NCBI RefSeq assembly: GCF_000482245.1
Contig: NZ_AWNH01000023.1
Span: 1-61,148, forward strand
Source: Leptolyngbya sp. Heron Island J
Lineage (GTDB): Bacteria; Cyanobacteriota; Cyanobacteriia; Phormidesmidales; Phormidesmidaceae
Direction: 5' to 3'
DNA: 61,148 nucleotides
Positions 1-61,148 of this stretch are shown piece by piece. The notes beneath the pieces were generated by a model. The model saw nothing but the letters and a program-made list of their open reading frames with translations, searched no databases and was not told where the DNA came from. Position 1 is the stretch's first letter, and every line of letters starts with the position of its first letter. The translations under genes and the position numbers were made by a program.

Positions 1-82
1 TTTAACGCCTACATCCGGACAGAAAATAAACGGTTTTTACCAATAATTACTCGCCACGATGTTTAGGCCTCAAAAAATTGAC

Positions 83-121
83 AAAAAAAAGACCCCTAAG
101 CCTCAAAAAAGCTCAGGAGTC
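83..121 (-). terminator. Minus-strand Rho-independent terminator, repeat unit 1
   Basis: Arms 91-101 and 111-121 form an 11-bp stem. Read as plus-strand RNA it has two C-A mismatches. Read as minus-strand RNA these become G-U wobbles, so the stem is complete, and it is followed by eight U (A-run 83-90). This marks the minus strand as the transcribed one. Confidence 0.65.
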
Positions 122-178
122 AGACATCAGGGTGCATCTACCAGCTAACTGTCCACACTTTTAACGCCTACATCCGGA
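83..178 (-). ncRNA. Candidate small RNA encoded in the tandem repeat
   Basis: Each repeat unit, read on the minus strand, has an AT-rich stretch with a TATTTT element (182-187), then a well conserved block of about 37 nt, then a strong terminator. This is what a duplicated small-RNA gene of about 90-100 nt would look like. A second copy would lie at about 232-330, with its upstream part in the diverged third repeat start. No -35 element is clear. The alternative is that these are only repeated terminators for a transcript from the right. Confidence 0.25.
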
Positions 179-231
179 CAGAAAATAAACGGTTTTTACC
201 AATAATTACTCGCCACGATGTTCAGGCCTCA

Positions 232-274
232 AAAAATAAAAAAAACTCCCAAGCCTCAGAAAGACTCAGGAGTT
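232..274 (-). terminator. Minus-strand Rho-independent terminator, repeat unit 2
   Basis: Arms 244-254 and 264-274 pair fully as minus-strand RNA with G-U wobbles, and have several mismatches as plus-strand RNA. A U-rich run (A-rich 232-245 on the plus strand) follows the stem. The stem sequence differs from unit 1 but folds the same way. Confidence 0.6.
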
Positions 275-467
275 AAACATCAGGGTGCATCTACCAGATA
301 ACTGTCCACACCGTTATCGCTGGCTTCCGGAGAGAACCTAATAATCATCTCTAATTCCATCATTCCCAATACTTACCCGAAGAAACCATCAAGTTTTTAG
401 AGACTGCGTGTAAAAACCAACATGACCGGAGATAATGCGATTAAACCTTTGACCTTACTCAGGATCT

Positions 468-818
468 GTGAAATATTTTTTCTTGTCCGACGGCTGGACA
501 ACTGGCAGAGTATGGGAGTTTGGCGGTCTATGGAACGAAGTAGCCTGGCAGCGCAAACCAACCATTAAACGACTGGGGCTTTACATTGAAGAAGCCACAG
601 AAAAATTATGGCTATACCAAGTCGAAGACGACGTCCTAATGGTCGAAGTATTGCCTGAAGGTGATACGGCTATCCCAATTGGCCAGGTTGTTCTCAAGCG
701 CCTCATGACTGCTGACCAAGTGATTGAAAAGCTATGCAGCAGTAATTCAGCTCTGCCAGCACCTCCTCAAATTAGTACGGATAGCAAGCTGCCCGAACAA
801 ATTAATCAGCCCACCTAG
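468..818 (+). CDS. Hypothetical protein, 116 aa
   Basis: I do not recognise this protein. It starts with GTG, with AGGA a few bases upstream. It is a small soluble protein, rich in Trp near the N-terminus (WTTGRVWEFGGLWNEVAW), with alternating hydrophobic residues that suggest beta strands up to about residue 75 and a polar, proline-rich tail. There is no signal peptide or membrane segment. The stop codon lies inside a perfect inverted repeat that acts as a terminator. It is convergent with the TolC-type gene. Confidence 0.55.
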   Translation: MKYFFLSDGWTTGRVWEFGGLWNEVAWQRKPTIKRLGLYIEEATEKLWLYQVEDDVLMVEVLPEGDTAIPIGQVVLKRLMTADQVIEKLCSSNSALPAPPQISTDSKLPEQINQPT

Positions 819-836
819 GGTCCTAGGTGGGCTGAT
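805..836. terminator. Bidirectional terminator, perfect 15-bp stem
   Basis: Arms 805-819 (ATCAGCCCACCTAGG) and 822-836 are perfect reverse complements with a 2-base centre. It contains the stop codon of the gene ending at 818 and lies 18 bp past the end of the convergent TolC-type gene, so it probably ends both transcripts. Confidence 0.8.
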
Positions 837-854
837 TTCAGTGCTGCCAGGAGT

Positions 855-2687
855 TTAGAGGGTCGAACGCAAATTACTAACAGCACGTTGTAACGAGGCC
901 AAAGCCCGACTATACCCCAAAGCCGCACTCACCCAGTTACCTTCTGCCTGAGTGAGTTCAGACTGAGCGGTCAGCACATCTAGTTGGGTGCCAACGCCTG
1001 CATCCAGGCGTAAGTTAGCTAACTCTAAGGCGCGTACAGCTTGGGTAATGGCTGTTCTTGCGGTCCGCACATTTTCTTCATTGGACCGCATCGTAAAGTA
1101 CGCTTCCTCCACTTCAAAGCGCACCAGATCTACCTGCTCAGAAAAATTTTCCTCTGCAATATCAGCATTGGCTTCTTGTTGTCGTGCCCTAGCGCGAGCA
1201 GCCCCGCCATCCACAAGCACCATATCAAACCGGGCCCCAAAGCTGTAGTTATCTGAAGAGTCGTCTAACAAATCGCTCCAGCTGTAGTTGGCAAACAGGC
1301 TTACTTGAGGGCCATTGGCGGCTAGAGCTGCCCTGGCTTGCTGAGTGCTGATCTCCCGTTGAGCTAACTGTTGCTCTAGTTCCACGCGCCCCTGGAATGC
1401 CAGTAGAACACTGTCTTCAAGTGTTAACTCCCAGCGCTCATAGGTTTCTTCCCAATTATCCGGAGCTGGTACAGGTGTGGCATTGACATTGACAGTGGAT
1501 GGCAAATTGAGGAGACGCGCCAGGTTACGTCTTGCAATGCGCTGCTGAGACTGAGACTGAATTAGATCTTGCTGCGCATTTGCCAACTGGACATCAGCAC
1601 GCAATACATCAAACGTAGTGCCTACCCCTGCTTCTTGACGCAGCACATTATCCCGTCTGTTACGTGCGGCTTCATCTACAAAGGCTTGGTTAATACGAAT
1701 TTGTTCACCACTTTCCTGCAAATCGTAGTAAAGACTCGTGGTTTCGAGACGTAGTTCTTCACGCTGGCGATCAACTTCAAGTTCACTAAAACGAACTTGT
1801 TCCTCTGCGGCTCGCACTGTGGCAATGCGCTGCCCTGAAGTAAACAAATCGTAGTTTACCGAGACTGCTGCGTTCAGACTAGTATCAAGACCATCGTCAC
1901 CAATCGTGCCAAAAGCGGTAGTTGTAGTATCGGTCTCTTGAGAAGTCACATCGGCTGACGTCGTTACTACAGGAGAAAATGCGGCACGAGCTTCTGACAA
2001 TGCGGACTCAGCCTGCTCCAGACCTAACAATGCTACCTGTAGGTCTTGATTATTAAAGTAGGATAGCTCAATCGCTTCTTCCAGCGAGATTGTCCGTTCT
2101 TCCCCTTCTTGAAGGAAGATCTCCGACTCCAAGGTCGGTACAACCAGGGGATTTGGATCAGCTAGTAACTCGGTGGGAGGCCAATTGTTCTCATCTAATA
2201 AATCATCCTCGGCAGTAGATGCGGCTTGACCAGTGTCCGGCACGATTTCTCCAGTATCCAGCGCTGAGGGCTCGCTGTCGACATCGCTGGCAGGCCTCTC
2301 CGTTTCTTCAGAGCTTTCAGGTACAGACTCTGTTGCGTCCTCCTCTTCATCTGACGGCAGATTGGGAAGCTGGGATACCTGCGTTAGGGCTGACGGCCAC
2401 AGGATGCCATTACTCAGCTGCCATTGAGTGTCGAAAGCTGAATCGGTTACACCTGCGATCGCGGTGGGTGACCATAGTATTTCTGGATCAGTGAGTATAC
2501 GAGACGAAGTATCAAACAACACTTCCGCATCGTCAGGTGTTGCCGCCAGAACCTGGGTTGACATCATAGCCAACGTGCTATTTGAATCACCGATTAAAAT
2601 CTTGGCAAATACTGGCAGAGGGAGAGCAGAGAGCAGACCTCCAAGTACAGCTATTCGGATCAAGAACGAGTGGTTGATGTATCCCAT
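855..2687 (-). CDS. TolC family outer membrane efflux protein
   Basis: Outer-membrane channel of a tripartite efflux or type I secretion system. The frame opens at a GTG at 2732, but I prefer the ATG at 2687 because a signal peptide (GYINHSFLIRIAVLGGLL...PVFA) starts there. After it come about 170 residues of acidic, Ser/Glu-rich low-complexity linker. Two TolC/OEP coiled-coil repeats follow (from EERTISLEEAIELSYFNNQDL to the C-terminus), with the usual GVGTTFDVLRADVQLANAQ and GVGTQLDVLTAQSELTQAE segments at equivalent places. The long acidic linker is longer than in E. coli TolC. No adaptor or inner-membrane pump gene is adjacent, so the substrate is unknown. Confidence 0.85.
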   Translation of the reverse strand: MGYINHSFLIRIAVLGGLLSALPLPVFAKILIGDSNSTLAMMSTQVLAATPDDAEVLFDTSSRILTDPEILWSPTAIAGVTDSAFDTQWQLSNGILWPSALTQVSQLPNLPSDEEEDATESVPESSEETERPASDVDSEPSALDTGEIVPDTGQAASTAEDDLLDENNWPPTELLADPNPLVVPTLESEIFLQEGEERTISLEEAIELSYFNNQDLQVALLGLEQAESALSEARAAFSPVVTTSADVTSQETDTTTTAFGTIGDDGLDTSLNAAVSVNYDLFTSGQRIATVRAAEEQVRFSELEVDRQREELRLETTSLYYDLQESGEQIRINQAFVDEAARNRRDNVLRQEAGVGTTFDVLRADVQLANAQQDLIQSQSQQRIARRNLARLLNLPSTVNVNATPVPAPDNWEETYERWELTLEDSVLLAFQGRVELEQQLAQREISTQQARAALAANGPQVSLFANYSWSDLLDDSSDNYSFGARFDMVLVDGGAARARARQQEANADIAEENFSEQVDLVRFEVEEAYFTMRSNEENVRTARTAITQAVRALELANLRLDAGVGTQLDVLTAQSELTQAEGNWVSAALGYSRALASLQRAVSNLRSTL

Positions 2688-2879
2688 AGTGTTTACGTCA
2701 ATATATAGCTGATAACCGTAGTAAATTTGCACACAAGCTCGGCATGGGATGGCTCAGCCAAATATACAAGCCGCCAACCCGCAGACCGTCCAATGATGAA
2801 CCGTCTAATTATGAAAAGGTTCTCCAATCAAACACCCAGACAGACAAAAGTGAGTGTTGAAAGCTGACTAAGTCTGATG

Positions 2880-4253
2880 CTAAGCGCATTGCCAACCATT
2901 AATATCTGTCGCGACGCACGCCCTTAACAACCCTGCAATATCGTCCACTGGCCAAACCGGGCACTGAAGTTGATGCACAAGATCCGACAGGGCCATGTCG
3001 TCAAGAAAGAACGTATCCTCTGGCGTAGCATGCTGCCCCCGCTTCAGCATTAAAGACGGTAACAATATGCCATCCCCCAGATGTCGTTCTTTTAGTTTTC
3101 CTAAGATATCGTAACCCGTCAGCAGACCAGTAACCGTAATCGACTGCCCCCAATATTCGCTATTTAAGGCCGCCATCGTGACTGTCAGGCCGTCTACTTG
3201 ATTCAGACGCTCAACAATTGGCTCAAATGCTTTTTCCACTGCATTTCCAACCACCCAGGTAAAATGCCTCGCCGGAGTTACCCGGTCGGGCAATGTCTGA
3301 GCTGCTGTCTCAAACTGCTTGAGAAATAGACGAATGGACCCTACACCATTGCCAATTTGAGGATAGGTTTCATAATGTGACTCCGGCGGTAGCGCTTGCC
3401 GAGCAATCAAGAACCACTCATCTGCTAGCCAGGCAAACGTAGACCCAACCGTTGCTTTGAATTCGGTCTGCAGCTGCTTGACCTGCTCAATAACTTCATT
3501 TGCCTTGGCTGTGCTCACCGGGACCAATTCATCTTCACCAGGGCGAAATTGTGTTAACCCCACTGGGACAACTGCCGCAGAAGCAACCGCCGGCGTATCC
3601 CCAATATGAAACTGGGCCAGATCCCGCAGCGTGTGCTCTAAATGAGATCCGTCATTGATACCAGGACACACAACCACTTGGGCATGAATTTGTAAACGAT
3701 GCTCCTGAAACCATCGCAGCTGTTCTAGCAGCAATCCAGCCCGAGGGTTTTTCAGAAGACGCTGCCGCACCTCAGGCTCGGTAGCATGCACGGAGACATA
3801 CAGAGGCGATAACCTGAGCCGAGCAATTCGCTCCCATTCGGCTGGAGGCAAGTTGGTCAGAGTGAGATAGCTGCCGTATAAAAAGCTCAGCCGATAATCA
3901 TCGTCTTTCAAATAAAGCGTGTCACGCTTACCAGGGGGCTGTTGATCGATAAAGCAAAAAGGACAGCCGTTATTGCACTGAATCAGCCCGTCGAATAAAG
4001 CACTTTCAAATTCCAACCCCAAATCTTCGTCAAAATCTTTTTCGATTTCAACTGTGTGGACCTCCCCAGCCGAGTCCAAAACCTCCAGGGTTAGGTATTC
4101 ATCCGAGCACAAAAAGCGATAGTCAATCAGGTCGCGGGGCTGCTCACCATTGATCGACACCAAACGATCGCCAGGATCAAAGCCAATGTCTTCAGCAATG
4201 GAGTCACTTACGACGCTGGTAATAATCGCCGGCTGGATAGACGCACTACGCAT
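2880..4253 (-). CDS. TIGR03279-type cyanobacterial radical SAM protein (PDZ + DUF512)
   Basis: A PDZ-like domain at about residues 8-45 (GFDPGDRLVSINGEQP) is followed by a radical SAM-type cluster motif CNNGCPFC with Cys 93, 97 and 100, then FIDQQPPGKRDTLYLKDDDYRLSFLYG, a signature of this cyanobacterial Fe-S oxidoreductase family. The C-terminal half matches DUF512. The length (457 aa) is usual. The substrate is not known for the family as far as I know. It ends 144 bp before the TolC-type gene on the same strand; uppP follows upstream after 78 bp. Confidence 0.85.
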   Translation of the reverse strand: MRSASIQPAIITSVVSDSIAEDIGFDPGDRLVSINGEQPRDLIDYRFLCSDEYLTLEVLDSAGEVHTVEIEKDFDEDLGLEFESALFDGLIQCNNGCPFCFIDQQPPGKRDTLYLKDDDYRLSFLYGSYLTLTNLPPAEWERIARLRLSPLYVSVHATEPEVRQRLLKNPRAGLLLEQLRWFQEHRLQIHAQVVVCPGINDGSHLEHTLRDLAQFHIGDTPAVASAAVVPVGLTQFRPGEDELVPVSTAKANEVIEQVKQLQTEFKATVGSTFAWLADEWFLIARQALPPESHYETYPQIGNGVGSIRLFLKQFETAAQTLPDRVTPARHFTWVVGNAVEKAFEPIVERLNQVDGLTVTMAALNSEYWGQSITVTGLLTGYDILGKLKERHLGDGILLPSLMLKRGQHATPEDTFFLDDMALSDLVHQLQCPVWPVDDIAGLLRACVATDINGWQCA

Positions 4254-4331
4254 ATACCATCGGACTAGACAATTACTCCATAATACTGAGAGAACCTGCC
4301 TATTGTGGCAATGCTTGCTAGCGAAAACGCT

Positions 4332-5237
4332 CTAAACGTTTTGGATAGTACTGGTGGCTATGCCAATCAAGATTGCCACACCAAATGCGAGGCGATACCA
4401 AACGAATACCCAAGTGCTGTGGCGTCTGAGAAATTTGATCAGCCATGCGATCGCAAGATATGACGAAATTACGGCCGCAATTAATCCACCAATTAGCGGC
4501 ATCAAACTCGCATCTCCCACCATCGACATCTCCTCCAGCAGACCTTTAAGCTCCACCAGACCCGACAGCAAAATAGCGGGTGTTCCTAGTAGGAAGGAAA
4601 ACCTGGCAGCCGTATCCCGTTCTAACCCCAAAAATAAGCCAGCTGTCAGCGTCGAACCTGAGCGAGATACCCCAGGAATTAGCGCGAGAGCTTGTCCCAA
4701 ACCAACCCCAATGCCATCCCACAAATCAAGCTTTTCAAAATTGCGCTTACGTGACCCCATTTTCTCAGCCACACCTAAAAGCAGTGCCATCACAATAGAC
4801 GTAATCGCAATCGCCTGAGTGCTACGAATTACCGAAGTCTCATATTGTGTTTCAAAAAATACCTTGATCAACAGTCCGCAAAACACAATCGGAATTGAGC
4901 CCAAAATAATACCCAACCCTAGACGAAACTCTGAAGACTGATAACGCTTGGCCAGTGCCGCTGTAATCGTATTTCGAGTCACTGTAGTTAAATCGTCCCA
5001 GAAGTACCATAAAATCGCCGCTAAACTGCCAAGCTGAATGACAGCCGTAAAGGCTACACCAGGGTCACCCCAGCCAAGCGCCACAGGAACAATTTTGACG
5101 TGCGCCGTACTACTAATGGGCAGAAACTCCGTCAGTCCCTGCACAATGCCAATCACAATGGCTTGAAATAAGTTAATTTGTGCTGCTGGGCTTGTGGGCA
5201 CTTGGGCCAACAGCTCCAATGATTGGCAAACAGACAT
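4332..5237 (-). CDS. uppP: Undecaprenyl-diphosphatase UppP (BacA)
   Basis: Integral membrane phosphatase that recycles undecaprenyl diphosphate to the monophosphate carrier used for peptidoglycan and O-glycan export. It has the two family motifs: GLTEFLPISSTAH near the N-terminus and PGVSRSGST in the middle, with about eight membrane segments. The open frame starts at 5267, but the ATG at 5237 (MSVCQSLELL) is a reasonable start. The window also encodes uppS, which makes the same lipid carrier, but 34 kb away. Confidence 0.93.
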   Translation of the reverse strand: MSVCQSLELLAQVPTSPAAQINLFQAIVIGIVQGLTEFLPISSTAHVKIVPVALGWGDPGVAFTAVIQLGSLAAILWYFWDDLTTVTRNTITAALAKRYQSSEFRLGLGIILGSIPIVFCGLLIKVFFETQYETSVIRSTQAIAITSIVMALLLGVAEKMGSRKRNFEKLDLWDGIGVGLGQALALIPGVSRSGSTLTAGLFLGLERDTAARFSFLLGTPAILLSGLVELKGLLEEMSMVGDASLMPLIGGLIAAVISSYLAIAWLIKFLRRHSTWVFVWYRLAFGVAILIGIATSTIQNV

Positions 5238-5757
5238 GAACAATGCTCCAAAGCTAGAACTTATCAACTGGGTCTAGCGCAGACCGCTCCTAAAGGACAC
5301 GAAACATCCTTAACTACATCCGGACGACCGCGGCAAGCTTTTACCGATTCGCCAGATCAATTCTGAGAGTTCAGACTCAAGTAATCCCAATACGCCATTA
5401 ATTCAGGTAGCCAATTGAGCACCCCCCTCGGCCAGCACTGACCAACAGCCCTATCATTAATGAGCTGAAAAATTATTAAGTAAAGGGATCAGGCCTCCCA
5501 AAAGTCTGATCACAAAAAAAATCTAAAATTTACTGAGAAACTAACTATTACCCGCTAATCTACGGCAGACAAAATAAGCTCAAATTAAAAATTCATATCA
5601 ACGTTTCTTTCTAATCGAACACCCCCGCAATATTCATACACTGCAATATTATCTAGGTCGCCATTTATTCACCTCCGGTTCCTGAGCGACTTGAGTGACA
5701 TGTTATGTTAACAATAATTAACCTCTCTCAGAATTCAATTGAATTCGTCAGGCTGCA
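5238..5757. other. Divergent intergenic region uppP / DUF3120
   Basis: About 520 bp with no convincing gene on either strand. It contains ACTACATCCGGACGACC (5313-5329) followed by CTTTTACC, which loosely resembles the tandem repeat at the window start. An AT-rich stretch lies at 5470-5670, and a perfect 16-bp palindrome just before the DUF3120 start. Confidence 0.6.
5731..5746. promoter_or_regulatory. Perfect 16-bp palindrome GAATTCAATTGAATTC
   Basis: Self-complementary over all 16 bases and ending 12 bp before the TTG start at 5758. It could be an operator for DUF3120 or a chance AT-rich palindrome. I do not recognise the binding protein. Confidence 0.3.
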
Positions 5758-6459
5758 TTGCTATCCGAAACTTCGCCTCAAACCCGGCTCACTGAGCGGT
5801 TAAATTTAACGTCTGATCAGCCCTCGACTGATCGCTTACCTGCATTTCTAGCCGCTGCTTTTCTAGTTAGTGTGCCTGTCTTTATTCAGGCCCCCCTGGT
5901 GCGTCTACAGCCCTGGGTAAGTCTGTCGATGACTTTAGTTTGGCTAATTAGCGGTCTACGGATGTTGCGCCAACCAGCACTCAAACTTTGGGGAGATTTA
6001 GCCATTGGCTTCACCTGGACATGGTTGGCAGGCAGCATCTACTGGGGATGGCTCAGGGAAAATCCCTACATCCATTTGCCAGTGGAAGCCATTGGGCTAC
6101 CCATTGTTCTGATCTTGATTGGTCAAGGCCGTTATAAGGTTGGTAGCTACTTTTATCTAGGCTCCTTATTTGGCACTGCCATTACCGATCTTTATTTTTA
6201 CTGGGTTGATTTAATCCCCTACTGGCAAAAAGTCATGCAGGTAGAACCGCCAGACGTTGGCAGTGTGCTACAGGCTGCTCTATTGCAAATTGAGAACCCT
6301 GTGGCTATTGTACGGGCCCTGACACTACTCAGTGTGCTGGTGATGGTGGGTACTCTAGCCATCAAATCCCCTAAAACTCACTGGTGGGCATTTGCTGGAG
6401 CAGTACTGAGTACAATCTTGGTAGATGCCCTATTTTTGCTAGCTGCCATCCTAGCGTAA
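5758..6459 (+). CDS. DUF3120 family membrane protein
   Basis: Cyanobacterial membrane protein of unknown function. The segment RLPAFLAAAFLVSVPVFIQAPLVR is the recognisable N-terminal core, and about six hydrophobic helices follow to the C-terminus. I place the start at TTG 5758 because the next in-frame ATG would remove the first membrane segment. No weak or strong ribosome site is evident. It stands alone between uppP (divergent) and the FHA-cyclase gene. Confidence 0.75.
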   Translation: MLSETSPQTRLTERLNLTSDQPSTDRLPAFLAAAFLVSVPVFIQAPLVRLQPWVSLSMTLVWLISGLRMLRQPALKLWGDLAIGFTWTWLAGSIYWGWLRENPYIHLPVEAIGLPIVLILIGQGRYKVGSYFYLGSLFGTAITDLYFYWVDLIPYWQKVMQVEPPDVGSVLQAALLQIENPVAIVRALTLLSVLVMVGTLAIKSPKTHWWAFAGAVLSTILVDALFLLAAILA

Positions 6460-6743
6460 AAAATTCAATCATTAGGGAAGCATGGCCTTAAATACAATCC
6501 CGGACGAAAGAACCAGCGCTCTTGACAAATGTGAAAGATTATTCGAGGGTTAGGCATCTAGCATGCGGTTAGGAAAAATAACAGTCGAAGATATGGATAA
6601 TGTATAAAGCTTTGACCATGGATTTTTAGGATCAGCAGTATGGTGTATGTAATGCACAATAAATAAGCACAAAGGCTATAGTGCAGTTAGGAGCAGTAGC
6701 GTTAAGGTATTGGACATAGGCTGACTCGAATTGTCGAGGTGTA

Positions 6744-7784
6744 GTGTTATTCCCTGAAAAGACCCCTAAAGTTGGACCCTACTTGGTCCTCAAGACAGAC
6801 TCAGGTCAACGTCATTTATCGTTGATTGGCAATAGTTGTTGGACTATTGGCCGTAGCGATGATAATAACTTTGTTCTGCCCGATCGCTGGATTTCTCGAA
6901 ACCACGCCATGCTTCAGTTCATGGAAAGTGGTGAATTTTACCTGATTGACTTGGGTAGCCGCAACGGTTCATTTGTGAACGGTCGTCGCGTTAGTGTGCC
7001 AGTTACCTTGCGCAATGGGGATGCCCTCACGTTTGGGCAGACCGAGCTACAGTTTTACTGTCCTGCCCCAGAGCCAGTCAGTAGCAGTAATTCTTCTATT
7101 AGTTCCCACGACTCTACAGCTACTGCCACCCTCCATGTGCGTCGTTTAATTTCAGTCATGGTGGTAGATATTCGCGACTTCACCGTCATGACGCGACAGA
7201 TAGATGAAAAGATTCTGTCTGAAGTAATTGGCACCTGGTTCCGTCATGCGGGCAATATTATTGGCGAATATGGCAGCTGGGTTGATAAGTACATTGGCGA
7301 CGCCGTCATGGCTGTTTGGATTCACGGCACCCAGGAAGTAGAAGCCGAGGAAATGTTAAAAATCAGCCGTGCCATTAGCGCCCTGAATGATATGACCCGG
7401 CAGCTCCACAAGCAGTTTCCGCTACCTTTCCCACTCCGAGTTGGGGCTGGTGTAAATACTGGGTATGCCGTTGTCGGTAACACAGGCACCGGCGATCGAC
7501 CTGACTATACGGCTTTGGGGGATACAGTAAATGCAGCTTTTCGCTTTGAAAGCTCAACTAAGCAGCTGGGTTTAGATGTCGCCCTAGGTGCAGAAACCTA
7601 TAAGTATTTGAGTAAGCTTGGAGCTAATGAGCAAACCTTTAAGCGGTATTCTGCGCTGTTGAAGGGCTATGACAAACCCTTAACTACTTACGCTTGCACG
7701 TTTTCAGACTTAGATCGGTTTTTACTGAGCTACGATCGAAAAGCCTCAGTTCCCGCCAAGCCCTCCCATGTACAGTCCTCATAG
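6744..7784 (+). CDS. FHA domain - class III adenylate cyclase
   Basis: Predicted to make cAMP from ATP. An FHA phosphothreonine-binding domain at about residues 30-105 (TIGRSDDNNFVL, RNHAML, LGSRNGSFVNG) is joined to a class III cyclase domain at about 133-330. The catalytic residues look complete: metal-binding Asp142 (VVDIRDF) and Asp186 (YIGDAV), the adenine-selecting pair Lys182/Thr256, and Asn263/Arg267 for the transition state. The Lys/Thr pair is the kind described for cyanobacterial CyaB1. There is no membrane segment. GTG start at 6744 with GAGG upstream. FHA suggests activation by a Ser/Thr kinase, but none is nearby. Confidence 0.88.
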   Translation: MLFPEKTPKVGPYLVLKTDSGQRHLSLIGNSCWTIGRSDDNNFVLPDRWISRNHAMLQFMESGEFYLIDLGSRNGSFVNGRRVSVPVTLRNGDALTFGQTELQFYCPAPEPVSSSNSSISSHDSTATATLHVRRLISVMVVDIRDFTVMTRQIDEKILSEVIGTWFRHAGNIIGEYGSWVDKYIGDAVMAVWIHGTQEVEAEEMLKISRAISALNDMTRQLHKQFPLPFPLRVGAGVNTGYAVVGNTGTGDRPDYTALGDTVNAAFRFESSTKQLGLDVALGAETYKYLSKLGANEQTFKRYSALLKGYDKPLTTYACTFSDLDRFLLSYDRKASVPAKPSHVQSS

Positions 7785-7914
7785 CCGAAGTTGGCTTTAG
7801 AGTTTTTGCGTAACGGTCCGCAAAGGATTATTAGCATTATTCAACATTGGCACAGTGAAAGTGATACTCTGCTCATTAATGCTGTGTATTAGATTTGATA
7901 AATCCGGCGGAGAG

Positions 7915-8331
7915 ATGAAACGATTCTTTGGCCTATTAATGGCGCTTGGACTGATATTTGGCACGTTGGTGAGCGATGCTCAACCTGCAGTGGCAAGCTT
8001 GCTAAATAGCGGTACGTTACTGCTAGCAGAAGCGGAACTACCCCGCAACGCAATAGACGACAAGCTTGCCACAGAGTACGGTTACAAGCTTGATGTAAAC
8101 AACACCAATGTTGCTGCGTTTAGAAAGTATCGGGGTCTATTTCCGACGATTGCAGGCAAAATCGTTCGGAATGCGCCCTATGAAAACTTGGAGGATATTT
8201 TAGACATTCCTGGGCTTAGTGACACTGAGAAATCACGCATTCAAGACAACATGGATGTATTCACCATCTCTCCACCTAACCCTGCACTGGTAGAAGGTGG
8301 CGACCGTTATAACAATGGTGCTTACAAGTAA
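7915..8331 (+). CDS. psbU: Photosystem II 12 kDa extrinsic protein PsbU
   Basis: Lumenal protein that stabilises the oxygen-evolving complex. I choose ATG 7915, preceded by GGCGGAGAG, over an upstream in-frame GTG at 7855. A signal peptide covers about residues 1-40. The mature part begins near ELPRNAIDDKL and holds the tandem helix-hairpin-helix fold typical of PsbU (YRGLFPTIAGKIVRNAPYENLEDILDIPGLSD). Mature length is about 97 aa, normal for the family. It sits 168 bp before nadB on the same strand. Confidence 0.95.
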   Translation: MKRFFGLLMALGLIFGTLVSDAQPAVASLLNSGTLLLAEAELPRNAIDDKLATEYGYKLDVNNTNVAAFRKYRGLFPTIAGKIVRNAPYENLEDILDIPGLSDTEKSRIQDNMDVFTISPPNPALVEGGDRYNNGAYK

Positions 8332-8499
8332 GTATGTGTTCTCCTTAAGCCTGTTGATAGGAGTGCTGACGTCATAGCTAATTCTGCATCTAAGATACTG
8401 AAATTTGGCAAGTTTACCTGATTTCGGTTTCCAAGTACGCTCTTTATCTATCGTTGCTCTTGATAGAGTGGTTTAATCCCTCTGTCAGGAGCATTTTTA

Positions 8500-10191
8500 T
8501 TGGTGCCTTCCTCTGCTTCCCCTGCTTCATTACCACCACAGGTTGATGTTTTGGTCGTCGGTGGTGGCGCGGCTGGTCTATATTCGGCCCTGTGTTTACC
8601 GCCAACACTTCAAGTAGGCTTAATTACTAAAGATACGCTGGCTGTATCGGCTAGCGACTGGGCTCAAGGGGGAATTGCTGCTGCGATCGCACCCGACGAT
8701 GCACCTGAGCTCCACATCACGGATACCCTCAAAGCGGGAGTGGGGTTGTGCGATCGCCAAGCCGTAGAGGTACTTGTGCGCCAGGCAGGAGAATGCATCC
8801 AGAACCTGACCCAGATGGGAGTTGCCTTTGACCGCACAGGCAATCAGCTGGCCATGACTCTGGAGGCTGCCCATTCTCGGCGACGAGTTCTGCACGCCGC
8901 TGATACTACCGGACGGGCTGTAGTCACGACCTTGGCAGCCCAGGTGCTAGCACAAAAAAACATTCACGTCTTTGACCAAGCCCTGGCTCTAGATCTATGG
9001 CTGCATGGGGGGGAATGCTGTGGGATAAAGCTGGTTTATAACCACCAGCTCACTTGGGTCCAGGCAAAAACCATAGTATTGGCCACGGGAGGAGGCGGAC
9101 AAATTTATTCACAAACCACCAATCCGGCGGCTAGCACTGGGGATGGTGTGGCTATGGCATGGCGGGCTGGAGCGACCTTACGAGATTTGGAATTTATGCA
9201 GTTTCATCCCACAGCCTTAACTAAGGAAGGCGCACCTCGTTTTCTCATTAGCGAAGCCGTTAGAGGTGAAGGGGCCCATTTAGTCGATAGCGATGGTCAC
9301 CGGTTCGCCTTTGATTATCATCCCGATGGCGAGTTAGCACCTAGAGATGTGGTTAGTCGAGCTATTTTTAATCATCTCCAGAAAAACCCAGATGAATCGG
9401 TGGTATATCTAGATTTACGAGTAATTGATCCAGAACGGGTACGACATCGGTTTCCAAATATCATTCGCAAGTGTCAAAAATGGGCAGGCACTAACGTATT
9501 TGAAAGGCCCATTCCCGTTTCACCCGCTGCCCATTACTGGATGGGCGGCATTGTGACTGATCTGAGCAGTCAGACCACCATCCCTCGGCTCTATGCCGTT
9601 GGCGAAAATGCTAGCACCGGAGTGCATGGAGCAAACCGATTAGCCAGTAATTCTTTGTTGGAGTGTCTAGTATTTGGAGCCCAGCTCAAAACACTTAGCC
9701 CCATACCGCTAGAGAACCCACCCAATCAGAAAAATGAAAACAAGTTATTAGCTTCTCCAGTAGACATGGACCTGGATACTGACTGGCTTGGTCAGCATCG
9801 AACCGCCATTAGCCAGCTGGTCTGGCAAAGCGCTGGCATTTCCCGCGAAGCTAGTCAAATGAATACCGCTTTAGAGCAGTTAAAGCAATGGCAAACAGAA
9901 TTTGATGCATTAGCGCTGACACGGACAATAGATGAAGTAAAAGAGCAGACAACCTATCAGCTACCGGATCAACTCACGTTAGCAAAACTCCGTCTTTGGA
10001 CAGAGACCCGAAATTTGCTAGCAATTGCTAAATTAGTGCTCAAAAGCGCGCTATTTCGGACCGAGAGTCGTGGCGGTCACTATCGGAGTGACTATCCAGA
10101 AACCGATCCAAATTGGCAGGTACATACGCTTGTGCAAGATGAAACTTGTTTGCGATCGCATCCTATTCAGCCATATTTTCAACAACTTTAA
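8500..10191 (+). CDS. nadB: L-aspartate oxidase NadB
   Basis: FAD enzyme that oxidises L-aspartate to iminoaspartate, the first step of NAD synthesis. The N-terminal dinucleotide motif is VDVLVVGGGAAGLYSAL. The substrate region shows EFMQFHPTALT and SEAVRGEGAHLVD, and the C-terminal FAD contact GVHGANRLASNSLLEC is intact. The start is TTG 8500 or GTG 8503, with TCAGGA upstream. Length (563 aa) is slightly above the usual ~540. It is convergent with the NACHT gene, 44 bp apart. Confidence 0.93.
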   Translation: MVPSSASPASLPPQVDVLVVGGGAAGLYSALCLPPTLQVGLITKDTLAVSASDWAQGGIAAAIAPDDAPELHITDTLKAGVGLCDRQAVEVLVRQAGECIQNLTQMGVAFDRTGNQLAMTLEAAHSRRRVLHAADTTGRAVVTTLAAQVLAQKNIHVFDQALALDLWLHGGECCGIKLVYNHQLTWVQAKTIVLATGGGGQIYSQTTNPAASTGDGVAMAWRAGATLRDLEFMQFHPTALTKEGAPRFLISEAVRGEGAHLVDSDGHRFAFDYHPDGELAPRDVVSRAIFNHLQKNPDESVVYLDLRVIDPERVRHRFPNIIRKCQKWAGTNVFERPIPVSPAAHYWMGGIVTDLSSQTTIPRLYAVGENASTGVHGANRLASNSLLECLVFGAQLKTLSPIPLENPPNQKNENKLLASPVDMDLDTDWLGQHRTAISQLVWQSAGISREASQMNTALEQLKQWQTEFDALALTRTIDEVKEQTTYQLPDQLTLAKLRLWTETRNLLAIAKLVLKSALFRTESRGGHYRSDYPETDPNWQVHTLVQDETCLRSHPIQPYFQQL

Positions 10192-10235
10192 GCTGGCTCC
10201 ATAAAAACCAGACAACCCGGCGGTAACTTCGGGTA

Positions 10236-12572
10236 TTACGCAGAAAAACGAGAAAATTCCATAGGATCCTCTGGCGGTAGCGTTGTTAGAAGTAGCATCG
10301 AATCCGCCAACTGCTTACGCTGCTGCTTATCCAAATGAGAACGATTCATACAAATCGACAACAGCTTGGTGACATCGTAATAAGCTCGTAGCTGTTTGGC
10401 CTGCTCCTGCGTCAGCTCAAAAATATTAGGAACCCCCAGCCCCTGCATAAAGATTGCCACTCGTTTAGCCCAAGCATTTCGTTTTTGCTGCCACCATTCA
10501 TCAGCCGTAGTCAATTCAGCTTGCTCTTTTTTGATTTGTACTAACCAGCCTTCCAAAACCTCAGTCTTTTGAGGGTTGCTACTTAAAAAAGCCTTGAGTT
10601 TTTTAAACAACGAAATCAACTTTTTCAAAGACGGCTCTTTCTTTAGAAGACAGTGATAAGCCTTGTATAAATGCTCATGCCCTTCAAGCACCTGACCAGT
10701 AATCATGCTGGTGGCAAATTCAAAATCCGGCAAGTCAAAGTACGTGTACAAGTTACCTAAATTTGTCACCTGTCCAGTGTCCTGCAGTGCGTAGGCAAAA
10801 TACCAGGCACGAATATAGGTCTGCAGATGAGAGCGCTCACTATTGACCGAATAAGCCGAAAATGTAGCTGTTCGATTGAGATTTTCCAAAAATTCTCGCA
10901 GTTTCACATCTTGGCTAATTTGCGAATCAATCGTTTGCTTGAACCCAAGAAAAAAGTTCCAAGATACCTCCTGGGGAATCAGCTCAGCAACTAGCCCAGT
11001 AACAAAATGCCAACGTGAATCATGTAGATGCTCATAGACATTTGTATAAGCCGATGTTTTGACTAGATGTGCAGCCGTAAAAAACTCTTGGTAAGTGAGG
11101 TGTGAAAATGCACAAAAGTCCTGTGACCAACGGACTAACAGGCCATTAGATTGCTCAATTCCTCGAAGAATAGTATCACCAGGTACCCCATCTCGATTAA
11201 TGCCATGGACCTCACTAAAGTAGTCTTGAATAATTCGTTCGACATCCCGAGTTGCAAATAAGATTTGAGTTTTGAGATTGATGAAAAAGTAACTAGAAAC
11301 TCGACAGAGAATGCTGTAAATATGATGGTCCTGCAGCTTGGGAATACTTGGAATATGAGTTTCTAAATCTGCTGTCGTGCGAGTTAATTTAGAAATCCCA
11401 CTTTCAAATACAGCCCCCCGTCGCGTCGGAAAATCCCCCTCTATCTCAAAAACGATACACAACAGCTTGAGTAATACAGGACGACGGGCCAACTCTCGAA
11501 TTCCCTGATATCGTTTTGACTGAAGCTTTTCGAGCATCAAGTTTGCCATTTCAGGCTGCTTGCCAGATTGAGCAAACCAGCGTCTGACAAATTCAGGGAT
11601 ATGCCGTCTAGGGCGCAGCGGAGCCAAAATCACTTTTTGAAAACCGCCAAAGTAAGGAAAGCTAATCGCTAACCGAGAGCTAAAAATGTAACGACATTTG
11701 TCGTAATCCCGCAGTAGCGACTCAATCATACTTTCAATGCGTGCCCGTTCAGAATTTAGCGTTTCGTCTAGACCATCAAATATGAAAACAGCTCTGCCAG
11801 ATTCCAATATCCGTCGAGTTTCTCCTGTAGAAAACCCCCAGCGCTCAAACATTTCCTCAAAAAATGTCAGTAAGGTGCCTGCACAGTTTGTCGTTGTAAA
11901 CTGACGAATTTCTAGAAATATTGGCACGTACTCTTGCAAGATGAGACCTTCACAACATTTCAGAGCAATCCACTGTAAATAGCTTGACTTCCCAGAGCCT
12001 GGTTCACCGTAAACAAAAATATTTCTGTGGTCGTCTAACACCTGACGACTCGTCGTCTTTTGCCCCCTGAGCAAGCGCACACCCAGACGATCAAAATCAT
12101 CATCTCTGGAATCTTCCGATTCTAAAAGAGCCTGAGGATCACCCACTGGATACTCAGAAGGCAAAAACTCAACTTTAACTAAATCAGGTTCAATAAAATT
12201 ATCTTGCACCCACTGCCGTTGGTGCTGTGAACTAGAGGTCAAATGACCATACTCAAACCTGAATTCAACCTTACTGCGAATCCGCTGAACCAACGTATCA
12301 ATATCATTACTCTGCAGTAGATCTGATGTAATACAAGCGTCTTGCCAGAGCACATCAAAGCAGTCACAAATTGCCTTTACATTTCGAGAACGTCCTCGTC
12401 TGCCAGCCAAAATACGAGGCACTGTATCTCTGCTAATGTCAATCTCATAATCATTCAAGATTTCTTGACATAACCCAGCAATGTAAGCCTGTCCAAATCT
12501 TTCAATGGCACGTTCTTTAAACTTTTTACAGAAATCAGGGCGTAATGTAAGAAAAGCAGGGAGTGCACACAT
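10236..12572 (-). CDS. NACHT-domain STAND ATPase with N-terminal HTH-like region
   Basis: Large signalling ATPase. Residues about 15-85 resemble a helix-turn-helix module (ISRDTVPRILAGRRGRSRNVKAICD). The NACHT core has Walker A GEPGSGKS at 189-196 and Walker B AVFIFDGLDE at 261-270, followed by typical downstream motifs (RPVLLKLLCIVFE; FSHLTYQEFFTA). The last about 250 residues are helical and end in a segment like the C-terminal NACHT-associated helical domains of cyanobacteria. No effector domain is obvious. Some bacterial NACHT proteins act in phage defence, but others do not, so the role here is inference. It is divergent from a set of unrecognised small genes. Confidence 0.85.
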   Translation of the reverse strand: MCALPAFLTLRPDFCKKFKERAIERFGQAYIAGLCQEILNDYEIDISRDTVPRILAGRRGRSRNVKAICDCFDVLWQDACITSDLLQSNDIDTLVQRIRSKVEFRFEYGHLTSSSQHQRQWVQDNFIEPDLVKVEFLPSEYPVGDPQALLESEDSRDDDFDRLGVRLLRGQKTTSRQVLDDHRNIFVYGEPGSGKSSYLQWIALKCCEGLILQEYVPIFLEIRQFTTTNCAGTLLTFFEEMFERWGFSTGETRRILESGRAVFIFDGLDETLNSERARIESMIESLLRDYDKCRYIFSSRLAISFPYFGGFQKVILAPLRPRRHIPEFVRRWFAQSGKQPEMANLMLEKLQSKRYQGIRELARRPVLLKLLCIVFEIEGDFPTRRGAVFESGISKLTRTTADLETHIPSIPKLQDHHIYSILCRVSSYFFINLKTQILFATRDVERIIQDYFSEVHGINRDGVPGDTILRGIEQSNGLLVRWSQDFCAFSHLTYQEFFTAAHLVKTSAYTNVYEHLHDSRWHFVTGLVAELIPQEVSWNFFLGFKQTIDSQISQDVKLREFLENLNRTATFSAYSVNSERSHLQTYIRAWYFAYALQDTGQVTNLGNLYTYFDLPDFEFATSMITGQVLEGHEHLYKAYHCLLKKEPSLKKLISLFKKLKAFLSSNPQKTEVLEGWLVQIKKEQAELTTADEWWQQKRNAWAKRVAIFMQGLGVPNIFELTQEQAKQLRAYYDVTKLLSICMNRSHLDKQQRKQLADSMLLLTTLPPEDPMEFSRFSA

Positions 12573-12850
12573 GGAGTCAGCCTGGTAGACGGTCCTATAG
12601 TGAAGGAATCCTGAAACTCTTTTCAGGGTTTGAAGAAAAACTCTTGTTTTCTTCCGCGTATGACACTTTCATCCGTATCTATGACGAATGACGTTTTTAG
12701 AATTCATCTCCTATCATGTACAAGGCAACTTTTATGTCTAAATGTGCTGGACACTTCAGTCTGAGTTTTTGTGTTAGCGCCAAACAACACAGTCAATCCG
12801 TGAAGTAGTAGCTATGCAACTTATATTTCTGCAGGCTATCTGCTTATACG
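12573..12850. other. Divergent intergenic region upstream of the NACHT gene
   Basis: No gene is supported here. It contains a short hairpin CCTGAAA/TTTCAGG (12609-12626) close to the NACHT start. Promoters for the NACHT gene (minus) and the small genes from 12851 (plus) should lie here, but I see no clear consensus. Confidence 0.4.
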
Positions 12851-12994
12851 ATGGTGCAAGTTCGAAAATGCATCCAGGCTAACGGTTGTACAGAACTAGA
12901 GCGAACCCAATGTCAATCGAATGGTCCTTGGTGCGTCGAGCAATGCTCACACAAGATAACCTCTTCCCTGAAAATCCGGCTGCGAATTGCATGA
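12851..12994 (+). CDS. Possible Cys-rich 47-aa protein
   Basis: ATG 12851 to TGA 12994 encodes 47 residues with Cys at 7, 13, 21, 28 and 32 (NGPWCVEQC near the middle). The stop overlaps an in-frame ATG of the next gene as ATGA (12991-12994), a common arrangement for translational coupling. There is no good ribosome site before it, and the next frame is also open upstream of 12991, so it may be a chance frame or a frameshifted gene start. Confidence 0.25.
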   Translation: MVQVRKCIQANGCTELERTQCQSNGPWCVEQCSHKITSSLKIRLRIA

Positions 12995-13674
12995 GTGCGT
13001 CTGTCCCTAGCGAACAGATTGGCGTAGCAGTGCGCTGTATTAAAGCTTTTTACCAAGGGCTAAAGTGGGCAGATCGGTCTGGGATTCATGGAGGATATGT
13101 TGGTAATCGTAACTTTAGGCGTGTCTTTTTAATGGAGGACAGCCATGTCTTAGGCGTTTTTGACAATCGCAACTCCAGCAGCAGTAGCAAAACTTTAGAG
13201 TCATCGAATCCATCAAACATAGAAGAATTTGTTCGATGCTATCAGCAAGGCAGGGGAAATATTAAAACGTTCATAGTGTTGGAAAAAGATAACCAGCGCT
13301 TAGCTAATAGCGAAGCAGTAGGCCATCAGTCTAAATTTCTTATTGACGTTGTCTATCCATCAATAGAAGGGATTCGAGCTAAACTCTCAGGTGATGAGCA
13401 TGGTCGTCACTGGCAAAAGGTATTATCCGAGGCGAAATACGTTGCACGTTCTACAGATCCATATGCAGAGAGCATTCTGCATATGGATCTGCTATCTGAT
13501 ATTTACCATAACCCAAAGAAGGTCGATCAGCAGTTAGCGGCGCACTCCCCTCTCAGGCTCTTCTACATGTGGAACTCTCCCCTGAATATAGAATTTGGCT
13601 CCGGCAATACGACTTCGAGCCAGCTCATCCCTTGGGAAATCGAAAACTATCGAAGATTACCCAACACGCTTTAA
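12910..13674 (+). CDS. Hypothetical protein, about 254 aa
   Basis: I do not recognise this protein. The frame is open from TTG 12886; the ATG at 12910 or the ATG at 12991 (overlapping the stop of the small Cys-rich frame) are possible starts. It is soluble, with no signal peptide or membrane helix. It has a Ser-rich patch (NRNSSSSSKTLESSNPSN) and the later segments FIVLEKDNQRL and SPLRLFYMWNSPLNIEF. A 16-bp perfect inverted repeat lies within the coding region at 13454-13491. It follows the divergent NACHT gene and may belong to the same accessory segment. Confidence 0.5.
   Translation: MSIEWSLVRRAMLTQDNLFPENPAANCMSASVPSEQIGVAVRCIKAFYQGLKWADRSGIHGGYVGNRNFRRVFLMEDSHVLGVFDNRNSSSSSKTLESSNPSNIEEFVRCYQQGRGNIKTFIVLEKDNQRLANSEAVGHQSKFLIDVVYPSIEGIRAKLSGDEHGRHWQKVLSEAKYVARSTDPYAESILHMDLLSDIYHNPKKVDQQLAAHSPLRLFYMWNSPLNIEFGSGNTTSSQLIPWEIENYRRLPNTL
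13454..13491. repeat. Perfect 16-bp inverted repeat inside a coding frame
   Basis: Arms 13454-13469 (CAGATCCATATGCAGA) and 13476-13491 are exact reverse complements around a 6-base loop. A stem this long inside a coding region is unusual. There is no U-run, so it does not look like a terminator. Confidence 0.85.
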
Positions 13675-13809
13675 TTCTCAAGACACAGGTAGAGAATTTG
13701 GATTGTAAAGAATCATAAAATCTAGAACTGCAGCACCCGCATAAGCACCCGCACATCCATTTGCGGGCTCTATCTTGAAGCCATGCCACTTTTCTGGAGG
13801 GCTTACACT

Positions 13810-14070
13810 ATGTTTGCTAAACACTATGCCTTATTTCGCTCCAATCATCTTGCTCCAGCACCTATTTACCTCCCTTGGTTAGATGATGAACAGTCAGAAC
13901 ACGAGGCTGTTATTGAGGATGTATTGGAGCCAGGTAAGGAATGGCGAGTTCGTTACAAAGCTAGTTTTTGGAAAGCTTGCTCTACTAAAACACACATCCA
14001 GTTTCAACCTAAAGATGTCGTCCAAGTAATCGGACGACAAAATTTAACACTTGTTATCCAAGCACTCTAA
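13810..14070 (+). CDS. Small protein with NfeD-like C-terminal OB-fold
   Basis: I choose ATG 13810, placed 9 bases after a clear GGAGG (13796-13800), rather than ATG 13783. The 86-aa product has a segment at about residues 33-85 (EDVLEPGKEWRVRYKASFW ... DVVQVIGRQNLTLVI) resembling the soluble OB domain of NfeD proteins. It has no membrane helix and none of the NfeD protease part. NfeD proteins normally partner SPFH/stomatin proteins; none is nearby. The next gene starts 14 bp downstream with its own ribosome site, so the two are probably cotranscribed. Confidence 0.55.
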   Translation: MFAKHYALFRSNHLAPAPIYLPWLDDEQSEHEAVIEDVLEPGKEWRVRYKASFWKACSTKTHIQFQPKDVVQVIGRQNLTLVIQAL

Positions 14071-14083
14071 AGGAGAGCCTGCG

Positions 14084-14350
14084 ATGAAACGTGCAACAAC
14101 ACATCAGGGGAAACATGAATCAATGTCTGAATTATCAAAATATCGACATTCAGAAGAGTTTTCTTCCATGCACGAATGTCCCAAATGCGGCAAGCATACC
14201 TTATTGCAGATGAGCACCAAATTCAAATGTATCTGGTGCGACTTCTATCGTGATTTAGCCCAGCCTAACAAGGTAAAACCACCTGGTTTTTCTAGCGGTG
14301 ACTTTATCTTTTTTGTGATTGTTGCAATCGTTCTCTTGATGATTTTTTAA
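14084..14350 (+). CDS. Zinc-ribbon protein with C-terminal membrane anchor
   Basis: The ATG at 14084 follows AAAGGAG (14069-14075). The 88-aa product has a two-CxxC zinc ribbon (CPKCGKHTLLQMSTKFKCIWC), then a short linker and one C-terminal transmembrane helix (FIFFVIVAIVLLMIF). This makes it a tail-anchored membrane protein with the ribbon in the cytoplasm, by inference. I do not know its function. It forms a two-gene unit with the NfeD-like gene. Confidence 0.55.
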   Translation: MKRATTHQGKHESMSELSKYRHSEEFSSMHECPKCGKHTLLQMSTKFKCIWCDFYRDLAQPNKVKPPGFSSGDFIFFVIVAIVLLMIF

Positions 14351-14423
14351 GCCATCAAACAGCCTTTGAATTCGACTCTAGTTATACTCTTGTCCTAAGT
14401 TCATTAACTGAGGCTGTTTTGGT

Positions 14424-16481
14424 TTAGCGATTTCTGCGCTGACTAGTTTCTATCTGCTCAAGAATTTGGTCATAGGTGGTTGCAGTCTCTTTACAAGTTA
14501 ACCCCTGACAGACTAAGCCCTCTGCATCATCTGGCAAATCGGAGTCAACAGATAGAACCACGGTAGGTAGGTATTGTCGTGATAGCTTAACTATGTTCTG
14601 GGCAGTAGTGCGTACCAGGGTTTGATGACGATACCAATCCAGGGATTGAAACAATGTTGGGCAGGCTCGGGTAGCTTGATCCATGACAACACTAAAAGAC
14701 TGCAAGGTCTTTTCAGTCCGATCTAGATAGGTCAACTCTTTAGTAAGTAAAAATAGCCGTATTAGATTGTTAATAGCGACACCATTTGCCGCCGGGGTGG
14801 CATTATCTTGATAGCTGCGCTCTCGCACCAGTAAACTCTCACTGGCATCGCTAGCGGTGTTGTAATATCCGCTGGCGGCATCGCTCCACAACCATTGGTC
14901 AAATTCGGACTGAATATTTTTAGCGTGGGCTAACCAGTCTGCGGCGGCTCTCTCTGCAAAAGCTAGGCTGGCCTGCTGAATATCCAGCAAGGCCTTGATA
15001 AACAAGGCATAGTCTTCAGATTGGGCTAATACGGCTGGGGTACCATCGTAGTTGAGCCGATGAAAACGTCCATTTATCCACTGATTTTGCAAAATAAACT
15101 GTGCTGCGGCAATGGCTAAGTCCAAATAGTCAGACTGATGCAAAACAGCTGCCGCACGAGCCAACCCAGAAATCATCAGGCTATTCCAGGCGACAATCAT
15201 TTTGGTGTCGGTCACTGGAGGAATGCGACCTGGCCAGGCAGTGGTTTTAGCAGCCTCAGCATCAATAGCGGGTGTAAATGTCTCTACGTCAGCCTGACCG
15301 TAGCGAACAGCAAACAGCTTTTTCAGAGCAGCTTCTGTCTCAGGGTGGAGCGGTCCAGATTGCTGCCGCTGCAGCACAACAGTCCCTTCAAAGTTGCCCT
15401 CAGCTGAGATAAAAAAGTCAGCACTCAGATCAGCAAATTCTGCATCGGTTAAAAGATCTCGTAACTCAGCCTCACGCCAGATGTAAAAGGCACCTTCTTC
15501 TGGTTCAGCATCTGCGGGTGTGACAAAGCTATCGGCATCTTGAGCAGCATAGAAATAGCCCGCCCACATTTCTCGCTTGAGCCATTGCACAGTGCCCGCA
15601 ATCGCTCTCTCAAAGGCTGGTTCCTGATGCCCCTGACTCCATAGCTCGGCCAGGTACTCCATGATCAGCCCATTATCGTAGAGCATTTTCTCAAAGTGGG
15701 GGACGGTCCAAGTGGGATCGACAGTGTAGCGATGAAACCCGCCTGCCACATGGTCGTAGATGCCTCCCAAAGCCATATCTAGCCCCCGACGCAGACAAAT
15801 TTGCTGAGGGTTGAGTTCATCGGTTGATTCGACCAGACGCACAGACCGCAGAGCAGTGAGGCCATAGGGAATCATCGGAAAACTGGTGCCTTGGCCCGAC
15901 GGTACTAGGATCTTGGCACTAGCAATTAGTCCACGCAGCAGCAACTCGGTACTGAGGTTATCGTCTGCAGGCAGTAGCGTCGATTGTTGTAAGGTTTCTA
16001 AAATTTGGGATTTGACTGCGCCCACCTTTGGCTTATCTGTATCGTAGAGGCTGCGCAGGATCTGCAGCAGTTGTAGAAAACCGGGGCGGCCGTAACGGGG
16101 CTCGACGGGAAAGTAGGTGCCTCCATAAAACGGCACTAAATCGTCGGGGGATAAAAAAATATTGAGTGGCCAACCGCCTTGTCCCACCAGCATCTGCAGT
16201 GCTTGCATGTAAATGCTATCAAGGTCGGGGCGTTCTTCGCGATCAACTTTGATGGGTAGAAAGTTGGCATTGAGGTAGGTTGCGATCGCACTATCCGAAA
16301 ACGCCTCCCCTTCCATCACGGTGCACCAGTGGCAGCTAGAGTAGCCCACCGATAGAAAAATCGGTTTATCCTCACGCCGCGCCTTTACTAAGGCTTCATC
16401 ACACCAAGGCCACCAATCAATAGGATTCTCAGCATGTTTGCGAAGATAAAGACTTGGACTTTGGGCAAGCCGATTCACCAT
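14424..16481 (-). CDS. Thioredoxin-domain protein of the YyaL/SSP411 family
   Basis: The N-terminal DUF255/thioredoxin-like domain starts NRLAQSPSLYLRKHAENPI and has the redox motif CHWC (Cys50, Cys53), then VDREERPDLDSIYM and GGWPLNIFLSPD. The rest is an alpha/alpha-barrel like that of glycoside-processing enzymes (HFEKMLYDN, AAQDADS, DNATPAANG). Length (685 aa) is typical. Members are widespread but the substrate is not established. It is convergent with the zinc-ribbon gene. Confidence 0.88.
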   Translation of the reverse strand: MVNRLAQSPSLYLRKHAENPIDWWPWCDEALVKARREDKPIFLSVGYSSCHWCTVMEGEAFSDSAIATYLNANFLPIKVDREERPDLDSIYMQALQMLVGQGGWPLNIFLSPDDLVPFYGGTYFPVEPRYGRPGFLQLLQILRSLYDTDKPKVGAVKSQILETLQQSTLLPADDNLSTELLLRGLIASAKILVPSGQGTSFPMIPYGLTALRSVRLVESTDELNPQQICLRRGLDMALGGIYDHVAGGFHRYTVDPTWTVPHFEKMLYDNGLIMEYLAELWSQGHQEPAFERAIAGTVQWLKREMWAGYFYAAQDADSFVTPADAEPEEGAFYIWREAELRDLLTDAEFADLSADFFISAEGNFEGTVVLQRQQSGPLHPETEAALKKLFAVRYGQADVETFTPAIDAEAAKTTAWPGRIPPVTDTKMIVAWNSLMISGLARAAAVLHQSDYLDLAIAAAQFILQNQWINGRFHRLNYDGTPAVLAQSEDYALFIKALLDIQQASLAFAERAAADWLAHAKNIQSEFDQWLWSDAASGYYNTASDASESLLVRERSYQDNATPAANGVAINNLIRLFLLTKELTYLDRTEKTLQSFSVVMDQATRACPTLFQSLDWYRHQTLVRTTAQNIVKLSRQYLPTVVLSVDSDLPDDAEGLVCQGLTCKETATTYDQILEQIETSQRRNR

Positions 16482-16538
16482 GACTCAACGAGGTAAGGAC
16501 TAACCCCATGAGTGTATCAAGGTTAGACCAGGCAGCAG

Positions 16539-17255
16539 TTAAGAACAGCCTTCCACCCAGGTCACTGCAGGGAACTGACCAGTTCGAAACTGAGTAACCT
16601 GCCCCTCCTTATCCGTTTCGAAGACCAGGGTATACAAATTACTGCCAGCCGCATCGGGAGTCAGGGTTAGATAGCTACCTTCGGTGTAGGGATGGGGCGT
16701 GACATCAACTTGTCCATCATAAGCAGTCTTAACGTCTTCAACCGTAGCACCGATGCCAAGGCCACTCAGGGTTTTAACCGGACTATCGGACCAAATATCA
16801 ATACGAATCACCTGATCGTTGACAACCATTAGACCCACGCCATCAATCGAAGCCGTACGTGCCGCCTTTTCAGGATCAAAGACCTCTGGCAAATAATACT
16901 GACAAACCGCTGACTGGGTCATGGGCGCAACCACAAAACTTACCTGGGCCGCATTAGCCGCTTCCTGAATCGTCATCCCTAATCGGATCGGGCCTAAACC
17001 GCCAACAGAGACAGCTTCTTTCTCCAATGGGTAGACCACATCTAAATGATCGTGTAATTGGCTCACCAGCGCATCAATGGCCGTGGCTCTGGCCATGATG
17101 TGCGTTACTAGAGCAGAAACAGGACGCAGTGGCAGCTTAGCCGCCATCATTGCACAACCACTTAAACCCAAAAGGGGTAAAGCCGCCAACAACAGGGAGC
17201 GCATTGAGCGAGCCAGGACAGGTCTTTGTTGAGACTTTTTAAATCGCGAAATCAT
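16539..17255 (-). CDS. Predicted lipoprotein, 238 aa
   Basis: Basic N-terminus, a hydrophobic stretch and a lipobox LSGC (Cys about residue 34) mark it as a lipoprotein. The rest is a soluble domain with GLGPIRLGMTIQEAA and a second similar segment SGLGIGATVEDVKTAYDG. The pattern G-I-x-L-G-M-T followed later by G-x-T-x-x-x-V resembles small beta-rich periplasmic domains, but I cannot name the family. It lies 57 bp upstream of the YyaL-type gene on the same strand. Confidence 0.65.
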   Translation of the reverse strand: MISRFKKSQQRPVLARSMRSLLLAALPLLGLSGCAMMAAKLPLRPVSALVTHIMARATAIDALVSQLHDHLDVVYPLEKEAVSVGGLGPIRLGMTIQEAANAAQVSFVVAPMTQSAVCQYYLPEVFDPEKAARTASIDGVGLMVVNDQVIRIDIWSDSPVKTLSGLGIGATVEDVKTAYDGQVDVTPHPYTEGSYLTLTPDAAGSNLYTLVFETDKEGQVTQFRTGQFPAVTWVEGCS

Positions 17256-17438
17256 CAGTCAAAAAAGCAGCAGTCCGGTATGGGCTTACTGTCAAGAAAT
17301 AAACACTTACGTAAGAGCTTAATAGAAAGAATAATTTAGAAATGTAAGTAATAACGCTTAAATGTATTCTTTTCTGCCTTATCTTTATATGAGAAATATG
17401 TTTTGATTAATCATCTGCAAGGTTTTAGGGAGTCTGCT

Positions 17439-18554
17439 GTGTCTCAAATTCCATCTGACCAGGGCACCAGTGATAATCGTCGTCGCTCAGTTACTTACGA
17501 TGAGCTGATCGCAATGTTTGTAGCATTTTTAACCTTGGGAAGCGTTTTATTCTGGGGTTTAACTCGGTCAGGGGTCAACTTATTTGGCAATGCAGGCCTA
17601 TTTAATCTAGACGATGCTGCTCCTCTAGTAGAGGATTTGGATAGCAACAGCCAGTTGAATGCAGCTGATGAAGGGCTAGCCGACGATGAAGAGGCCGAGC
17701 CAGATGATGTGCTTGGGTTTGGCACAGCCGAGCTCATCGGGGAAGCAGGCGCTGACGATATCCTTGAAGAGATAACTGAGTCTTTGGAAGCGGTCACCGA
17801 GATGACTCCTCCCAATACTCCTACTCAGCCAGCGATGATCCCTGGCTCAGATGCGGTTACCTCCCCATTGCCTCGACAGGCTGCTCAACCGGCAGCGCCA
17901 GAACCAACGGATGACGCAACTGCTCCGATTTCCGCACTTCCTTTGGAACCCAGCCGTGAGGCGCTTGAGTTTAATGATGTGCCAGATGATTATTGGGCTA
18001 AGTCCTACATTGATGCCCTGAGTGAGCGGCTGGTGATCGATGGGATCTCAGAAGGTACTTTTGCCCCTGAAGAACCAGTGACACGGGCTCAGTTGGCCAG
18101 TGCGATTGCCCAAGCATTTCCGTTGGGTGATGAGCAAGATGCGATCGCATTTTCTGACATTGAAACGGACTATTGGGCTACAGAGGCTATCGATAAAGCC
18201 GTTAAAGGTGGCTTTATGAGTGGTTTTCCTAATGAGCGCTTTCAACCCAACCTGCCAGTACCCCGCGCTCAGGTGCTCACAGCCCTAGTCACAGGCCTCA
18301 ATGCCGACGACACCCCTGAAAATGTCCAGGCTATCTTGGAGCGCTATGATGACGCCGCTGAAATTCCTGAGTGGGCCATTGGCAAAATGGCGGCGGCAAC
18401 CCAGTCAAATATCGTAGTCAACCATCCTGATTTGGCTGCCCTCAACCCAAATCAACCAGCTACACGGGCGGAGGTAGCCGCCATGATCTATCAGACGTTG
18501 GCCGCCCAAGGGCGAGTGGAAACAATCGATGGAGTGTACGTAGTTGAGCCATAA
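17439..18554 (+). CDS. SLH-domain surface protein with N-terminal membrane anchor
   Basis: Three S-layer homology domains fill the C-terminal half: FNDVPDDYWAKSYIDAL..., FSDIETDYWATEAIDKA... and a more divergent third. They follow a membrane segment (LIAMFVAFLTLGSVLFWGL) and about 110 residues of acidic, Pro/Ala-rich linker. SLH domains bind peptidoglycan-linked polymers, so the protein probably tethers the inner membrane to the wall. I prefer GTG 17439, six bases after AGGGAG, over TTG 17403. The tag remnant begins right after its stop codon. Confidence 0.85.
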   Translation: MSQIPSDQGTSDNRRRSVTYDELIAMFVAFLTLGSVLFWGLTRSGVNLFGNAGLFNLDDAAPLVEDLDSNSQLNAADEGLADDEEAEPDDVLGFGTAELIGEAGADDILEEITESLEAVTEMTPPNTPTQPAMIPGSDAVTSPLPRQAAQPAAPEPTDDATAPISALPLEPSREALEFNDVPDDYWAKSYIDALSERLVIDGISEGTFAPEEPVTRAQLASAIAQAFPLGDEQDAIAFSDIETDYWATEAIDKAVKGGFMSGFPNERFQPNLPVPRAQVLTALVTGLNADDTPENVQAILERYDDAAEIPEWAIGKMAAATQSNIVVNHPDLAALNPNQPATRAEVAAMIYQTLAAQGRVETIDGVYVVEP

Positions 18555-18787
18555 CGATGGACGGCTTCATTATTGGAGCAGTATGACTATGTCACCCTAT
18601 CTCAGCTGAGTAAAACGCATGAATCTATTGCCTTGAGCAGGGATTTGAAGAAATGTGGCTGGTCCTTCGTAGGCCCCCCACAGCCTATGCATTTATGCAG
18701 GCCATGGGGCCCGTCAATAATCACCTGGAGGGTTGCTGTATTCGGGATTTGGTTGAGGAAAAACGCGACTTATTTGAGCGTCCATAA
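18555..18787 (+). pseudogene. tag: Remnant of DNA-3-methyladenine glycosylase I (tag)
   Basis: Only the C-terminal about 75 codons of a Tag-like glycosylase remain. The first part reads ESIALSRDLKKCGWSFVGP, matching the Tag segment with ALSKDLKKRGFKFVGP. The frame then breaks in a run of six C. Shifting by one base restores TAYAFMQAMGPVNNHLEGC and a stop at 18785-18787. The N-terminal two thirds, with the catalytic region, is missing. It sits directly after the SLH gene, consistent with a deletion that fused the remnant to that position. It should not encode an active repair enzyme. Confidence 0.8.
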
Positions 18788-18906
18788 AGATAGATAATTT
18801 TAAGGTGTAATTCTTGGAATAATGCTCAGCTGCTACACCGTTGCTGATAGCCATAAGGCACACTATTCTCGTCAGAATAATTGTTTTTGAATGCGTGGAG
18901 GTTCCC

Positions 18907-20247
18907 TTGGCAGATGCGATCGCAATTTACTTAGTCAATGCAGAGGAACTCCAAAATGATCATCCTGACAGCCTTACCTGGTGCCAAGCGTCTGGATTTT
19001 CCGGTCAAGTTGGCAAGAGCTGTCTGGTGCCCGATGCCGCTGGCAAAATCAGCAAAGTTTTAGTCGGTCGCCCTGAAAGTCTCGATACATGGACCCTTGC
19101 GGCACTACCCAAAACCTTACCAACAGGCACCTATGACCTCGCTGGTATGTTTTCCACCCATAACGCCACCAAACTATACCTGGGTTGGCAGCTAGGCAGC
19201 TATAACTTTGACCGCTACAAGCTCACTAAAGTTGGACCAGTCGCCACCCTACAACCACCTGAAAATGTGGACTTAACTTACGTTAAAGCAACGACTGAAG
19301 CCACTTATCTTGTGCGCGATCTGATCACCACCCCATCCAACAACATGGGTCCCGATCAGCTCGAAGAAATAACTCGTACTTTGGCTGATCGCTATGAAGC
19401 CCAAGTAGCAGTCATTGCGGGCGGCGATCTAGTTATCGAAAACTACCCAATGATCTATGCCGTAGGCAAAGCCAGCACCCGCGCCCCTCGGCTAATCGAT
19501 CTGCGCTGGGGTAACCCTGATGCCCCCAGAGTGACCCTGGTCGGTAAAGGCGTTTGCTTTGACAGTGGCGGTTTAGACGTCAAGTCAGCAACGGGCATGC
19601 GTCTAATGAAAAAAGATATGGGAGGCGCTGCCCAAGTACTAGGACTGGCACAGATGATTATGGAAGTAGGGCTACCAGTCAATCTGCGCGTCCTGATTGC
19701 CGCCGTTGAAAATAGTATTGCTGGCAATGCCCTACGCCCCCTTGATATTTTGACCTCCCGTAAAGGTACCACTATTGAAGTGGGCAATACGGATGCGGAG
19801 GGACGGCTAGTGCTCGCCGACGCCCTGTGGGAAGCCAGCAGTGAAGACCCAGATTTACTCATTGACTGCGCAACCCTTACAGGAGCCGCCCGCGTTGCCC
19901 TTGGCACCGAACTCCCGGCCTTTTTCTGCAACAATGATGAGACAACTGCAACGCTGCTGAAGGCGGGCCTAGCTGTAGACGATCCCCTATGGAATTTACC
20001 CCTGCATAGCGCCTATCGCTCCATGCTCGATAGCCCAGTAGCCGATATGAACAATATCGCTAGCGGCTCCTACGGTGGCTCAATTACTGCCGCTCTGTTT
20101 CTACAAGAATTTATCCAAACAGAGGTTCCTTGGATTCATGTCGATTTTATGGCCTATAACCTCCGGAGCCTACCAGGTCGACCCGAGGGAGGAGAAGCTA
20201 TGGGAATGCGCGCATTATTCCAGCTAATCAAGCAGCGCTTAGCCTAG
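18907..20247 (+). CDS. M17 family leucyl aminopeptidase
   Basis: Cytosolic metallo-exopeptidase that removes N-terminal residues from peptides. The C-terminal catalytic domain has the M17 signatures GKGVCFDSGGLDVKSATGMR, MKKDMGGAAQVLG and NTDAEGRLVLADAL, so metal and catalytic Lys/Arg positions are present. The frame is open from TTG 18841, but TTG 18907 has GGAGG five bases upstream and removes an unlikely N-terminal extension, giving 446 aa. It is closer to the shorter M17 branch than to the ~490-aa PepA. It is preceded by the tag remnant. Confidence 0.85.
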   Translation: MADAIAIYLVNAEELQNDHPDSLTWCQASGFSGQVGKSCLVPDAAGKISKVLVGRPESLDTWTLAALPKTLPTGTYDLAGMFSTHNATKLYLGWQLGSYNFDRYKLTKVGPVATLQPPENVDLTYVKATTEATYLVRDLITTPSNNMGPDQLEEITRTLADRYEAQVAVIAGGDLVIENYPMIYAVGKASTRAPRLIDLRWGNPDAPRVTLVGKGVCFDSGGLDVKSATGMRLMKKDMGGAAQVLGLAQMIMEVGLPVNLRVLIAAVENSIAGNALRPLDILTSRKGTTIEVGNTDAEGRLVLADALWEASSEDPDLLIDCATLTGAARVALGTELPAFFCNNDETTATLLKAGLAVDDPLWNLPLHSAYRSMLDSPVADMNNIASGSYGGSITAALFLQEFIQTEVPWIHVDFMAYNLRSLPGRPEGGEAMGMRALFQLIKQRLA

Positions 20248-20382
20248 GGTACGGATCTCCTCACCAGGTTATTCAAAGTTGTACTAATGCTACCTACCGT
20301 CTGTCTGATTTACAGAATATAAGGTGTTGATAGCCATACAGATTCACCAGTCAAGCAGTGTTGACGTTTTTTAATATTTTTC

Positions 20383-20400
20383 GTTACATTCGGTTACATA
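20383..20400 (+). promoter_or_regulatory. HLR1 box (putative RpaB binding site)
   Basis: GTTACATTCGGTTACATA is two direct repeats of GTTACA(T)(T/A) separated by two bases. It matches the published HLR1 consensus for the response regulator RpaB at every position. It lies about 75 bp before the psb35 start. A TTGACG (20361-20366) upstream and TTATAA (about 20415) downstream could be promoter elements. Confidence 0.7.
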
Positions 20401-20475
20401 AGCAACGCTTGCACTTATAAATCTCCTGGTCTCTGCATCAAGCAGCTGACCAGCTATTAGACAAGGAGACTAGAT

Positions 20476-20703
20476 ATGGCTATCGTGTTAGCACTTTTGA
20501 TCGTAGGTTGGATTGCAGCTGCCTTAATCGGTTCCCAGGCATATTTCCTTGGTGAGCAATCCAAACCCATCCATGAGCGTAACTGGCGCTCTGATTCCTT
20601 TGACGCTCTGGCTAAAACCGTAACTGGACATACCACTGATTTCAACAATCGCACCCCTGCTTATAGCTATGATGCTTTTTCAAGTCAGAGCTTAGAAGGT
20701 TAG
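20476..20703 (+). CDS. psb35: Psb35-like photosystem II-associated small membrane protein
   Basis: 75-aa single-pass membrane protein. One N-terminal helix (residues about 2-26) is followed by the conserved segment YFLGEQSKPIHERNWRSDSFDALAKTVTG and a soluble tail. I recognise this as the family of Synechocystis Ssl2148, reported as Psb35, which associates with the CP47 region of photosystem II. The ATG follows AAGGAGAC with good spacing. A putative RpaB (HLR1) site lies upstream and a strong terminator downstream, so it is a single-gene unit. Confidence 0.65.
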   Translation: MAIVLALLIVGWIAAALIGSQAYFLGEQSKPIHERNWRSDSFDALAKTVTGHTTDFNNRTPAYSYDAFSSQSLEG

Positions 20704-20780
20704 GCAATTCTCTCTTACAGCTGCTGTAACAACAGAGCTGAGAGCCATTTAAGGGCATTTAAGTTAATCACATGTAAAAA

Positions 20781-20816
20781 ATAAAGCCTCCGAACTCTCT
20801 GGTTAGGAGGCTTTAT
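20781..20816 (+). terminator. Rho-independent terminator after psb35
   Basis: Arms 20781-20791 (ATAAAGCCTCC) and 20806-20816 are perfect reverse complements around a 14-base loop. The stem is symmetrical with A/T at its base, so it may also serve the convergent mrp operon end at 20879. Confidence 0.75.
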
Positions 20817-20878
20817 CCTTTTGGGGATATAACCAGGTTTCACAACCTAGCGTGCATGGAACCATAAGAGCCAACTTC

Positions 20879-21541
20879 CTACAACAACCCTCGATAACGA
20901 ATAAAGGTCAAAATAGCTGCCCAGGACCCCAAAGCTACCTTGATGGCCACCAGAATGTTCAACACTGGAATCCATCCACCGCTGACTAGGGAACCGACCT
21001 GACCATGGGGGAGTTCAAAGCCGATCAATGTGACCACAGCCAAAATGATAAATACCAGAACGGCTATTTTTTCCCATATAGCCGCTCCCCAACGCTTATA
21101 TATCCCCTCCATCCATTTCGGCGAAGACGTAATCGCCACCAGACCAATGGCAGTACCGCCTGCAACTCCAGCGGCAAACCCTCCCCCCGGACTAAGATGT
21201 CCTCGAATAGCTAACTCAATACCAACCAGGGCCGCAATAGTTGCCCCCAGCCGTGCTAACTCTATGGATGGATGATCAGTAAATTGATAGATAGTACAAG
21301 ATGGTTGTTCATTGGCCAGCAAAAAGCGCGCCCCCATAATTGCCAGGGTAAAGACAACAACTTCAAAAATAGTGTCATATAGGCGATTCCTAAAGATAAT
21401 GCCTGATACAGCATTCGAGACACCGGTATCCTGTACAACCACCTCAATAACAGATAGCTCAGCTGTATCAGCCGCTGGGTTGGGAAAAACCAGCATCTTG
21501 ATGTAGAGCGCGATTCCAACGACAAGATAAATCCACTTCAT
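20879..21541 (-). CDS. mrpB: Mrp antiporter subunit B (MnhB-like)
   Basis: Membrane subunit of the multi-subunit Na+/H+ antiporter. The N-terminal half has two membrane helices of the MbhE/MrpA-tail type (YDTIFEVVVFTLAIMGARFLL). The C-terminal half is the MnhB domain with the signature RGHLSPGGGFAAGVAGGTAIGLVAI. At 220 aa it is longer than classical MrpB (~140), as in other cyanobacteria where part of MrpA is attached to B. It is the last gene of the run, 2 bp after the split mrpA. Confidence 0.85.
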   Translation of the reverse strand: MKWIYLVVGIALYIKMLVFPNPAADTAELSVIEVVVQDTGVSNAVSGIIFRNRLYDTIFEVVVFTLAIMGARFLLANEQPSCTIYQFTDHPSIELARLGATIAALVGIELAIRGHLSPGGGFAAGVAGGTAIGLVAITSSPKWMEGIYKRWGAAIWEKIAVLVFIILAVVTLIGFELPHGQVGSLVSGGWIPVLNILVAIKVALGSWAAILTFIRYRGLL

Positions 21542-21543
21542 AG

Positions 21544-22119
21544 CTATTTCCTGATTGGTACGTTATTGATTTCTTCAATGTCTGTAAATCTCAGACTCAC
21601 CTGTTCATGCGACAGTTGTGTCTGCAAAATCTCATATAGGCGTCGCACACGGATTTGTAAACAACATGGAGAGACCGTTTGATCATCAGAAAATTGGGAG
21701 TCTGGTCCCATAAAAGCTGCGTGAATTTCCTTATTGGATAAAGCTGTTTGTAAACTAGAAACCTGAGAGAATGGCACAACTTCTAATCGCAGATGCTTTT
21801 CTTTCAGATGATTGCGTAGAGATGCTAAAAACGATTCATATGCTGGAAATTCGCTACTAGCAGTTTCGACCACCCCCAACCGCATACTCATGGACGAGCG
21901 CACGGCAACGGCATAAAGCGTAATCGATAACATTGTGCCAACCAAGGCCTCAGTCAGTGCTACATCTGCGGCCCCAAACAGGGCATACACTAAGGCGGCA
22001 ACGGCTCCTAAAATGCCACGAATAATCAGTGCATGATAAGGATCAACCTGTGACACCAACATACCGGCTGTCACAGGAAGTAGAACTAAAATTGCAACGG
22101 TGTAAATATCTTCAGCCAT
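21544..22119 (-). CDS. Mrp antiporter subunit A-type fragment (DUF4040) with soluble C-terminal extension
   Basis: The first about 80 residues are three membrane helices of the DUF4040/MbhD type (YALFGAADVALTEALVGTMLSITLYAVAVR), which corresponds to the C-terminal part of full-length MrpA. The remaining about 110 residues are soluble, with no membrane helix and a CC pair near residue 150; I do not recognise that part. ATG 22119 is preferred over an upstream start at 22152. It overlaps mrpG by 8 bp. The large NuoL-like part of MrpA is absent from this operon. Confidence 0.78.
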   Translation of the reverse strand: MAEDIYTVAILVLLPVTAGMLVSQVDPYHALIIRGILGAVAALVYALFGAADVALTEALVGTMLSITLYAVAVRSSMSMRLGVVETASSEFPAYESFLASLRNHLKEKHLRLEVVPFSQVSSLQTALSNKEIHAAFMGPDSQFSDDQTVSPCCLQIRVRRLYEILQTQLSHEQVSLRFTDIEEINNVPIRK

Positions 22120-22399
22120 GACGTCCTTCGTTTGAGCAGTAGGCCAACACATAGCCCAGCACCGTATTCCAAATAGATAATGAAATTAGCGCCAATAACA
22201 GCAATGGCCACTCTTTAGGAATTTTCAGCAGTAGACCGACGATAATGCTCATGGAGCCAAGGGTGTCAGCCACTGATAGACTATGTAATTTAAATAGAAC
22301 TGAGCGATGACCTAACAGTGGCAGCGTGCCCCAAAACCAAAAAATTAAACCCACCACAATGCAGCCGTAGCTAGCAACGTTGATAAAGACATCAATCAT
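22112..22399 (-). CDS. mrpG: Mrp antiporter subunit G
   Basis: 95-aa membrane protein with three helices and the MnhG/PhaG signature (FWFWGTLPLLGHRSVLFKLHSLSVADTLGS). Its start overlaps the end of mrpF by 4 bp (ATGA type), which implies coupled translation. Part of the Na+/H+ antiporter complex. Confidence 0.88.
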   Translation of the reverse strand: MIDVFINVASYGCIVVGLIFWFWGTLPLLGHRSVLFKLHSLSVADTLGSMSIIVGLLLKIPKEWPLLLLALISLSIWNTVLGYVLAYCSNEGRHG

Positions 22400-22647
22400 A
22401 ATTCATTCACCCGTCTCAGCACATGGGCCAACAACATTAAGGCTGCATTCCCAACACTTAAAATTAGTACCCCCACCACACCAATCATCCAATCATCACG
22501 CAGGACAGAAAGCACCAAAATCATGGTTGATGTCTTAGTAGCTATACTGGCAAAAGCAAGCATTTTTTGCCAGATATCTTCATCCTGCCAGGCTTCATAT
22601 ATCGGGATTAATAAAGCAGCAATCATGGCTAATAAAACGCCGTTCAT
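22396..22647 (-). CDS. mrpF: Mrp antiporter subunit F
   Basis: 83-aa membrane protein with three helices. The order E-F-G and its size and topology identify it as MrpF/PhaF. Overlaps both neighbours by 4 bp. The conserved Asp usually seen in the second helix region is less obvious than in B. subtilis MrpF (RDDWMIGVVGVLILSVGNAAL is the equivalent stretch). Confidence 0.82.
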   Translation of the reverse strand: MNGVLLAMIAALLIPIYEAWQDEDIWQKMLAFASIATKTSTMILVLSVLRDDWMIGVVGVLILSVGNAALMLLAHVLRRVNEL

Positions 22648-23042
22648 CTTCCCAACCTCCGCTTAACTTGATGAACTTCATACCAGCCGTCCTCACGATA
22701 TTTGAGCACAATGGTTTTAGGCGTGAAAGTAATCAAAAAGATATCAAGAAAAATCAAACCCGGTGTGCGATATGGGCGAACACGTTCTAGCGTTACATCC
22801 TCTTTTTTATGAGGCCAAAGCATAATTTCAAATGCTTCAATGTAAGCCTGAGGAATAGCAACAACAATATGCCAAAGTATCCGTAGCCACTCTTTTAGCC
22901 ATCGCTTCCAGGTAGATGGAATGGTATAGCGTTGTGGAATCAGCAGTGCTACAAAGAGACCAATAGCAATATTGGCTGGACTCAAATCAGCCGTGAGTAA
23001 GAACCAAATTGTCAGTCGTAGCAGTATATCGGGGATACTCAT
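22644..23042 (-). CDS. mrpE: Mrp antiporter subunit E
   Basis: 132-aa MnhE/PhaE family protein: two N-terminal membrane helices (LLRLTIWFLLTADLSPANIAIGLFVALLIP), then AYIEAFEIMLWPHKKED and a soluble C-terminal end. It helps the assembly and activity of the complex in other bacteria. Its start shares one base with the mrpD stop and it overlaps mrpF by 4 bp. Confidence 0.86.
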   Translation of the reverse strand: MSIPDILLRLTIWFLLTADLSPANIAIGLFVALLIPQRYTIPSTWKRWLKEWLRILWHIVVAIPQAYIEAFEIMLWPHKKEDVTLERVRPYRTPGLIFLDIFLITFTPKTIVLKYREDGWYEVHQVKRRLGR

Positions 23043-24481
23043 TACGCCAGCACCATACTAAACAATAAGACGAGAATTAAGCTCATTGCACCGATTAGAT
23101 GCTCCAAGCGCTCAGCTGCGCGTGGTAGCTCTAGCTTCAGCTTTCTCAGCCACACACTGTAGATGAACCAACCTGCAGCAATTACGAGTAATGCTTTATT
23201 AATGTTCGAGAGGGTATAGGCTTCAAAAGAGAAGCTATTGGAGGTAATGAGACCACCGATTAGTAACGCGAGGGCTGGCCAAAAACCAGCCGAGGGTTGT
23301 TTGACCGACTCTGGAAATCGTTGAAAGGGTAAGAAAATAAATTTAGCGAAGGCAATGGCTGTACCAGTAGCTGCAATCGTTAACACAATCGACTGCCATG
23401 GGTCTAATGCCTTTAGAGTCAGTGCTTTAGCGTTAAAACCAGACACTAAGGGAAACCCAGAGATAGATAAGCTAGCTACTACTAAGACGCCCCAAACAGG
23501 TAGCTGTATCGGTGTTTGTCGGAGTTCTTGAAAGCTACGACTTGGCAAATTCCCTGCTACTAAGAATAGAGCCGCTTTGGCTAGGCCATGGCTAAGTGCA
23601 TAGAAGCCTGCTAATGCAGGAGCGGCTATGACAAATCCTAACTGGGAAATTGTACTGGCGGCTAACATCCGCTTGGTATCTTTTTCAAAGATGGCATATC
23701 CTACCCCTAGAAGCGCCGTAGCCACACTGAAAATCTGAAGAATAGGCTGAATATCACTGACCAACAATGCACACCTGACTAGTGGAAAAACACCGGTTTT
23801 AACCACTACACCTGACAACATGGCTGATACAGGTGTCTCGGATTCTGAATGGGTTAGGGGTAACCATAATCCTGAGACAAAAATGCCGCCCTTGGTCAGC
23901 ATACCGAGCATGATCAGCGCGATCGCATCTGTCGGTGCCTGCTGTAAACCCACATAGGAAAATGAGCCACTGGCTTGATAGACCAATACTGCGCCAATTA
24001 GGTAAAACAGCATGGCCGTATTGCTAACAAACAGATAGCGCAATCCGATCCAAATTGAACGATCCGTCCGGGGATAGGCAATGAGCAAGAAGGCCGCAAT
24101 GCCAACAACCTCCAAAGCCACATACAGGCTAATAAAGTCAGCACAGATGAAAACAGCATTCACACTGCCATGCAAAACCGTCAGCTGAGTGAAAAAGAAC
24201 GCTGACTTCTCCTGGGGCCAACAATAGAGAAGCACCGCAGTCGTCACCAGAGCATTACCCAAAATAAAGTAACCACTCAGGGAATCTGCCAGTAACCTGA
24301 CACCAAAGTTATCTAATAGCTGCAGGTCCAGCGTCCCTGACAACTGTATCAAGGTCAGACTATAGGCCACTGAAACCAGCACCACACCCATTGCCAGATA
24401 ACGATCCAGTTTTGGTAGCAGATAGATGCTAAATCCAACAAACAGTGGCAGAGCAATCCATGCGATCGTCATCATCATCAT
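23042..24481 (-). CDS. mrpD: Mrp antiporter subunit D (NuoL/M/N-like ion channel)
   Basis: 479-aa polytopic protein of about 14 helices, homologous to the proton-pumping subunits of complex I. Typical segments are YVALEVVGIAAFLLI, GLWLPLTHSESETPVSAMLSGVVVKTG and KDTKRMLAASTISQLGFV. It is the only large antiporter-like subunit in the operon; many cyanobacteria have two. The exact start is ambiguous because of four ATG codons in a row. The mrpC stop overlaps its start by 4 bp. Confidence 0.9.
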   Translation of the reverse strand: MMMMTIAWIALPLFVGFSIYLLPKLDRYLAMGVVLVSVAYSLTLIQLSGTLDLQLLDNFGVRLLADSLSGYFILGNALVTTAVLLYCWPQEKSAFFFTQLTVLHGSVNAVFICADFISLYVALEVVGIAAFLLIAYPRTDRSIWIGLRYLFVSNTAMLFYLIGAVLVYQASGSFSYVGLQQAPTDAIALIMLGMLTKGGIFVSGLWLPLTHSESETPVSAMLSGVVVKTGVFPLVRCALLVSDIQPILQIFSVATALLGVGYAIFEKDTKRMLAASTISQLGFVIAAPALAGFYALSHGLAKAALFLVAGNLPSRSFQELRQTPIQLPVWGVLVVASLSISGFPLVSGFNAKALTLKALDPWQSIVLTIAATGTAIAFAKFIFLPFQRFPESVKQPSAGFWPALALLIGGLITSNSFSFEAYTLSNINKALLVIAAGWFIYSVWLRKLKLELPRAAERLEHLIGAMSLILVLLFSMVLA

Positions 24482-24831
24482 GGCGTATTACTCCTTTCGA
24501 TTTCGGAAACCTCTAGCGTCGGATTATCCCGTGCCAGCTTCATCACTCCCACCAGCATCAACGCTTGAATCGAGAAACCAATCACAATGGCAGTTAAAAT
24601 TACCGCCTGAGGAACTGGATCAGCATATGCGATCGCCTCAGCTTCTAGCCCAGGTTGCAAAATAGGCGTAAATAACCCACGGTGTGACGCCACTAGAACG
24701 TAACAAGCAATGACGCCAGTGCTCATCACATCCATGGAGAGAATCTTCATCATGAGGTTTTTTTTCAGAATAATGCCAAAAAAACCACCCATGACCGTAG
24801 CAAAGATACAGGCTTCAAGTACAGCAGTCAT
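24478..24831 (-). CDS. mrpC: Mrp antiporter subunit C (NuoK-like)
   Basis: About 117-aa three-helix protein of the MnhC/NuoK type (GGFFGIILKKNLMMKILSMDVMSTGVI ... DPVPQAVILTAIVIGFSIQALMLV). The DP-PQA-ILTAIVIG string is the family signature. I prefer ATG 24831 over the upstream frame start at 24894. It lies 83 bp after the NhaS3-like antiporter gene, so the two systems are likely on one transcript. Confidence 0.88.
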   Translation of the reverse strand: MTAVLEACIFATVMGGFFGIILKKNLMMKILSMDVMSTGVIACYVLVASHRGLFTPILQPGLEAEAIAYADPVPQAVILTAIVIGFSIQALMLVGVMKLARDNPTLEVSEIERSNTP

Positions 24832-24914
24832 TGATTTAGATATCGAACAAACGTCGCTGGATGAGATTTGAAAGGAACTCCTGCCACTGACCAAACAGCA
24901 GCAGGAGTAATCCC

Positions 24915-26327
24915 TTACTCTGTCGCTGATAACGCTGCTTCAGTTGGAAGCTCCACATCGGTTTCCTTGAGAGTCATCTGCAGCAGCGGCGGCGCTAAGA
25001 ATGTAGTTAGAATCACCATCATGATAATAGCTGCTTCTAGCGGACGATCTAACACACCGCTCGCAGATCCAATTCCAGCAAAGACAAGGCCAACTTCACC
25101 ACGGGGAATCATACCCACACCAATCGCCATGCGATTGATGCCAGGCTGCCCGAAAACAGCCCAACCCGTTATCACCTTGCCAATAACTGCAACCGCCATC
25201 AAGAATGCCGCAATGATTAACCCAGCACGATTTTCAGCGACCATAGGATTCAAAACTCCCAGGTCTGCCTTAGCACCTACTGTGACAAAAAAGATAGGTA
25301 CTAGAATATCGGCAATCGGCATAACCTGCTGATCGAGTTCGTTGCGCTTATCAGTTTCGTCAAGCACCAGGCCAGCTGCAAACGCACCTAAAATTGCTTC
25401 TAAATGGATGGCACTAGCCAGACAAGACATCACCAATGCAAACGTGAATGCAGGGATGAGAAGCGCCCCACGAGTTTGTAGCTTATCGGCAATGGCCACA
25501 AATCCTGTATTGAAGAATTTGCCCAAAAGGATAGCACCTAACAGAAACGCACTGGCGCTAATGATCAAATAGACAACATTCAACAAATCAACTTCACCTG
25601 TCTTAGCTAGACTAGCCACAACGGCTAGCACAATAATGCCTAAGACATCATCAATAACAGCTGCCCCAACAATAATCTGGCCTTCCTTAGATTTCAGATG
25701 ACCCAGTTCAGCAAGGACTTTAGAAGTAATCCCAATACTAGTCGCCGTCAGCGCTGCCCCAGCAAAAATTGCAGGAATCACAGGAACATGGAAAATTGAG
25801 ATTAGCCCAACGGTGCCAAGGGTAAAAGGAGCAACAACACCAACAACAGCCACCACAGCCGCTTGAGCGCCAACCTTACTTAATTCACGCAGGTCGGACT
25901 CCAGTCCAATTTCAAACAGCAGAACAATAACACCTAATTCTGCTAAGACCGAAATAACCTCGCTCTGGCTTTCAAAAACATGCATGGCGGCCTCAGCATC
26001 AAGGTTCCCCATCCACTGTATGACTTGAGCAATGACTGAATCAGTTACAGCTGCACTATTCTCAGGGAACATGATCAGATGTAAGGCTGAAACCCCTACA
26101 ACCACACCCCCCACCAATTCACCCAGCACAGGAGGCAAATCAAGCCGCTTAGATAATTCACCACCTAATTTACTGGTGAGATAAACTGTAATCAAACTCA
26201 GCAATACACCAATCAAAACAAATGGGCCGCTTTCAGCAGATGAGACCTCTGCGAACACCCATGGACTAGCAGGCCAGGCATCTATCAACTGATTAAGGGA
26301 TAGATTTGACAGGTTATTCAAAAACAC
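24915..26327 (-). CDS. nhaS3: CPA2-family Na+/H+ antiporter, NhaS3/NapA-like
   Basis: 470-aa membrane antiporter with about 12-13 helices. The ion-binding Asp pair of electrogenic CPA2 antiporters is present (VIDDVLG, Asp226-Asp227), as is the unwound-helix motif near 190-202 (GAALTATSIGITS). There is no C-terminal regulatory domain. In cyanobacteria this type (Synechocystis NhaS3) is essential and located in thylakoid membranes. Its position between bicA and mrp suggests it helps to keep the Na+ gradient that drives BicA. The symbol follows the closest type I recognise. Confidence 0.85.
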   Translation of the reverse strand: MFLNNLSNLSLNQLIDAWPASPWVFAEVSSAESGPFVLIGVLLSLITVYLTSKLGGELSKRLDLPPVLGELVGGVVVGVSALHLIMFPENSAAVTDSVIAQVIQWMGNLDAEAAMHVFESQSEVISVLAELGVIVLLFEIGLESDLRELSKVGAQAAVVAVVGVVAPFTLGTVGLISIFHVPVIPAIFAGAALTATSIGITSKVLAELGHLKSKEGQIIVGAAVIDDVLGIIVLAVVASLAKTGEVDLLNVVYLIISASAFLLGAILLGKFFNTGFVAIADKLQTRGALLIPAFTFALVMSCLASAIHLEAILGAFAAGLVLDETDKRNELDQQVMPIADILVPIFFVTVGAKADLGVLNPMVAENRAGLIIAAFLMAVAVIGKVITGWAVFGQPGINRMAIGVGMIPRGEVGLVFAGIGSASGVLDRPLEAAIIMMVILTTFLAPPLLQMTLKETDVELPTEAALSATE

Positions 26328-26466
26328 GAATAAAGCCTCTTTATTTCAGAGTTTCAAAATGTTTTTTATGTCCTAGGACATCAGTGTGAAAGTCAAGTGC
26401 CAAATGAATAGAGGCAGGAACTGAAACCCAATGCCTAAAAACAAGTAGAACGCTATTTGATGGCAA

Positions 26467-26676
26467 CTAACTACGTAGACTGCCAAGTTGTAACCAACCA
26501 ATGGCAAGAGCACCAATTGTTAGTTGGACCGCACTAGGCACGAGAGAGAATCCCCAAATGCCGCTCAAAAGACCGACGCTGTATAGTGCCATGGAGTGAA
26601 CTTCATCAAGGTGACGCAATCGATAACCTAGAACGGTAATACCGAGAGCAAAAAACAGCCAGAGAATAGGTTGCAT
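26467..26676 (-). CDS. Small two-helix membrane protein between bicA and nhaS3
   Basis: 69 aa with two hydrophobic helices (ILWLFFALGITVLGY and a second at about residues 30-65). It begins 14 bp after the bicA stop, with AAGGAGAG just before its ATG, so it is almost certainly cotranscribed with bicA. I do not recognise a family. It might be an accessory subunit of BicA or of the antiporter; this is inference from position only. Confidence 0.6.
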   Translation of the reverse strand: MQPILWLFFALGITVLGYRLRHLDEVHSMALYSVGLLSGIWGFSLVPSAVQLTIGALAIGWLQLGSLRS

Positions 26677-26690
26677 AGCTCTCCTTCAAG

Positions 26691-28400
26691 TTAGCTTGAG
26701 ATCTTAGAGGACGCGTCTTCTAAAGATGAGGTCGATAGATCGGTCTCAGAGTCTGTAGGATAGATGCTCAAAACAGCTTGCTTGAGCGCTTCAGCGCGAT
26801 CCGCATGCACATGCTTAGTAGGAACTAAATCAAAGACCTTAAGCGATGACAAGCGACGTCTGGTTTGTCCAGCAGCACCTACGATATACACGTAGCGTCC
26901 TTTCTCAGTAGCTTCTTTGATAGCACTCTCAATAGCTAGAGAAGCAGTTACACCCAAGTGGGGAACATCATTTAAGTCAAAGACAACTGCGTCGTATTCT
27001 CCAATAGCGTTATGCTCTCGGGAAATGGCTTTGGCTACCCCAAAAATCATGGGACCACCAAGCTGGAACAACAATACGCGACCATTACCTTCGTCTAACC
27101 AGCGCTTTTCATCAGAGTCCAGCCGAATCGCATCGTCTGCGTCAGTAATGGCCCGAACAGACTCAGAGCGCAGTTGGCTCATGCGATCAATTGTAAGGAT
27201 GTTGGCAACAAATACACCGATACCTACTGCCGCAATCAAGTCGACTAAAACCGTCAACATAATAACGCCGTACATGATCAGCGCACCCTTCAGAGAGATT
27301 TGATGCGCCCGCTTAAGGAAATCCCAATCAATGATGTCAATACCAACCTTGAGGGCAATACCAGCAAGGACAGCCAGGGGAATTGTTGCAGCTAAATTAG
27401 CAGCTCCCAAGATAACAATCAAGAGAACAAAGGCTCGAGTGAGGCCAGAAAGCGCTGTACGACCACCGGCTTGGATATTAACAACGGTGCCCATGGTAGC
27501 ACCAGCACCAGCAATACCGCCGAACAGACCAGACATCAGGTTACCAAGACCCTGACCAATCAGCTCTTTATTAGAGTTGTGGTCAGTACGGGTTAGGCTA
27601 TCAGCAACTAAGGAAGTCAACAGTGCGTCAATACATCCCAACATCCCCAGAACAGCTGCATCAACAAACATTAGGCGTAACTGATCAGCCCCGAAGGTAG
27701 GAACCTGCATCTGCGGGAAACGCATGGGGATTTCGCCGATACGACGGATGTCGATATCAGGAAACAGAACTAGAGAGAGTATAGTACCGCCGATTAGTGC
27801 AACCAGCTGAGGTGGAACCAGCCGCTTAAGCCTGGCTGGCATGAACCAAATAATGGCAACAGATACAACTGCCAGCATTGTCTCGGGAGGTTGTATGTTG
27901 GCTAACAAGTCAGGAATTGACTGTAGCGTACCAACTACACCGCCGCCAGGACTGGCTTGACCCAAAAATGGTGCAAGCTGCAAAATGACCAGGATGATAC
28001 CAATACCAGACATAAAGCCCGATATAACGGTATAAGGCATCATCGTGACATATTTACCAAGCCGTAGAAAGCCAAAGATAATTTGGAATACCCCGGCCAT
28101 CATGACCACGGTGAATGCCATCGCCATCCCATTTTCAGGATTGGTTGCGGTCAGATTGGCAATCACAGCCGTCATGACCACTGTCATGGGGCCAGTGGGC
28201 TCAGAAATTAGTGTAGGCGTGCCACCAAATAAGGCCGCAAAAAAGCCAACTAATACAGCCCCCCATAAACCTGATGCTGCACCTGCACCAGAGGCAACAC
28301 CAAAGGCCAACGCCATGGGTAATGCAATAACAGCAGCGGTGACGCCTCCAAAGATGTCACCGCGTAAATTTCGGAAATGGATCTTATTTGTAATCTGCAT
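26691..28400 (-). CDS. bicA: SulP-type Na+/HCO3- symporter BicA
   Basis: Plasma-membrane bicarbonate importer of the CO2-concentrating mechanism: low affinity, high flux, sodium dependent. The protein follows characterised BicA almost throughout: the N-terminal MQITNKIHFRNLRGDIFGG, the substrate-site region GTPTLISEPTGPMTVVMTAV, IDALLTSLVADSLTRT and the C-terminal STAS domain from about residue 430 (VVFDLNDVPHLGVTASLAIE). Length is 569 aa. It heads a minus-strand run with a small membrane protein, an NhaS3-like antiporter and mrp genes. Confidence 0.95.
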   Translation of the reverse strand: MQITNKIHFRNLRGDIFGGVTAAVIALPMALAFGVASGAGAASGLWGAVLVGFFAALFGGTPTLISEPTGPMTVVMTAVIANLTATNPENGMAMAFTVVMMAGVFQIIFGFLRLGKYVTMMPYTVISGFMSGIGIILVILQLAPFLGQASPGGGVVGTLQSIPDLLANIQPPETMLAVVSVAIIWFMPARLKRLVPPQLVALIGGTILSLVLFPDIDIRRIGEIPMRFPQMQVPTFGADQLRLMFVDAAVLGMLGCIDALLTSLVADSLTRTDHNSNKELIGQGLGNLMSGLFGGIAGAGATMGTVVNIQAGGRTALSGLTRAFVLLIVILGAANLAATIPLAVLAGIALKVGIDIIDWDFLKRAHQISLKGALIMYGVIMLTVLVDLIAAVGIGVFVANILTIDRMSQLRSESVRAITDADDAIRLDSDEKRWLDEGNGRVLLFQLGGPMIFGVAKAISREHNAIGEYDAVVFDLNDVPHLGVTASLAIESAIKEATEKGRYVYIVGAAGQTRRRLSSLKVFDLVPTKHVHADRAEALKQAVLSIYPTDSETDLSTSSLEDASSKISS

Positions 28401-28865
28401 TTTGAAGCACCTCGCTTAGCCAAGCTAAGACTCTCTCAGTTGCCCACCATTGACCTGAATCCAAAAGCTTGCCTGACGTTTCCCAAAGAAAGCTAATGCT
28501 TGCGCTGCCGAGGAAATCAGACATGGTGGTTAAATAAATCAAACAAGAATTGACTTCAATAAATGAAATCCTTGCTTGTCATTGATTAAAGTCTACCAAT
28601 AAAATGAAATGGCTTTACCATTTGTTTGATTTATTAATTTCAATCAGAAGCATAAGCTTAGTCTATAGGTTCACCACCTAAATATGCGCTGACTTTGCTT
28701 GGATTATCTGCGGAAACGCTATTTAAAGCAGCATTTATTAGCTTTTGTCAGCTAACTACTCATTACTTCTGCTATTGAAGAGCTATAGTTGGACAACTGC
28801 TACAGGGAACCGAGCCATTAAACGACACTGACGTCACTACAACCGGTTGATTGCAAACAGCAGAC
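28401..28865. promoter_or_regulatory. Leader region of bicA
   Basis: 465 bp without a gene. It has a perfect 14-bp inverted repeat with arms far apart (28533-28546 AATAAATCAAACAA and 28622-28635) and a nested one (AAATGG/CCATTT, 28607-28623). A TCAATG half-site, as described for NdhR/CcmR, occurs on the minus strand at about 28571-28576. These would fit control by inorganic-carbon LysR-type regulators, but this is not proven. Confidence 0.45.
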
Positions 28866-31643
28866 TCAGGCATCCACTAGCTCATCTTCTCGCTCGACAA
28901 CGATGACGTGCTCAGTCACCTTCTCAAAGGTATCGTCATGGCTGATGACAAATAACTGTTTAAATGCCTTAAGTCGGGCGATGGCTTCAGCTAAACTCTC
29001 CCGTCGGGGACGATCCATATTGGTGGTAGGTTCGTCAAAGAAGGCGATATCGATATCGGCTAGTACCTTGAGTAGGGCCAAACGCACAGCCAGAGCAGCA
29101 CACATCTGCTCACCTCCCGAAAGATTGATAAAGCGGCGTGTGTTACCGCCCTCTTGCACCAGAATTTCATAGTCTCGGGTCCACTCTAATGCTACGTTAG
29201 GACGATTTAAAAGTTCTCGGAATAGGCGATCTGCTTCTTGTGAAATTCCGTGTACATAGCGTTCGGTAATGCGTGGTCCAGCTGCTTTGTAGGCCTTACG
29301 CGCAAAATTAATAAAGCGCTTGACACGTTCCTTTTGCTTGAGATCAAGCTGAGCTTGATCTTGTTTTGCAGCGATTTGTCGAAGGCTATCCAGCTGGCCA
29401 ATAAGTTCAGTTTGTAACTTGCGTTGTTGAGGCAAGCTACCCGTGATGCGATCGCACTGAGACTTCACCTCTGCATACCGCTGTTCTAATTGCTGCAGCG
29501 TCGCTGGATCAAAATCTGCCGATAGCTGTTGTAGCTCAGAGGTAAGGGTTGTAAGCTGCTGAGTCAAATCCACAACTACTTGGTTAGCCGCAGCTACATC
29601 GGTATTCAGCCGTTCTAAAGACTGTGCATCCTTCTCGTGTTGTATGTAGAGCAGATAGCCTGGTTGATATTCTTGGCGTTGCTGTTGCTGCTGCGTAATG
29701 GCTTGATCTAAATCGGCAAAATCCGCAATTTGCTCAGTTAATTGCGCCAAACTCGCTTCCAAGGTTTGGCGATGGGTCTGAAGCCGCTCATAATCAGCCT
29801 CAACGTTAACCATCGTCTGGATCTGCTCCTGCAAAACATGCCGTCGGCCTTTAGGATCGCTCAAAGTTGCAATTGTTTTTTCTACTGTACTCAAACGCCG
29901 AGCCAGGTGTTCAGCTTGAGTCAGTTGCTGTTCGAGCTCGGCAATATCCGCCTGGAGTTGCTGTTGCTGGCCTATCAGTTTAGTGTGTTTTTGCTGCAGC
30001 CTGGCACGGTTGTTTAACTGGGCCTGATCCCCATAAGCCTTGTTTAGCTGTATCTGTCCCGATTTTAGATTGCGGTTAAGCTGCTCAGTGTCCACTTGTT
30101 CTGTGAGATCGGTGAGAATACTCTCTAGGGCTGATAAAGTTGTTTGACTGAGGTTTTGTCCGGTTGCGATCGCAGTTTTCAACTGCTCCACAACATCTTG
30201 AGATAACAGAGATAAACTTTGCTGTAGCTCATCTAGTGCGGTGATAGCAGCCACAGTTTGCTGAGCATAGCTGGCAGATTGGGTACGATGATGAGTCACC
30301 AGCTGTCGCAGTTCTATTTCAAACTGTTGAGCGGCTGCAATCCGGCTCAATTGTTGCTGCCAACGTTGCTGCTGTTGTTCCAAATCAGGAATCATCTTGA
30401 CGGTATCTTCAAGCACATCAAGGGCGCGCAACTCACGCTCAGCTTGTTGAATATCTTGCTGCTGCCTCGCTAAACGCTCATGCAAGCTTTGCGATCGTAA
30501 CTGTAGTTTCGCCAAAGCTTGTTGTTTCTCAAGCAGCACCTGACGTTCAGACTCTAGACGATCTTGTTGCTGACATTGAGGAGCTAAACTCTCAAGTTGA
30601 GACTGAAACCGACTGTGCTGCTCCAGTTTTACCTGTAGTCCTGCCAGGGTGGCCGCTTGTTGATCAAGATTACGCTGTTGTGCAAGCTGCTGTTGCACGA
30701 GCTGCTGACGCTGTTTATTTTTCTGCGTCAGCGCCTTGAGAGTATTTTCAATCTCCAGAAAACAACGATAGGCTGCAGCATGGGCTTGGCATAGATCCTG
30801 AGCTTGCTGGGCTCTATGCTGGGCCTGTTTCATCACATTCTGAGCCTGCTGCTTAGCTTCTAGCTGCAAACTCAACTGCTGCTGTTGCTGCTGCAACCCT
30901 TGTATTTTTTCAGCTTGAACAGCCAAAGCATCTTTTTGGGTCTGGAGCTGTGCCAGACCCTCCTGCAAATGAGCCAGCTGTTGTTCGCCAGCCGCAATCT
31001 CTGCGAGCAGACTCTCATAACGAGCCTGCAAAGGATCTAATGACTGCAGTCGCTCCTCATATTGCTGCAGCTGGTTTTTAACCAATTCCACCTGAGCTTC
31101 TGCATATCGGCGTAATGCATTGGAATCTTTGTGGACCTGGCGATATTCTTCTACCTTCAGCACATTGTCAAAAATGGGCTTACGTTTTTCAGGGCTGAGC
31201 AAAAAATCAGCCGTAAAGGTACCCTGAGGCACCCCAATCGTGTTCGCAAAAAGTTGACCCAGATCGGTCCCTACCGGCACTCCCAGGTGTTGCTTGAGCC
31301 AGGGTTCCACCTCATCTTTGATGCGACTATAGTTCAAGCGCTCCCCTAGCTGCGGATCATACAGGGTATATCCTCGACTAGTACACCGCTCAACTTCATA
31401 GGTACGACTATCGTAGCTAGAGACAAAGGCAACTCGAACCTGGGCACTGCCACTACCGTTTCGCACCAGGTCTTCTTGTTTATAGCCACCCCGATGATTA
31501 AATAGTGTCCAGGCAATGGCCTCTAAGATGCTGGTTTTACCTGCGCCATTGACACCGCAAATTGCATTGGTACCCAGCTGGAACTCGAAGTTGCGATCGC
31601 GATGAGCCTTAAAATTGGTGAGGGTAACCGACAGTAAATACAT
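28866..31643 (-). CDS. sbcC: SbcC/Rad50-like SMC-family ATPase
   Basis: 925-aa ATPase expected to act with an SbcD nuclease in DNA end processing. Walker A GVNGAGKTS is at 30-38, the ABC signature LSGGEQM near 820 and Walker B IDIAFFDEPT near 850, followed by VISHDD. Between them is a very Gln-rich long coiled coil. I find no CxxC zinc hook at the expected apex; the only candidate there is CQQQ (about 358). No sbcD gene is next to it. Gln-tract composition is unlike the neighbours. Confidence 0.85.
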   Translation of the reverse strand: MYLLSVTLTNFKAHRDRNFEFQLGTNAICGVNGAGKTSILEAIAWTLFNHRGGYKQEDLVRNGSGSAQVRVAFVSSYDSRTYEVERCTSRGYTLYDPQLGERLNYSRIKDEVEPWLKQHLGVPVGTDLGQLFANTIGVPQGTFTADFLLSPEKRKPIFDNVLKVEEYRQVHKDSNALRRYAEAQVELVKNQLQQYEERLQSLDPLQARYESLLAEIAAGEQQLAHLQEGLAQLQTQKDALAVQAEKIQGLQQQQQQLSLQLEAKQQAQNVMKQAQHRAQQAQDLCQAHAAAYRCFLEIENTLKALTQKNKQRQQLVQQQLAQQRNLDQQAATLAGLQVKLEQHSRFQSQLESLAPQCQQQDRLESERQVLLEKQQALAKLQLRSQSLHERLARQQQDIQQAERELRALDVLEDTVKMIPDLEQQQQRWQQQLSRIAAAQQFEIELRQLVTHHRTQSASYAQQTVAAITALDELQQSLSLLSQDVVEQLKTAIATGQNLSQTTLSALESILTDLTEQVDTEQLNRNLKSGQIQLNKAYGDQAQLNNRARLQQKHTKLIGQQQQLQADIAELEQQLTQAEHLARRLSTVEKTIATLSDPKGRRHVLQEQIQTMVNVEADYERLQTHRQTLEASLAQLTEQIADFADLDQAITQQQQQRQEYQPGYLLYIQHEKDAQSLERLNTDVAAANQVVVDLTQQLTTLTSELQQLSADFDPATLQQLEQRYAEVKSQCDRITGSLPQQRKLQTELIGQLDSLRQIAAKQDQAQLDLKQKERVKRFINFARKAYKAAGPRITERYVHGISQEADRLFRELLNRPNVALEWTRDYEILVQEGGNTRRFINLSGGEQMCAALAVRLALLKVLADIDIAFFDEPTTNMDRPRRESLAEAIARLKAFKQLFVISHDDTFEKVTEHVIVVEREDELVDA

Positions 31644-31789
31644 GGCAACCCCTTAACTCTAGATCCCAGAACAATTCAAAAATATGCACTAGCCCAGTTT
31701 ACCTGCTCAAGCCTCAATTGAGCCCTTGGCTGCTAACGTGACATAGCACAGTAGTATTATTGAATCAAAGAGCAGCTTACTTCGAGTCT

Positions 31790-32086
31790 CTAGAAAACAT
31801 CTAAGCTACCAGACACATTTGAGGGTTGCCGCAAAACGGGCAGTGCCTGCTGCGCCCAAACCTGTACGCGAGGATGGGAACTCGTTGCTAATTGACGACA
31901 CAACTTAATGGCTGCAGGCAATTGTCCACTCTCTTTATAAGCCCGCACTAACCAGATGTTAGCCGAGTAGTACAGCTTATCCGGCGGACGTACCTGAGAA
32001 GCAACATACTTTAATCCAATAATCCCTTCTTGGAACTGTCCAACCCTAACTGCGTCTATCGCAGCCTCCAACATCTCTTTTGGCAT
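31790..32086 (-). CDS. Small TPR-like protein, 98 aa
   Basis: Helical protein with two degenerate tetratricopeptide-like units (AAIDAVRVGQFQEGIIGLKYV and ANIWLVRAYKESGQLPAAIKLC). Probably a small adaptor. I do not recognise a specific function. It is on the same strand as the SbcC gene, 146 bp upstream, and may be cotranscribed. Confidence 0.6.
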   Translation of the reverse strand: MPKEMLEAAIDAVRVGQFQEGIIGLKYVASQVRPPDKLYYSANIWLVRAYKESGQLPAAIKLCRQLATSSHPRVQVWAQQALPVLRQPSNVSGSLDVF

Positions 32087-33195
32087 TTATTTAATCTATG
32101 ATCCTAAATGATGCGTGTTTTTGGATAATCAAAATGAAGACACTCCCTATTGACCAAACAATGCCTGAGCCATCTTGAACTCAGAAAAGTCGGTCCTTTC
32201 AAGCAAAATAGATGAATCCTGAGCACTCAAGAGAGACTTCTACACCCCACAGTCGTGAGATACATTGAGCACAATTAGCCATCTCACCTACAGTTACAAG
32301 TGCTCAAGCATAGAACATTGCCAAATCCAGAATACTCTTGCCTCCTCATTTTCCTACATACTCACAGATAGTTCTTTAGAAATTTTTCCACCCAACTTTG
32401 TTCCTCACAGACAAGAATTAAGCAATATCGCTGAACCAGATAAAGAAACCACAAATCATCGTATTGCGTATTATTTTTCAGCCAACATACTCCCCCCTGG
32501 CAGGTAATCTATTACACCCTGAAAACACCAATCAACCCTTAGCAAGGGCAACAATCTAAAACTTAAAAACCCAGGAAAATTGTCTGCTTCCCCTCAACAA
32601 AAGCCACCCTTAACTCTGTAGCCTTTAGTCAATACGTCTATGAATTTATCCGCATTTCTGCGATATGATTTACACTCGCCAGAAACATAACTTCATCCTC
32701 CTAAAGAACACTCAACATTCAGAGAGCTAAAACAGTCCTCTTACAAGTGATTTTTTATATCTAGTTTGAACTTAAAACTCCGTATATGTTTCATAACTTT
32801 GAGTGTCATATCGGTTATCACCATTTATTCAAAATATCTTTTGAGTACTATTACCGAAAATTTTTTAGCCGAAATCCGCTAATTAGCGTATCTACATCAA
32901 AAACACTTTATAAGTTTTCAAAAACATTGTTGATACAGAAAATTCAACCTTATAAATACAGCTTTTTATCATCAATTTTATTTTTTATTTAAAGTAGTTA
33001 CGCTGATTATAAATCACAATAATTCAATGTTTTTTGGTTGCTTAATAAAAAAACTATGGGGTTTCACGGATGATTAATATTTTTTGATAGATTAAATCCA
33101 TTTGATACTGTCTATTGAAGGGCATCACCCCTCTGCCATATCCGCAAAAACTTCTAGTACTTTGAATACAGAAGCAGTCTTATCTCAAGGACACC
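32087..33195. other. AT-rich gene-poor region upstream of the caspase-STAND gene
   Basis: About 1.1 kb, very AT-rich at about 32740-33060. Two plus-strand frames of 80 and 68 codons are present (32265-32507, 32786-32992), but they lack ribosome sites and have the composition of translated AT-rich DNA, so I do not call them. There is no clear tRNA, repeat or hairpin. The composition differs from the neighbouring genes. Confidence 0.5.
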
Positions 33196-33336
33196 ATGAA
33201 TACTTACTTAAAGCTATTCGTGCTGCTTTTAACATGCATTGAGGCCATCTGTCTTCTAGAGCAATATCTTGAGAACCTTTTTATCGTCATTCTTTTCTCA
33301 GGAAATATTGATCAAGGAGAGACCTCAAAGCAGTAG
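33196..33336 (+). CDS. Possible 46-aa hydrophobic small protein
   Basis: ATG 33196 is preceded by AAGGA at good spacing (33187-33192) and is open to TAG 33336. The N-terminal part is strongly hydrophobic (LKLFVLLLTCIEAICLLEQY, then LFIVILF), so it would be a membrane peptide. It lies 80 bp before the caspase-nSTAND gene. It may be an accessory or effector peptide, or a chance frame in AT-rich DNA. Confidence 0.3.
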   Translation: MNTYLKLFVLLLTCIEAICLLEQYLENLFIVILFSGNIDQGETSKQ

Positions 33337-33416
33337 ATATCTACTTAGCGTTCACTTCTTCTCATCTCACCGAAAATTCTGACCGCCTTTTAACTGTTCA
33401 CTAGGGTATAGTAGCT

Positions 33417-36014
33417 ATGTCACGGGATGCATTGATTGTTGGAATAAATCAATATCAGGCATTGCCCAGGCTTACGGCAGCAGCTAAGGATGCGGAAGGC
33501 GTAGCTAATCTTTTAGAAACTTATGGCGACTTTCGAGTACGCAGATTACCTGAAATCATTCAAGACCAGCGGCCTAAAATCGGTCAACAAACATTAGTTT
33601 CAACCCAGCAATTAGAAAACAGTTTGGTACGCCTACTGTTACCCAAAGGCGATCATATCCCTGAGGCTGTTTTCTTTTATTTTTCAGGTCATGGTCTCCA
33701 AAGAGAAATCGGTATTCGAGAAGGGTATCTGGCCACCAGTGACACCCAGCCAGACATCTCCAACAGCGGGCTATCATTATCGTGGCTACGCCGTCTAATC
33801 AGACACAGTCCCATACGCCAAATTATTGTCATTTTAGACTGTTGTCACAGTGGTGAGTTCCTGTCTCTCAAAGATGAATCCTGGCAGGGAAGAGATGGTC
33901 AAAGCTATTTGTTTATAGCAGCCTCTCGGGAGTATGAGGAAGCCTATGAGTCACTCAACAGCGATTATAGTGTACTAACTCAGGCAGTTGTCTCTGGGTT
34001 ACGACCGCAGCAATCTGACCATGGTCGAGTCACAAGTGTCGATCTAGTTGCTTCGATTACTAATCAGCTAAGCAATGAAATTCAACAACCGCTCTTTGAA
34101 CAGAGTGGCAGCGAAATTGTTATTACCCGCCACTCGGAGCGTTCTTTACCACCAACCAAGAGCATTCCACTCATTGCTCGCTTAAAGCAGTACAGCTTTA
34201 ATTTCTGCCCCTATTGCGGACCCCAACCCTATGAAGCCAAGCATGCTGAGTATTTCTTTGGGCGGGAAAATCTTATCCAAGATATGCTCTTAGCATTACA
34301 ACATACAGATATCTATGCACTGGTGGGTGCCTCTGGCAGTGGTAAAACGTCCTTATTGCAAGCTGGTCTGATTCCCCGTCTAGCTCAAGGACATGATATT
34401 GAGGGAAGTGAGCATTGGTTAGTACGCTACGTGACCCCTAATGCTCACCCCTTAAAAACCCTTGCTGCCGCATTTGTTGACGCTGATCAGGAGATTAATG
34501 TTGCTGCTCAGTTATTACAAGCTGAAAATATCCTGCGTAATGAGCCCAAGGGGCTAGCACATTTAGTGAGTGCCGCACTCCTTAAACATCCGACTGCCAA
34601 GAAGTTTTGGCTCATAATTGACCAATTTGAAGAGCTACTCACCACAACCAACAATCCTCAAACACAAAACGATCGAGAACAGGTCATCAAAGCCTTGATC
34701 AAAGCCTTGCACTGTCCTGCAATTGATTTAGGAGTGATTATTAGTCTGCGCTCAGATGCTATGGATCACCTGCTAACCCATGGCGAGCTGTTTTCAGCAT
34801 TAGAGGGGCATCAGGTTGTTATTCCGCCAATGAGTTATCAAGAAATTCGAGAGGTGATTGAAAAACCTGCGGAGAAACTGGGATTAAGGATAGATCCTTA
34901 TCTAGTTCACAATCTAACGTTGGATTTAACTGGTGCTCCTGGTGAATTAGCCTTACTGCAAAATACACTCCATGAACTGTGGCAACATCGTTCTCCCAAT
35001 TCATGCAGTAAAGGTAGCCCCTGCTTATCATTAGAGAGTTATATGAAACTAGGGAGACTCTCTAACATCATTACCAGCAGAGCGACAACTCTTTATGAAT
35101 CACTCCCTGTAGAGGAGCAAGCAGTAGCAAGACGCATTTTTCTCTCCTTATGTGATTTAGGTGAAGGTCATATTGATCAAGGTCGTCGCGTTCGGAAAAT
35201 TGAATTGGTGAATCATCAATTTCCTAAGGCATTAATTGATCGAGTCTTGAAAAAATTTATCATGGCCCGGTTAATTGTTGTAGACCAAGCGATCGCACCT
35301 CTTCAGCCAAGTAACCGAACAGTGGCCACAAACGTAGAAATACCAGAGGAAACTACTATTCAGTTGGCCCACAAATCTTTAGTCTCGGATTGGTCTCTAT
35401 TGCGTCAATGGTTGCACAGCAATCGCACTACACTGCGTCAACGGCGGGATATTGAAGACCGAGCCTGGATATGGCACCATCGTGGCCAACTCAAATGCCC
35501 AGACTATCTACTCGGGCAGCGGTACTTACAAGATGTAAGTCAGTTTCTAATGGCTCACTCACAGGACTTATCAGATTTAGCTCAAAGGTTTGTACAAATT
35601 AGCAGACGCACCGTTATTTGCCAGCGGTGGCGAACCCGAGGGATAGCCGTCATGCTCCCTCTTACCATCATGACAGGCATGACGGCATCATTAGTACGTC
35701 AAACTCCAGACTGGCGCTTTAGGAGAGTCGCAACTGGCGATGCTGCACTTGCAACCCAGTTACCCAATCCCATATCGACTATGGAACTCCAGCCACAATT
35801 ACCGACAAAATGGGGCATGATGGGAGCTGATTCTCTTGTAATGACTGGCCAAATTCTAGTGTTTAGACGGCAGCATCCACAGTCCGAACTCAATCACATT
35901 CCGATTACCCAATTAGCCAGTCTAATCAAGCCTGGCATGCTCACAGCAAGCTCAGCATCATTACCGGACACATCCAGCACGCGGCTGAATGATGGTGAAG
36001 TCAGCGCCCCCTAG
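33417..36014 (+). CDS. Caspase-like peptidase (C14) fused to an nSTAND1 ATPase
   Basis: The N-terminal caspase/metacaspase domain (residues 1-240) has the catalytic dyad: His92 in YFSGHG and Cys143 in LDCCHSG. The STAND ATPase starts with CPYCGPQPYEAKHAEYFFGRE (263 on). Walker A is GASGSGKTS (304-312) and Walker B is LIIDQFEEL (399-407). Most proteins of this design continue into WD40 repeats; here a transmembrane helix (about 742-760) and a short tail of about 105 residues follow instead. It could be a membrane-bound cell-death or defence protease, by analogy with other STAND-caspase proteins. It is a single gene with GTA/AGT-rich upstream DNA and no strong ribosome site. Confidence 0.87.
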   Translation: MSRDALIVGINQYQALPRLTAAAKDAEGVANLLETYGDFRVRRLPEIIQDQRPKIGQQTLVSTQQLENSLVRLLLPKGDHIPEAVFFYFSGHGLQREIGIREGYLATSDTQPDISNSGLSLSWLRRLIRHSPIRQIIVILDCCHSGEFLSLKDESWQGRDGQSYLFIAASREYEEAYESLNSDYSVLTQAVVSGLRPQQSDHGRVTSVDLVASITNQLSNEIQQPLFEQSGSEIVITRHSERSLPPTKSIPLIARLKQYSFNFCPYCGPQPYEAKHAEYFFGRENLIQDMLLALQHTDIYALVGASGSGKTSLLQAGLIPRLAQGHDIEGSEHWLVRYVTPNAHPLKTLAAAFVDADQEINVAAQLLQAENILRNEPKGLAHLVSAALLKHPTAKKFWLIIDQFEELLTTTNNPQTQNDREQVIKALIKALHCPAIDLGVIISLRSDAMDHLLTHGELFSALEGHQVVIPPMSYQEIREVIEKPAEKLGLRIDPYLVHNLTLDLTGAPGELALLQNTLHELWQHRSPNSCSKGSPCLSLESYMKLGRLSNIITSRATTLYESLPVEEQAVARRIFLSLCDLGEGHIDQGRRVRKIELVNHQFPKALIDRVLKKFIMARLIVVDQAIAPLQPSNRTVATNVEIPEETTIQLAHKSLVSDWSLLRQWLHSNRTTLRQRRDIEDRAWIWHHRGQLKCPDYLLGQRYLQDVSQFLMAHSQDLSDLAQRFVQISRRTVICQRWRTRGIAVMLPLTIMTGMTASLVRQTPDWRFRRVATGDAALATQLPNPISTMELQPQLPTKWGMMGADSLVMTGQILVFRRQHPQSELNHIPITQLASLIKPGMLTASSASLPDTSSTRLNDGEVSAP

Positions 36015-36105
36015 AATCCAGGTTTGCAAGGTCTCGTCAACCTGCGACAATCAAGTTCGGCTCAAGACTAGAAAGCATAGATGATGGAATATAAGATTCA
36101 GACTT

Positions 36106-36186
36106 ATGATTAGACGTTACGTGGACTATTGGCTACTAGCTATTCTGTCCTTTATGCTGGGAGCCATTGTCATTCCCAGTATTTGA
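36106..36186 (+). CDS. Possible 26-aa single-helix membrane peptide
   Basis: ATG 36106 to TGA 36186 encodes a basic start (MIRRYVDY) followed by one hydrophobic helix (WLLAILSFMLGAIVIPSI). The layout is like the tiny subunits of photosynthetic complexes, but I do not recognise it. There is no clear ribosome site. It lies 21 bp before msrA. Confidence 0.25.
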   Translation: MIRRYVDYWLLAILSFMLGAIVIPSI

Positions 36187-36207
36187 TCAGCACTGGCGTT
36201 ATTTTCT

Positions 36208-36840
36208 ATGATCACCATTTTCAAACTATGGCAGCCAAAGTGGCTGCTACGGCAAGTGCTCCTCAGTCTGCTGATTGGGGGCCTATGGTGTTTAGGAGCA
36301 TCTGCAGCTTTAGCCGCAACAGCTCAGGCAACATTTGCAGGAGGCTGTTTTTGGTGTATGGAACACCCCTTTGATGAGCTACAGGGTGTCATAGAGACCA
36401 CATCCGGCTATATGGGAGGCACGGTTGAGAAACCTAGCTACCGTCAGGTATCGTCAGGGACTACCGGGCACGCAGAAGTCGTGCAGGTTGAGTATGACCC
36501 TGATATTGTTAGCTATGAAACGCTGATGAATACTTTTTGGCACAATGTAGATCCTTTGGATGGAATGGGTCAGTTTTGTGACAAGGGCAGTCAGTATCGG
36601 TCTATCGTTTTTTATCACAACGATACCCAACGTCAGCTCGCTGAGACTTCAAAACAGACAATCGGTAATCAGTTTAATCAGTCGATCGTGACTGACATTC
36701 TGTCGGCAGCAACGTTTTATCCAGCAGAAGATTATCACCAAAATTATTATCAGACTCATCCAGCCCGTTACCGACTATATCGGTTTGGCTGTGGTCGTGA
36801 TCAACGATTAGCAGAACTTTGGGGTAACTCACCAGAGTGA
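36208..36840 (+). CDS. msrA: Peptide-methionine (S)-S-oxide reductase MsrA, exported
   Basis: Repairs methionine-S-sulfoxide in proteins. The catalytic motif GGCFW has Cys47; conserved GYMGG, GHAEVVQVEYDP and GSQYRS follow, and the recycling Cys is in the C-terminal RFGCG. Residues 1-37 form a basic-hydrophobic signal peptide ending ASAALAA, so the enzyme is periplasmic or lumenal rather than cytosolic. Length is normal for the mature domain. Confidence 0.92.
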   Translation: MITIFKLWQPKWLLRQVLLSLLIGGLWCLGASAALAATAQATFAGGCFWCMEHPFDELQGVIETTSGYMGGTVEKPSYRQVSSGTTGHAEVVQVEYDPDIVSYETLMNTFWHNVDPLDGMGQFCDKGSQYRSIVFYHNDTQRQLAETSKQTIGNQFNQSIVTDILSAATFYPAEDYHQNYYQTHPARYRLYRFGCGRDQRLAELWGNSPE

Positions 36841-36961
36841 GTACGAGTTAGGCATTAGTGTAGTCACAACAACCAGACGCGGCACTATTGCAATATATCT
36901 ATGTGCTCAAGGGATAAAAAACTGACTAAAGTAAAGGGTAGATGTAATCCAACAAGTGCCC

Positions 36962-37609
36962 ATGACTGCTGTACAGCTTTCTGCACGCGACATTATGCGT
37001 GCCGCCTACGAGAACCGTTACACCTGGGATGGTAATTTCCCTGGCTACACGACCGATGTCGAGTTTAAGCATGGCGAGCAAACCTATGTTGGTACGGCCC
37101 GCGTCAATCCCGATCTCTCGGCTGAGGTCTTTGATATTGAGGATGAAGCTGCACTGAAAATGATAAAAGGGCAGCTGTGGGAGGTGGCGATTCACCGAGT
37201 ACGTCGTGAGTTCGAAGACACCCATGGAAAAAATACCTTTGGTCTGGGTGAAACCGATGATAGGGGAGCTGTAGAAATCCTGGTTGAGGGAAAATCTACT
37301 GGCGATAAGTACAAGGTTTTGAACGACGAAGTTGTTTTAGTACACCGTCACATTCACGGTGTGGTTGTGACTATTAATACTTTTAGTACTCATGACACAG
37401 GGGCTGGGTATCTATCCCATACCTATGACTCCGTATACCACGACCCGAAAACTGGTGAACAGAAAAAGGGTCGTAGCGAGTTTACGGATGAGTATGATCA
37501 GGTGGATGGCTACTTTGTCTTGACTCGCCGTGCGATCGCATCTGCCGATGAAGGCGATATGGAATTCCGATTTTCCAATATTCAGCTACTCACCCCAGAG
37601 GCCGCCTAA
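36962..37609 (+). CDS. DUF3386 family protein
   Basis: Cyanobacterial/plastid-lineage family of unknown function. The N-terminal ARDIMRAAYENRYTWDGNFPGY is the family's recognisable start. It is a soluble, beta-rich protein with segments VVLVHRHIHGVVVTINTF and LTRRAIASADEG. I use ATG 36962; GTG 36956 two codons upstream is equally possible. It stands alone, convergent with a lipoprotein gene 31 bp away. Confidence 0.75.
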   Translation: MTAVQLSARDIMRAAYENRYTWDGNFPGYTTDVEFKHGEQTYVGTARVNPDLSAEVFDIEDEAALKMIKGQLWEVAIHRVRREFEDTHGKNTFGLGETDDRGAVEILVEGKSTGDKYKVLNDEVVLVHRHIHGVVVTINTFSTHDTGAGYLSHTYDSVYHDPKTGEQKKGRSEFTDEYDQVDGYFVLTRRAIASADEGDMEFRFSNIQLLTPEAA

Positions 37610-37640
37610 AACCCTGCCCATATAGAAGCCAGCACCAACA

Positions 37641-38117
37641 TTAAATTGGGCATTGCTTGCGTAGAGCTTCTGTCACCTCGCCGACATTCGCTTCAGAATC
37701 CAACTGAAGTGTACGAATGTCGGCTTTAATTTGATTACTAGGTTCAGGATTACTAGCGATCAACTCTGCAGCCTGATAGCGGTAATCTGATGCCTGTTGA
37801 TAGGCTTCAACCAGCTGAAACTGAATCGTTTGCAATCGGCGATTTGAGAGCAGCAGACCGTCCAGCACCTGGGAGATATCAAAATAAATACGACCAACCT
37901 GGCGTTCAATCCCCTGGTTATAGCCAGCATTGCCTAGATTATTTTCATTGATTTCCTGAATACGCAAGTTGCCTTCAGCCAGGGCTCCATTAATTAAGGC
38001 ACACTCTTCTCGCGGCGTGCAGCCAGTCAAAACAACAACGACTAAAGCACCTAGTGCTAGTATCTGACGACCTAAACTACGGGAACAGAAAAAATTGGAC
38101 ATATAAAATTTAGACAT
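37641..38117 (-). CDS. Predicted lipoprotein, about 158 aa
   Basis: A hydrophobic segment (ILALGALVVVVLTGC) ends in a lipobox, so the mature protein would be anchored by its Cys. After it comes a helical soluble domain with a further Cys pair (EECALINGAL ... KQCPI) that could form a disulphide. The open frame starts at 38174; ATG 38117 or 38102 give a normal signal peptide length. I do not recognise the family. Confidence 0.6.
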   Translation of the reverse strand: MSKFYMSNFFCSRSLGRQILALGALVVVVLTGCTPREECALINGALAEGNLRIQEINENNLGNAGYNQGIERQVGRIYFDISQVLDGLLLSNRRLQTIQFQLVEAYQQASDYRYQAAELIASNPEPSNQIKADIRTLQLDSEANVGEVTEALRKQCPI

Positions 38118-38275
38118 ATACAGATTTTGCTGCAGTTCAGACTGGTTTTGAGCCTGAGTATTGGCTTGTGTCAACCAAATCTAAGCTGTAACGTTACCGC
38201 TTCTTAGTTTTACAAGTTATTAGGGTTACCCCAGGACAGCTGCAATTGAAACAGACTAATAGAGAGGAAATTAGG

Positions 38276-39133
38276 TTGAACATTAGTTTTCTAGGTACCG
38301 GACTCATGGGTGCCCCCATGGCCCGTCGACTACAATTGGCTGGCTATCAGGTCTATGGCTGGAACCGGAGCACAGATAAAGTAGATGCGCTAGTAGCAGA
38401 CGGCATTAAACCTACCACCACCCCAGCAAGCGCGATCGCAGAATCTCAGCTAATTATTCTGATGCTTACGGATGCAGCAGCTATTCACGCCACGCTGCTC
38501 AGTGCAGAAGCAACTGGTCACTTAGCAGGACGCACCGTCCTACAAATGAGCACCATTGCCCCCCAAGAAAGTAAAGCCATTGCCCACGCTGTTCAAGCCG
38601 CTGGTGGAGATTACCTTGAAGCTCCCGTACTCGGTAGTATCCCAGAAGCTAAAACCGGCAAGCTGATTGTGATGGTGGGGGCCACACCCGATCAGTTTGA
38701 CCAATGGCGGGCCATCCTAGAATGCTTTGGACCCGACCCTCAGCTCATGGGTCCAGTAGGAGCCGGTAGCGGCGTCAAACTAGCGATGAATCAGCTGATT
38801 GGCACCCTCACCACTGCCTTTTCCATGAGTTTAGGACTGGTGCAGCAAGAAGCCATCGACATTGAGAAATTTATGTCGATTGTGCGCCAAAGTGCCCTCT
38901 ATGCACCCACTTTTGACAAAAAGCTAGAGCGTATGTGCGATCGCAATTTTGCTAACCCCAATTTTCCAACCAAGCACCTGCTTAAGGACATGAAACTGTT
39001 TGTCCAGTCCGCTGAAACATTCAATGCCGACGTAGCCCAAAGTGTTGCTCATATGGCTAAGCAAGCGGTAGAACAGGGGTTGGCAGATCAGGATTATTCA
39101 GCCGTGTTTGCTGCCGTAAATCCAGAATGTTGA
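38276..39133 (+). CDS. NAD(P)-dependent 3-hydroxyisobutyrate dehydrogenase family oxidoreductase
   Basis: Beta-hydroxyacid dehydrogenase fold. The N-terminal Rossmann motif is FLGTGLMGAPMARRL; substrate loop EAPVLGSIPEAKTGKL; catalytic Lys in GAGSGVKLAMNQLIG. The C-terminal helical domain is complete. Related cyanobacterial and plant enzymes act on succinic semialdehyde/glyoxylate, but the substrate here cannot be told. I prefer TTG 38276, preceded by AGAGAGG, to TTG 38246. Its stop lies inside a 14-bp perfect inverted repeat. Confidence 0.85.
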   Translation: MNISFLGTGLMGAPMARRLQLAGYQVYGWNRSTDKVDALVADGIKPTTTPASAIAESQLIILMLTDAAAIHATLLSAEATGHLAGRTVLQMSTIAPQESKAIAHAVQAAGGDYLEAPVLGSIPEAKTGKLIVMVGATPDQFDQWRAILECFGPDPQLMGPVGAGSGVKLAMNQLIGTLTTAFSMSLGLVQQEAIDIEKFMSIVRQSALYAPTFDKKLERMCDRNFANPNFPTKHLLKDMKLFVQSAETFNADVAQSVAHMAKQAVEQGLADQDYSAVFAAVNPEC

Positions 39134-39163
39134 GTTTTGACTGACAGTTAAAACTCAACATTC
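39125..39163. terminator. Bidirectional terminator with 14-bp perfect stem
   Basis: Arms 39125-39138 (GAATGTTGAGTTTT) and 39150-39163 are exact reverse complements with an 11-base loop. It contains the stop codon of the dehydrogenase gene and lies 19 bp after the end of convergent uppS. The T/A-rich stem base would serve both directions. Confidence 0.75.
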
Positions 39164-39181
39164 AAAACTGAGAGTGCACCA

Positions 39182-39958
39182 CTAGGCAGTTAGAACTTGT
39201 GCTTTAACAGGTTCCGATAAGGCTCCAAAGCGGCGATCTCGGTTTTGGAAAGCCAACAATGCTTGATGAAACTGATGGCGGTCAAATTGAGGCCAAAACA
39301 CATCAGTAAAATACATCTCAGCATAGGCCATTTGCCATAGTAAAAAGTTGCTTAAACGCTGCTCTCCACTAGTACGAATCAGCAAATCGGGGTCGCTACT
39401 ACCGGACGTATAAAGATGCCGTTCTAGCAGCTCTTCAGTAATCGCATCCGCAGAAAGCTCACCCTTTTCGACACGCTCAGCCACGGCACGGCAAGCTTGA
39501 GTAATTTCATGACGGCTACCGTAGTTAATAGCTACATTAAACTCAATGGCATCATTGTGTTGCGTCTGCTCAATCGAACGCTCCATTTCACGACGCAGTG
39601 AGGTATGCAACCCTGATAAATCCCCAATAAATCGAATACGCACCCCTTCTCGATGCATTTCTGATAGCTCCTTACGTAGCAAGCGCTCAAACAGCACCAT
39701 CAGAAAATCCACTTCTTCATGGGGACGTCGCCAGTTCTCGGTAGAAAATGCATATACCGTTAAGGCCCCAATGCCCCAATCTTTGCAGCAGCGAAGCAAA
39801 TCCTTGAGAACATTAGCCCCTCGACGATGGCCTTCGATCCGAGGTAGACCTTGGCTCTGAGCCCAGCGGCCATTGCCATCCATAATTACAGCAACATGGT
39901 TAGGTAGCCCGCGGGGATCGAGGTCGGACGGTAGAGTTTGCAGAGTTTGGGTCATCAT
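39182..39958 (-). CDS. uppS: Isoprenyl transferase / undecaprenyl diphosphate synthase UppS
   Basis: Cis-prenyltransferase that makes the C55 lipid carrier. Motifs: [13 protein letters not shown] (catalytic Asp), [16 protein letters not shown] and the C-terminal [21 protein letters not shown] place the start at ATG 39958 (MMTQTLQ), removing 22 unlikely residues of the open frame. Length about 258 aa, typical. Convergent with the dehydrogenase gene. Confidence 0.94.
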
Positions 39959-40398
39959 AATTGTAGATACGTATTGCTCCAAATATGCATTAAACGTAAT
40001 TAGCCTGTCTGTACTGTCACGCAACTGGTATAGTCAAGCTCAACGAAAAATTAAAATACTGGTCTTTATAAAACCATTGACTTTAATCTAATCATTTACC
40101 CAGCATTCTTAAATTAAGTAAGCACTGTGGCATGATTCAAGGATGCCCTAAATCATTGAATTTTAGCTGTCTCCACAGCCTGCAAAAGGCTGACTGTAGG
40201 ATATACATCAAAATTCTTTGATCAAAAGACAGGTCAGACCAGTTTACCCCCTTGCTTATGTACACCATATATAGGTCTTTGTCTGAGATTGTAGGTAAGA
40301 GTGTGAATTTAAAGGTCTGGAAAAGTCGGAATATCTCGTGCGCAATGCCTTGGAAGATGGCGGTAGTCTATCAGTGAAGAAACCCTTGACGATGGCCG
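39959..40398. other. Divergent intergenic region uppS / NB-ARC gene
   Basis: About 440 bp with no supported gene. It holds a short hairpin CAGCCT/AGGCTG (40176-40192) and an AT-rich stretch at 40040-40120. The sequence just before the NB-ARC start at 40399 has no clear ribosome site. Confidence 0.4.
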
Positions 40399-42813
40399 AT
40401 GGGTGTGGATACTGCTATCGAATTTACTGACTCTCTGCTCTATGAGAAAACAGGGCAGCACCTCAGCGATCTGCAATGTTGCATTTTGAAGCAGGTGTGG
40501 GGCGGTAAAACCTATCGTGCGATCGCAACTATTGCTGGTTATAGCGAAGGCCACGTTAAGGATGTCGCCTCCCAGCTATGGCGACTACTCTCCGATGTTT
40601 TGGGAGAACGCATTACCAAGGGAAATTATCGTTCACGGTTGGTTTACTGGCTCAAGCGAGCCAAACGCAAGATGGTCCACGTCGCTGGGGAAGCCTGGCC
40701 TCGCCCTAGCCTGGCTCAACAGCCTGTTAAACCACCCATGCCCAACAGCCATGAACCTCAGCTCATCGATCCTCATTTTATTGGTCGAGGTACAGCAATC
40801 GACACCCTGAATTCCATCTGTACCCAGGGTCATAAAATCATTGTGATTCAAGGCGAGGGCGGTTTAGGCAAAACCACCCTCGCCCAACATTATCTGCGGC
40901 AAGCACCCTTTGATGTGGTTTTAGAATGGCGCATTGCCCAGGAAACCTCTAGCTTGACCGCAGTTGAAAACATTCTCGACGAATGGTTGCGTCATGATCT
41001 CAATGACGAACCGGGCCAGGATTTAGGCATTAGTCTCAGCCGTCTAAAACGTCATCTTAAACAAAAGCAAGTGGGCATTCTCATTGACAATCTTGAGCCT
41101 GCCCTGGACGGCAATGGTCAATTTGTTGTTGAAGCGCGTTGCTATACAGAATTATTAAAGCTACTGGCAGATTTTTCAATTCAGGCAACAACATTGATCA
41201 CTAGCCGTGATCGTCTCTGTGAGCCAGGTATTAAAGCCTATCACTATCGTTTACCCCGACTGACTCTAACAGATTGGCAACAGTGTTTTACCTACAATCG
41301 TCTCAATTTCCCCCAGACTGATGAGATTTTACACTGTCTCCATCGTGCCTATGGTGGTAATGCCAAAGCTATGGAGATTTTATGCAGCACGGTACAAACC
41401 GACTTTAACGGTGAGATCCGCGCCTATTGGCAAGCCTACGGCGCAGATCCTCTGGCAGAAATTGACTTAAAAAACTTGGTCATTAGCCAGATTAATCGAC
41501 TACAGTGTCTCGATCCCACTGCCTATCAGCTCCTTTGTCGCTTAAGTTGTTATCGCTATCAAACTATTGCCTCTCTCTCATTACCTGCCGTCCTGGCCCA
41601 GTGCCAGGACACTGACGGTCAAAGAGCCATTGCCTCTCTACGTAATCGCTCTTTGATTGAGGTAGAAAATGGTCAATATTGGCTCCATCCCGTTATTCGA
41701 GCTGTCGCCATTGAAAGGCTGCGACAGAGTAATCTATGGAATCAAGCTAATCGGGCAGCAGCTAACTATTGGACCCATAGTGTCGGCCTTCTGACCAATC
41801 TGTTGGATGCTCAGAAAGCACTAGAGGCTTACTATCACTATATTGTCATTGAGCAGTATCAAGCCGCTGCTCAGGTGTTGTTGCAAAGTCGTCATAACCA
41901 ATGGCAACAGTTTTTGCCCTTGGCCAGTAGTCTTTATCGGATGGGGTTGCTGCAGCCCGTAAGTAGCTTAATTTTGGAGGTGCTCTCTCATCTGGAGTCA
42001 GCACCTGAACCATCTCCTCAAGTGAGTGAACTCCGTAATATTCTCGGTGATATTTATTGGATCACTGGAGAGATTAATCACGCCATTGAGTGTCAGCAGG
42101 GTGCGATCGCAATTGCCCAGCAGCGACTGGAGCTAGCCGATGAACATGAGCCTCGCCAACACTATTATCTGCAGATGTTAAACATCGATTCGCAGCTGAG
42201 TCTGGGACTCTATGCCATGGACCTATGGGAACTCGACCAAGCCGAAGCCACCTTTAAGGCTGTCATTAACCTGGGCCGAGACACCCCTCACCAAGCCTGG
42301 GCCGATAAAGCAACCGTTGCATTAGCCTTAACTTATGCCTGTCAGCAGCATCTTGAGAAAGCTCACACGTTAGCTAGCTACTGTTTGAGTACCTTTGCCC
42401 ACCAGAGTCCGAAATCAGGCAGACTGGCTTATTTTATTCAGTTATTAGGCCAAACCTATGATCAGCTTGGTGACACACAACAAGCTGAAACCCTATATCA
42501 ACAGGCCCTCAGTTTTGCTGAAACCGGCCATTACCCACAGGTCAAAGCCAAGGCACTCACTGGCCTTGCCAGTATTGCTCGACAACAGCACCACATGACA
42601 ATAGCCCTCGAATATCACGCCCAATCCATTAATCTATTTGACAGCATTGGCGCAAAGTGTGACCTGGCCAATGCCTATGTCGAACTAGGCTATAGTCATG
42701 TGCGCCTCACTCAGATAGAAGCTGCCCATCAGTACTGGCACCGAGCACTGGCCCTCTATACTGACATCCATGCCCATAAACAAGTTGGCAGAGTAGAAAG
42801 CTTGCTAGCTTAA
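40399..42813 (+). CDS. NB-ARC ATPase with N-terminal HTH and C-terminal TPR repeats
   Basis: STAND-class signal transducer of 804 aa. Residues about 20-85 are a HTH module seen at the N-terminus of cyanobacterial STAND proteins (LSDLQCCILKQVWGGKTYRAIATIAGYSEGHVKDV). The NB-ARC ATPase has Walker A GEGGLGKTT (152-160), Walker B VGILIDNLEP (about 225) and LITSRDR. TPR-like repeats cover about 540-800 (DQLGDTQQAETLYQQALSFAE). It may be a transcription regulator or sensor of unknown input. It is a single gene followed by 250 bp and a strong terminator. Confidence 0.85.
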   Translation: MGVDTAIEFTDSLLYEKTGQHLSDLQCCILKQVWGGKTYRAIATIAGYSEGHVKDVASQLWRLLSDVLGERITKGNYRSRLVYWLKRAKRKMVHVAGEAWPRPSLAQQPVKPPMPNSHEPQLIDPHFIGRGTAIDTLNSICTQGHKIIVIQGEGGLGKTTLAQHYLRQAPFDVVLEWRIAQETSSLTAVENILDEWLRHDLNDEPGQDLGISLSRLKRHLKQKQVGILIDNLEPALDGNGQFVVEARCYTELLKLLADFSIQATTLITSRDRLCEPGIKAYHYRLPRLTLTDWQQCFTYNRLNFPQTDEILHCLHRAYGGNAKAMEILCSTVQTDFNGEIRAYWQAYGADPLAEIDLKNLVISQINRLQCLDPTAYQLLCRLSCYRYQTIASLSLPAVLAQCQDTDGQRAIASLRNRSLIEVENGQYWLHPVIRAVAIERLRQSNLWNQANRAAANYWTHSVGLLTNLLDAQKALEAYYHYIVIEQYQAAAQVLLQSRHNQWQQFLPLASSLYRMGLLQPVSSLILEVLSHLESAPEPSPQVSELRNILGDIYWITGEINHAIECQQGAIAIAQQRLELADEHEPRQHYYLQMLNIDSQLSLGLYAMDLWELDQAEATFKAVINLGRDTPHQAWADKATVALALTYACQQHLEKAHTLASYCLSTFAHQSPKSGRLAYFIQLLGQTYDQLGDTQQAETLYQQALSFAETGHYPQVKAKALTGLASIARQQHHMTIALEYHAQSINLFDSIGAKCDLANAYVELGYSHVRLTQIEAAHQYWHRALALYTDIHAHKQVGRVESLLA

Positions 42814-43071
42814 ATGGCTCAGAACCAGCTTCAGAGGGTTAGCGATCAATTATTCTTAGGTCATCCGTAGCTCCGCAGTATAAGAAGGATCTACCGATGG
42901 GTTTCATACGTAGATCACACTGAATACGGATTTCTTCATCAGTGATTTATCCAACTACTGAAGTTACTCACTACGCTAGAAGAGTGCACAATCAGCACCT
43001 CAGCAATCTTCCCTGAGACAGAAGGTAGCTGCCAGTATGATCGGTCTCTTTGATTCTGAAAGCCAATGATT
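42814..43071. other. Intergenic region after the NB-ARC gene, possible small RNA
   Basis: No coding frame is supported. A TATGAT element at 43036-43041 stands about 30 bp before the terminator stem that begins at 43072, so a short transcript from about 43048 to 43105 is possible. No -35 element is clear. Confidence 0.3.
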
Positions 43072-43105
43072 AGACTGTGTGGCGCAAGCCAACAGTCTTT
43101 TTTTT
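43072..43105 (+). terminator. Strong Rho-independent terminator
   Basis: Stem AGACTGT-G-TGGC (43072-43083) pairs with GCCA-ACAGTCT (43088-43098) across a GCAA loop, followed by seven further T (8 in all). It is plus-strand only. It lies 260 bp beyond the NB-ARC stop, so it ends either a long 3' UTR or a separate small RNA. Confidence 0.8.
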
Positions 43106-43194
43106 GCTAACTGTTCTGTCCAGCCATTACACCCCACAGCTCCTTAGCTTAGAGATGCAAGTTTAAGGGCAAGGACGAGCACATCTGCCTATAG

Positions 43195-43839
43195 CTAGCC
43201 CACCGAAATCGTAGCAAGCTGCTCTACCACATCAAACCCTAAGCCTTTACGTCGAACAATGGGTTCATCTGCAGTCATATCTAGGATGGTGGAGGCTAGG
43301 TAGCTGGGGTCTGCTTCGCTGTCAATGATGATATCTACCTGCTTGTCTAATGCATCAAACAGCTCATATCGAGATAAATAGGTTTCATCCATATCCCCCA
43401 CATGGGCCGAGGTAGAAATAATGGGATTACCCAGATTCTGGAGCAGAGCCTGACAAACCGCATGATCTGGCACACGAATGCCTGTGGTTTTGCGTTTAGG
43501 ATTCATTACTAGCTTAGGCACTAGCTTAGTTGCAGGCAAAATAAACGTATACGGCCCTGGAATCAGGTGACGCATAGTGCGATAAGCCGGATCGCTAACG
43601 TAAGCATACTGGGCTATGTTTGAGAGCGACAAACACAGAAAGGTTAGGGGTTTATCATTTGACAGTTTTTTAAGCTGTCGGACCCGTTGAATCGCACTTT
43701 TCGATTGCAGATCGCAGCCGATGGCATATACCGTATCGGTAGCGTAAAGCATCACTGCGCCCTTCTGCAGCTGCTTACGGATTTTCTCGATTTTGAACGC
43801 TTGAGGCGACTCTGGATGCAGAGTATAAATTGTAGCCAT
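43195..43839 (-). CDS. Sua5/YciO/YrdC/YwlC family protein
   Basis: Family of L-threonylcarbamoyl-AMP synthases that start t6A tRNA modification. Segments: GAVMLYATDTVYAIGCDLQS, KLSNDKPLTFLCLSLSNIAQYA, PGPYTFILPATKLVP, KRKTTGIRVPDH and PIISTSAHVGD. The features are closest to the YciO-like branch, whose activity is less certain. The start is ATG 43839 (MATIYTL); the 5-codon upstream extension is unlikely. It is divergent from stpA, with 98 bp between starts. Confidence 0.78.
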   Translation of the reverse strand: MATIYTLHPESPQAFKIEKIRKQLQKGAVMLYATDTVYAIGCDLQSKSAIQRVRQLKKLSNDKPLTFLCLSLSNIAQYAYVSDPAYRTMRHLIPGPYTFILPATKLVPKLVMNPKRKTTGIRVPDHAVCQALLQNLGNPIISTSAHVGDMDETYLSRYELFDALDKQVDIIIDSEADPSYLASTILDMTADEPIVRRKGLGFDVVEQLATISVG

Positions 43840-43937
43840 GGGTCGAGCCCTCACTCGTGACTCGCAACTGCAAAGAGTATCGTAACGAGTGCTACCGTAT
43901 TTTTACGAAAACGGCTAATTCTCTTAACACAAGTTCT

Positions 43938-45215
43938 ATGGCGACCTCCGGTTTTGAAACAGTTGTACCATTGCACCAGCAAACGTTTTCTCTAGACCAT
44001 CCAACCTTCACTCAGCTCCTGGCTCAAACCGAAAACCTACTGATTATTCAAGACCTTGATGGAGTATGCATGGGGCTGGTCAAAGATCCGCTCAATCGTG
44101 AAATTGACCGAGCCTATGTAGAAGCTATGCCGGCCTATGATGGTCATTTTTTTGTTCTCACCAACGGTGAACATATTGGCAAACGAGGGATAAACGCTAT
44201 CGTAGCGAAGGCACTGGGGCAGAACATAGGTGATTTACATATGCCAGGGCTCGCTGCAGGAGGTGTGCAGTGGCAGGATCGCTATGGCCAGCTTACTCAT
44301 CCAGGTGTCAGCGAGGCTGAACTGGAATTCTTAAAATCAGTTCCAAACCGAATCGAAATAACATTACAAGACTTTCTGAGCACTGTTGATCATGGCCTGT
44401 CGCCAGAGGAGCTAACCCACTGCATTAATGCATCAGTACTGGATAATGTGGCATCTCCTACTGCTAATCTCAACACGTTTTATGAAACCCTGGCGAATCC
44501 GGTGCTTTATCGGCAAATTCAAGAACAGATGCAGGTGTTGATGGAGCAGCTATTAGTAGAGGCTGCAGCCCAGGGGCTGGGAGATTCCTTTTTTGTACAC
44601 TATGCACCTAATTTAGGCCGTGACGACACCGGTGATGAAGTGGTTTGGTGGGCTGATGCTAAGACCTCGGGTACAACAGACTTTCAATTTATGCTGAGAG
44701 GAGCGATCAAGGAAGCTGGGGTACTGGCTTTGCTTAACCGTTACTACTTTAAGAAAACAGGGGTACACCCCTTAGGCATTGGGTTTAATGCCCGGCAAGC
44801 TCCCAGAACAATGGCAGATATGCTCACCCTAGTCAAACAAGATTTTGATCCAGCACATATGCCCTTGATTATTGGTGTTGGTGATACGGTGACGAGCCAA
44901 GCTGTGGAAACAGACAATGGGCTGGTGTTCAAACGCGGAGGGAGCGATCGCAACTTCCTGCAGCTGATTCAAAACATCGGCGAGGCGTTTAACAGCGGCA
45001 ATCTGGTGGCCTACGTTGACAGCAGTGGTGGCGAACTCAAAAATCGTCGTGCCATTCAAGTAGAGACTCACAATGGCTTGCCAAGCGTAACCCAAGGCCC
45101 TGGCGATCCAAGAGATACCAGCGATCCGCTCAAACTCAATGTGGTTTTTCCCGGTGGTTATGCGCAATATTGCCAGCTCTTTCAAACAGCTGCGACCAAT
45201 CGGCGTCAATCGTAA
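43938..45215 (+). CDS. stpA: Glucosylglycerol-3-phosphate phosphatase StpA
   Basis: HAD-like phosphatase that releases the compatible solute glucosylglycerol during salt acclimation. The N-terminal HPTFTQLLAQTENLLIIQDLDGVCMGLVKDP holds the nucleophile motif DLDG; FFVLTNGEHIGKRG and LPGLAAGGVQWQDR also match the Synechocystis StpA family as I know it. I use ATG 43938 (MATSGFE); the frame from 43857 adds an unlikely leader. Ggps is not in the window. A ROK sugar kinase begins 3 bp after its stop, so both are in one operon. Confidence 0.83.
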   Translation: MATSGFETVVPLHQQTFSLDHPTFTQLLAQTENLLIIQDLDGVCMGLVKDPLNREIDRAYVEAMPAYDGHFFVLTNGEHIGKRGINAIVAKALGQNIGDLHMPGLAAGGVQWQDRYGQLTHPGVSEAELEFLKSVPNRIEITLQDFLSTVDHGLSPEELTHCINASVLDNVASPTANLNTFYETLANPVLYRQIQEQMQVLMEQLLVEAAAQGLGDSFFVHYAPNLGRDDTGDEVVWWADAKTSGTTDFQFMLRGAIKEAGVLALLNRYYFKKTGVHPLGIGFNARQAPRTMADMLTLVKQDFDPAHMPLIIGVGDTVTSQAVETDNGLVFKRGGSDRNFLQLIQNIGEAFNSGNLVAYVDSSGGELKNRRAIQVETHNGLPSVTQGPGDPRDTSDPLKLNVVFPGGYAQYCQLFQTAATNRRQS

Positions 45216-45218
45216 GCC

Positions 45219-46103
45219 ATGCAACAAGTTATTGGCATAGACCTGGGGGGCACAGCAATTAAGCTGGGGAGATTTACAACCACGGGCGAATGCTTACAAT
45301 CGTTGAGCGTGCCCACCCCCCAACCTCAATATCCCAAACCAGTGTTAACCGCAGTAGCCAAGGCGGTAGCCACACTAGACCCTCACTATCAAGCCACCGC
45401 CATTGGCATCGGCACACCAGGTCCAGCGGATATTACGGCTCGAATTGCCCGAATTGCCATCAACCTGCCTGGCTGGCTGGATATTCCCGTCGCCGCAATA
45501 CTCGAGGCTCAAACCCAGCGCCCCGTCGTCGTTGCCAACGATGCTAACTGTGCCGGGCTGGGAGAAACCTGGCTGGGAGCCGGTCAAGCCTATCAAAATC
45601 TAATTTTGTTAACTTTAGGCACTGGTGTTGGCGGCTGCATCATTCTCAACGGCCAGCTGTTTGTGGGTCACGATGGCTGTGCTGGCGAGCTGGGTTTAGT
45701 GACCCTTGACCCCAATGGTCACGAGTGTCACAGCGGCAATACTGGCTCCCTAGAACAACATGTTTCTGCCCAAGCTATCCGTCGAGAGATGGGCATGGAG
45801 CCGGGAGAGTTGGCTACTCTAGCAGCCCAAGGAGATAAGCATGCGATCGCATTCTGGCAACGCTATGGGCGTCTGCTGGGCATTGGCTTAGTGAGCTCCA
45901 TATATGTCTTAAACCCTGAAGCCGTGATTATTGGTGGGGGCATCAGTGCTGCCGCCCGCCACTTCTTACCAGCTACCCAAGCTGAAATCTCACAGCGCAT
46001 CCGGCCCCACTATCGTGGGCCTCTACAGATCCTGACAGCCACCCTGGGAAATCGAGCAGGTATGATCGGCGCAGCCAAAATAGCACTGGATCATATTAGT
46101 TAA
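45219..46103 (+). CDS. ROK family sugar kinase (glucokinase type)
   Basis: ATP-dependent hexose kinase. N-terminal phosphate motif IGIDLGGTAIKLG, catalytic Asp in VVANDANCAGLGE, then TLGTGVGGCII. The usual ROK zinc ligands CxCGxxGCxE are here CHSGNTGSLE: only the first Cys remains, the other two are Ser. The same Ser-containing form occurs in other cyanobacterial ROK proteins as far as I recall. It may phosphorylate glucose released in glucosylglycerol turnover, which is inference from the operon with stpA. Confidence 0.82.
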   Translation: MQQVIGIDLGGTAIKLGRFTTTGECLQSLSVPTPQPQYPKPVLTAVAKAVATLDPHYQATAIGIGTPGPADITARIARIAINLPGWLDIPVAAILEAQTQRPVVVANDANCAGLGETWLGAGQAYQNLILLTLGTGVGGCIILNGQLFVGHDGCAGELGLVTLDPNGHECHSGNTGSLEQHVSAQAIRREMGMEPGELATLAAQGDKHAIAFWQRYGRLLGIGLVSSIYVLNPEAVIIGGGISAAARHFLPATQAEISQRIRPHYRGPLQILTATLGNRAGMIGAAKIALDHIS

Positions 46104-46612
46104 TCGCCGAAAAATCAAAAGCCCCAAATCAGTGCGGAGATGTTACAAATAACGCTGCCACACTATTTTTTCAATTGAAAAAGATAATCGTTCAAAGACT
46201 TATGTCAATGGTTGTAAATTTGAGTAAATATCAGCGAGTCTGCCGACTGTCTAGTGCTACATTTAATCCTATAGAAACAACTGAATAGCTGCCAGGAAAA
46301 CCACTTTATTCCTGACATTTGAAACCCTAAATCTCTCTCAGATTTAGCTATGTGTCTAACTGGGTCTAGCATTATTTCAATTAGTTGAAATAGACGACCA
46401 AATCTCAATCGATATAAGGCAAGTAGCAAATTTGAATCGTAAACCCTAGCAAGATAATACTATCTATTTCTCCAACCAAACTAACAGTAGACTAGCGATT
46501 GTTTTTGAGTTTTGCCAAGTTAACAGGGGCCAGTTAGCAATAACTGACCCCTATTTTAATTTTAATTTTTAAGATCTACAAATCTGATATCAGTCAATAC
46601 AATCAGCTCAAA
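46104..46612. other. Intergenic region before coaX with several hairpins
   Basis: 509 bp with no supported gene (a 74-codon minus frame at 46205-46429 looks like chance). Hairpins: CTAAATCT/AGATTTAG (46327-46347), ATTTCAA/TTGAAAT (46374-46391) and the terminator-like stem at 46525-46552. A CAATTG-centred palindrome lies at about 46166-46183. An unannotated small RNA or a long leader of coaX is possible. Confidence 0.4.
46525..46552 (+). terminator. Terminator-like hairpin upstream of coaX
   Basis: AGGGGCCAGTTA (46525-46536) pairs with TAACTGACCCCT (46541-46552) with one mismatch, followed by ATTTTAATTTTAATTTTT. No annotated gene ends within 400 bp, so it would end a long transcript, a small RNA, or act as an attenuator. 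Confidence 0.6.
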
Positions 46613-47398
46613 ATGGCCAATTGGCTAGCATTAGTAATTGGTAATACACGATGGCACTGGGCCTGGTTTCAACACAATGAACTCAAACAGGTTTGGCACA
46701 CCCACCATCTCATCAGCCAGCAACCTTCAGCGCTAGCATTACACTCCATGTGGGTCCAACATAGACCACCGCAGATGCTAGATGTGCCAATTGAGATGCT
46801 GAACATTATGGCGATTTCAGTAGTCCCGAACCAAACACAGTGTCTGGCGCATCTAACTAATATTCAATGGATCAATGACTTTCCACTCAAAGGAGTGTAT
46901 TCCACAATGGGGCTGGATCGAGTAGCCACACTGTGGGGAGCGGGTCGGCAGTATGGATGGCCTGTATTGGTTATTGACAGCGGCACTGCACTGACTTTCA
47001 CAGCCGGAACAGCAGATACTTTTATGGGTGGAGCAATTTTATTGGGGTTGCGATCGCACTTGGCGGCCTTACATCACTACACCGCCACCCTGCCCAAGGT
47101 TGAGCCCCCGTTAAACTGCCCTCCACAGTGGGCTACTGACACTACTAATGCGATCCAAAGTGGCGTAGTTCATACAGTCTTAGCTAGCATTCACCACTTT
47201 ATTCAAAGCTGGCAGCAGCAATATCCGAACACCGCCTTGATCTTTACCGGCGGCGACGGGCAATATCTCCATCAGCTCTATCAACAACACTATCCAACAA
47301 ACCAAAACCAGGTTCCCAATTGTAGAACCTGGTTTGATCCCAATCTCATGTTTTGGGGAATCTCTGCCTATCGTAGCGACGAAACCCGTGCACTGTAA
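46613..47398 (+). CDS. coaX: Type III pantothenate kinase CoaX
   Basis: First step of coenzyme A synthesis. N-terminal VIGNTRWHWAWF is the cyanobacterial variant of the DxGNT phosphate motif (first Asp replaced by Ile). Then GLDRVATLWGA and the conserved VIDSGTALTFT and GGAILLGLRSHLAALHHYTATLP. Length (261 aa) is normal. The last 31 bp overlap the convergent M48 protease gene. ATG 46613 follows no strong ribosome site. Confidence 0.88.
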   Translation: MANWLALVIGNTRWHWAWFQHNELKQVWHTHHLISQQPSALALHSMWVQHRPPQMLDVPIEMLNIMAISVVPNQTQCLAHLTNIQWINDFPLKGVYSTMGLDRVATLWGAGRQYGWPVLVIDSGTALTFTAGTADTFMGGAILLGLRSHLAALHHYTATLPKVEPPLNCPPQWATDTTNAIQSGVVHTVLASIHHFIQSWQQQYPNTALIFTGGDGQYLHQLYQQHYPTNQNQVPNCRTWFDPNLMFWGISAYRSDETRAL

Positions 47399-48216
47399 GC
47401 AGCGGTATCTGTACCAGCGGTGGCTGATGGCAGTGCCGATTCGCTGTCCATCTGCTCTAGTCGCACCACCCGATCTTTCGGGTTGGGGTGAGTGCTGAAG
47501 ATCGCCGGTGGGCTGTTACCACTATCCAATTTGGCCATCAGAGTGGCCATACCTGTCTGGTCATAGCCAGCTTCGCCCATAGTCACAAAACCGTGTTCAT
47601 CAGCCACCAATTCATCTCTACGGCTGTTTGGCAACGTCAACGCGACGTCTACAGCAATGGCCACCATCTGGTTACGGCTAAGGCCAAATGCACCAGCAAC
47701 GCCCTGGGCAATCGCCACATCCCGCATTTGATCGAGGGCATGCTTTTCAGCAATGTGGCCAATTTCATGGCCAAGCACACCAGCCACCTCTGCTTCATTA
47801 TCAGCCGCCGCTAATAAGCCAGTTGTGATATACACATAGCCCCCCATTGTCGCAAAGGCGTTAATGCCATTGTCTTCCACCACCTGAAATACATAGGGGA
47901 TGTCTGAGCGATCGCTATGGGGAACAAGCCGTTGACCAATCTGATCTACATAGGCTGTAAGCGCAGGATCTCGATGCAGACGAAAGGACTGACTGAGCAA
48001 TTGCTGATTGACCTGCCCACCAAGATTCACTTCCTGATCATCCGACATATTTGTAATTTGAAATACTTGAATAGTCGGCAAAATGATATCGAGCAAGCCA
48101 GCAGTGGCCGGTCTCGGAATGATAGCTCCTAAGCTCAGCGTCATCAAAAAGGCTGCAAACCCGTAGGCCAGACGGCGTTGCCAGCAATTACCCCAGCGAG
48201 AAAGTCCATTAGACAT
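47368..48216 (-). CDS. Exported M48-family zinc metalloprotease
   Basis: Signal peptide at about residues 1-39 (AAFLMTLSLGAIIPRPATA). The zinc motif HEIGH is at 150-154 and the third ligand Glu202 is in DELVADEHG. It belongs to the BepA/YfgC-like periplasmic proteases, here without the TPR tail of E. coli BepA. It probably takes part in envelope protein quality control. Its 3' end overlaps coaX by 31 bp. Confidence 0.88.
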   Translation of the reverse strand: MSNGLSRWGNCWQRRLAYGFAAFLMTLSLGAIIPRPATAGLLDIILPTIQVFQITNMSDDQEVNLGGQVNQQLLSQSFRLHRDPALTAYVDQIGQRLVPHSDRSDIPYVFQVVEDNGINAFATMGGYVYITTGLLAAADNEAEVAGVLGHEIGHIAEKHALDQMRDVAIAQGVAGAFGLSRNQMVAIAVDVALTLPNSRRDELVADEHGFVTMGEAGYDQTGMATLMAKLDSGNSPPAIFSTHPNPKDRVVRLEQMDSESALPSATAGTDTAAYSARVSSLR

Positions 48217-48644
48217 GGTCGGCTTACTGTAATAACACGGTGAATAAAGCGAAGACAGATACGGTCAACTTCGAAACTGTCGACAACGATTTTTGAGACG
48301 GTATCTATACATGACCATAGCGATGGCGCATATAGCTTTCCCTATGGGCTGTGACAGTTAATTGACTGTGGTTTCACTACTGATTCCAGTGTAAACAGTC
48401 AACCTAGGTGACGGCATTGGACACTTAGCGGACGCCATCTGCACGTATGCATTAGCTTGCATACATCAATTTCAATTTATAGCTTTGTACCCGTGCAATC
48501 TGGCCACCACATGATTAAATACTAACGATTGCATCTCCTTGCCTTAGGGTGACGTTGCATGTCTGTTACATTATCGTTTGGGCTCATTCATACGTTTTAA
48601 GTACTGAACTTAACTGTTGGGAACTATTCGGAGTGCCAAGAGCT
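48217..48644. other. Divergent intergenic region M48 protease / DUF4330
   Basis: 428 bp. A hairpin GTATGCA/TGCATAC (48445-48464) is present. No gene is supported; the plus frame from 48549 is a leader of DUF4330, not a separate protein. I see no clear regulatory consensus. Confidence 0.4.
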
Positions 48645-49175
48645 ATGGCTATTTTGGATTCTAAGGGACGCTTATTTGGCAAAATCAGCCTTTTAGACAT
48701 TGGTGCAGGTTTGATCATCCTGATGGTGGCAGTGGGTATATTTTTCTATCCTGGAGCCTCCGGTTCAGTAGCTCAAGTAGGAGCTACCACGAGGGATATC
48801 GAAGTTGATGTCATGACCCGTGGGTTAACTGTGCTCAACCCTGAGCAGTTTTTAGCAGATGTAGAGGCTGAAGGCAGCACCTACATCATTATTCGCAACC
48901 AACGCTATGGCCAAGTAGCCGTTAAGGCGGTTCAGTCCCTGCCCCGCAGCACTGCCGTTTCTCAACCTGATGGGTCAGTTAGGTCGTTTCCTGATCCTCG
49001 ACCTGAACTTGGCTTTACAGCCGATATGCTAATCACCTTAACTGGCCCTGCTCAGATCACACCTGATGGCCCTGTGTTTGGCAACAGCAGAGTTAAAATC
49101 GGCACCCCCATTGAATTAGAGGGAAAAACCTATATCTTTAAAGCCAGCACTGTGGCTGTGCGCATACCTGAGTAA
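48645..49175 (+). CDS. DUF4330 family membrane protein
   Basis: Start ATG 48645 (MAILDSKGRLFGKISLLDIGAG), preceded by CCAAGAGCT. One N-terminal membrane helix (LLDIGAGLIILMVAVGIFF) is followed by a soluble beta-rich domain (DIEVDVMTRGLTVLNPEQF ... FGNSRVKIGTPIELEGKTYIFKASTVAVR), the layout of cyanobacterial DUF4330. The function is unknown. The 32 codons upstream in frame are probably not translated. Confidence 0.8.
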   Translation: MAILDSKGRLFGKISLLDIGAGLIILMVAVGIFFYPGASGSVAQVGATTRDIEVDVMTRGLTVLNPEQFLADVEAEGSTYIIIRNQRYGQVAVKAVQSLPRSTAVSQPDGSVRSFPDPRPELGFTADMLITLTGPAQITPDGPVFGNSRVKIGTPIELEGKTYIFKASTVAVRIPE

Positions 49176-49339
49176 TTATACGGAATAAATATTTTTGTGA
49201 TTTAAATCACATTTTTTACTCAGCAAACTATCACCCTCCCTTTGGAAGACTCTCAGTTTTCTATCAGAAGCTATTCAGATCAGTTGTCCAAGCTAGATCT
49301 AGGCAAAAATACATGCTTCCTATTTTTGGAGGACACACT

Positions 49340-49633
49340 ATGAAGCGCTTCGTACTTTCTGGTTTATCTGTCTTACTGGCTGCAGCTGCGATTGCTCCGG
49401 CGGTAGAGGCTCAATCTCCTAACAACGACTCCCTAGCTGACACAACCCTACAACAGCGTCGCCTAGATGCCTTGGATGTGCGCACTAAAAGTAGTGAATC
49501 ACTTATTGACACTACAATCCAGCAGCGCCGCTTGCATGAATTAAATTTGCGCACCAAGAGTAGTGATTCATTGACCGATACCACCATTCAGCAGTATCGG
49601 CTAGATGCGTTAGATACGCGCGATAAATCCTAG
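49340..49633 (+). CDS. Secreted protein made of three 23-residue repeats
   Basis: ATG 49340 follows GGAGGAC (49328-49334). Signal peptide at 1-24 (cleavage near VEA-QS). The mature 73 residues are three tandem copies of a 23-aa unit with pattern (D/E)SLxDTTxQQxRLxxLxxRxKSS (positions about 30-52, 53-75, 76-97). The DNA has a 69-bp period (49427 on). The unit is polar and probably helical, without Cys. I know no family for it. A terminator follows at 49681. Confidence 0.65.
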   Translation: MKRFVLSGLSVLLAAAAIAPAVEAQSPNNDSLADTTLQQRRLDALDVRTKSSESLIDTTIQQRRLHELNLRTKSSDSLTDTTIQQYRLDALDTRDKS

Positions 49634-49680
49634 GCGTAGCTAATACCTTTGCAAGAGGTATTGGTATTGATCAGTTTTTG

Positions 49681-49702
49681 GGCCACGATAGTGGCCTTTT
49701 TT
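49681..49702 (+). terminator. Rho-independent terminator after the repeat protein
   Basis: GGCCAC-GATA-GTGGCC (49681-49696) followed by TTTTTT. A second weaker hairpin AATACCT/AGGTATT lies just before it (49643-49663). Confidence 0.85.
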
Positions 49703-49801
49703 CATGTCTATTTTTAGATTCATTGCTTAAACCATTGGGATACCTCTAAAAGAGTCGCTATGATTAAGATAATTGACATTTCTTAAAGGTTTTTGTCATA
49801 A

Positions 49802-51190
49802 ATGACTGCAACTGCTGACGCGCAGGGTTTCAAGCATTTTCTAGAACAGCGAATTTTACTGGGTCGGCCGCTTACTACTGAGTTAATCGCGATTTTGCTG
49901 GTCTACTTTGTACAAGGCATTTTGGGATTGGCTCGGTTAGCCGTCAGCTTTTTTCTTAAGGATGAGCTAGGTCTCAGCCCTGCAGAGGTGGCAGCACTGA
50001 CGGGCATTGCTAGTTTGCCGTGGACTATCAAACCAATTTTCGGTTTTCTATCTGACGGGTTACCGATTATTGGTTATCGTAGACGCCCTTACTTAATCCT
50101 GTCGGGTTTGATGGGAACCACGGCCTGGCTGCTGCTGGCTATTTGGGTGCGTACCGCCTGGTTAGCTACGGCCATGATTTTACTAAGTTCATTATCTGTT
50201 GCGATCGCAGACGTTATTGTGGACTCCCTGGTCGTTGAGCGCGCCCGTCAGGAATCTCAAAGTGAAGCCGGCACACTGCAATCACTATCCTGGGGAGCCT
50301 CGGCTATCGGTGGTTTACTCACAGCGTATCTAGGTGGCCTCTTGTTAGAGCAAACCAGCACCCGCACTGTCTTTATGGTTACTGCAACGTTTCCACTGAT
50401 TGTTGCGGTTGTCGCCTGGTTGATAACAGAGGACCCTGTCCACGAAAAATCCAATCTCCAAACAGTCTGGAGTCAGGTAAAACAGCTAAAAGCCGCCTTT
50501 AGCCAGCGAGCGATTTGGATGCCTGCACTATTCCTATTTTTGTGGCAGGCCACTCCCAGTGCAGATTCAGCCTTCTTTTTTTTCACAACCAATGATTTGG
50601 GATTTGAACCGGAGTTTTTAGGTCGGGTCCGATTAGTTACGAGTCTCGCAGCCCTAATAGGTATTGCTATTTTCCAGCGTTTTTTAAAAGCTGTACCATT
50701 TCGCCGGATCTTTGCCTGGTCAACCGTACTGGCATCCCTGGGCGGCATGACAACGCTGCTCTTAGTAACCCATACCAACCGCACTCTTGGCATTGACGAT
50801 CAGTGGTTTAGCCTGGGCGACAGCGCAATTCTGACCGTCATGGGACAAATTGCCTTTATGCCAGTACTGGTACTGTCAGCTCGGTTGTGTCCATCGGGTG
50901 TAGAAGCAACTTTGTTTGCGCTACTGATGTCGATTGTTAATCTTGCCGGGTTAGTCTCCCATGAGTTGGGGGCGCTTTTAACCCACTGGCTGCATGTAAC
51001 TGAGACTAATTTCGACAATCTTTGGCTATTGGTGACGATTACGAATTTCACAACGCTATTACCGCTACCGCTGTTGTTTTTACTCCCCAGCACGTCAGCA
51101 TCGTCAGATCCAGAATTAGCTGCATTCTCTGATGACCTGTTAGCAGATGAAAATTCTGCTAAACCAGAACCGGTGCTGACCTCTTCTTAG
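49802..51190 (+). CDS. Folate/biopterin transporter (FBT/BT1 family)
   Basis: 462-aa MFS-type carrier with about 12 helices. Family features: VQGILGLARLAVSFFLKDELGLSPAEVAALTGIASLPWTIKPIFGFLSDGLPIIGYRRRPYL near the N-terminus, the signature of cyanobacterial and plastid folate transporters (Synechocystis Slr0642 type). The C-terminus is acidic and soluble. ATG 49802 follows AAAGG (49786-49790). Confidence 0.85.
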   Translation: MTATADAQGFKHFLEQRILLGRPLTTELIAILLVYFVQGILGLARLAVSFFLKDELGLSPAEVAALTGIASLPWTIKPIFGFLSDGLPIIGYRRRPYLILSGLMGTTAWLLLAIWVRTAWLATAMILLSSLSVAIADVIVDSLVVERARQESQSEAGTLQSLSWGASAIGGLLTAYLGGLLLEQTSTRTVFMVTATFPLIVAVVAWLITEDPVHEKSNLQTVWSQVKQLKAAFSQRAIWMPALFLFLWQATPSADSAFFFFTTNDLGFEPEFLGRVRLVTSLAALIGIAIFQRFLKAVPFRRIFAWSTVLASLGGMTTLLLVTHTNRTLGIDDQWFSLGDSAILTVMGQIAFMPVLVLSARLCPSGVEATLFALLMSIVNLAGLVSHELGALLTHWLHVTETNFDNLWLLVTITNFTTLLPLPLLFLLPSTSASSDPELAAFSDDLLADENSAKPEPVLTSS

Positions 51191-51284
51191 AGCACACCTC
51201 TCCATTTTTTTGGGCTTACGGCTAGTGGGCAGTGCCCATTCTACACACTGAAAAATTGCAACCCTATTCTTCTAATTTCAAAAC

Positions 51285-52766
51285 ATGCAAACTCTTCCAT
51301 CTCCCAGCGCATCTACTGACTTTGACATGGATGATTGGCGCAGCGGCTATCGCTCGCAGCCGAACGAATATGCTTACGAAATCGAAGATATTGATGGCAA
51401 AATTCCAGCAGAGCTAGAAGGCACTTTGTTCCGCAATGGGCCAGGCTTACTCGATATTGCCGGACATCCAGTGCATCATCCTTTTGATGGTGATGGCATG
51501 ATTACCGCTATTTCCATCTCAGAGGGTAGGGCATTTTTTCGTAATCGCTTTGTGCGCACTGAGGGCTATATCAAAGAAAAAGCTGCCGGTAAACCACTTT
51601 ATCGAGGTGTATTTGGGACTCAAAAACCCGGTGGCCCATTAGCTAATGCCTTTGACCTGCGTCTAAAGAATATCGCCAACACCAATGTGCTCTACTGGGG
51701 AGACAAACTGCTGGCGCTATGGGAAGCAGCGGAACCCCATCGACTGGACCCTCAAACCCTGGAAACTCTGGGGTTAGATGATTTAGATGGTGTGCTCAAA
51801 TCAGGGGGAGCCTTCTCAGCCCACCCGCGCATTGATCCAAGTTGCGATCGCACCAAAAATCAGCCCTGTCTGGTGAATTTCGGCGTTAAAACGGGGCTTT
51901 CCAGCACCATTACCCTGTACGAATTTGACCCGAAAGGCCGTTTAGTACATACCCACCAGCGCAATATTCCAGGGTTTGCCTTTTTGCATGACTTTGCAAT
52001 TACCCCCAACTATTGCATTTTCTTTCAAAACCCAGTGGGCTTTAACCCTGTGCCTTACCTGGCAGGTGTCAAGGGCGCTGCTGAATGCATCCAATTCAAT
52101 GCCAAACAGCCCACCCGTGCCATTGTGATTCCACGGGACGGCACCAGCCCAATTCAGACCATCGATCTACAGCCTTGCTTTGTCTTTCATCATGCCAATG
52201 CTTTTGAGGCTGACGGCAAACTCTATCTAGATTCAATTTGCTATCAAGAATTTCCCGATCTCAAGGGCGCAGAAAATTATCTGGAAGCCGATTTTAGTCG
52301 TATTCCTGAAGGACAGCTGTGGCGGTTTGAATTAGACCTGGCCACAGAGACTAGCCAGGCTAAATGTCTGATTGAGCGCGGCTGCGAGTTTCCCGATTTA
52401 AATCCCCAACACGTCGGTCGACCTTATCGCTACCTCTATATTGGGGTAGCCCATCGCCCACAAGGAAATGCACCGCTCCAAGCCGTGATGAAGCATGACT
52501 TAACCACCGGACAAGAAGAAATTTGGAGTTTCGCCCCCCGTGGTTTTGCCGGTGAGCCTGTTTTTGTCCCACGTCCCCAGGGAACAGCCGAGGATGACGG
52601 TTGGGTGTTAGGGCTGTTCTACAATGCCGAGCGTCGTTGCTCAGAGCTAGCCATTTTAGATGCCCAACACATCACGCAAGGACCGATCGCCACACTGAAA
52701 CTTCCACACCATATCCCCTATGGTTTACACGGTCATTTCATGCAAAATCTGGTTTTTAACGCTTAG
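51285..52766 (+). CDS. Carotenoid cleavage oxygenase (apocarotenoid-15,15'-oxygenase type)
   Basis: Seven-bladed beta-propeller Fe(II) enzyme that cleaves (apo)carotenoids, e.g. to retinal. The four iron His are recognisable in SAHPRIDP, FLHDFAIT, FHHANAFE and LHGHF at the C-terminus. Length (493 aa) matches Synechocystis ACO. The start is ATG 51285; a shadow frame begins slightly upstream. Whether it uses carotenoids or apocarotenoids cannot be told from sequence. Confidence 0.87.
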   Translation: MQTLPSPSASTDFDMDDWRSGYRSQPNEYAYEIEDIDGKIPAELEGTLFRNGPGLLDIAGHPVHHPFDGDGMITAISISEGRAFFRNRFVRTEGYIKEKAAGKPLYRGVFGTQKPGGPLANAFDLRLKNIANTNVLYWGDKLLALWEAAEPHRLDPQTLETLGLDDLDGVLKSGGAFSAHPRIDPSCDRTKNQPCLVNFGVKTGLSSTITLYEFDPKGRLVHTHQRNIPGFAFLHDFAITPNYCIFFQNPVGFNPVPYLAGVKGAAECIQFNAKQPTRAIVIPRDGTSPIQTIDLQPCFVFHHANAFEADGKLYLDSICYQEFPDLKGAENYLEADFSRIPEGQLWRFELDLATETSQAKCLIERGCEFPDLNPQHVGRPYRYLYIGVAHRPQGNAPLQAVMKHDLTTGQEEIWSFAPRGFAGEPVFVPRPQGTAEDDGWVLGLFYNAERRCSELAILDAQHITQGPIATLKLPHHIPYGLHGHFMQNLVFNA

Positions 52767-52914
52767 AGAAAAACGGTTTTTACCAACCCTCTTCACCTAA
52801 TCCTATCGACCAGATCAGGGATGATACCTATTTGTGGCGATTAGCGGTTGCGGACCAGAAACAAGCGGGCACTATCTGACTGTAGCCAAGTAACAAATAG
52901 CACCCGTACTGTCG
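52767..52914. repeat. Intergenic copy of the AAACGGTTTTTACCA motif
   Basis: Directly after the carotenoid oxygenase stop, AAAACGGTTTTTACCAA (52770-52786) shares 15-16 bases with the tandem repeat at 1-311. The flanks differ. It may be a fragment of a dispersed repeat or chance. Confidence 0.35.
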
Positions 52915-53193
52915 ATGAACACCAGTCATCCGTCCAGCCAGGAAACCTTGAACTATCGACTACGCCCTAATAGCAAGGGCGTGCGCTTAGACATCTGGGA
53001 AAATAGCCCAGCATTTGATCCAGGCCAAGCGTCGTATCGCTTTTTTGTGACTTATCAACTCAATTCAGCGGACGACGCCCAAACTATCCTGGAAAGCTAC
53101 CTGGCCGTCAATGAGATACACCATGCTGTACCGTCTAACGACGCAGTGACTCCTATCCATTTGCGGACTCTAATCGGAGCATCTCCGTCTTAA
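52915..53193 (+). CDS. Hypothetical protein, 92 aa
   Basis: Small soluble protein with no signal peptide, membrane helix or known motif. The central part (KGVRLDIWENSPAFDPGQASYRFFVTYQLNS) looks like a beta-rich fold followed by a helix. I do not recognise a family. It ends 10 bp before the end of a convergent lipoprotein gene. Confidence 0.5.
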   Translation: MNTSHPSSQETLNYRLRPNSKGVRLDIWENSPAFDPGQASYRFFVTYQLNSADDAQTILESYLAVNEIHHAVPSNDAVTPIHLRTLIGASPS

Positions 53194-53203
53194 ATAGTCT
53201 GAT

Positions 53204-53614
53204 CTAAGGTGTCTCAGGCACTTGCAACTGCCGCTCTTGTTCTTCTAAATAGTAATCGCCCAAATCTACATCGTTGATAAGAATGGTTTCGTACCGTAGT
53301 AAGCCATTGACATACACTTGCTCGCCAACAACTGGAGCCGCTTCTGCGGTCAAAATCCAAACCTGACCAGTGCCATCATCAATCTCATACAACCAGCCAT
53401 TTAAAATCGCCAGACGCTGAGTAACTGAGCCAGTAATAGGCACCGCTTGTTCCACTTGCTGCGGCTGACGCAGGGAATCAATCTTAACTGTTGACTTGGA
53501 CAAAGATAGCGTGGGAATCTGGCTTCCCGATGGAGCCTGACAGGCCATACCTAGGGTCATAACGCCCATCCCCAAGCCCACTAGGGTTAATCTGTATTTT
53601 GAAGAAAACATCAC
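53204..53614 (-). CDS. Predicted lipoprotein with OB-like fold, 136 aa
   Basis: Lipobox LGMAC at about residues 21-25 after a short hydrophobic segment. The mature part (VPITGSVTQRLAILNGWLYEIDDGTGQVWILTAEAAPVVGEQVYVNGLL) looks like a single-stranded-nucleic-acid-type OB fold or bacterial OB (BOF/YdeI-like), but I infer this from strand pattern only. Function unknown. Confidence 0.65.
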   Translation of the reverse strand: MMFSSKYRLTLVGLGMGVMTLGMACQAPSGSQIPTLSLSKSTVKIDSLRQPQQVEQAVPITGSVTQRLAILNGWLYEIDDGTGQVWILTAEAAPVVGEQVYVNGLLRYETILINDVDLGDYYLEEQERQLQVPETP

Positions 53615-53862
53615 ACAAGCAGCCTGTCAGAGTTAAATGCTATTGAGATAAAACGCATTTGAGCATAAACACACTTGGGCAAAGCGCTACAGCTAAGTCC
53701 ATTGGCTTTGCTACTAGGTTAGCTGAGAGATAGGCAAGTTTGTACACCTATAGTTTGGGTCGGGGAAGAGCCTTTGGTACGCTGGTGAGAGCCAATGTGG
53801 CTAGTATCTCCTAAATAACTAGCTGCGTCGGCACAACTGCCGATAAAGTCAGCAAAAATTTT

Positions 53863-54732
53863 ATGGCCCAGCGGTTAGATGGCAAAGCGCTTGCCCACAA
53901 AATTCAATCTCAGCTTGCAGCCGATATTACTCAAGAGCGAGAGCATCGAGAGCGTCCTCCAGGTCTGGCTGTTGTCATGGTTGGGGATAACCCTGCCAGT
54001 GCGGCTTATGTCAGAAATAAAGAACGTGCCTGTGAGCGCATGGGTATTGCGTCCTTTGGGGCTCATTTACCAGCAGATACCTCTCAAGCCAGCGTTGCTG
54101 AGCTGATTGATCAACTCAACCAAGATGAACGAGTTGATGGCATTCTCATTCAGCTACCGCTGCCAGAGCATTTAGACGCAGTAGCTCTACTCAATCAGAT
54201 TGATCCAGCTAAAGATGCTGATGGTCTGCACCCTGAAAATATGGGGCGACTGATGCGCGGAGAATCAGGTCTGCGGAGCTGCACCCCCGCCGGTGTGATG
54301 GCCGTGCTTAAGGAATACAACATTGAGCCAGCCGGGAAGACAGCTGTCGTTTTGGGACGTAGCATCTTAGTCGGCAAACCGATGGCGCTGATGCTATTAG
54401 AAGCTAATGCGACAGTTACCATTGCACACTCACGAACCCAGAATTTGCCCGAGTTATGTCGACAGGCTGATATTTTGGTGGCCGCTGTGGGGCGTCCAGG
54501 GATAATCGGTGCCGATTGGGTCAAACCAGGCGCTGCCATTATTGATGTGGGGATCAATCGGATTCAGGATGCTGAATCCGGTAAGTTTCGGTTAGTTGGA
54601 GATGTGGATTTTGCCAGCGTAGAACCCATTGCTGGGGCAATTACTCCTGTACCTGGTGGAATTGGCCCTATGACAGTGACCATGTTGTTGCACAATACAG
54701 TATTAAGCTACCGTAAGCGATTTAATGGTTAA
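53863..54732 (+). CDS. folD: Bifunctional methylenetetrahydrofolate dehydrogenase/cyclohydrolase FolD
   Basis: Interconverts 5,10-methylene-, methenyl- and 10-formyl-THF. Motifs: [16 protein letters not shown] (catalytic Lys), [25 protein letters not shown] and [13 protein letters not shown]. 289 aa, normal length. It is followed by crtE on the same strand, an order found in other cyanobacteria. Confidence 0.95.
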
Positions 54733-54805
54733 TTAATAGTTAACCTTTTTGCTTTGAGCCACGCGATCTCAAGTTGCTGTGGTGCAACTGATTCATAACT
54801 TTTTT

Positions 54806-55723
54806 ATGGTAACTATGATGACTACCGATGTCGCTGCTGATTTTGACCTTAAAACTTACCTCACTACCAAGTGTGCCGAGGTAGAGGCAGCTCTTGAGCA
54901 GTCATTGCCGGTAGTCTATCCCGAAACGATTTACGAATCGATGCGCTACTCGCTTATGGCGGGGGGCAAACGACTACGACCGATTTTATGTCTAGCCACT
55001 TGTGAGCTGGTGGGGGGAACCGTGGCCCAGGCAATGCCGACGGCTTGTGCCCTGGAAATGATACATACCATGTCGTTAATCCACGACGATCTGCCGGCTA
55101 TGGACAACGACGATTATCGTCGGGGAAAACTTACAAACCATAAGATCTATGGTGACGACGTAGCGATTTTAGCCGGGGATGCTCTGCTTGCCTATGCCTT
55201 TGAATTTGTTGCTGATCGCACTCAAAATGTCCCACCCAAAGCGATTTTAGAAGTCATCCGACGCTTAGGAAAAGCAGTAGGCGCTGCTGGACTAGTGGGT
55301 GGTCAGATTGTCGATTTGGCATCTGAGGGCAAGACCGATACATCCATCGAAACTCTGAATTTTATTCATATGCATAAGACCGCTGCTTTGCTGGAGGTTT
55401 CTGTGGTTGCGGGAGCTGTTCTGGCGGAAGCTGAGTCTGAAACTATAGAGCGTCTATCGCGCTATGCTCAAAATATTGGCCTGGCCTTTCAGATTGTGGA
55501 CGACGTTCTTGACATCACTTCAACCCAGGAGGAACTGGGGAAATCAATTGGTAAAGATGTTCAGGCGCAGAAAGCAACATACCCGAGTATTTGGGGATTA
55601 GATGAGTCAAAGAAACAGGCTGAAACGTTAGTGCAAGCAGCTAAGGATGAGCTGGCACCCTTTGGCACCCTCAAACAGCCTCTAGTTGCGATCGCAGACT
55701 TCATCACGGCACGCACACATTAA
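54806..55723 (+). CDS. crtE: Geranylgeranyl diphosphate synthase CrtE
   Basis: Short-to-mid chain trans-prenyltransferase supplying carotenoid, chlorophyll and quinone side chains. First Asp-rich motif [16 protein letters not shown], second DDVLDIT, and KRLRPILCL near the N-terminus. The frame is open from GTG 54779; the start may be at 54806, 54815 or 54818 ([10 protein letters not shown]). About 305 aa. The divergent PAP2 gene follows 27 bp later, so folD, crtE and PAP2 likely share one transcript. Confidence 0.93.
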
Positions 55724-55749
55724 AATCGCATTTACATTTACATACCCAT

Positions 55750-56202
55750 ATGGAAGCCTTTAGCGAGATCTTTCAAAACCACGTTCTGGTTGTATCTTTG
55801 GTGGCCTGTTTGAGTGCGCAGTTACTCAAACTGATTATCGAAGTGATCACTAACCATCGCCTTAACTTTCGTGTCCTGGTTGAAACAGGGGGTATGCCCA
55901 GTTCCCATTCAGCATTGGTCACGGCTCTAGCCTGTGGCATTGGCCAGACCATTGGCTGGTCTAGCCCAGCTTTTGCTGTCACAGCAGTATTTGCGGTAAT
56001 TGTTATGTATGATGCCGCCGGAGTTCGCCAAGCCGCAGGCAAACAGGCACGTGTGCTCAATCAAATTGTGGATGAGTTTTTTCAAGAGCATGAATTTCAA
56101 GAAGATCGCCTGAAAGAGCTATTAGGTCATACGCCGGTACAGGTGATTGCAGGTGCAGCTTTAGGCGTTTTTATTGGCCTGCTGGCAGCACCAGCTTACT
56201 AG
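55750..56202 (+). CDS. Divergent PAP2 family membrane protein
   Basis: 150-aa protein of the DUF212/divergent PAP2 family with about four helices. The family's acid-phosphatase-like motif GGMPSSHSALV is present; DAAGVRQAAGKQARVLN follows. The enzymatic role is not proven for the family. It begins 27 bp after crtE and may act on prenyl phosphates, which is inference. Confidence 0.85.
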   Translation: MEAFSEIFQNHVLVVSLVACLSAQLLKLIIEVITNHRLNFRVLVETGGMPSSHSALVTALACGIGQTIGWSSPAFAVTAVFAVIVMYDAAGVRQAAGKQARVLNQIVDEFFQEHEFQEDRLKELLGHTPVQVIAGAALGVFIGLLAAPAY

Positions 56203-56225
56203 ACATGAGCAACAAGTAAATTCGC

Positions 56226-56969
56226 TCAGCGAATGGTGTCAGTTAATCTGATCACCTGTTCGCCATTTACCAAAAACGAGTTTAGCCCGCTATCCACTAA
56301 CTGCTGTAGCTTAGTTGCTGCCGCTGATGAGTCAGTTGTATGCAGCACTAGCAAATACGGCTGTTCCAGGTATACAGCCAGCCCCACATTGCCTTGTTGA
56401 GCCAAGTCGCGTCCAATAGCCGGATTTGCCTGATAATCAACTAATACAGCCACGCCTTCACCCAGCAGAGTAGGCTGGTACCGAGGTTGGCTATTGCTGC
56501 TTTGATTCCCCTCATCAACAGCGGCAACTGTTACAGGGTCCTCCTCCGGCATAGGTTGCGGCTCCGGCACAGGCTCCTCCACAGCAGTGGGCGCTACAAC
56601 CTCAGCAGTAGGAGCAGGGGATTCATCTGGTACTGCTGCTGCTGCTGAGGTTGTAGCCTCTACTACGACAGTGTCAAACTGCTCAATGTCATTTAAGTAG
56701 AGCGCCCAAGAGTTGGCAACTTCTAGGGAGTTAAAGCCGCCAGCTCGAACAACGGTATCCTCCAGGTAGTTACATACTAGAGTGGTTTTATCAACTGGTA
56801 AGACGGACATGATGCGATCGCGAGTAGTCTCATCCGCCCCCCGTACCAACAATAAATACTCCCCACTGGCAGGAGGTGGACAATCAGGATAACTCTGGGC
56901 TATTCCCTGGCTACCATCTAAAAGCAGAAGGAGCATCGCTCCACTTAGCCATCGATATCCCATAGCCAT
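56226..56969 (-). CDS. Secreted hypothetical protein, 247 aa
   Basis: N-terminal signal peptide (MAMGYRWLSGAMLLLLLDGSQGIAQ). Then a domain of about 80 residues (YLLLVRGADETTRDRIMSVLP), a Pro/Glu-rich linker at about 105-155, and a C-terminal domain of about 80 residues that seems SPOR-like in secondary structure pattern. The protein looks like a cell-envelope protein with two small domains. I do not recognise it with certainty. It is convergent with the PAP2 gene (23 bp gap). Confidence 0.6.
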   Translation of the reverse strand: MAMGYRWLSGAMLLLLLDGSQGIAQSYPDCPPPASGEYLLLVRGADETTRDRIMSVLPVDKTTLVCNYLEDTVVRAGGFNSLEVANSWALYLNDIEQFDTVVVEATTSAAAAVPDESPAPTAEVVAPTAVEEPVPEPQPMPEEDPVTVAAVDEGNQSSNSQPRYQPTLLGEGVAVLVDYQANPAIGRDLAQQGNVGLAVYLEQPYLLVLHTTDSSAAATKLQQLVDSGLNSFLVNGEQVIRLTDTIR

Positions 56970-57059
56970 GTCTCCTAGCTAACTAAACCGCATCATTCTT
57001 CAAAGGGACTGCAATTTTAATAGAGAAATAACCCAACCTGAGGAAGCATGACCTTTTCG

Positions 57060-57389
57060 TTAAGCTGCAGTGGCTAAAGAAGCTAGCGGATCGCTCACCG
57101 AGGCTAGCGGCACTTCAAACTCTCCAGTGGCAATATACTCCAGCCTCAGCTTCAGCCAGGTAATAAAAACTTTATCGGTTGAAACCACAGCAGCTGCAGG
57201 CTGTGGACAACTTGCTTTAACTGCTTCTAATTCTGGCGACTCCAAAAAAGCAGGTTGTTTAATCAACCAAAAATCGATCTCTTTTTCCTGTTCCTGATAG
57301 TAGCGTCGCCGTTCTTTAAGGACCTCAGCTAAAGGCTCTTCTTCCAATAGAAAGCGCTGACTGGCCACGGCGTAATAGTATGTCGTCAT
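57060..57389 (-). CDS. ycf54: Ycf54, Mg-protoporphyrin IX monomethyl ester cyclase subunit
   Basis: Auxiliary subunit of the oxidative cyclase in chlorophyll synthesis. It reads TTYYYAVASQRFLLEEEPLAEVLKERRRYYQEQEKEIDFWLIKQPAFLE, matching the Ycf54/DUF2488 family. I start at ATG 57389, preceded by ACAGGACGG, giving 109 aa, the family's usual size; the frame from 57500 adds 37 unlikely residues. It is a single gene next to the polysaccharide genes, with its own promoter region. Confidence 0.93.
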   Translation of the reverse strand: MTTYYYAVASQRFLLEEEPLAEVLKERRRYYQEQEKEIDFWLIKQPAFLESPELEAVKASCPQPAAAVVSTDKVFITWLKLRLEYIATGEFEVPLASVSDPLASLATAA

Positions 57390-57578
57390 CCGTCCTGTAA
57401 AAGAGACAATGGTAATGAGTCCCAAAGGAACTCGGTATTTAAATCCAATAGCTTGGATTTTAACAGGGAATGCTAAGTCGCGATTACCTTCTGTAATCAA
57501 ACCTTGTTAAACCTTGCTATACAGGGTTTGCTAAAAAACAGCATTAATCAATCTGAATCTTCAAGGTTTCAAACTCCC

Positions 57579-59786
57579 TTAGAAATCGATCGGTGTCGTC
57601 GCAACCGCACGAGGCACTTCCGACTCATCTTCAGCTAATAGATAACCCTCATCTTCTTCGAAATCATCTTCATCATCCTGGAGAGTAACATTAGCGCCGT
57701 TAATTAAAACTCCCAGCAAACGGATATCTTCATTGAGATCAAGCTCTTCAAGCGCCGTGTTTAAAACAGCCCTTTCGGTCACACCGGGTCGAGCCACCAG
57801 AATCATGCCATCAGTTTGCTCTTCCAACAGCAACGCATCATCAACACGACTTAATGATGGTGTATCTAAAATCACCATATCAAACCGTTCACGAGCATCA
57901 TCTAAAAAGCGACGCATCTCGCTAGACTCAAGAATTGCGGCAGCCTGACGTTGTGGACCAGGACTAGGAGACACATACAAGTTCTCAATAAATGGCACCA
58001 TACGAATGTGATCGCCGACGCTACCACCGTAGTAACGTAACGGCTCCATCAAAACCTGATCGTCATTTACCAAACTTAAGTACTGCGCTTTTGATCCTGA
58101 ACGCAAATCAGCTTCTACCAACAGAGTCCGACGTCCAGCTTGAGCTGCTGCGATCGCTAAATTGTAGGCCGTAATGCTTTTACCTTCATTAGCAATAGTG
58201 CTAGTAACCAGCACTACTCGAGGACCAATAACGCTATCCTCAAATCCCGTTAGTCGTAATTTGCTCAAGCAGCGTTCATAACTACTGTGATACTGAGAGT
58301 CTGACTGCACCAAGATCGGAGCCGCTTTCGCCGGTCGTGTACGAATCATCGGCACTGCTCCCAGGATAGGCATATCCTGATCGCGCAGTAGTTTCTCCAA
58401 ATCTTCCGGTGTACGGACAGTACCATCTAGCAGATCTAATAGAAAGATAATGCCACCACCAGCTACTAATCCCAGAAGACCTCCCGCTAGTAACACAGTG
58501 GCTGGGTTGGGCTTTTCAGGCTCATTGATAACAGAAGTAGGCGGGCTAGCCACCGTCAAACTACTCACGGTTTCGGCTTCAGCAGCCTCGGCATCTACAA
58601 TTCGAGCCTGAATCTGATCGTAGAGGGCCTTTTTCAGACCGACCTGATAAGCTAATCGCTCACGCTCTAATTGCTTATTAGGCAAACTAGAATACTGCTG
58701 GCGTAAGTCTTGAGCCGATAGAGCCAGTACCTGATTCTGACTCAGCAAGGTATCTCTTTCAGTTTGCAAAGTTACTAGCTGATTTGCCAGGGCTGCGCGA
58801 GCTGGATCTAAATTGCCATTAATATTTACAACACCAGCCGGTAAAGCCGCGGTCTGGCCATCGCCAGATAAAACGTCACTAACTCGACGACTTAGCTGCG
58901 ACTGTAGGGCATTAAGGTTGCGCACTGCATCCACCACAGCCGGGTGGTCTGCCCGATAATCTGATGCTTGTAGCAACGCAAGTTCATTCTCGACTTGATA
59001 GCTTTGCGCCCGCAGATTGGCAATCAGTGGATCGGCACTCAACGCAGAAGACACATAGGCTTCATCGGCACTCAGCCCTAAACGTTGCTGTAAACTCTGT
59101 ATTTGAGCATCAATCCCAGCCAGTGTGATTTGATTTTGACGAATTTGCTGTTGGCTTCCTGAAATTTGCCCCAGCAAACTGCCATCTAAGGCTGCTTGAA
59201 TCGCCGGTCCCTCTTGACGATCGTATTGCTCTAGAGTTTGTTCGGCTTGTCTTAGAGCTGTTTCAATAGGTGGCAATCGCTCATTTAAGGCATCAATAAT
59301 GGCCTGCAATCGAGCTTTATTACGTACACGACTCAGCTCAACCATACCCTGAAACATAGTATTGAGAACTATTGTCGCTGTTTCTTCGTCATCATGGATA
59401 AAGCGAACAATGGCCTGCAGTCCACCTTCATCCTTACCACCATTAACATCAACCGTAGTATTTCTGCGAATCTGCCCTGGTGAAAGCTCTACACCTCGAT
59501 TGACTAACTGGCGAGATACTTCTTGGAGTAAGACTTCAGATAGTAATTGGTCTTCGTTAATAATCCCTCTACCCAGCTGGTCAATCGTATCAGCGGTATT
59601 GGTAAGGGACACCAGAGGTGCATTATCAACCAGTATGCCTTCGGCATAGTACTCAACTGGTGGTGGCGGCTGCAGCGCAACAACTCCCGAAGCGCCCAGA
59701 ATCGACAACAAACATGTCAATCCAGCCCACTTATATCGCTGAACAGCTAACAGATATCGCTTGATGATAGGAGATACCATGGACAC
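57579..59786 (-). CDS. Polysaccharide co-polymerase with tyrosine-kinase (BY-kinase) domain
   Basis: Wzz/GNVR chain-length determinant fused to a Wzc-like kinase. Helices at about 20-40 and 430-450 flank a periplasmic coiled coil. The cytoplasmic domain has Walker A SSTIANEGKS-type TSTIANEGKS (about 527), Walker A' VEADLR (about 558) where the family usually has DxDLR, and Walker B MVILDTP (about 638). The C-terminal tail is acidic and has only one Tyr (EGYLLAEDES) instead of a Tyr cluster. It should control capsule or exopolysaccharide chain length, with reduced autophosphorylation. It is upstream of nothing else in the window but adjacent to the export gene remnant. Confidence 0.88.
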   Translation of the reverse strand: MSMVSPIIKRYLLAVQRYKWAGLTCLLSILGASGVVALQPPPPVEYYAEGILVDNAPLVSLTNTADTIDQLGRGIINEDQLLSEVLLQEVSRQLVNRGVELSPGQIRRNTTVDVNGGKDEGGLQAIVRFIHDDEETATIVLNTMFQGMVELSRVRNKARLQAIIDALNERLPPIETALRQAEQTLEQYDRQEGPAIQAALDGSLLGQISGSQQQIRQNQITLAGIDAQIQSLQQRLGLSADEAYVSSALSADPLIANLRAQSYQVENELALLQASDYRADHPAVVDAVRNLNALQSQLSRRVSDVLSGDGQTAALPAGVVNINGNLDPARAALANQLVTLQTERDTLLSQNQVLALSAQDLRQQYSSLPNKQLERERLAYQVGLKKALYDQIQARIVDAEAAEAETVSSLTVASPPTSVINEPEKPNPATVLLAGGLLGLVAGGGIIFLLDLLDGTVRTPEDLEKLLRDQDMPILGAVPMIRTRPAKAAPILVQSDSQYHSSYERCLSKLRLTGFEDSVIGPRVVLVTSTIANEGKSITAYNLAIAAAQAGRRTLLVEADLRSGSKAQYLSLVNDDQVLMEPLRYYGGSVGDHIRMVPFIENLYVSPSPGPQRQAAAILESSEMRRFLDDARERFDMVILDTPSLSRVDDALLLEEQTDGMILVARPGVTERAVLNTALEELDLNEDIRLLGVLINGANVTLQDDEDDFEEDEGYLLAEDESEVPRAVATTPIDF

Positions 59787-59952
59787 TCATCGGATAAGAG
59801 AACTAGTTTGAGGCAGTTGCCTGAATCATTGGCTCAGGTAGAGATCATTAATATGTCAGAAATCTAGGTTACTGATCCGGACTTTAAAGAAATCATAGCT
59901 TAATCACTCAACGGATATCCTTGATCTGGATATACCGTGAATACAGACAAAG

Positions 59953-60880
59953 CTAGTCAAAAAAGTCACCAGTAAAAATGCCATCAAAAAAGAGGATGAA
60001 GCTCAGGATATCCTGAAAAGGTCGGGTAACCGTATCGATGGCAAAAGTAATACGGTTAATAAAGTTTCGACCAACTACAATGACGTCGTTATCGCGCAGG
60101 GGGGGATTCTGAGTCGGATCTCCATAGATTGCATCCTTAGCATCCAACTTGGTAACCACCGGTTTTCCTTGCTCTGGATCAAAGCGAATGAGCGCCACGG
60201 AGCCTAGATTCGCCTGATTCAATGGTAGCCCCAGACCATCACCACCTCTGACAGCATCACCCACTAACGCATCTACAAATGTGCTGCCATTCGGTACACG
60301 GCGACCTCCCACAACACCGCCGGGATAGTTAAACACTCGCACTAAAATATCAGGCTGAGCAAACGTAGAGCGAGTAACCAGGTTGACATCGTAATCTTGA
60401 GACTGAGCCGGATCGAGCCGGGATATGATGACCACATCTCCATCTTCCAAACGCTCCTCTGGTAGTGGACTACCATCACGAACAGGTGTGTAAAGGTCGA
60501 CGGTTTTTTCGATCAAACGATTATTAGGCAATCGCCGCTGAATACGGATCTCACGTAAATCAGCCGTACTACGAGCACCACCAGCAGCCAGCAGAGCAGC
60601 CGTCACCCGCGGCACGTCGAGAGGATATAAGCCCGGACGCTCAATTTCTCCTAGCATAATGACTTCTACTCCCCGTTGAGCAGTCAGAGTCAGCGTTACA
60701 TCTGGCACTCCAAACCGCTGTGGGTTCTCAGCTCGCAACGTCTGATAGTCAGGGGCAATACGCTGGTTAATCTCAACTTCAGCAACTTGATAGGGCAGCC
60801 CTTGAAGTGCATTTGCCAAACCGACAGAACGCACTTCAGACAATACTACATACTGATTATAGCGCTCTTTAATGACTCTA
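59953..60880 (-). pseudogene. 3' part of a polysaccharide export (Wza/SLBB-type) gene cut by an IS
   Basis: The readable frame starts at TTG 60843, but in-frame codons continue upstream to about 60880 (RYNQYVVLSEVRSVG), matching the end of the Poly_export domain. Beyond that the sequence becomes an insertion element and the frame stops at 60901. What remains holds two SLBB domains (GEIERPGLYPLD; VRVFNYPGGVVGGRRVPNG) and the C-terminal tail. The signal peptide and most of the Poly_export domain are missing, so the piece alone should not form an outer-membrane export channel. It is followed downstream (minus) by the co-polymerase/kinase gene. Confidence 0.75.
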
Positions 60881-60881
60881 G

Positions 60882-61148
60882 CAGTATAAAATAGGAGTAG
60901 CTATCGGCCCAAGTTGGTCAAACCGTACTCATGGTGACACCCCGAGCTGCTCAACCTACCGTCAAATTTATCGATGACTACTGCGAGTCCTATCGAGACC
61001 TGTTCGCTGAAGTCAGAAGTTTTGAGGCCTTCAAACATTTACATGTGGGTCTGATTTCAGAGGTTAAGCGCAAATCCTTACCGGCTATTGCTAAAGTTGT
61101 TGGCTTGCCAAATTCACAGTCGTTACAACAATTTCTATGTGAATCTCC
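60882..61148 (+). mobile_element. IS701-family element, left end, continues past the window
   Basis: Sequence between the broken export gene and the window edge belongs to an insertion sequence, shown by its transposase start at 60931. The exact left end is not fixed: a CTAG at 60878-60881 fits the YTAR target reported for IS701-family elements, which would put the end at 60882. The right end is outside. Confidence 0.65.
60931..61148 (+). CDS. IS701-family transposase, N-terminal 72 codons (partial)
   Basis: ATG 60931 (MVTPRAAQPTVKFIDDY) is open to the end of the window. It shows the recognisable N-terminal segment of IS701-family DDE transposases: CESYRDLFAEVRSFEAFKHL, HVGLISEVKRKSLPAIAKVV and GLPNSQSLQQFLCES. 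The catalytic DDE residues lie beyond the window, so integrity cannot be judged. Confidence 0.85.
   Translation, partial: MVTPRAAQPTVKFIDDYCESYRDLFAEVRSFEAFKHLHVGLISEVKRKSLPAIAKVVGLPNSQSLQQFLCES

Follow-up and report, generated by a model that had tools for sequence, protein, structure and literature searches.

Ten collinear genes in Leptolyngbya sp. Heron Island J very probably form a chromosomal cluster for Na+-coupled bicarbonate uptake, in which the symporter BicA is joined by an NhaS3-like antiporter and a group 3 Mrp antiporter that sustain the Na+ gradient. The cluster occupies positions 20879-28400 of the window, that is, the whole stretch of 61,148 nucleotides that we analysed. In the proposed model BicA would carry HCO3- inward with Na+, while the NhaS3-like paralogue (a copy of the kind usually found beside bicA or mrp) and the MrpA-less Mrp would move cytoplasmic Na+ out and external H+ in. 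Such exchange would keep up the Na+ gradient for BicA, and the entering H+ would replace the protons used in converting HCO3- to CO2. The direction of transport, the partnership and the co-expression of these systems in this organism we infer by analogy.

Gene identities, gene order and the recurrence of the arrangement in other genomes are observed directly. The open frames place all ten genes on the minus strand, to which all coordinates below refer, within exactly the limits given by the first-pass annotation of this DNA. The order is bicA, a 69-aa membrane protein gene (sm69), the NhaS3-like antiporter gene and mrpC-D-E-F-G-A'-B. Spacers of 14 nt separate bicA from sm69, 139 nt sm69 from nhaS3 and 83 nt nhaS3 from mrpC, and the genes from mrpC through mrpB overlap or lie no more than 2 nt apart. 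Pfam and NCBIfam families, among them MnhB, MbhD, PhaG/MnhG, MNHE, Proton_antipo_M and Oxidored_q2, bear out the annotation's description of a Na+/HCO3- symporter combined with two Na+/H+ antiporter systems.

The first gene, bicA (26691..28400), encodes a SulP-type symporter of 569 aa with Sulfate_transp and STAS domains, which scores 994 bits against the NCBIfam equivalog NF050096 (cut-off 880); Na+-dependent HCO3- uptake is assigned to it from its homologues. The small membrane protein sm69 (26467..26676) belongs to no Pfam or NCBIfam family and gave matches below the cut-off only, under a lax limit. Related frames were detected in 12 of 194 genomes, where 8 of 13 places (window included) are beside bicA, nhaS3 or mrpC. 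Thus this protein, counted as part of the circuit by the annotation, is not a constant component. The NhaS3-like protein (24915..26327; 470 aa from a GTG start that is provisional) carries a CPA2-type Na_H_Exchanger domain (3.4e-68) and scores 180.8 bits against the NCBIfam CPA2 model TIGR00932, below its cut-off of 238.3. In a tree that contains no named reference, and does not indicate the group of Synechocystis NhaS3 itself, 23 of the 24 linked NhaS3-like copies, including that of the window, fall within one clade of 30 rows (support 99/98).

The Mrp module begins with mrpC (24478..24831; 117 aa), identified by Oxidored_q2 (7e-23) and NF005620 (182.4 bits, cut-off 91); its start was corrected to the ATG at 24831, which is conserved in the near relatives L007 and L008. 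The following gene, mrpD (23042..24481; 479 aa; NF005564, 770.6 bits, cut-off 439), encodes the only antiporter-type (NuoM/N-like) subunit of the cluster. Its residues E124, K197, H298, K302, F306 and K352 are identical in 31 of 31 rows and K228 in 30 of 31, and this Lys/His/Glu/Phe set aligns with residues named in the available part of PMC9568556. The remaining small subunits are mrpE (22644..23042; 132 aa; MNHE, 5.9e-08), mrpF (22396..22647; 83 aa) and mrpG (22112..22399; 95 aa; PhaG_MnhG_YufB, 3e-18). The mrpF gene is named by its place in the cluster because its product matches neither a Pfam or NCBIfam family nor the solved MrpF; it is conserved among 28 aligned cyanobacterial proteins, and no usable alignment with canonical MrpF was found. 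At the place of the conserved Asp of MrpF an Ala/Ser-like residue was seen by eye only, on which we base no claim. The last gene, mrpB (20879..21541; 220 aa), combines an MbhE-like N-terminal part with an MnhB domain (7.6e-20), with profile matches to 6u8y_E, 6cfw_F and 6cfw_E. As a point against the proposed model, some Na+-path residues of solved Mrp complexes are not conserved, namely the His pair of MrpC, the position of E687 in MrpA and an exit Asp.

Between mrpG and mrpB lies the gene that we call A' (21544..22119; 191 aa from the corrected ATG at 22119), the "mrpA" of cyanobacteria, which encodes an MbhD/DUF4040 protein with three predicted membrane helices and a soluble C-terminal domain (MbhD, 4.4e-15; hypothetical protein NF005630, 212.7 bits, cut-off 149). 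A search of the genome found DUF4040 once, in a 213-aa frame, and no MrpA match over the cut-off, a weak test given that only 1 of 14 control genomes exceeds the same cut-off. The 191 aa of A' do not agree with a group 1 Mrp, which has seven genes and a full-length MrpA. With mrpD present and the MrpA antiporter half absent, the module corresponds to group 3, which is defined as MrpA-less in the part of PMC8415708 available.

We consider it quite improbable that this Mrp instead pairs with a second MrpD from elsewhere, in a complex of two antiporter subunits like that of Aphanothece CD1D2EFGAB. An intact orphan MrpD with 65% identity is indeed encoded on another contig (G000, C36:78109-79530), and two MrpD are found in 8 further genomes of the 56 that bear this protein; however, the orphan lies outside any mrp cluster, the tree does not place it as the sister of the window's MrpD, and MrpD is single in 47 of the 56 genomes at a threshold of 1e-60. 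The MrpD pairs of G109 and G000 are not sisters, those of L027 and L085 lack resolution and that of L086 falls below the support mark. Descent of such pairs from one old D1/D2 pair is disfavoured because the D1/D2 labels do not group in the tree. From these sequences mrpD seems to have been duplicated independently in several lineages, and sister pairs could alternatively have arisen by gene conversion. Since the cyanobacterial Mrp lacks the MrpA antiporter half and mostly has one MrpD in our sample, it can serve as a natural test case for models in which MrpA is responsible for Na+ transport.

The C-terminal domain of A' (21547..21891) is predicted, from profile and structure comparisons, to form a single lobe of the type-2 binding-protein/LysR-effector fold. 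The structure model has a pLDDT of 82.4, and E113, H133 and R160 of A' are invariant. The best Foldseek match reaches an E value of 2.5e-3, with none below 1e-3; VIA gives Z scores of 8.8 to 7.3 across 50 rows, within the warning range of the tool; and the Pfam family NlpA matches below its cut-off in the window (0.0029) and in L085 (0.019) among eight C-terminal domains scanned. An architecture of two lobes with a ligand cleft does not fit, as the domain has 115 residues and the targets about 190 or more. Residues 1-97 of the domain pair with the chain ends of type-2 and LysR-effector targets, as a single lobe would.

On this modelled resemblance, the soluble lobe probably regulates or scaffolds the pump. 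We judge unlikely, but put forward, the more specific proposal that the "MrpA" of cyanobacteria combines a pump subunit with a built-in cytoplasmic sensor: the lobe comes after the third helix of DUF4040, close to where the Na+ site is proposed, so that a metabolite or protein partner could gate Na+ export for bicarbonate uptake. The complex would then be a minimal one-antiporter Mrp without the MrpA half as Na+ path. If true, this conserved lobe could tie metabolism to Na+ export. A narrow literature search found no publication on the domain.

The annotation had called for a synteny survey, and we carried this out on a main sample of 146 genomes, of which 56 have MrpD, 34 have both bicA and mrpD, and 41 are the basis of the bicA-nhaS3 count. 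The three modules stand together in five (G000, G049, G061, G074 and G124). Partial sets comprise bicA-nhaS3 without mrp (11 genomes), nhaS3-mrp without bicA (G027 and G059) and bicA-mrp without nhaS3 (one). Linkage of bicA to mrpD at no more than 10 kb was counted in 6 of 34 genomes, of nhaS3 to mrpD at the same limit in 7 of 56, and of bicA to nhaS3 at no more than 3 kb in 16 of 41, against crude chance expectations of 0.28, 0.46 and 0.20 from a model of random placement that assumes a 4.9-Mb genome and 2-4 gene pairs and ignores kinship between genomes. In a set of 80 loci selected for similarity of their MrpD, 21 carry bicA and nhaS3, both full-length, on the mrpD strand and upstream of that gene. 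That the adjacency reflects only chance or shared horizontal transfer, as the patchiness of the full arrangement might suggest, is very hard to credit when pair linkage is so far above the crude expectation and is repeated across several taxonomic families.

Elsewhere the modules are often apart, which counts against the proposed model. The three are not all together in 29 of the 34 genomes with bicA and mrpD, and in 22 of the 56 with mrpD no bicA was matched at 1e-120; the Mrp therefore has other roles (salt, alkali). A somewhat unlikely alternative is that nhaS3-mrp is a salt and alkali tolerance unit and bicA is adjacent through a shared need at alkaline pH and low CO2, the pumps not serving BicA. 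The literature available links mrp to salt and alkali, two genomes have nhaS3-mrp without bicA, and at the loci L032, L045, L048 and L052, which retain nhaS3-mrp, the upstream stretches are free of N and contain no more of bicA than short matches. On the other hand, bicA-nhaS3 without mrp is commoner than nhaS3-mrp without bicA, and mrp is induced alongside inorganic carbon transporters on CO2 step-down. In Nostoc 7120, the bicA-nhaS3-like pair all1304-all1303 and mrp (all1837-1843) rise together under this condition (excerpts of PMC7699953) and respond jointly to a Ca2+ shift (PMC4915528).

Such co-regulation, together with recurrent clustering, supports the annotation's proposal that the antiporters serve Na+/HCO3- symport. 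According to the available parts of further sources, Microcystis bicA-nhaS3 falls at high CO2 (PMC4419860); expression of Synechocystis mnh/mrp (slr2006-2013) is raised when ndhR is mutated, an assignment that a review calls tentative (PMC4390856); and NhaS3 and Mnh are counted among the auxiliary components that serve the Na+ gradient (PMC10096703). Thus the literature already describes operons of bicA and nhaS3, their joint induction with mrp at low CO2, and a role of Mrp and NhaS3 as Na+ exporters in bicarbonate uptake, and the idea is not new. A finding against the model comes from Synechocystis, where the levels of cation/H+ antiporter proteins hardly changed at pH 9.2 and MrpA was the sole Mrp subunit detected (PMC12382314). 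The pairing of bicA with an antiporter gene is known, as the annotation held, but it is not confined to marine cyanobacteria, since Nostoc and Mojavia loci have it too. A narrow search of partial texts found none that describes bicA, nhaS3 and mrp as neighbours.

The ten genes may not form one transcript, because a strong hairpin (24832..24914; MFE -28.8, z -3.81) lies between nhaS3 and mrpC. Hairpins with a different stem sequence occupy this place in L007 (z -4.68) and L008 (z -3.51). After mrpB, a terminator-like hairpin with a U tract (20774..20820; MFE -21.2, z -5.56) was equalled by none of 200 shuffles; within the first 103 nt after mrpB, L007 and L008 have no significant fold. It was spotted by eye and then folded, as its loop exceeds the limit of the terminator scan, which returned 12 sites (8.5 in shuffles); the promoter scan returned 10 promoter-like sites (12.8 in shuffles). 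Upstream of bicA we searched with an NdhR-like motif whose form we presume. An ATTG-N12-CAAT dyad (28581..28602), a candidate LysR-type site, is identical in L007 and L008 and absent at up to two mismatches from the other 21 of 24 bicA upstream regions searched. It stays a mere lead because it is present only in the window and these near relatives.

As a whole, the cluster exemplifies a known sodium-carbon partnership. Like the Microcystis PCC 7806 bicA-nhaS3 operon and Nostoc 7120 all1304-all1303, which are CO2-responsive, it joins BicA to an NhaS3-type antiporter; in the available accounts, however, mrp is listed as a separate operon in Nostoc 7120 (with one mrpD, all1842), whereas here it directly follows nhaS3, and the Microcystis operon has a LysR gene (ccmR2) upstream of it, whereas here that position is taken by a gene for an SMC/SbcC-like ATPase. 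Its Mrp module is related to the Mrp/Mnh systems of Nostoc 7120 (all1837-1843) and Synechocystis (slr2006-2013), for which regulation by low CO2 or NdhR is reported, and shares the C-D-E-F-G-A-B order of Aphanothece mrpCD1D2EFGAB apart from the second D; reviews, as far as available, give Aphanothece and Synechocystis two mrpD genes, against one here. With canonical Mrp of groups 1 and 2 it has in common related MrpD, MrpC, MrpB and MrpG subunits and, within MrpD, the residues of the proton path, but DUF4040 occurs once, in a short frame, and the MrpC His pair is not kept. The group 3 Mrp of Pyrococcus furiosus and the antiporter modules of MBH and MBS likewise have, in the texts available, one MrpD-type subunit, no MrpA half and equivalents of MbhD, MbhE and MbhF, and subunit E of MBS fuses MbhE to an MnhB part as in the window's mrpB. 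Unlike MBH and MBS, the cluster carries no hydrogenase or sulfur module, and unlike all three of these systems its A' subunit bears a soluble domain.

The cluster spans positions 20879-28400 of the window, contig C23 of an 8.06 Mb cyanobacterial genome (G000). As the first-pass annotation had proposed, all ten genes lie on the minus strand: bicA, the gene of a 69-aa membrane protein, an NhaS3-like CPA2 antiporter gene, mrpC, D, E, F, G, the cyanobacterial 'mrpA' (A' hereafter) and mrpB. Corrected starts place mrpC at 24831 and A' at 22119; from mrpC through mrpB the genes overlap or almost touch, and gaps of 139 nt and 83 nt lie ahead of nhaS3 and mrpC, respectively. By MrpD, the closest named loci are those of Leptolyngbya PCC 7375 (80%) and Adonisia turfae (81%), among the best 80 of 193 relatives.

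A hairpin with a U tract follows mrpB on its 3' side (MFE -21.2, z -5.56), and no significant fold was found in the first 103 nt 3' of mrpB in the near relatives L007 (z -0.34) and L008 (z -0.13). The nhaS3-mrpC gap carries a hairpin (z -3.81) that has no clear U tract and recurs, with a stem sequence differing from that of the window, at z -4.68 in L007 and z -3.51 in L008. Among seven more loci, five of them folded only over part of their longer gap, z fell under -3 only in L040, the rest ranging from -0.29 to -1.93. This hairpin may be an attenuator or a processing site. The gap between the 69-aa gene and nhaS3 gave no significant fold (z -0.74). An unnamed 75-aa ORF (20476-20703, plus strand), convergent with mrpB and 85-87% identical in L007 and L008, had no match in a Pfam search. 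Elsewhere in the window, the NsiR1 small RNA family (Rfam RF02399) is represented twice near the edge (85-143 and 238-296, minus strand; 50 and 58.4 bits), and there is a metacaspase-STAND type protein with caspase (Peptidase_C14), NACHT and nSTAND1 domains (33417-36014, plus strand).

The first-pass annotation had interpreted the run as a sodium circuit for carbon uptake. This interpretation is established in outline because published work describes co-regulation and roles in Na+ export. In Nostoc 7120, a CO2 step-down raises the bicA operon 8.7-fold and the mrp operon 5.4-fold (PMC7699953); genes of both operons also share a response to Ca2+ in a study that credits the Mrp operon with supplying Na+ to the symporters (PMC4915528). 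The Microcystis bicA-nhaS3 operon drops at high CO2 (PMC4419860). Synechocystis mnh slr2006-2013 is raised in an ndhR mutant and was tentatively proposed to expel Na+ in support of HCO3- uptake (PMC4390856). NhaS3 and Mnh are described as auxiliary elements of Ci uptake (PMC10096703), and Synechocystis antiporter proteins are reported as little changed at pH 9.2 (PMC12382314).

A synteny survey, suggested in the same annotation, was carried out on a phylum sample of 146 genomes. The three modules occur together in five genomes (G000, G049, G061, G074 and G124), bicA with nhaS3 and without mrp in 11 (G018, G037, G071, G086, G096, G100, G107, G109, G110, G122, G126), nhaS3 with mrp and without bicA in two (G027, G059), and bicA with mrp and without nhaS3 in one (G008). 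The two genes of the bicA-nhaS3 pair diverge in G107, whose nhaS3 match contains one stop, and converge in G126; G088, with nhaS3 ~19 kb from mrpD, was left out of the linkage counts. Pair linkage was observed in 6/34 genomes for bicA and mrpD (within 10 kb), 7/56 for nhaS3 and mrpD (within 10 kb) and 16/41 for bicA and nhaS3 (within 3 kb), against 0.28, 0.46 and 0.20 genomes expected under a crude placement model that ignores kinship. In the best 80 of 193 MrpD relatives from named genomes, chosen by likeness to the window and not at random, 21 loci have both bicA and nhaS3, full-length and in the same orientation, ahead of mrpD, two bicA only, three nhaS3 only and six nhaS3 plus a partial bicA match; 32 with at least 4.5 kb before mrpC covered have neither gene, as do 10 without that room, and six are other cases (L031, L036, L061, L067, L082, L084). 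A locus that unites all three modules is a patchy, recurrent variant.

Near mrp, six loci retain only short bicA matches (L032, L045, L048, L052, L061, L067), and bicA matches contain internal stops in 5/41 genomes (G043, G080, G090, G112, G144), suggesting that bicA decayed repeatedly. G000 also encodes a second BicA-like protein with 53% identity (C79:21537-23147). Among 194 class genomes, 12 carry relatives of the 69-aa protein, and the 13 places counted include the window: six adjoin bicA or nhaS3 and two mrpC, while at five none of these genes lies within 1.5 kb. The small membrane protein, counted earlier as part of the circuit, keeps this company at 8/13 places and is an occasional companion.

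We built an NhaS3-family tree from the window copy, 8 copies of named loci and 42 copies of sampled genomes, the last chosen non-randomly by giving priority to linked and second copies. Of 24 copies linked to bicA or mrp, 23 share a single 30-row clade (support 99/98) with seven unlinked copies; outside it lie the convergent, linked G126 copy and the C106 copy of G000. The linked state requires 8 changes on this tree versus a shuffled mean of 17.3. The tree places these copies relative to one another and not to a named reference such as Synechocystis NhaS3.

PF13244 (DUF4040/MbhD) occurs once per genome in all 56 MrpD-bearing genomes of the class, in open frames of 162-275 aa. Outside the class, we found frames of MrpA size in G016 (865 aa) and G023 (797 aa), one of 376 aa in G013, and weak sub-cut-off matches in G020 and at a second place in G023. 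G000 gave no MrpA match over the family cut-off, in a weak test that only 1 of 14 control genomes passes. Judged from sequence, the cyanobacterial Mrp in this set is of the MrpA-less kind. MbhD and mrpD are distant or on separate contigs in G047, G100, G110 and G142, which suggests that some members of family f13 have a dispersed mrp cluster; in G136, also of f13, they lie together.

MrpD is present in one copy in 47 of these genomes and in two copies in nine. Of the within-genome pairs in a 43-row MrpD tree, those of G008, G061, G102, L024 and L081 are sisters with support; the copies of G049 and G074 form their own supported group, as do those of G100 and G110. The pairs of G109 and G000 are not sisters, and those of L027, L085 and L086 either lack resolution or fall below the support mark. 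This pattern reads as several independent mrpD duplications, for which gene conversion is the alternative explanation. The second MrpD of G000 (C36:78109-79530; L094:9285-10733), 65% identical and not sister to that of the window, is an orphan outside any mrp cluster; its neighbours, read from translation, are presumably Xaa-Pro aminopeptidase and glutathione reductase.

A' (21544..22119, minus strand), named hypothetical protein in NCBIfam, continues beyond its third helix for 105-197 residues, counted from a fixed point, in all 29 aligned proteins. Its AlphaFold2 model (pLDDT 82.4) has three long helices matching those of MbhD in the MBH complex (Z 9.1 to 6cfw_D) and of an MrpA model (Z 9.5 to 9a6h), and a soluble alpha/beta domain, which keeps its fold when predicted alone (82.2). 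Foldseek ranked LysR effector domains and binding proteins first (best E 2.5e-3), with no match under 1e-3. VIA-align gave Z 8.8 at the top and 7.3 at rank 50, where 4 to 5 is typical, although the tool cautions that values below about 8 may reflect no more than a similar arrangement; we take all 50 rows listed to be of the type-2 binding-protein kind. Weak matches to 1xs5 (TpN32, E 0.09) and, in 2/8 domains scanned, to the Pfam NlpA lipoprotein family (0.0029 and 0.019) agree with these fold matches; two others gave unrelated weak matches (0.14, 0.19) and four nothing. A 97-residue stretch pairs with the ends of chains of at least about 190 residues, suggesting a single lobe without its partner. 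E113, H133 and R160 are invariant in 29/29 rows. By analogy with MrpA topology the domain should be cytoplasmic, and regulation or scaffolding are our guesses at its role.

Reviews place cyanobacterial Mrp in group 3 and the Anabaena Mrp in group 1 (PMC5703873); group 3 is defined as lacking mrpA (PMC8415708). By composition, the cyanobacterial 'mrpA' in this set is not a full MrpA, all1838 itself lying outside the set compared. In the relevant passages, PMC6337551 lists mrpB to mrpG without mrpA in its cyanobacterial genomes, and PMC6971039 does so for its own genomes while speaking generally of MrpA-G. The Pyrococcus stand-alone complex was termed unique for its lack of an energy-input module (PMC8415708), and cyanobacterial clusters with a single mrpD look like further cases.

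Finally, we compared the ion-path residues with those of known systems. MrpD E124, K197, H298, K302, F306 and K352 are kept in 31/31 rows and K228 in 30/31, their equivalents, matched by alignment, being named in PMC9568556. MrpG H39, placed by weak alignments (E 0.08, 0.48), is kept in 18/18, and MrpB D56 and E60 in 22/22. The Asp position of MBH is Arg in 21/22 cyanobacterial MrpB. The canonical MrpC His pair aligns with Thr38 and Ile41, near an invariant D34 (16/16), and canonical MrpA E687, numbered from a printed alignment, with A' G61 (29/29). In contrast, the Glu of the A' motif DVALTEALVG (E in 26/29, Q in 3/29) is also Glu in MBS subunit D. From this residue pattern, the proton path looks intact, while the cation path partly resembles those of MBH and MBS.
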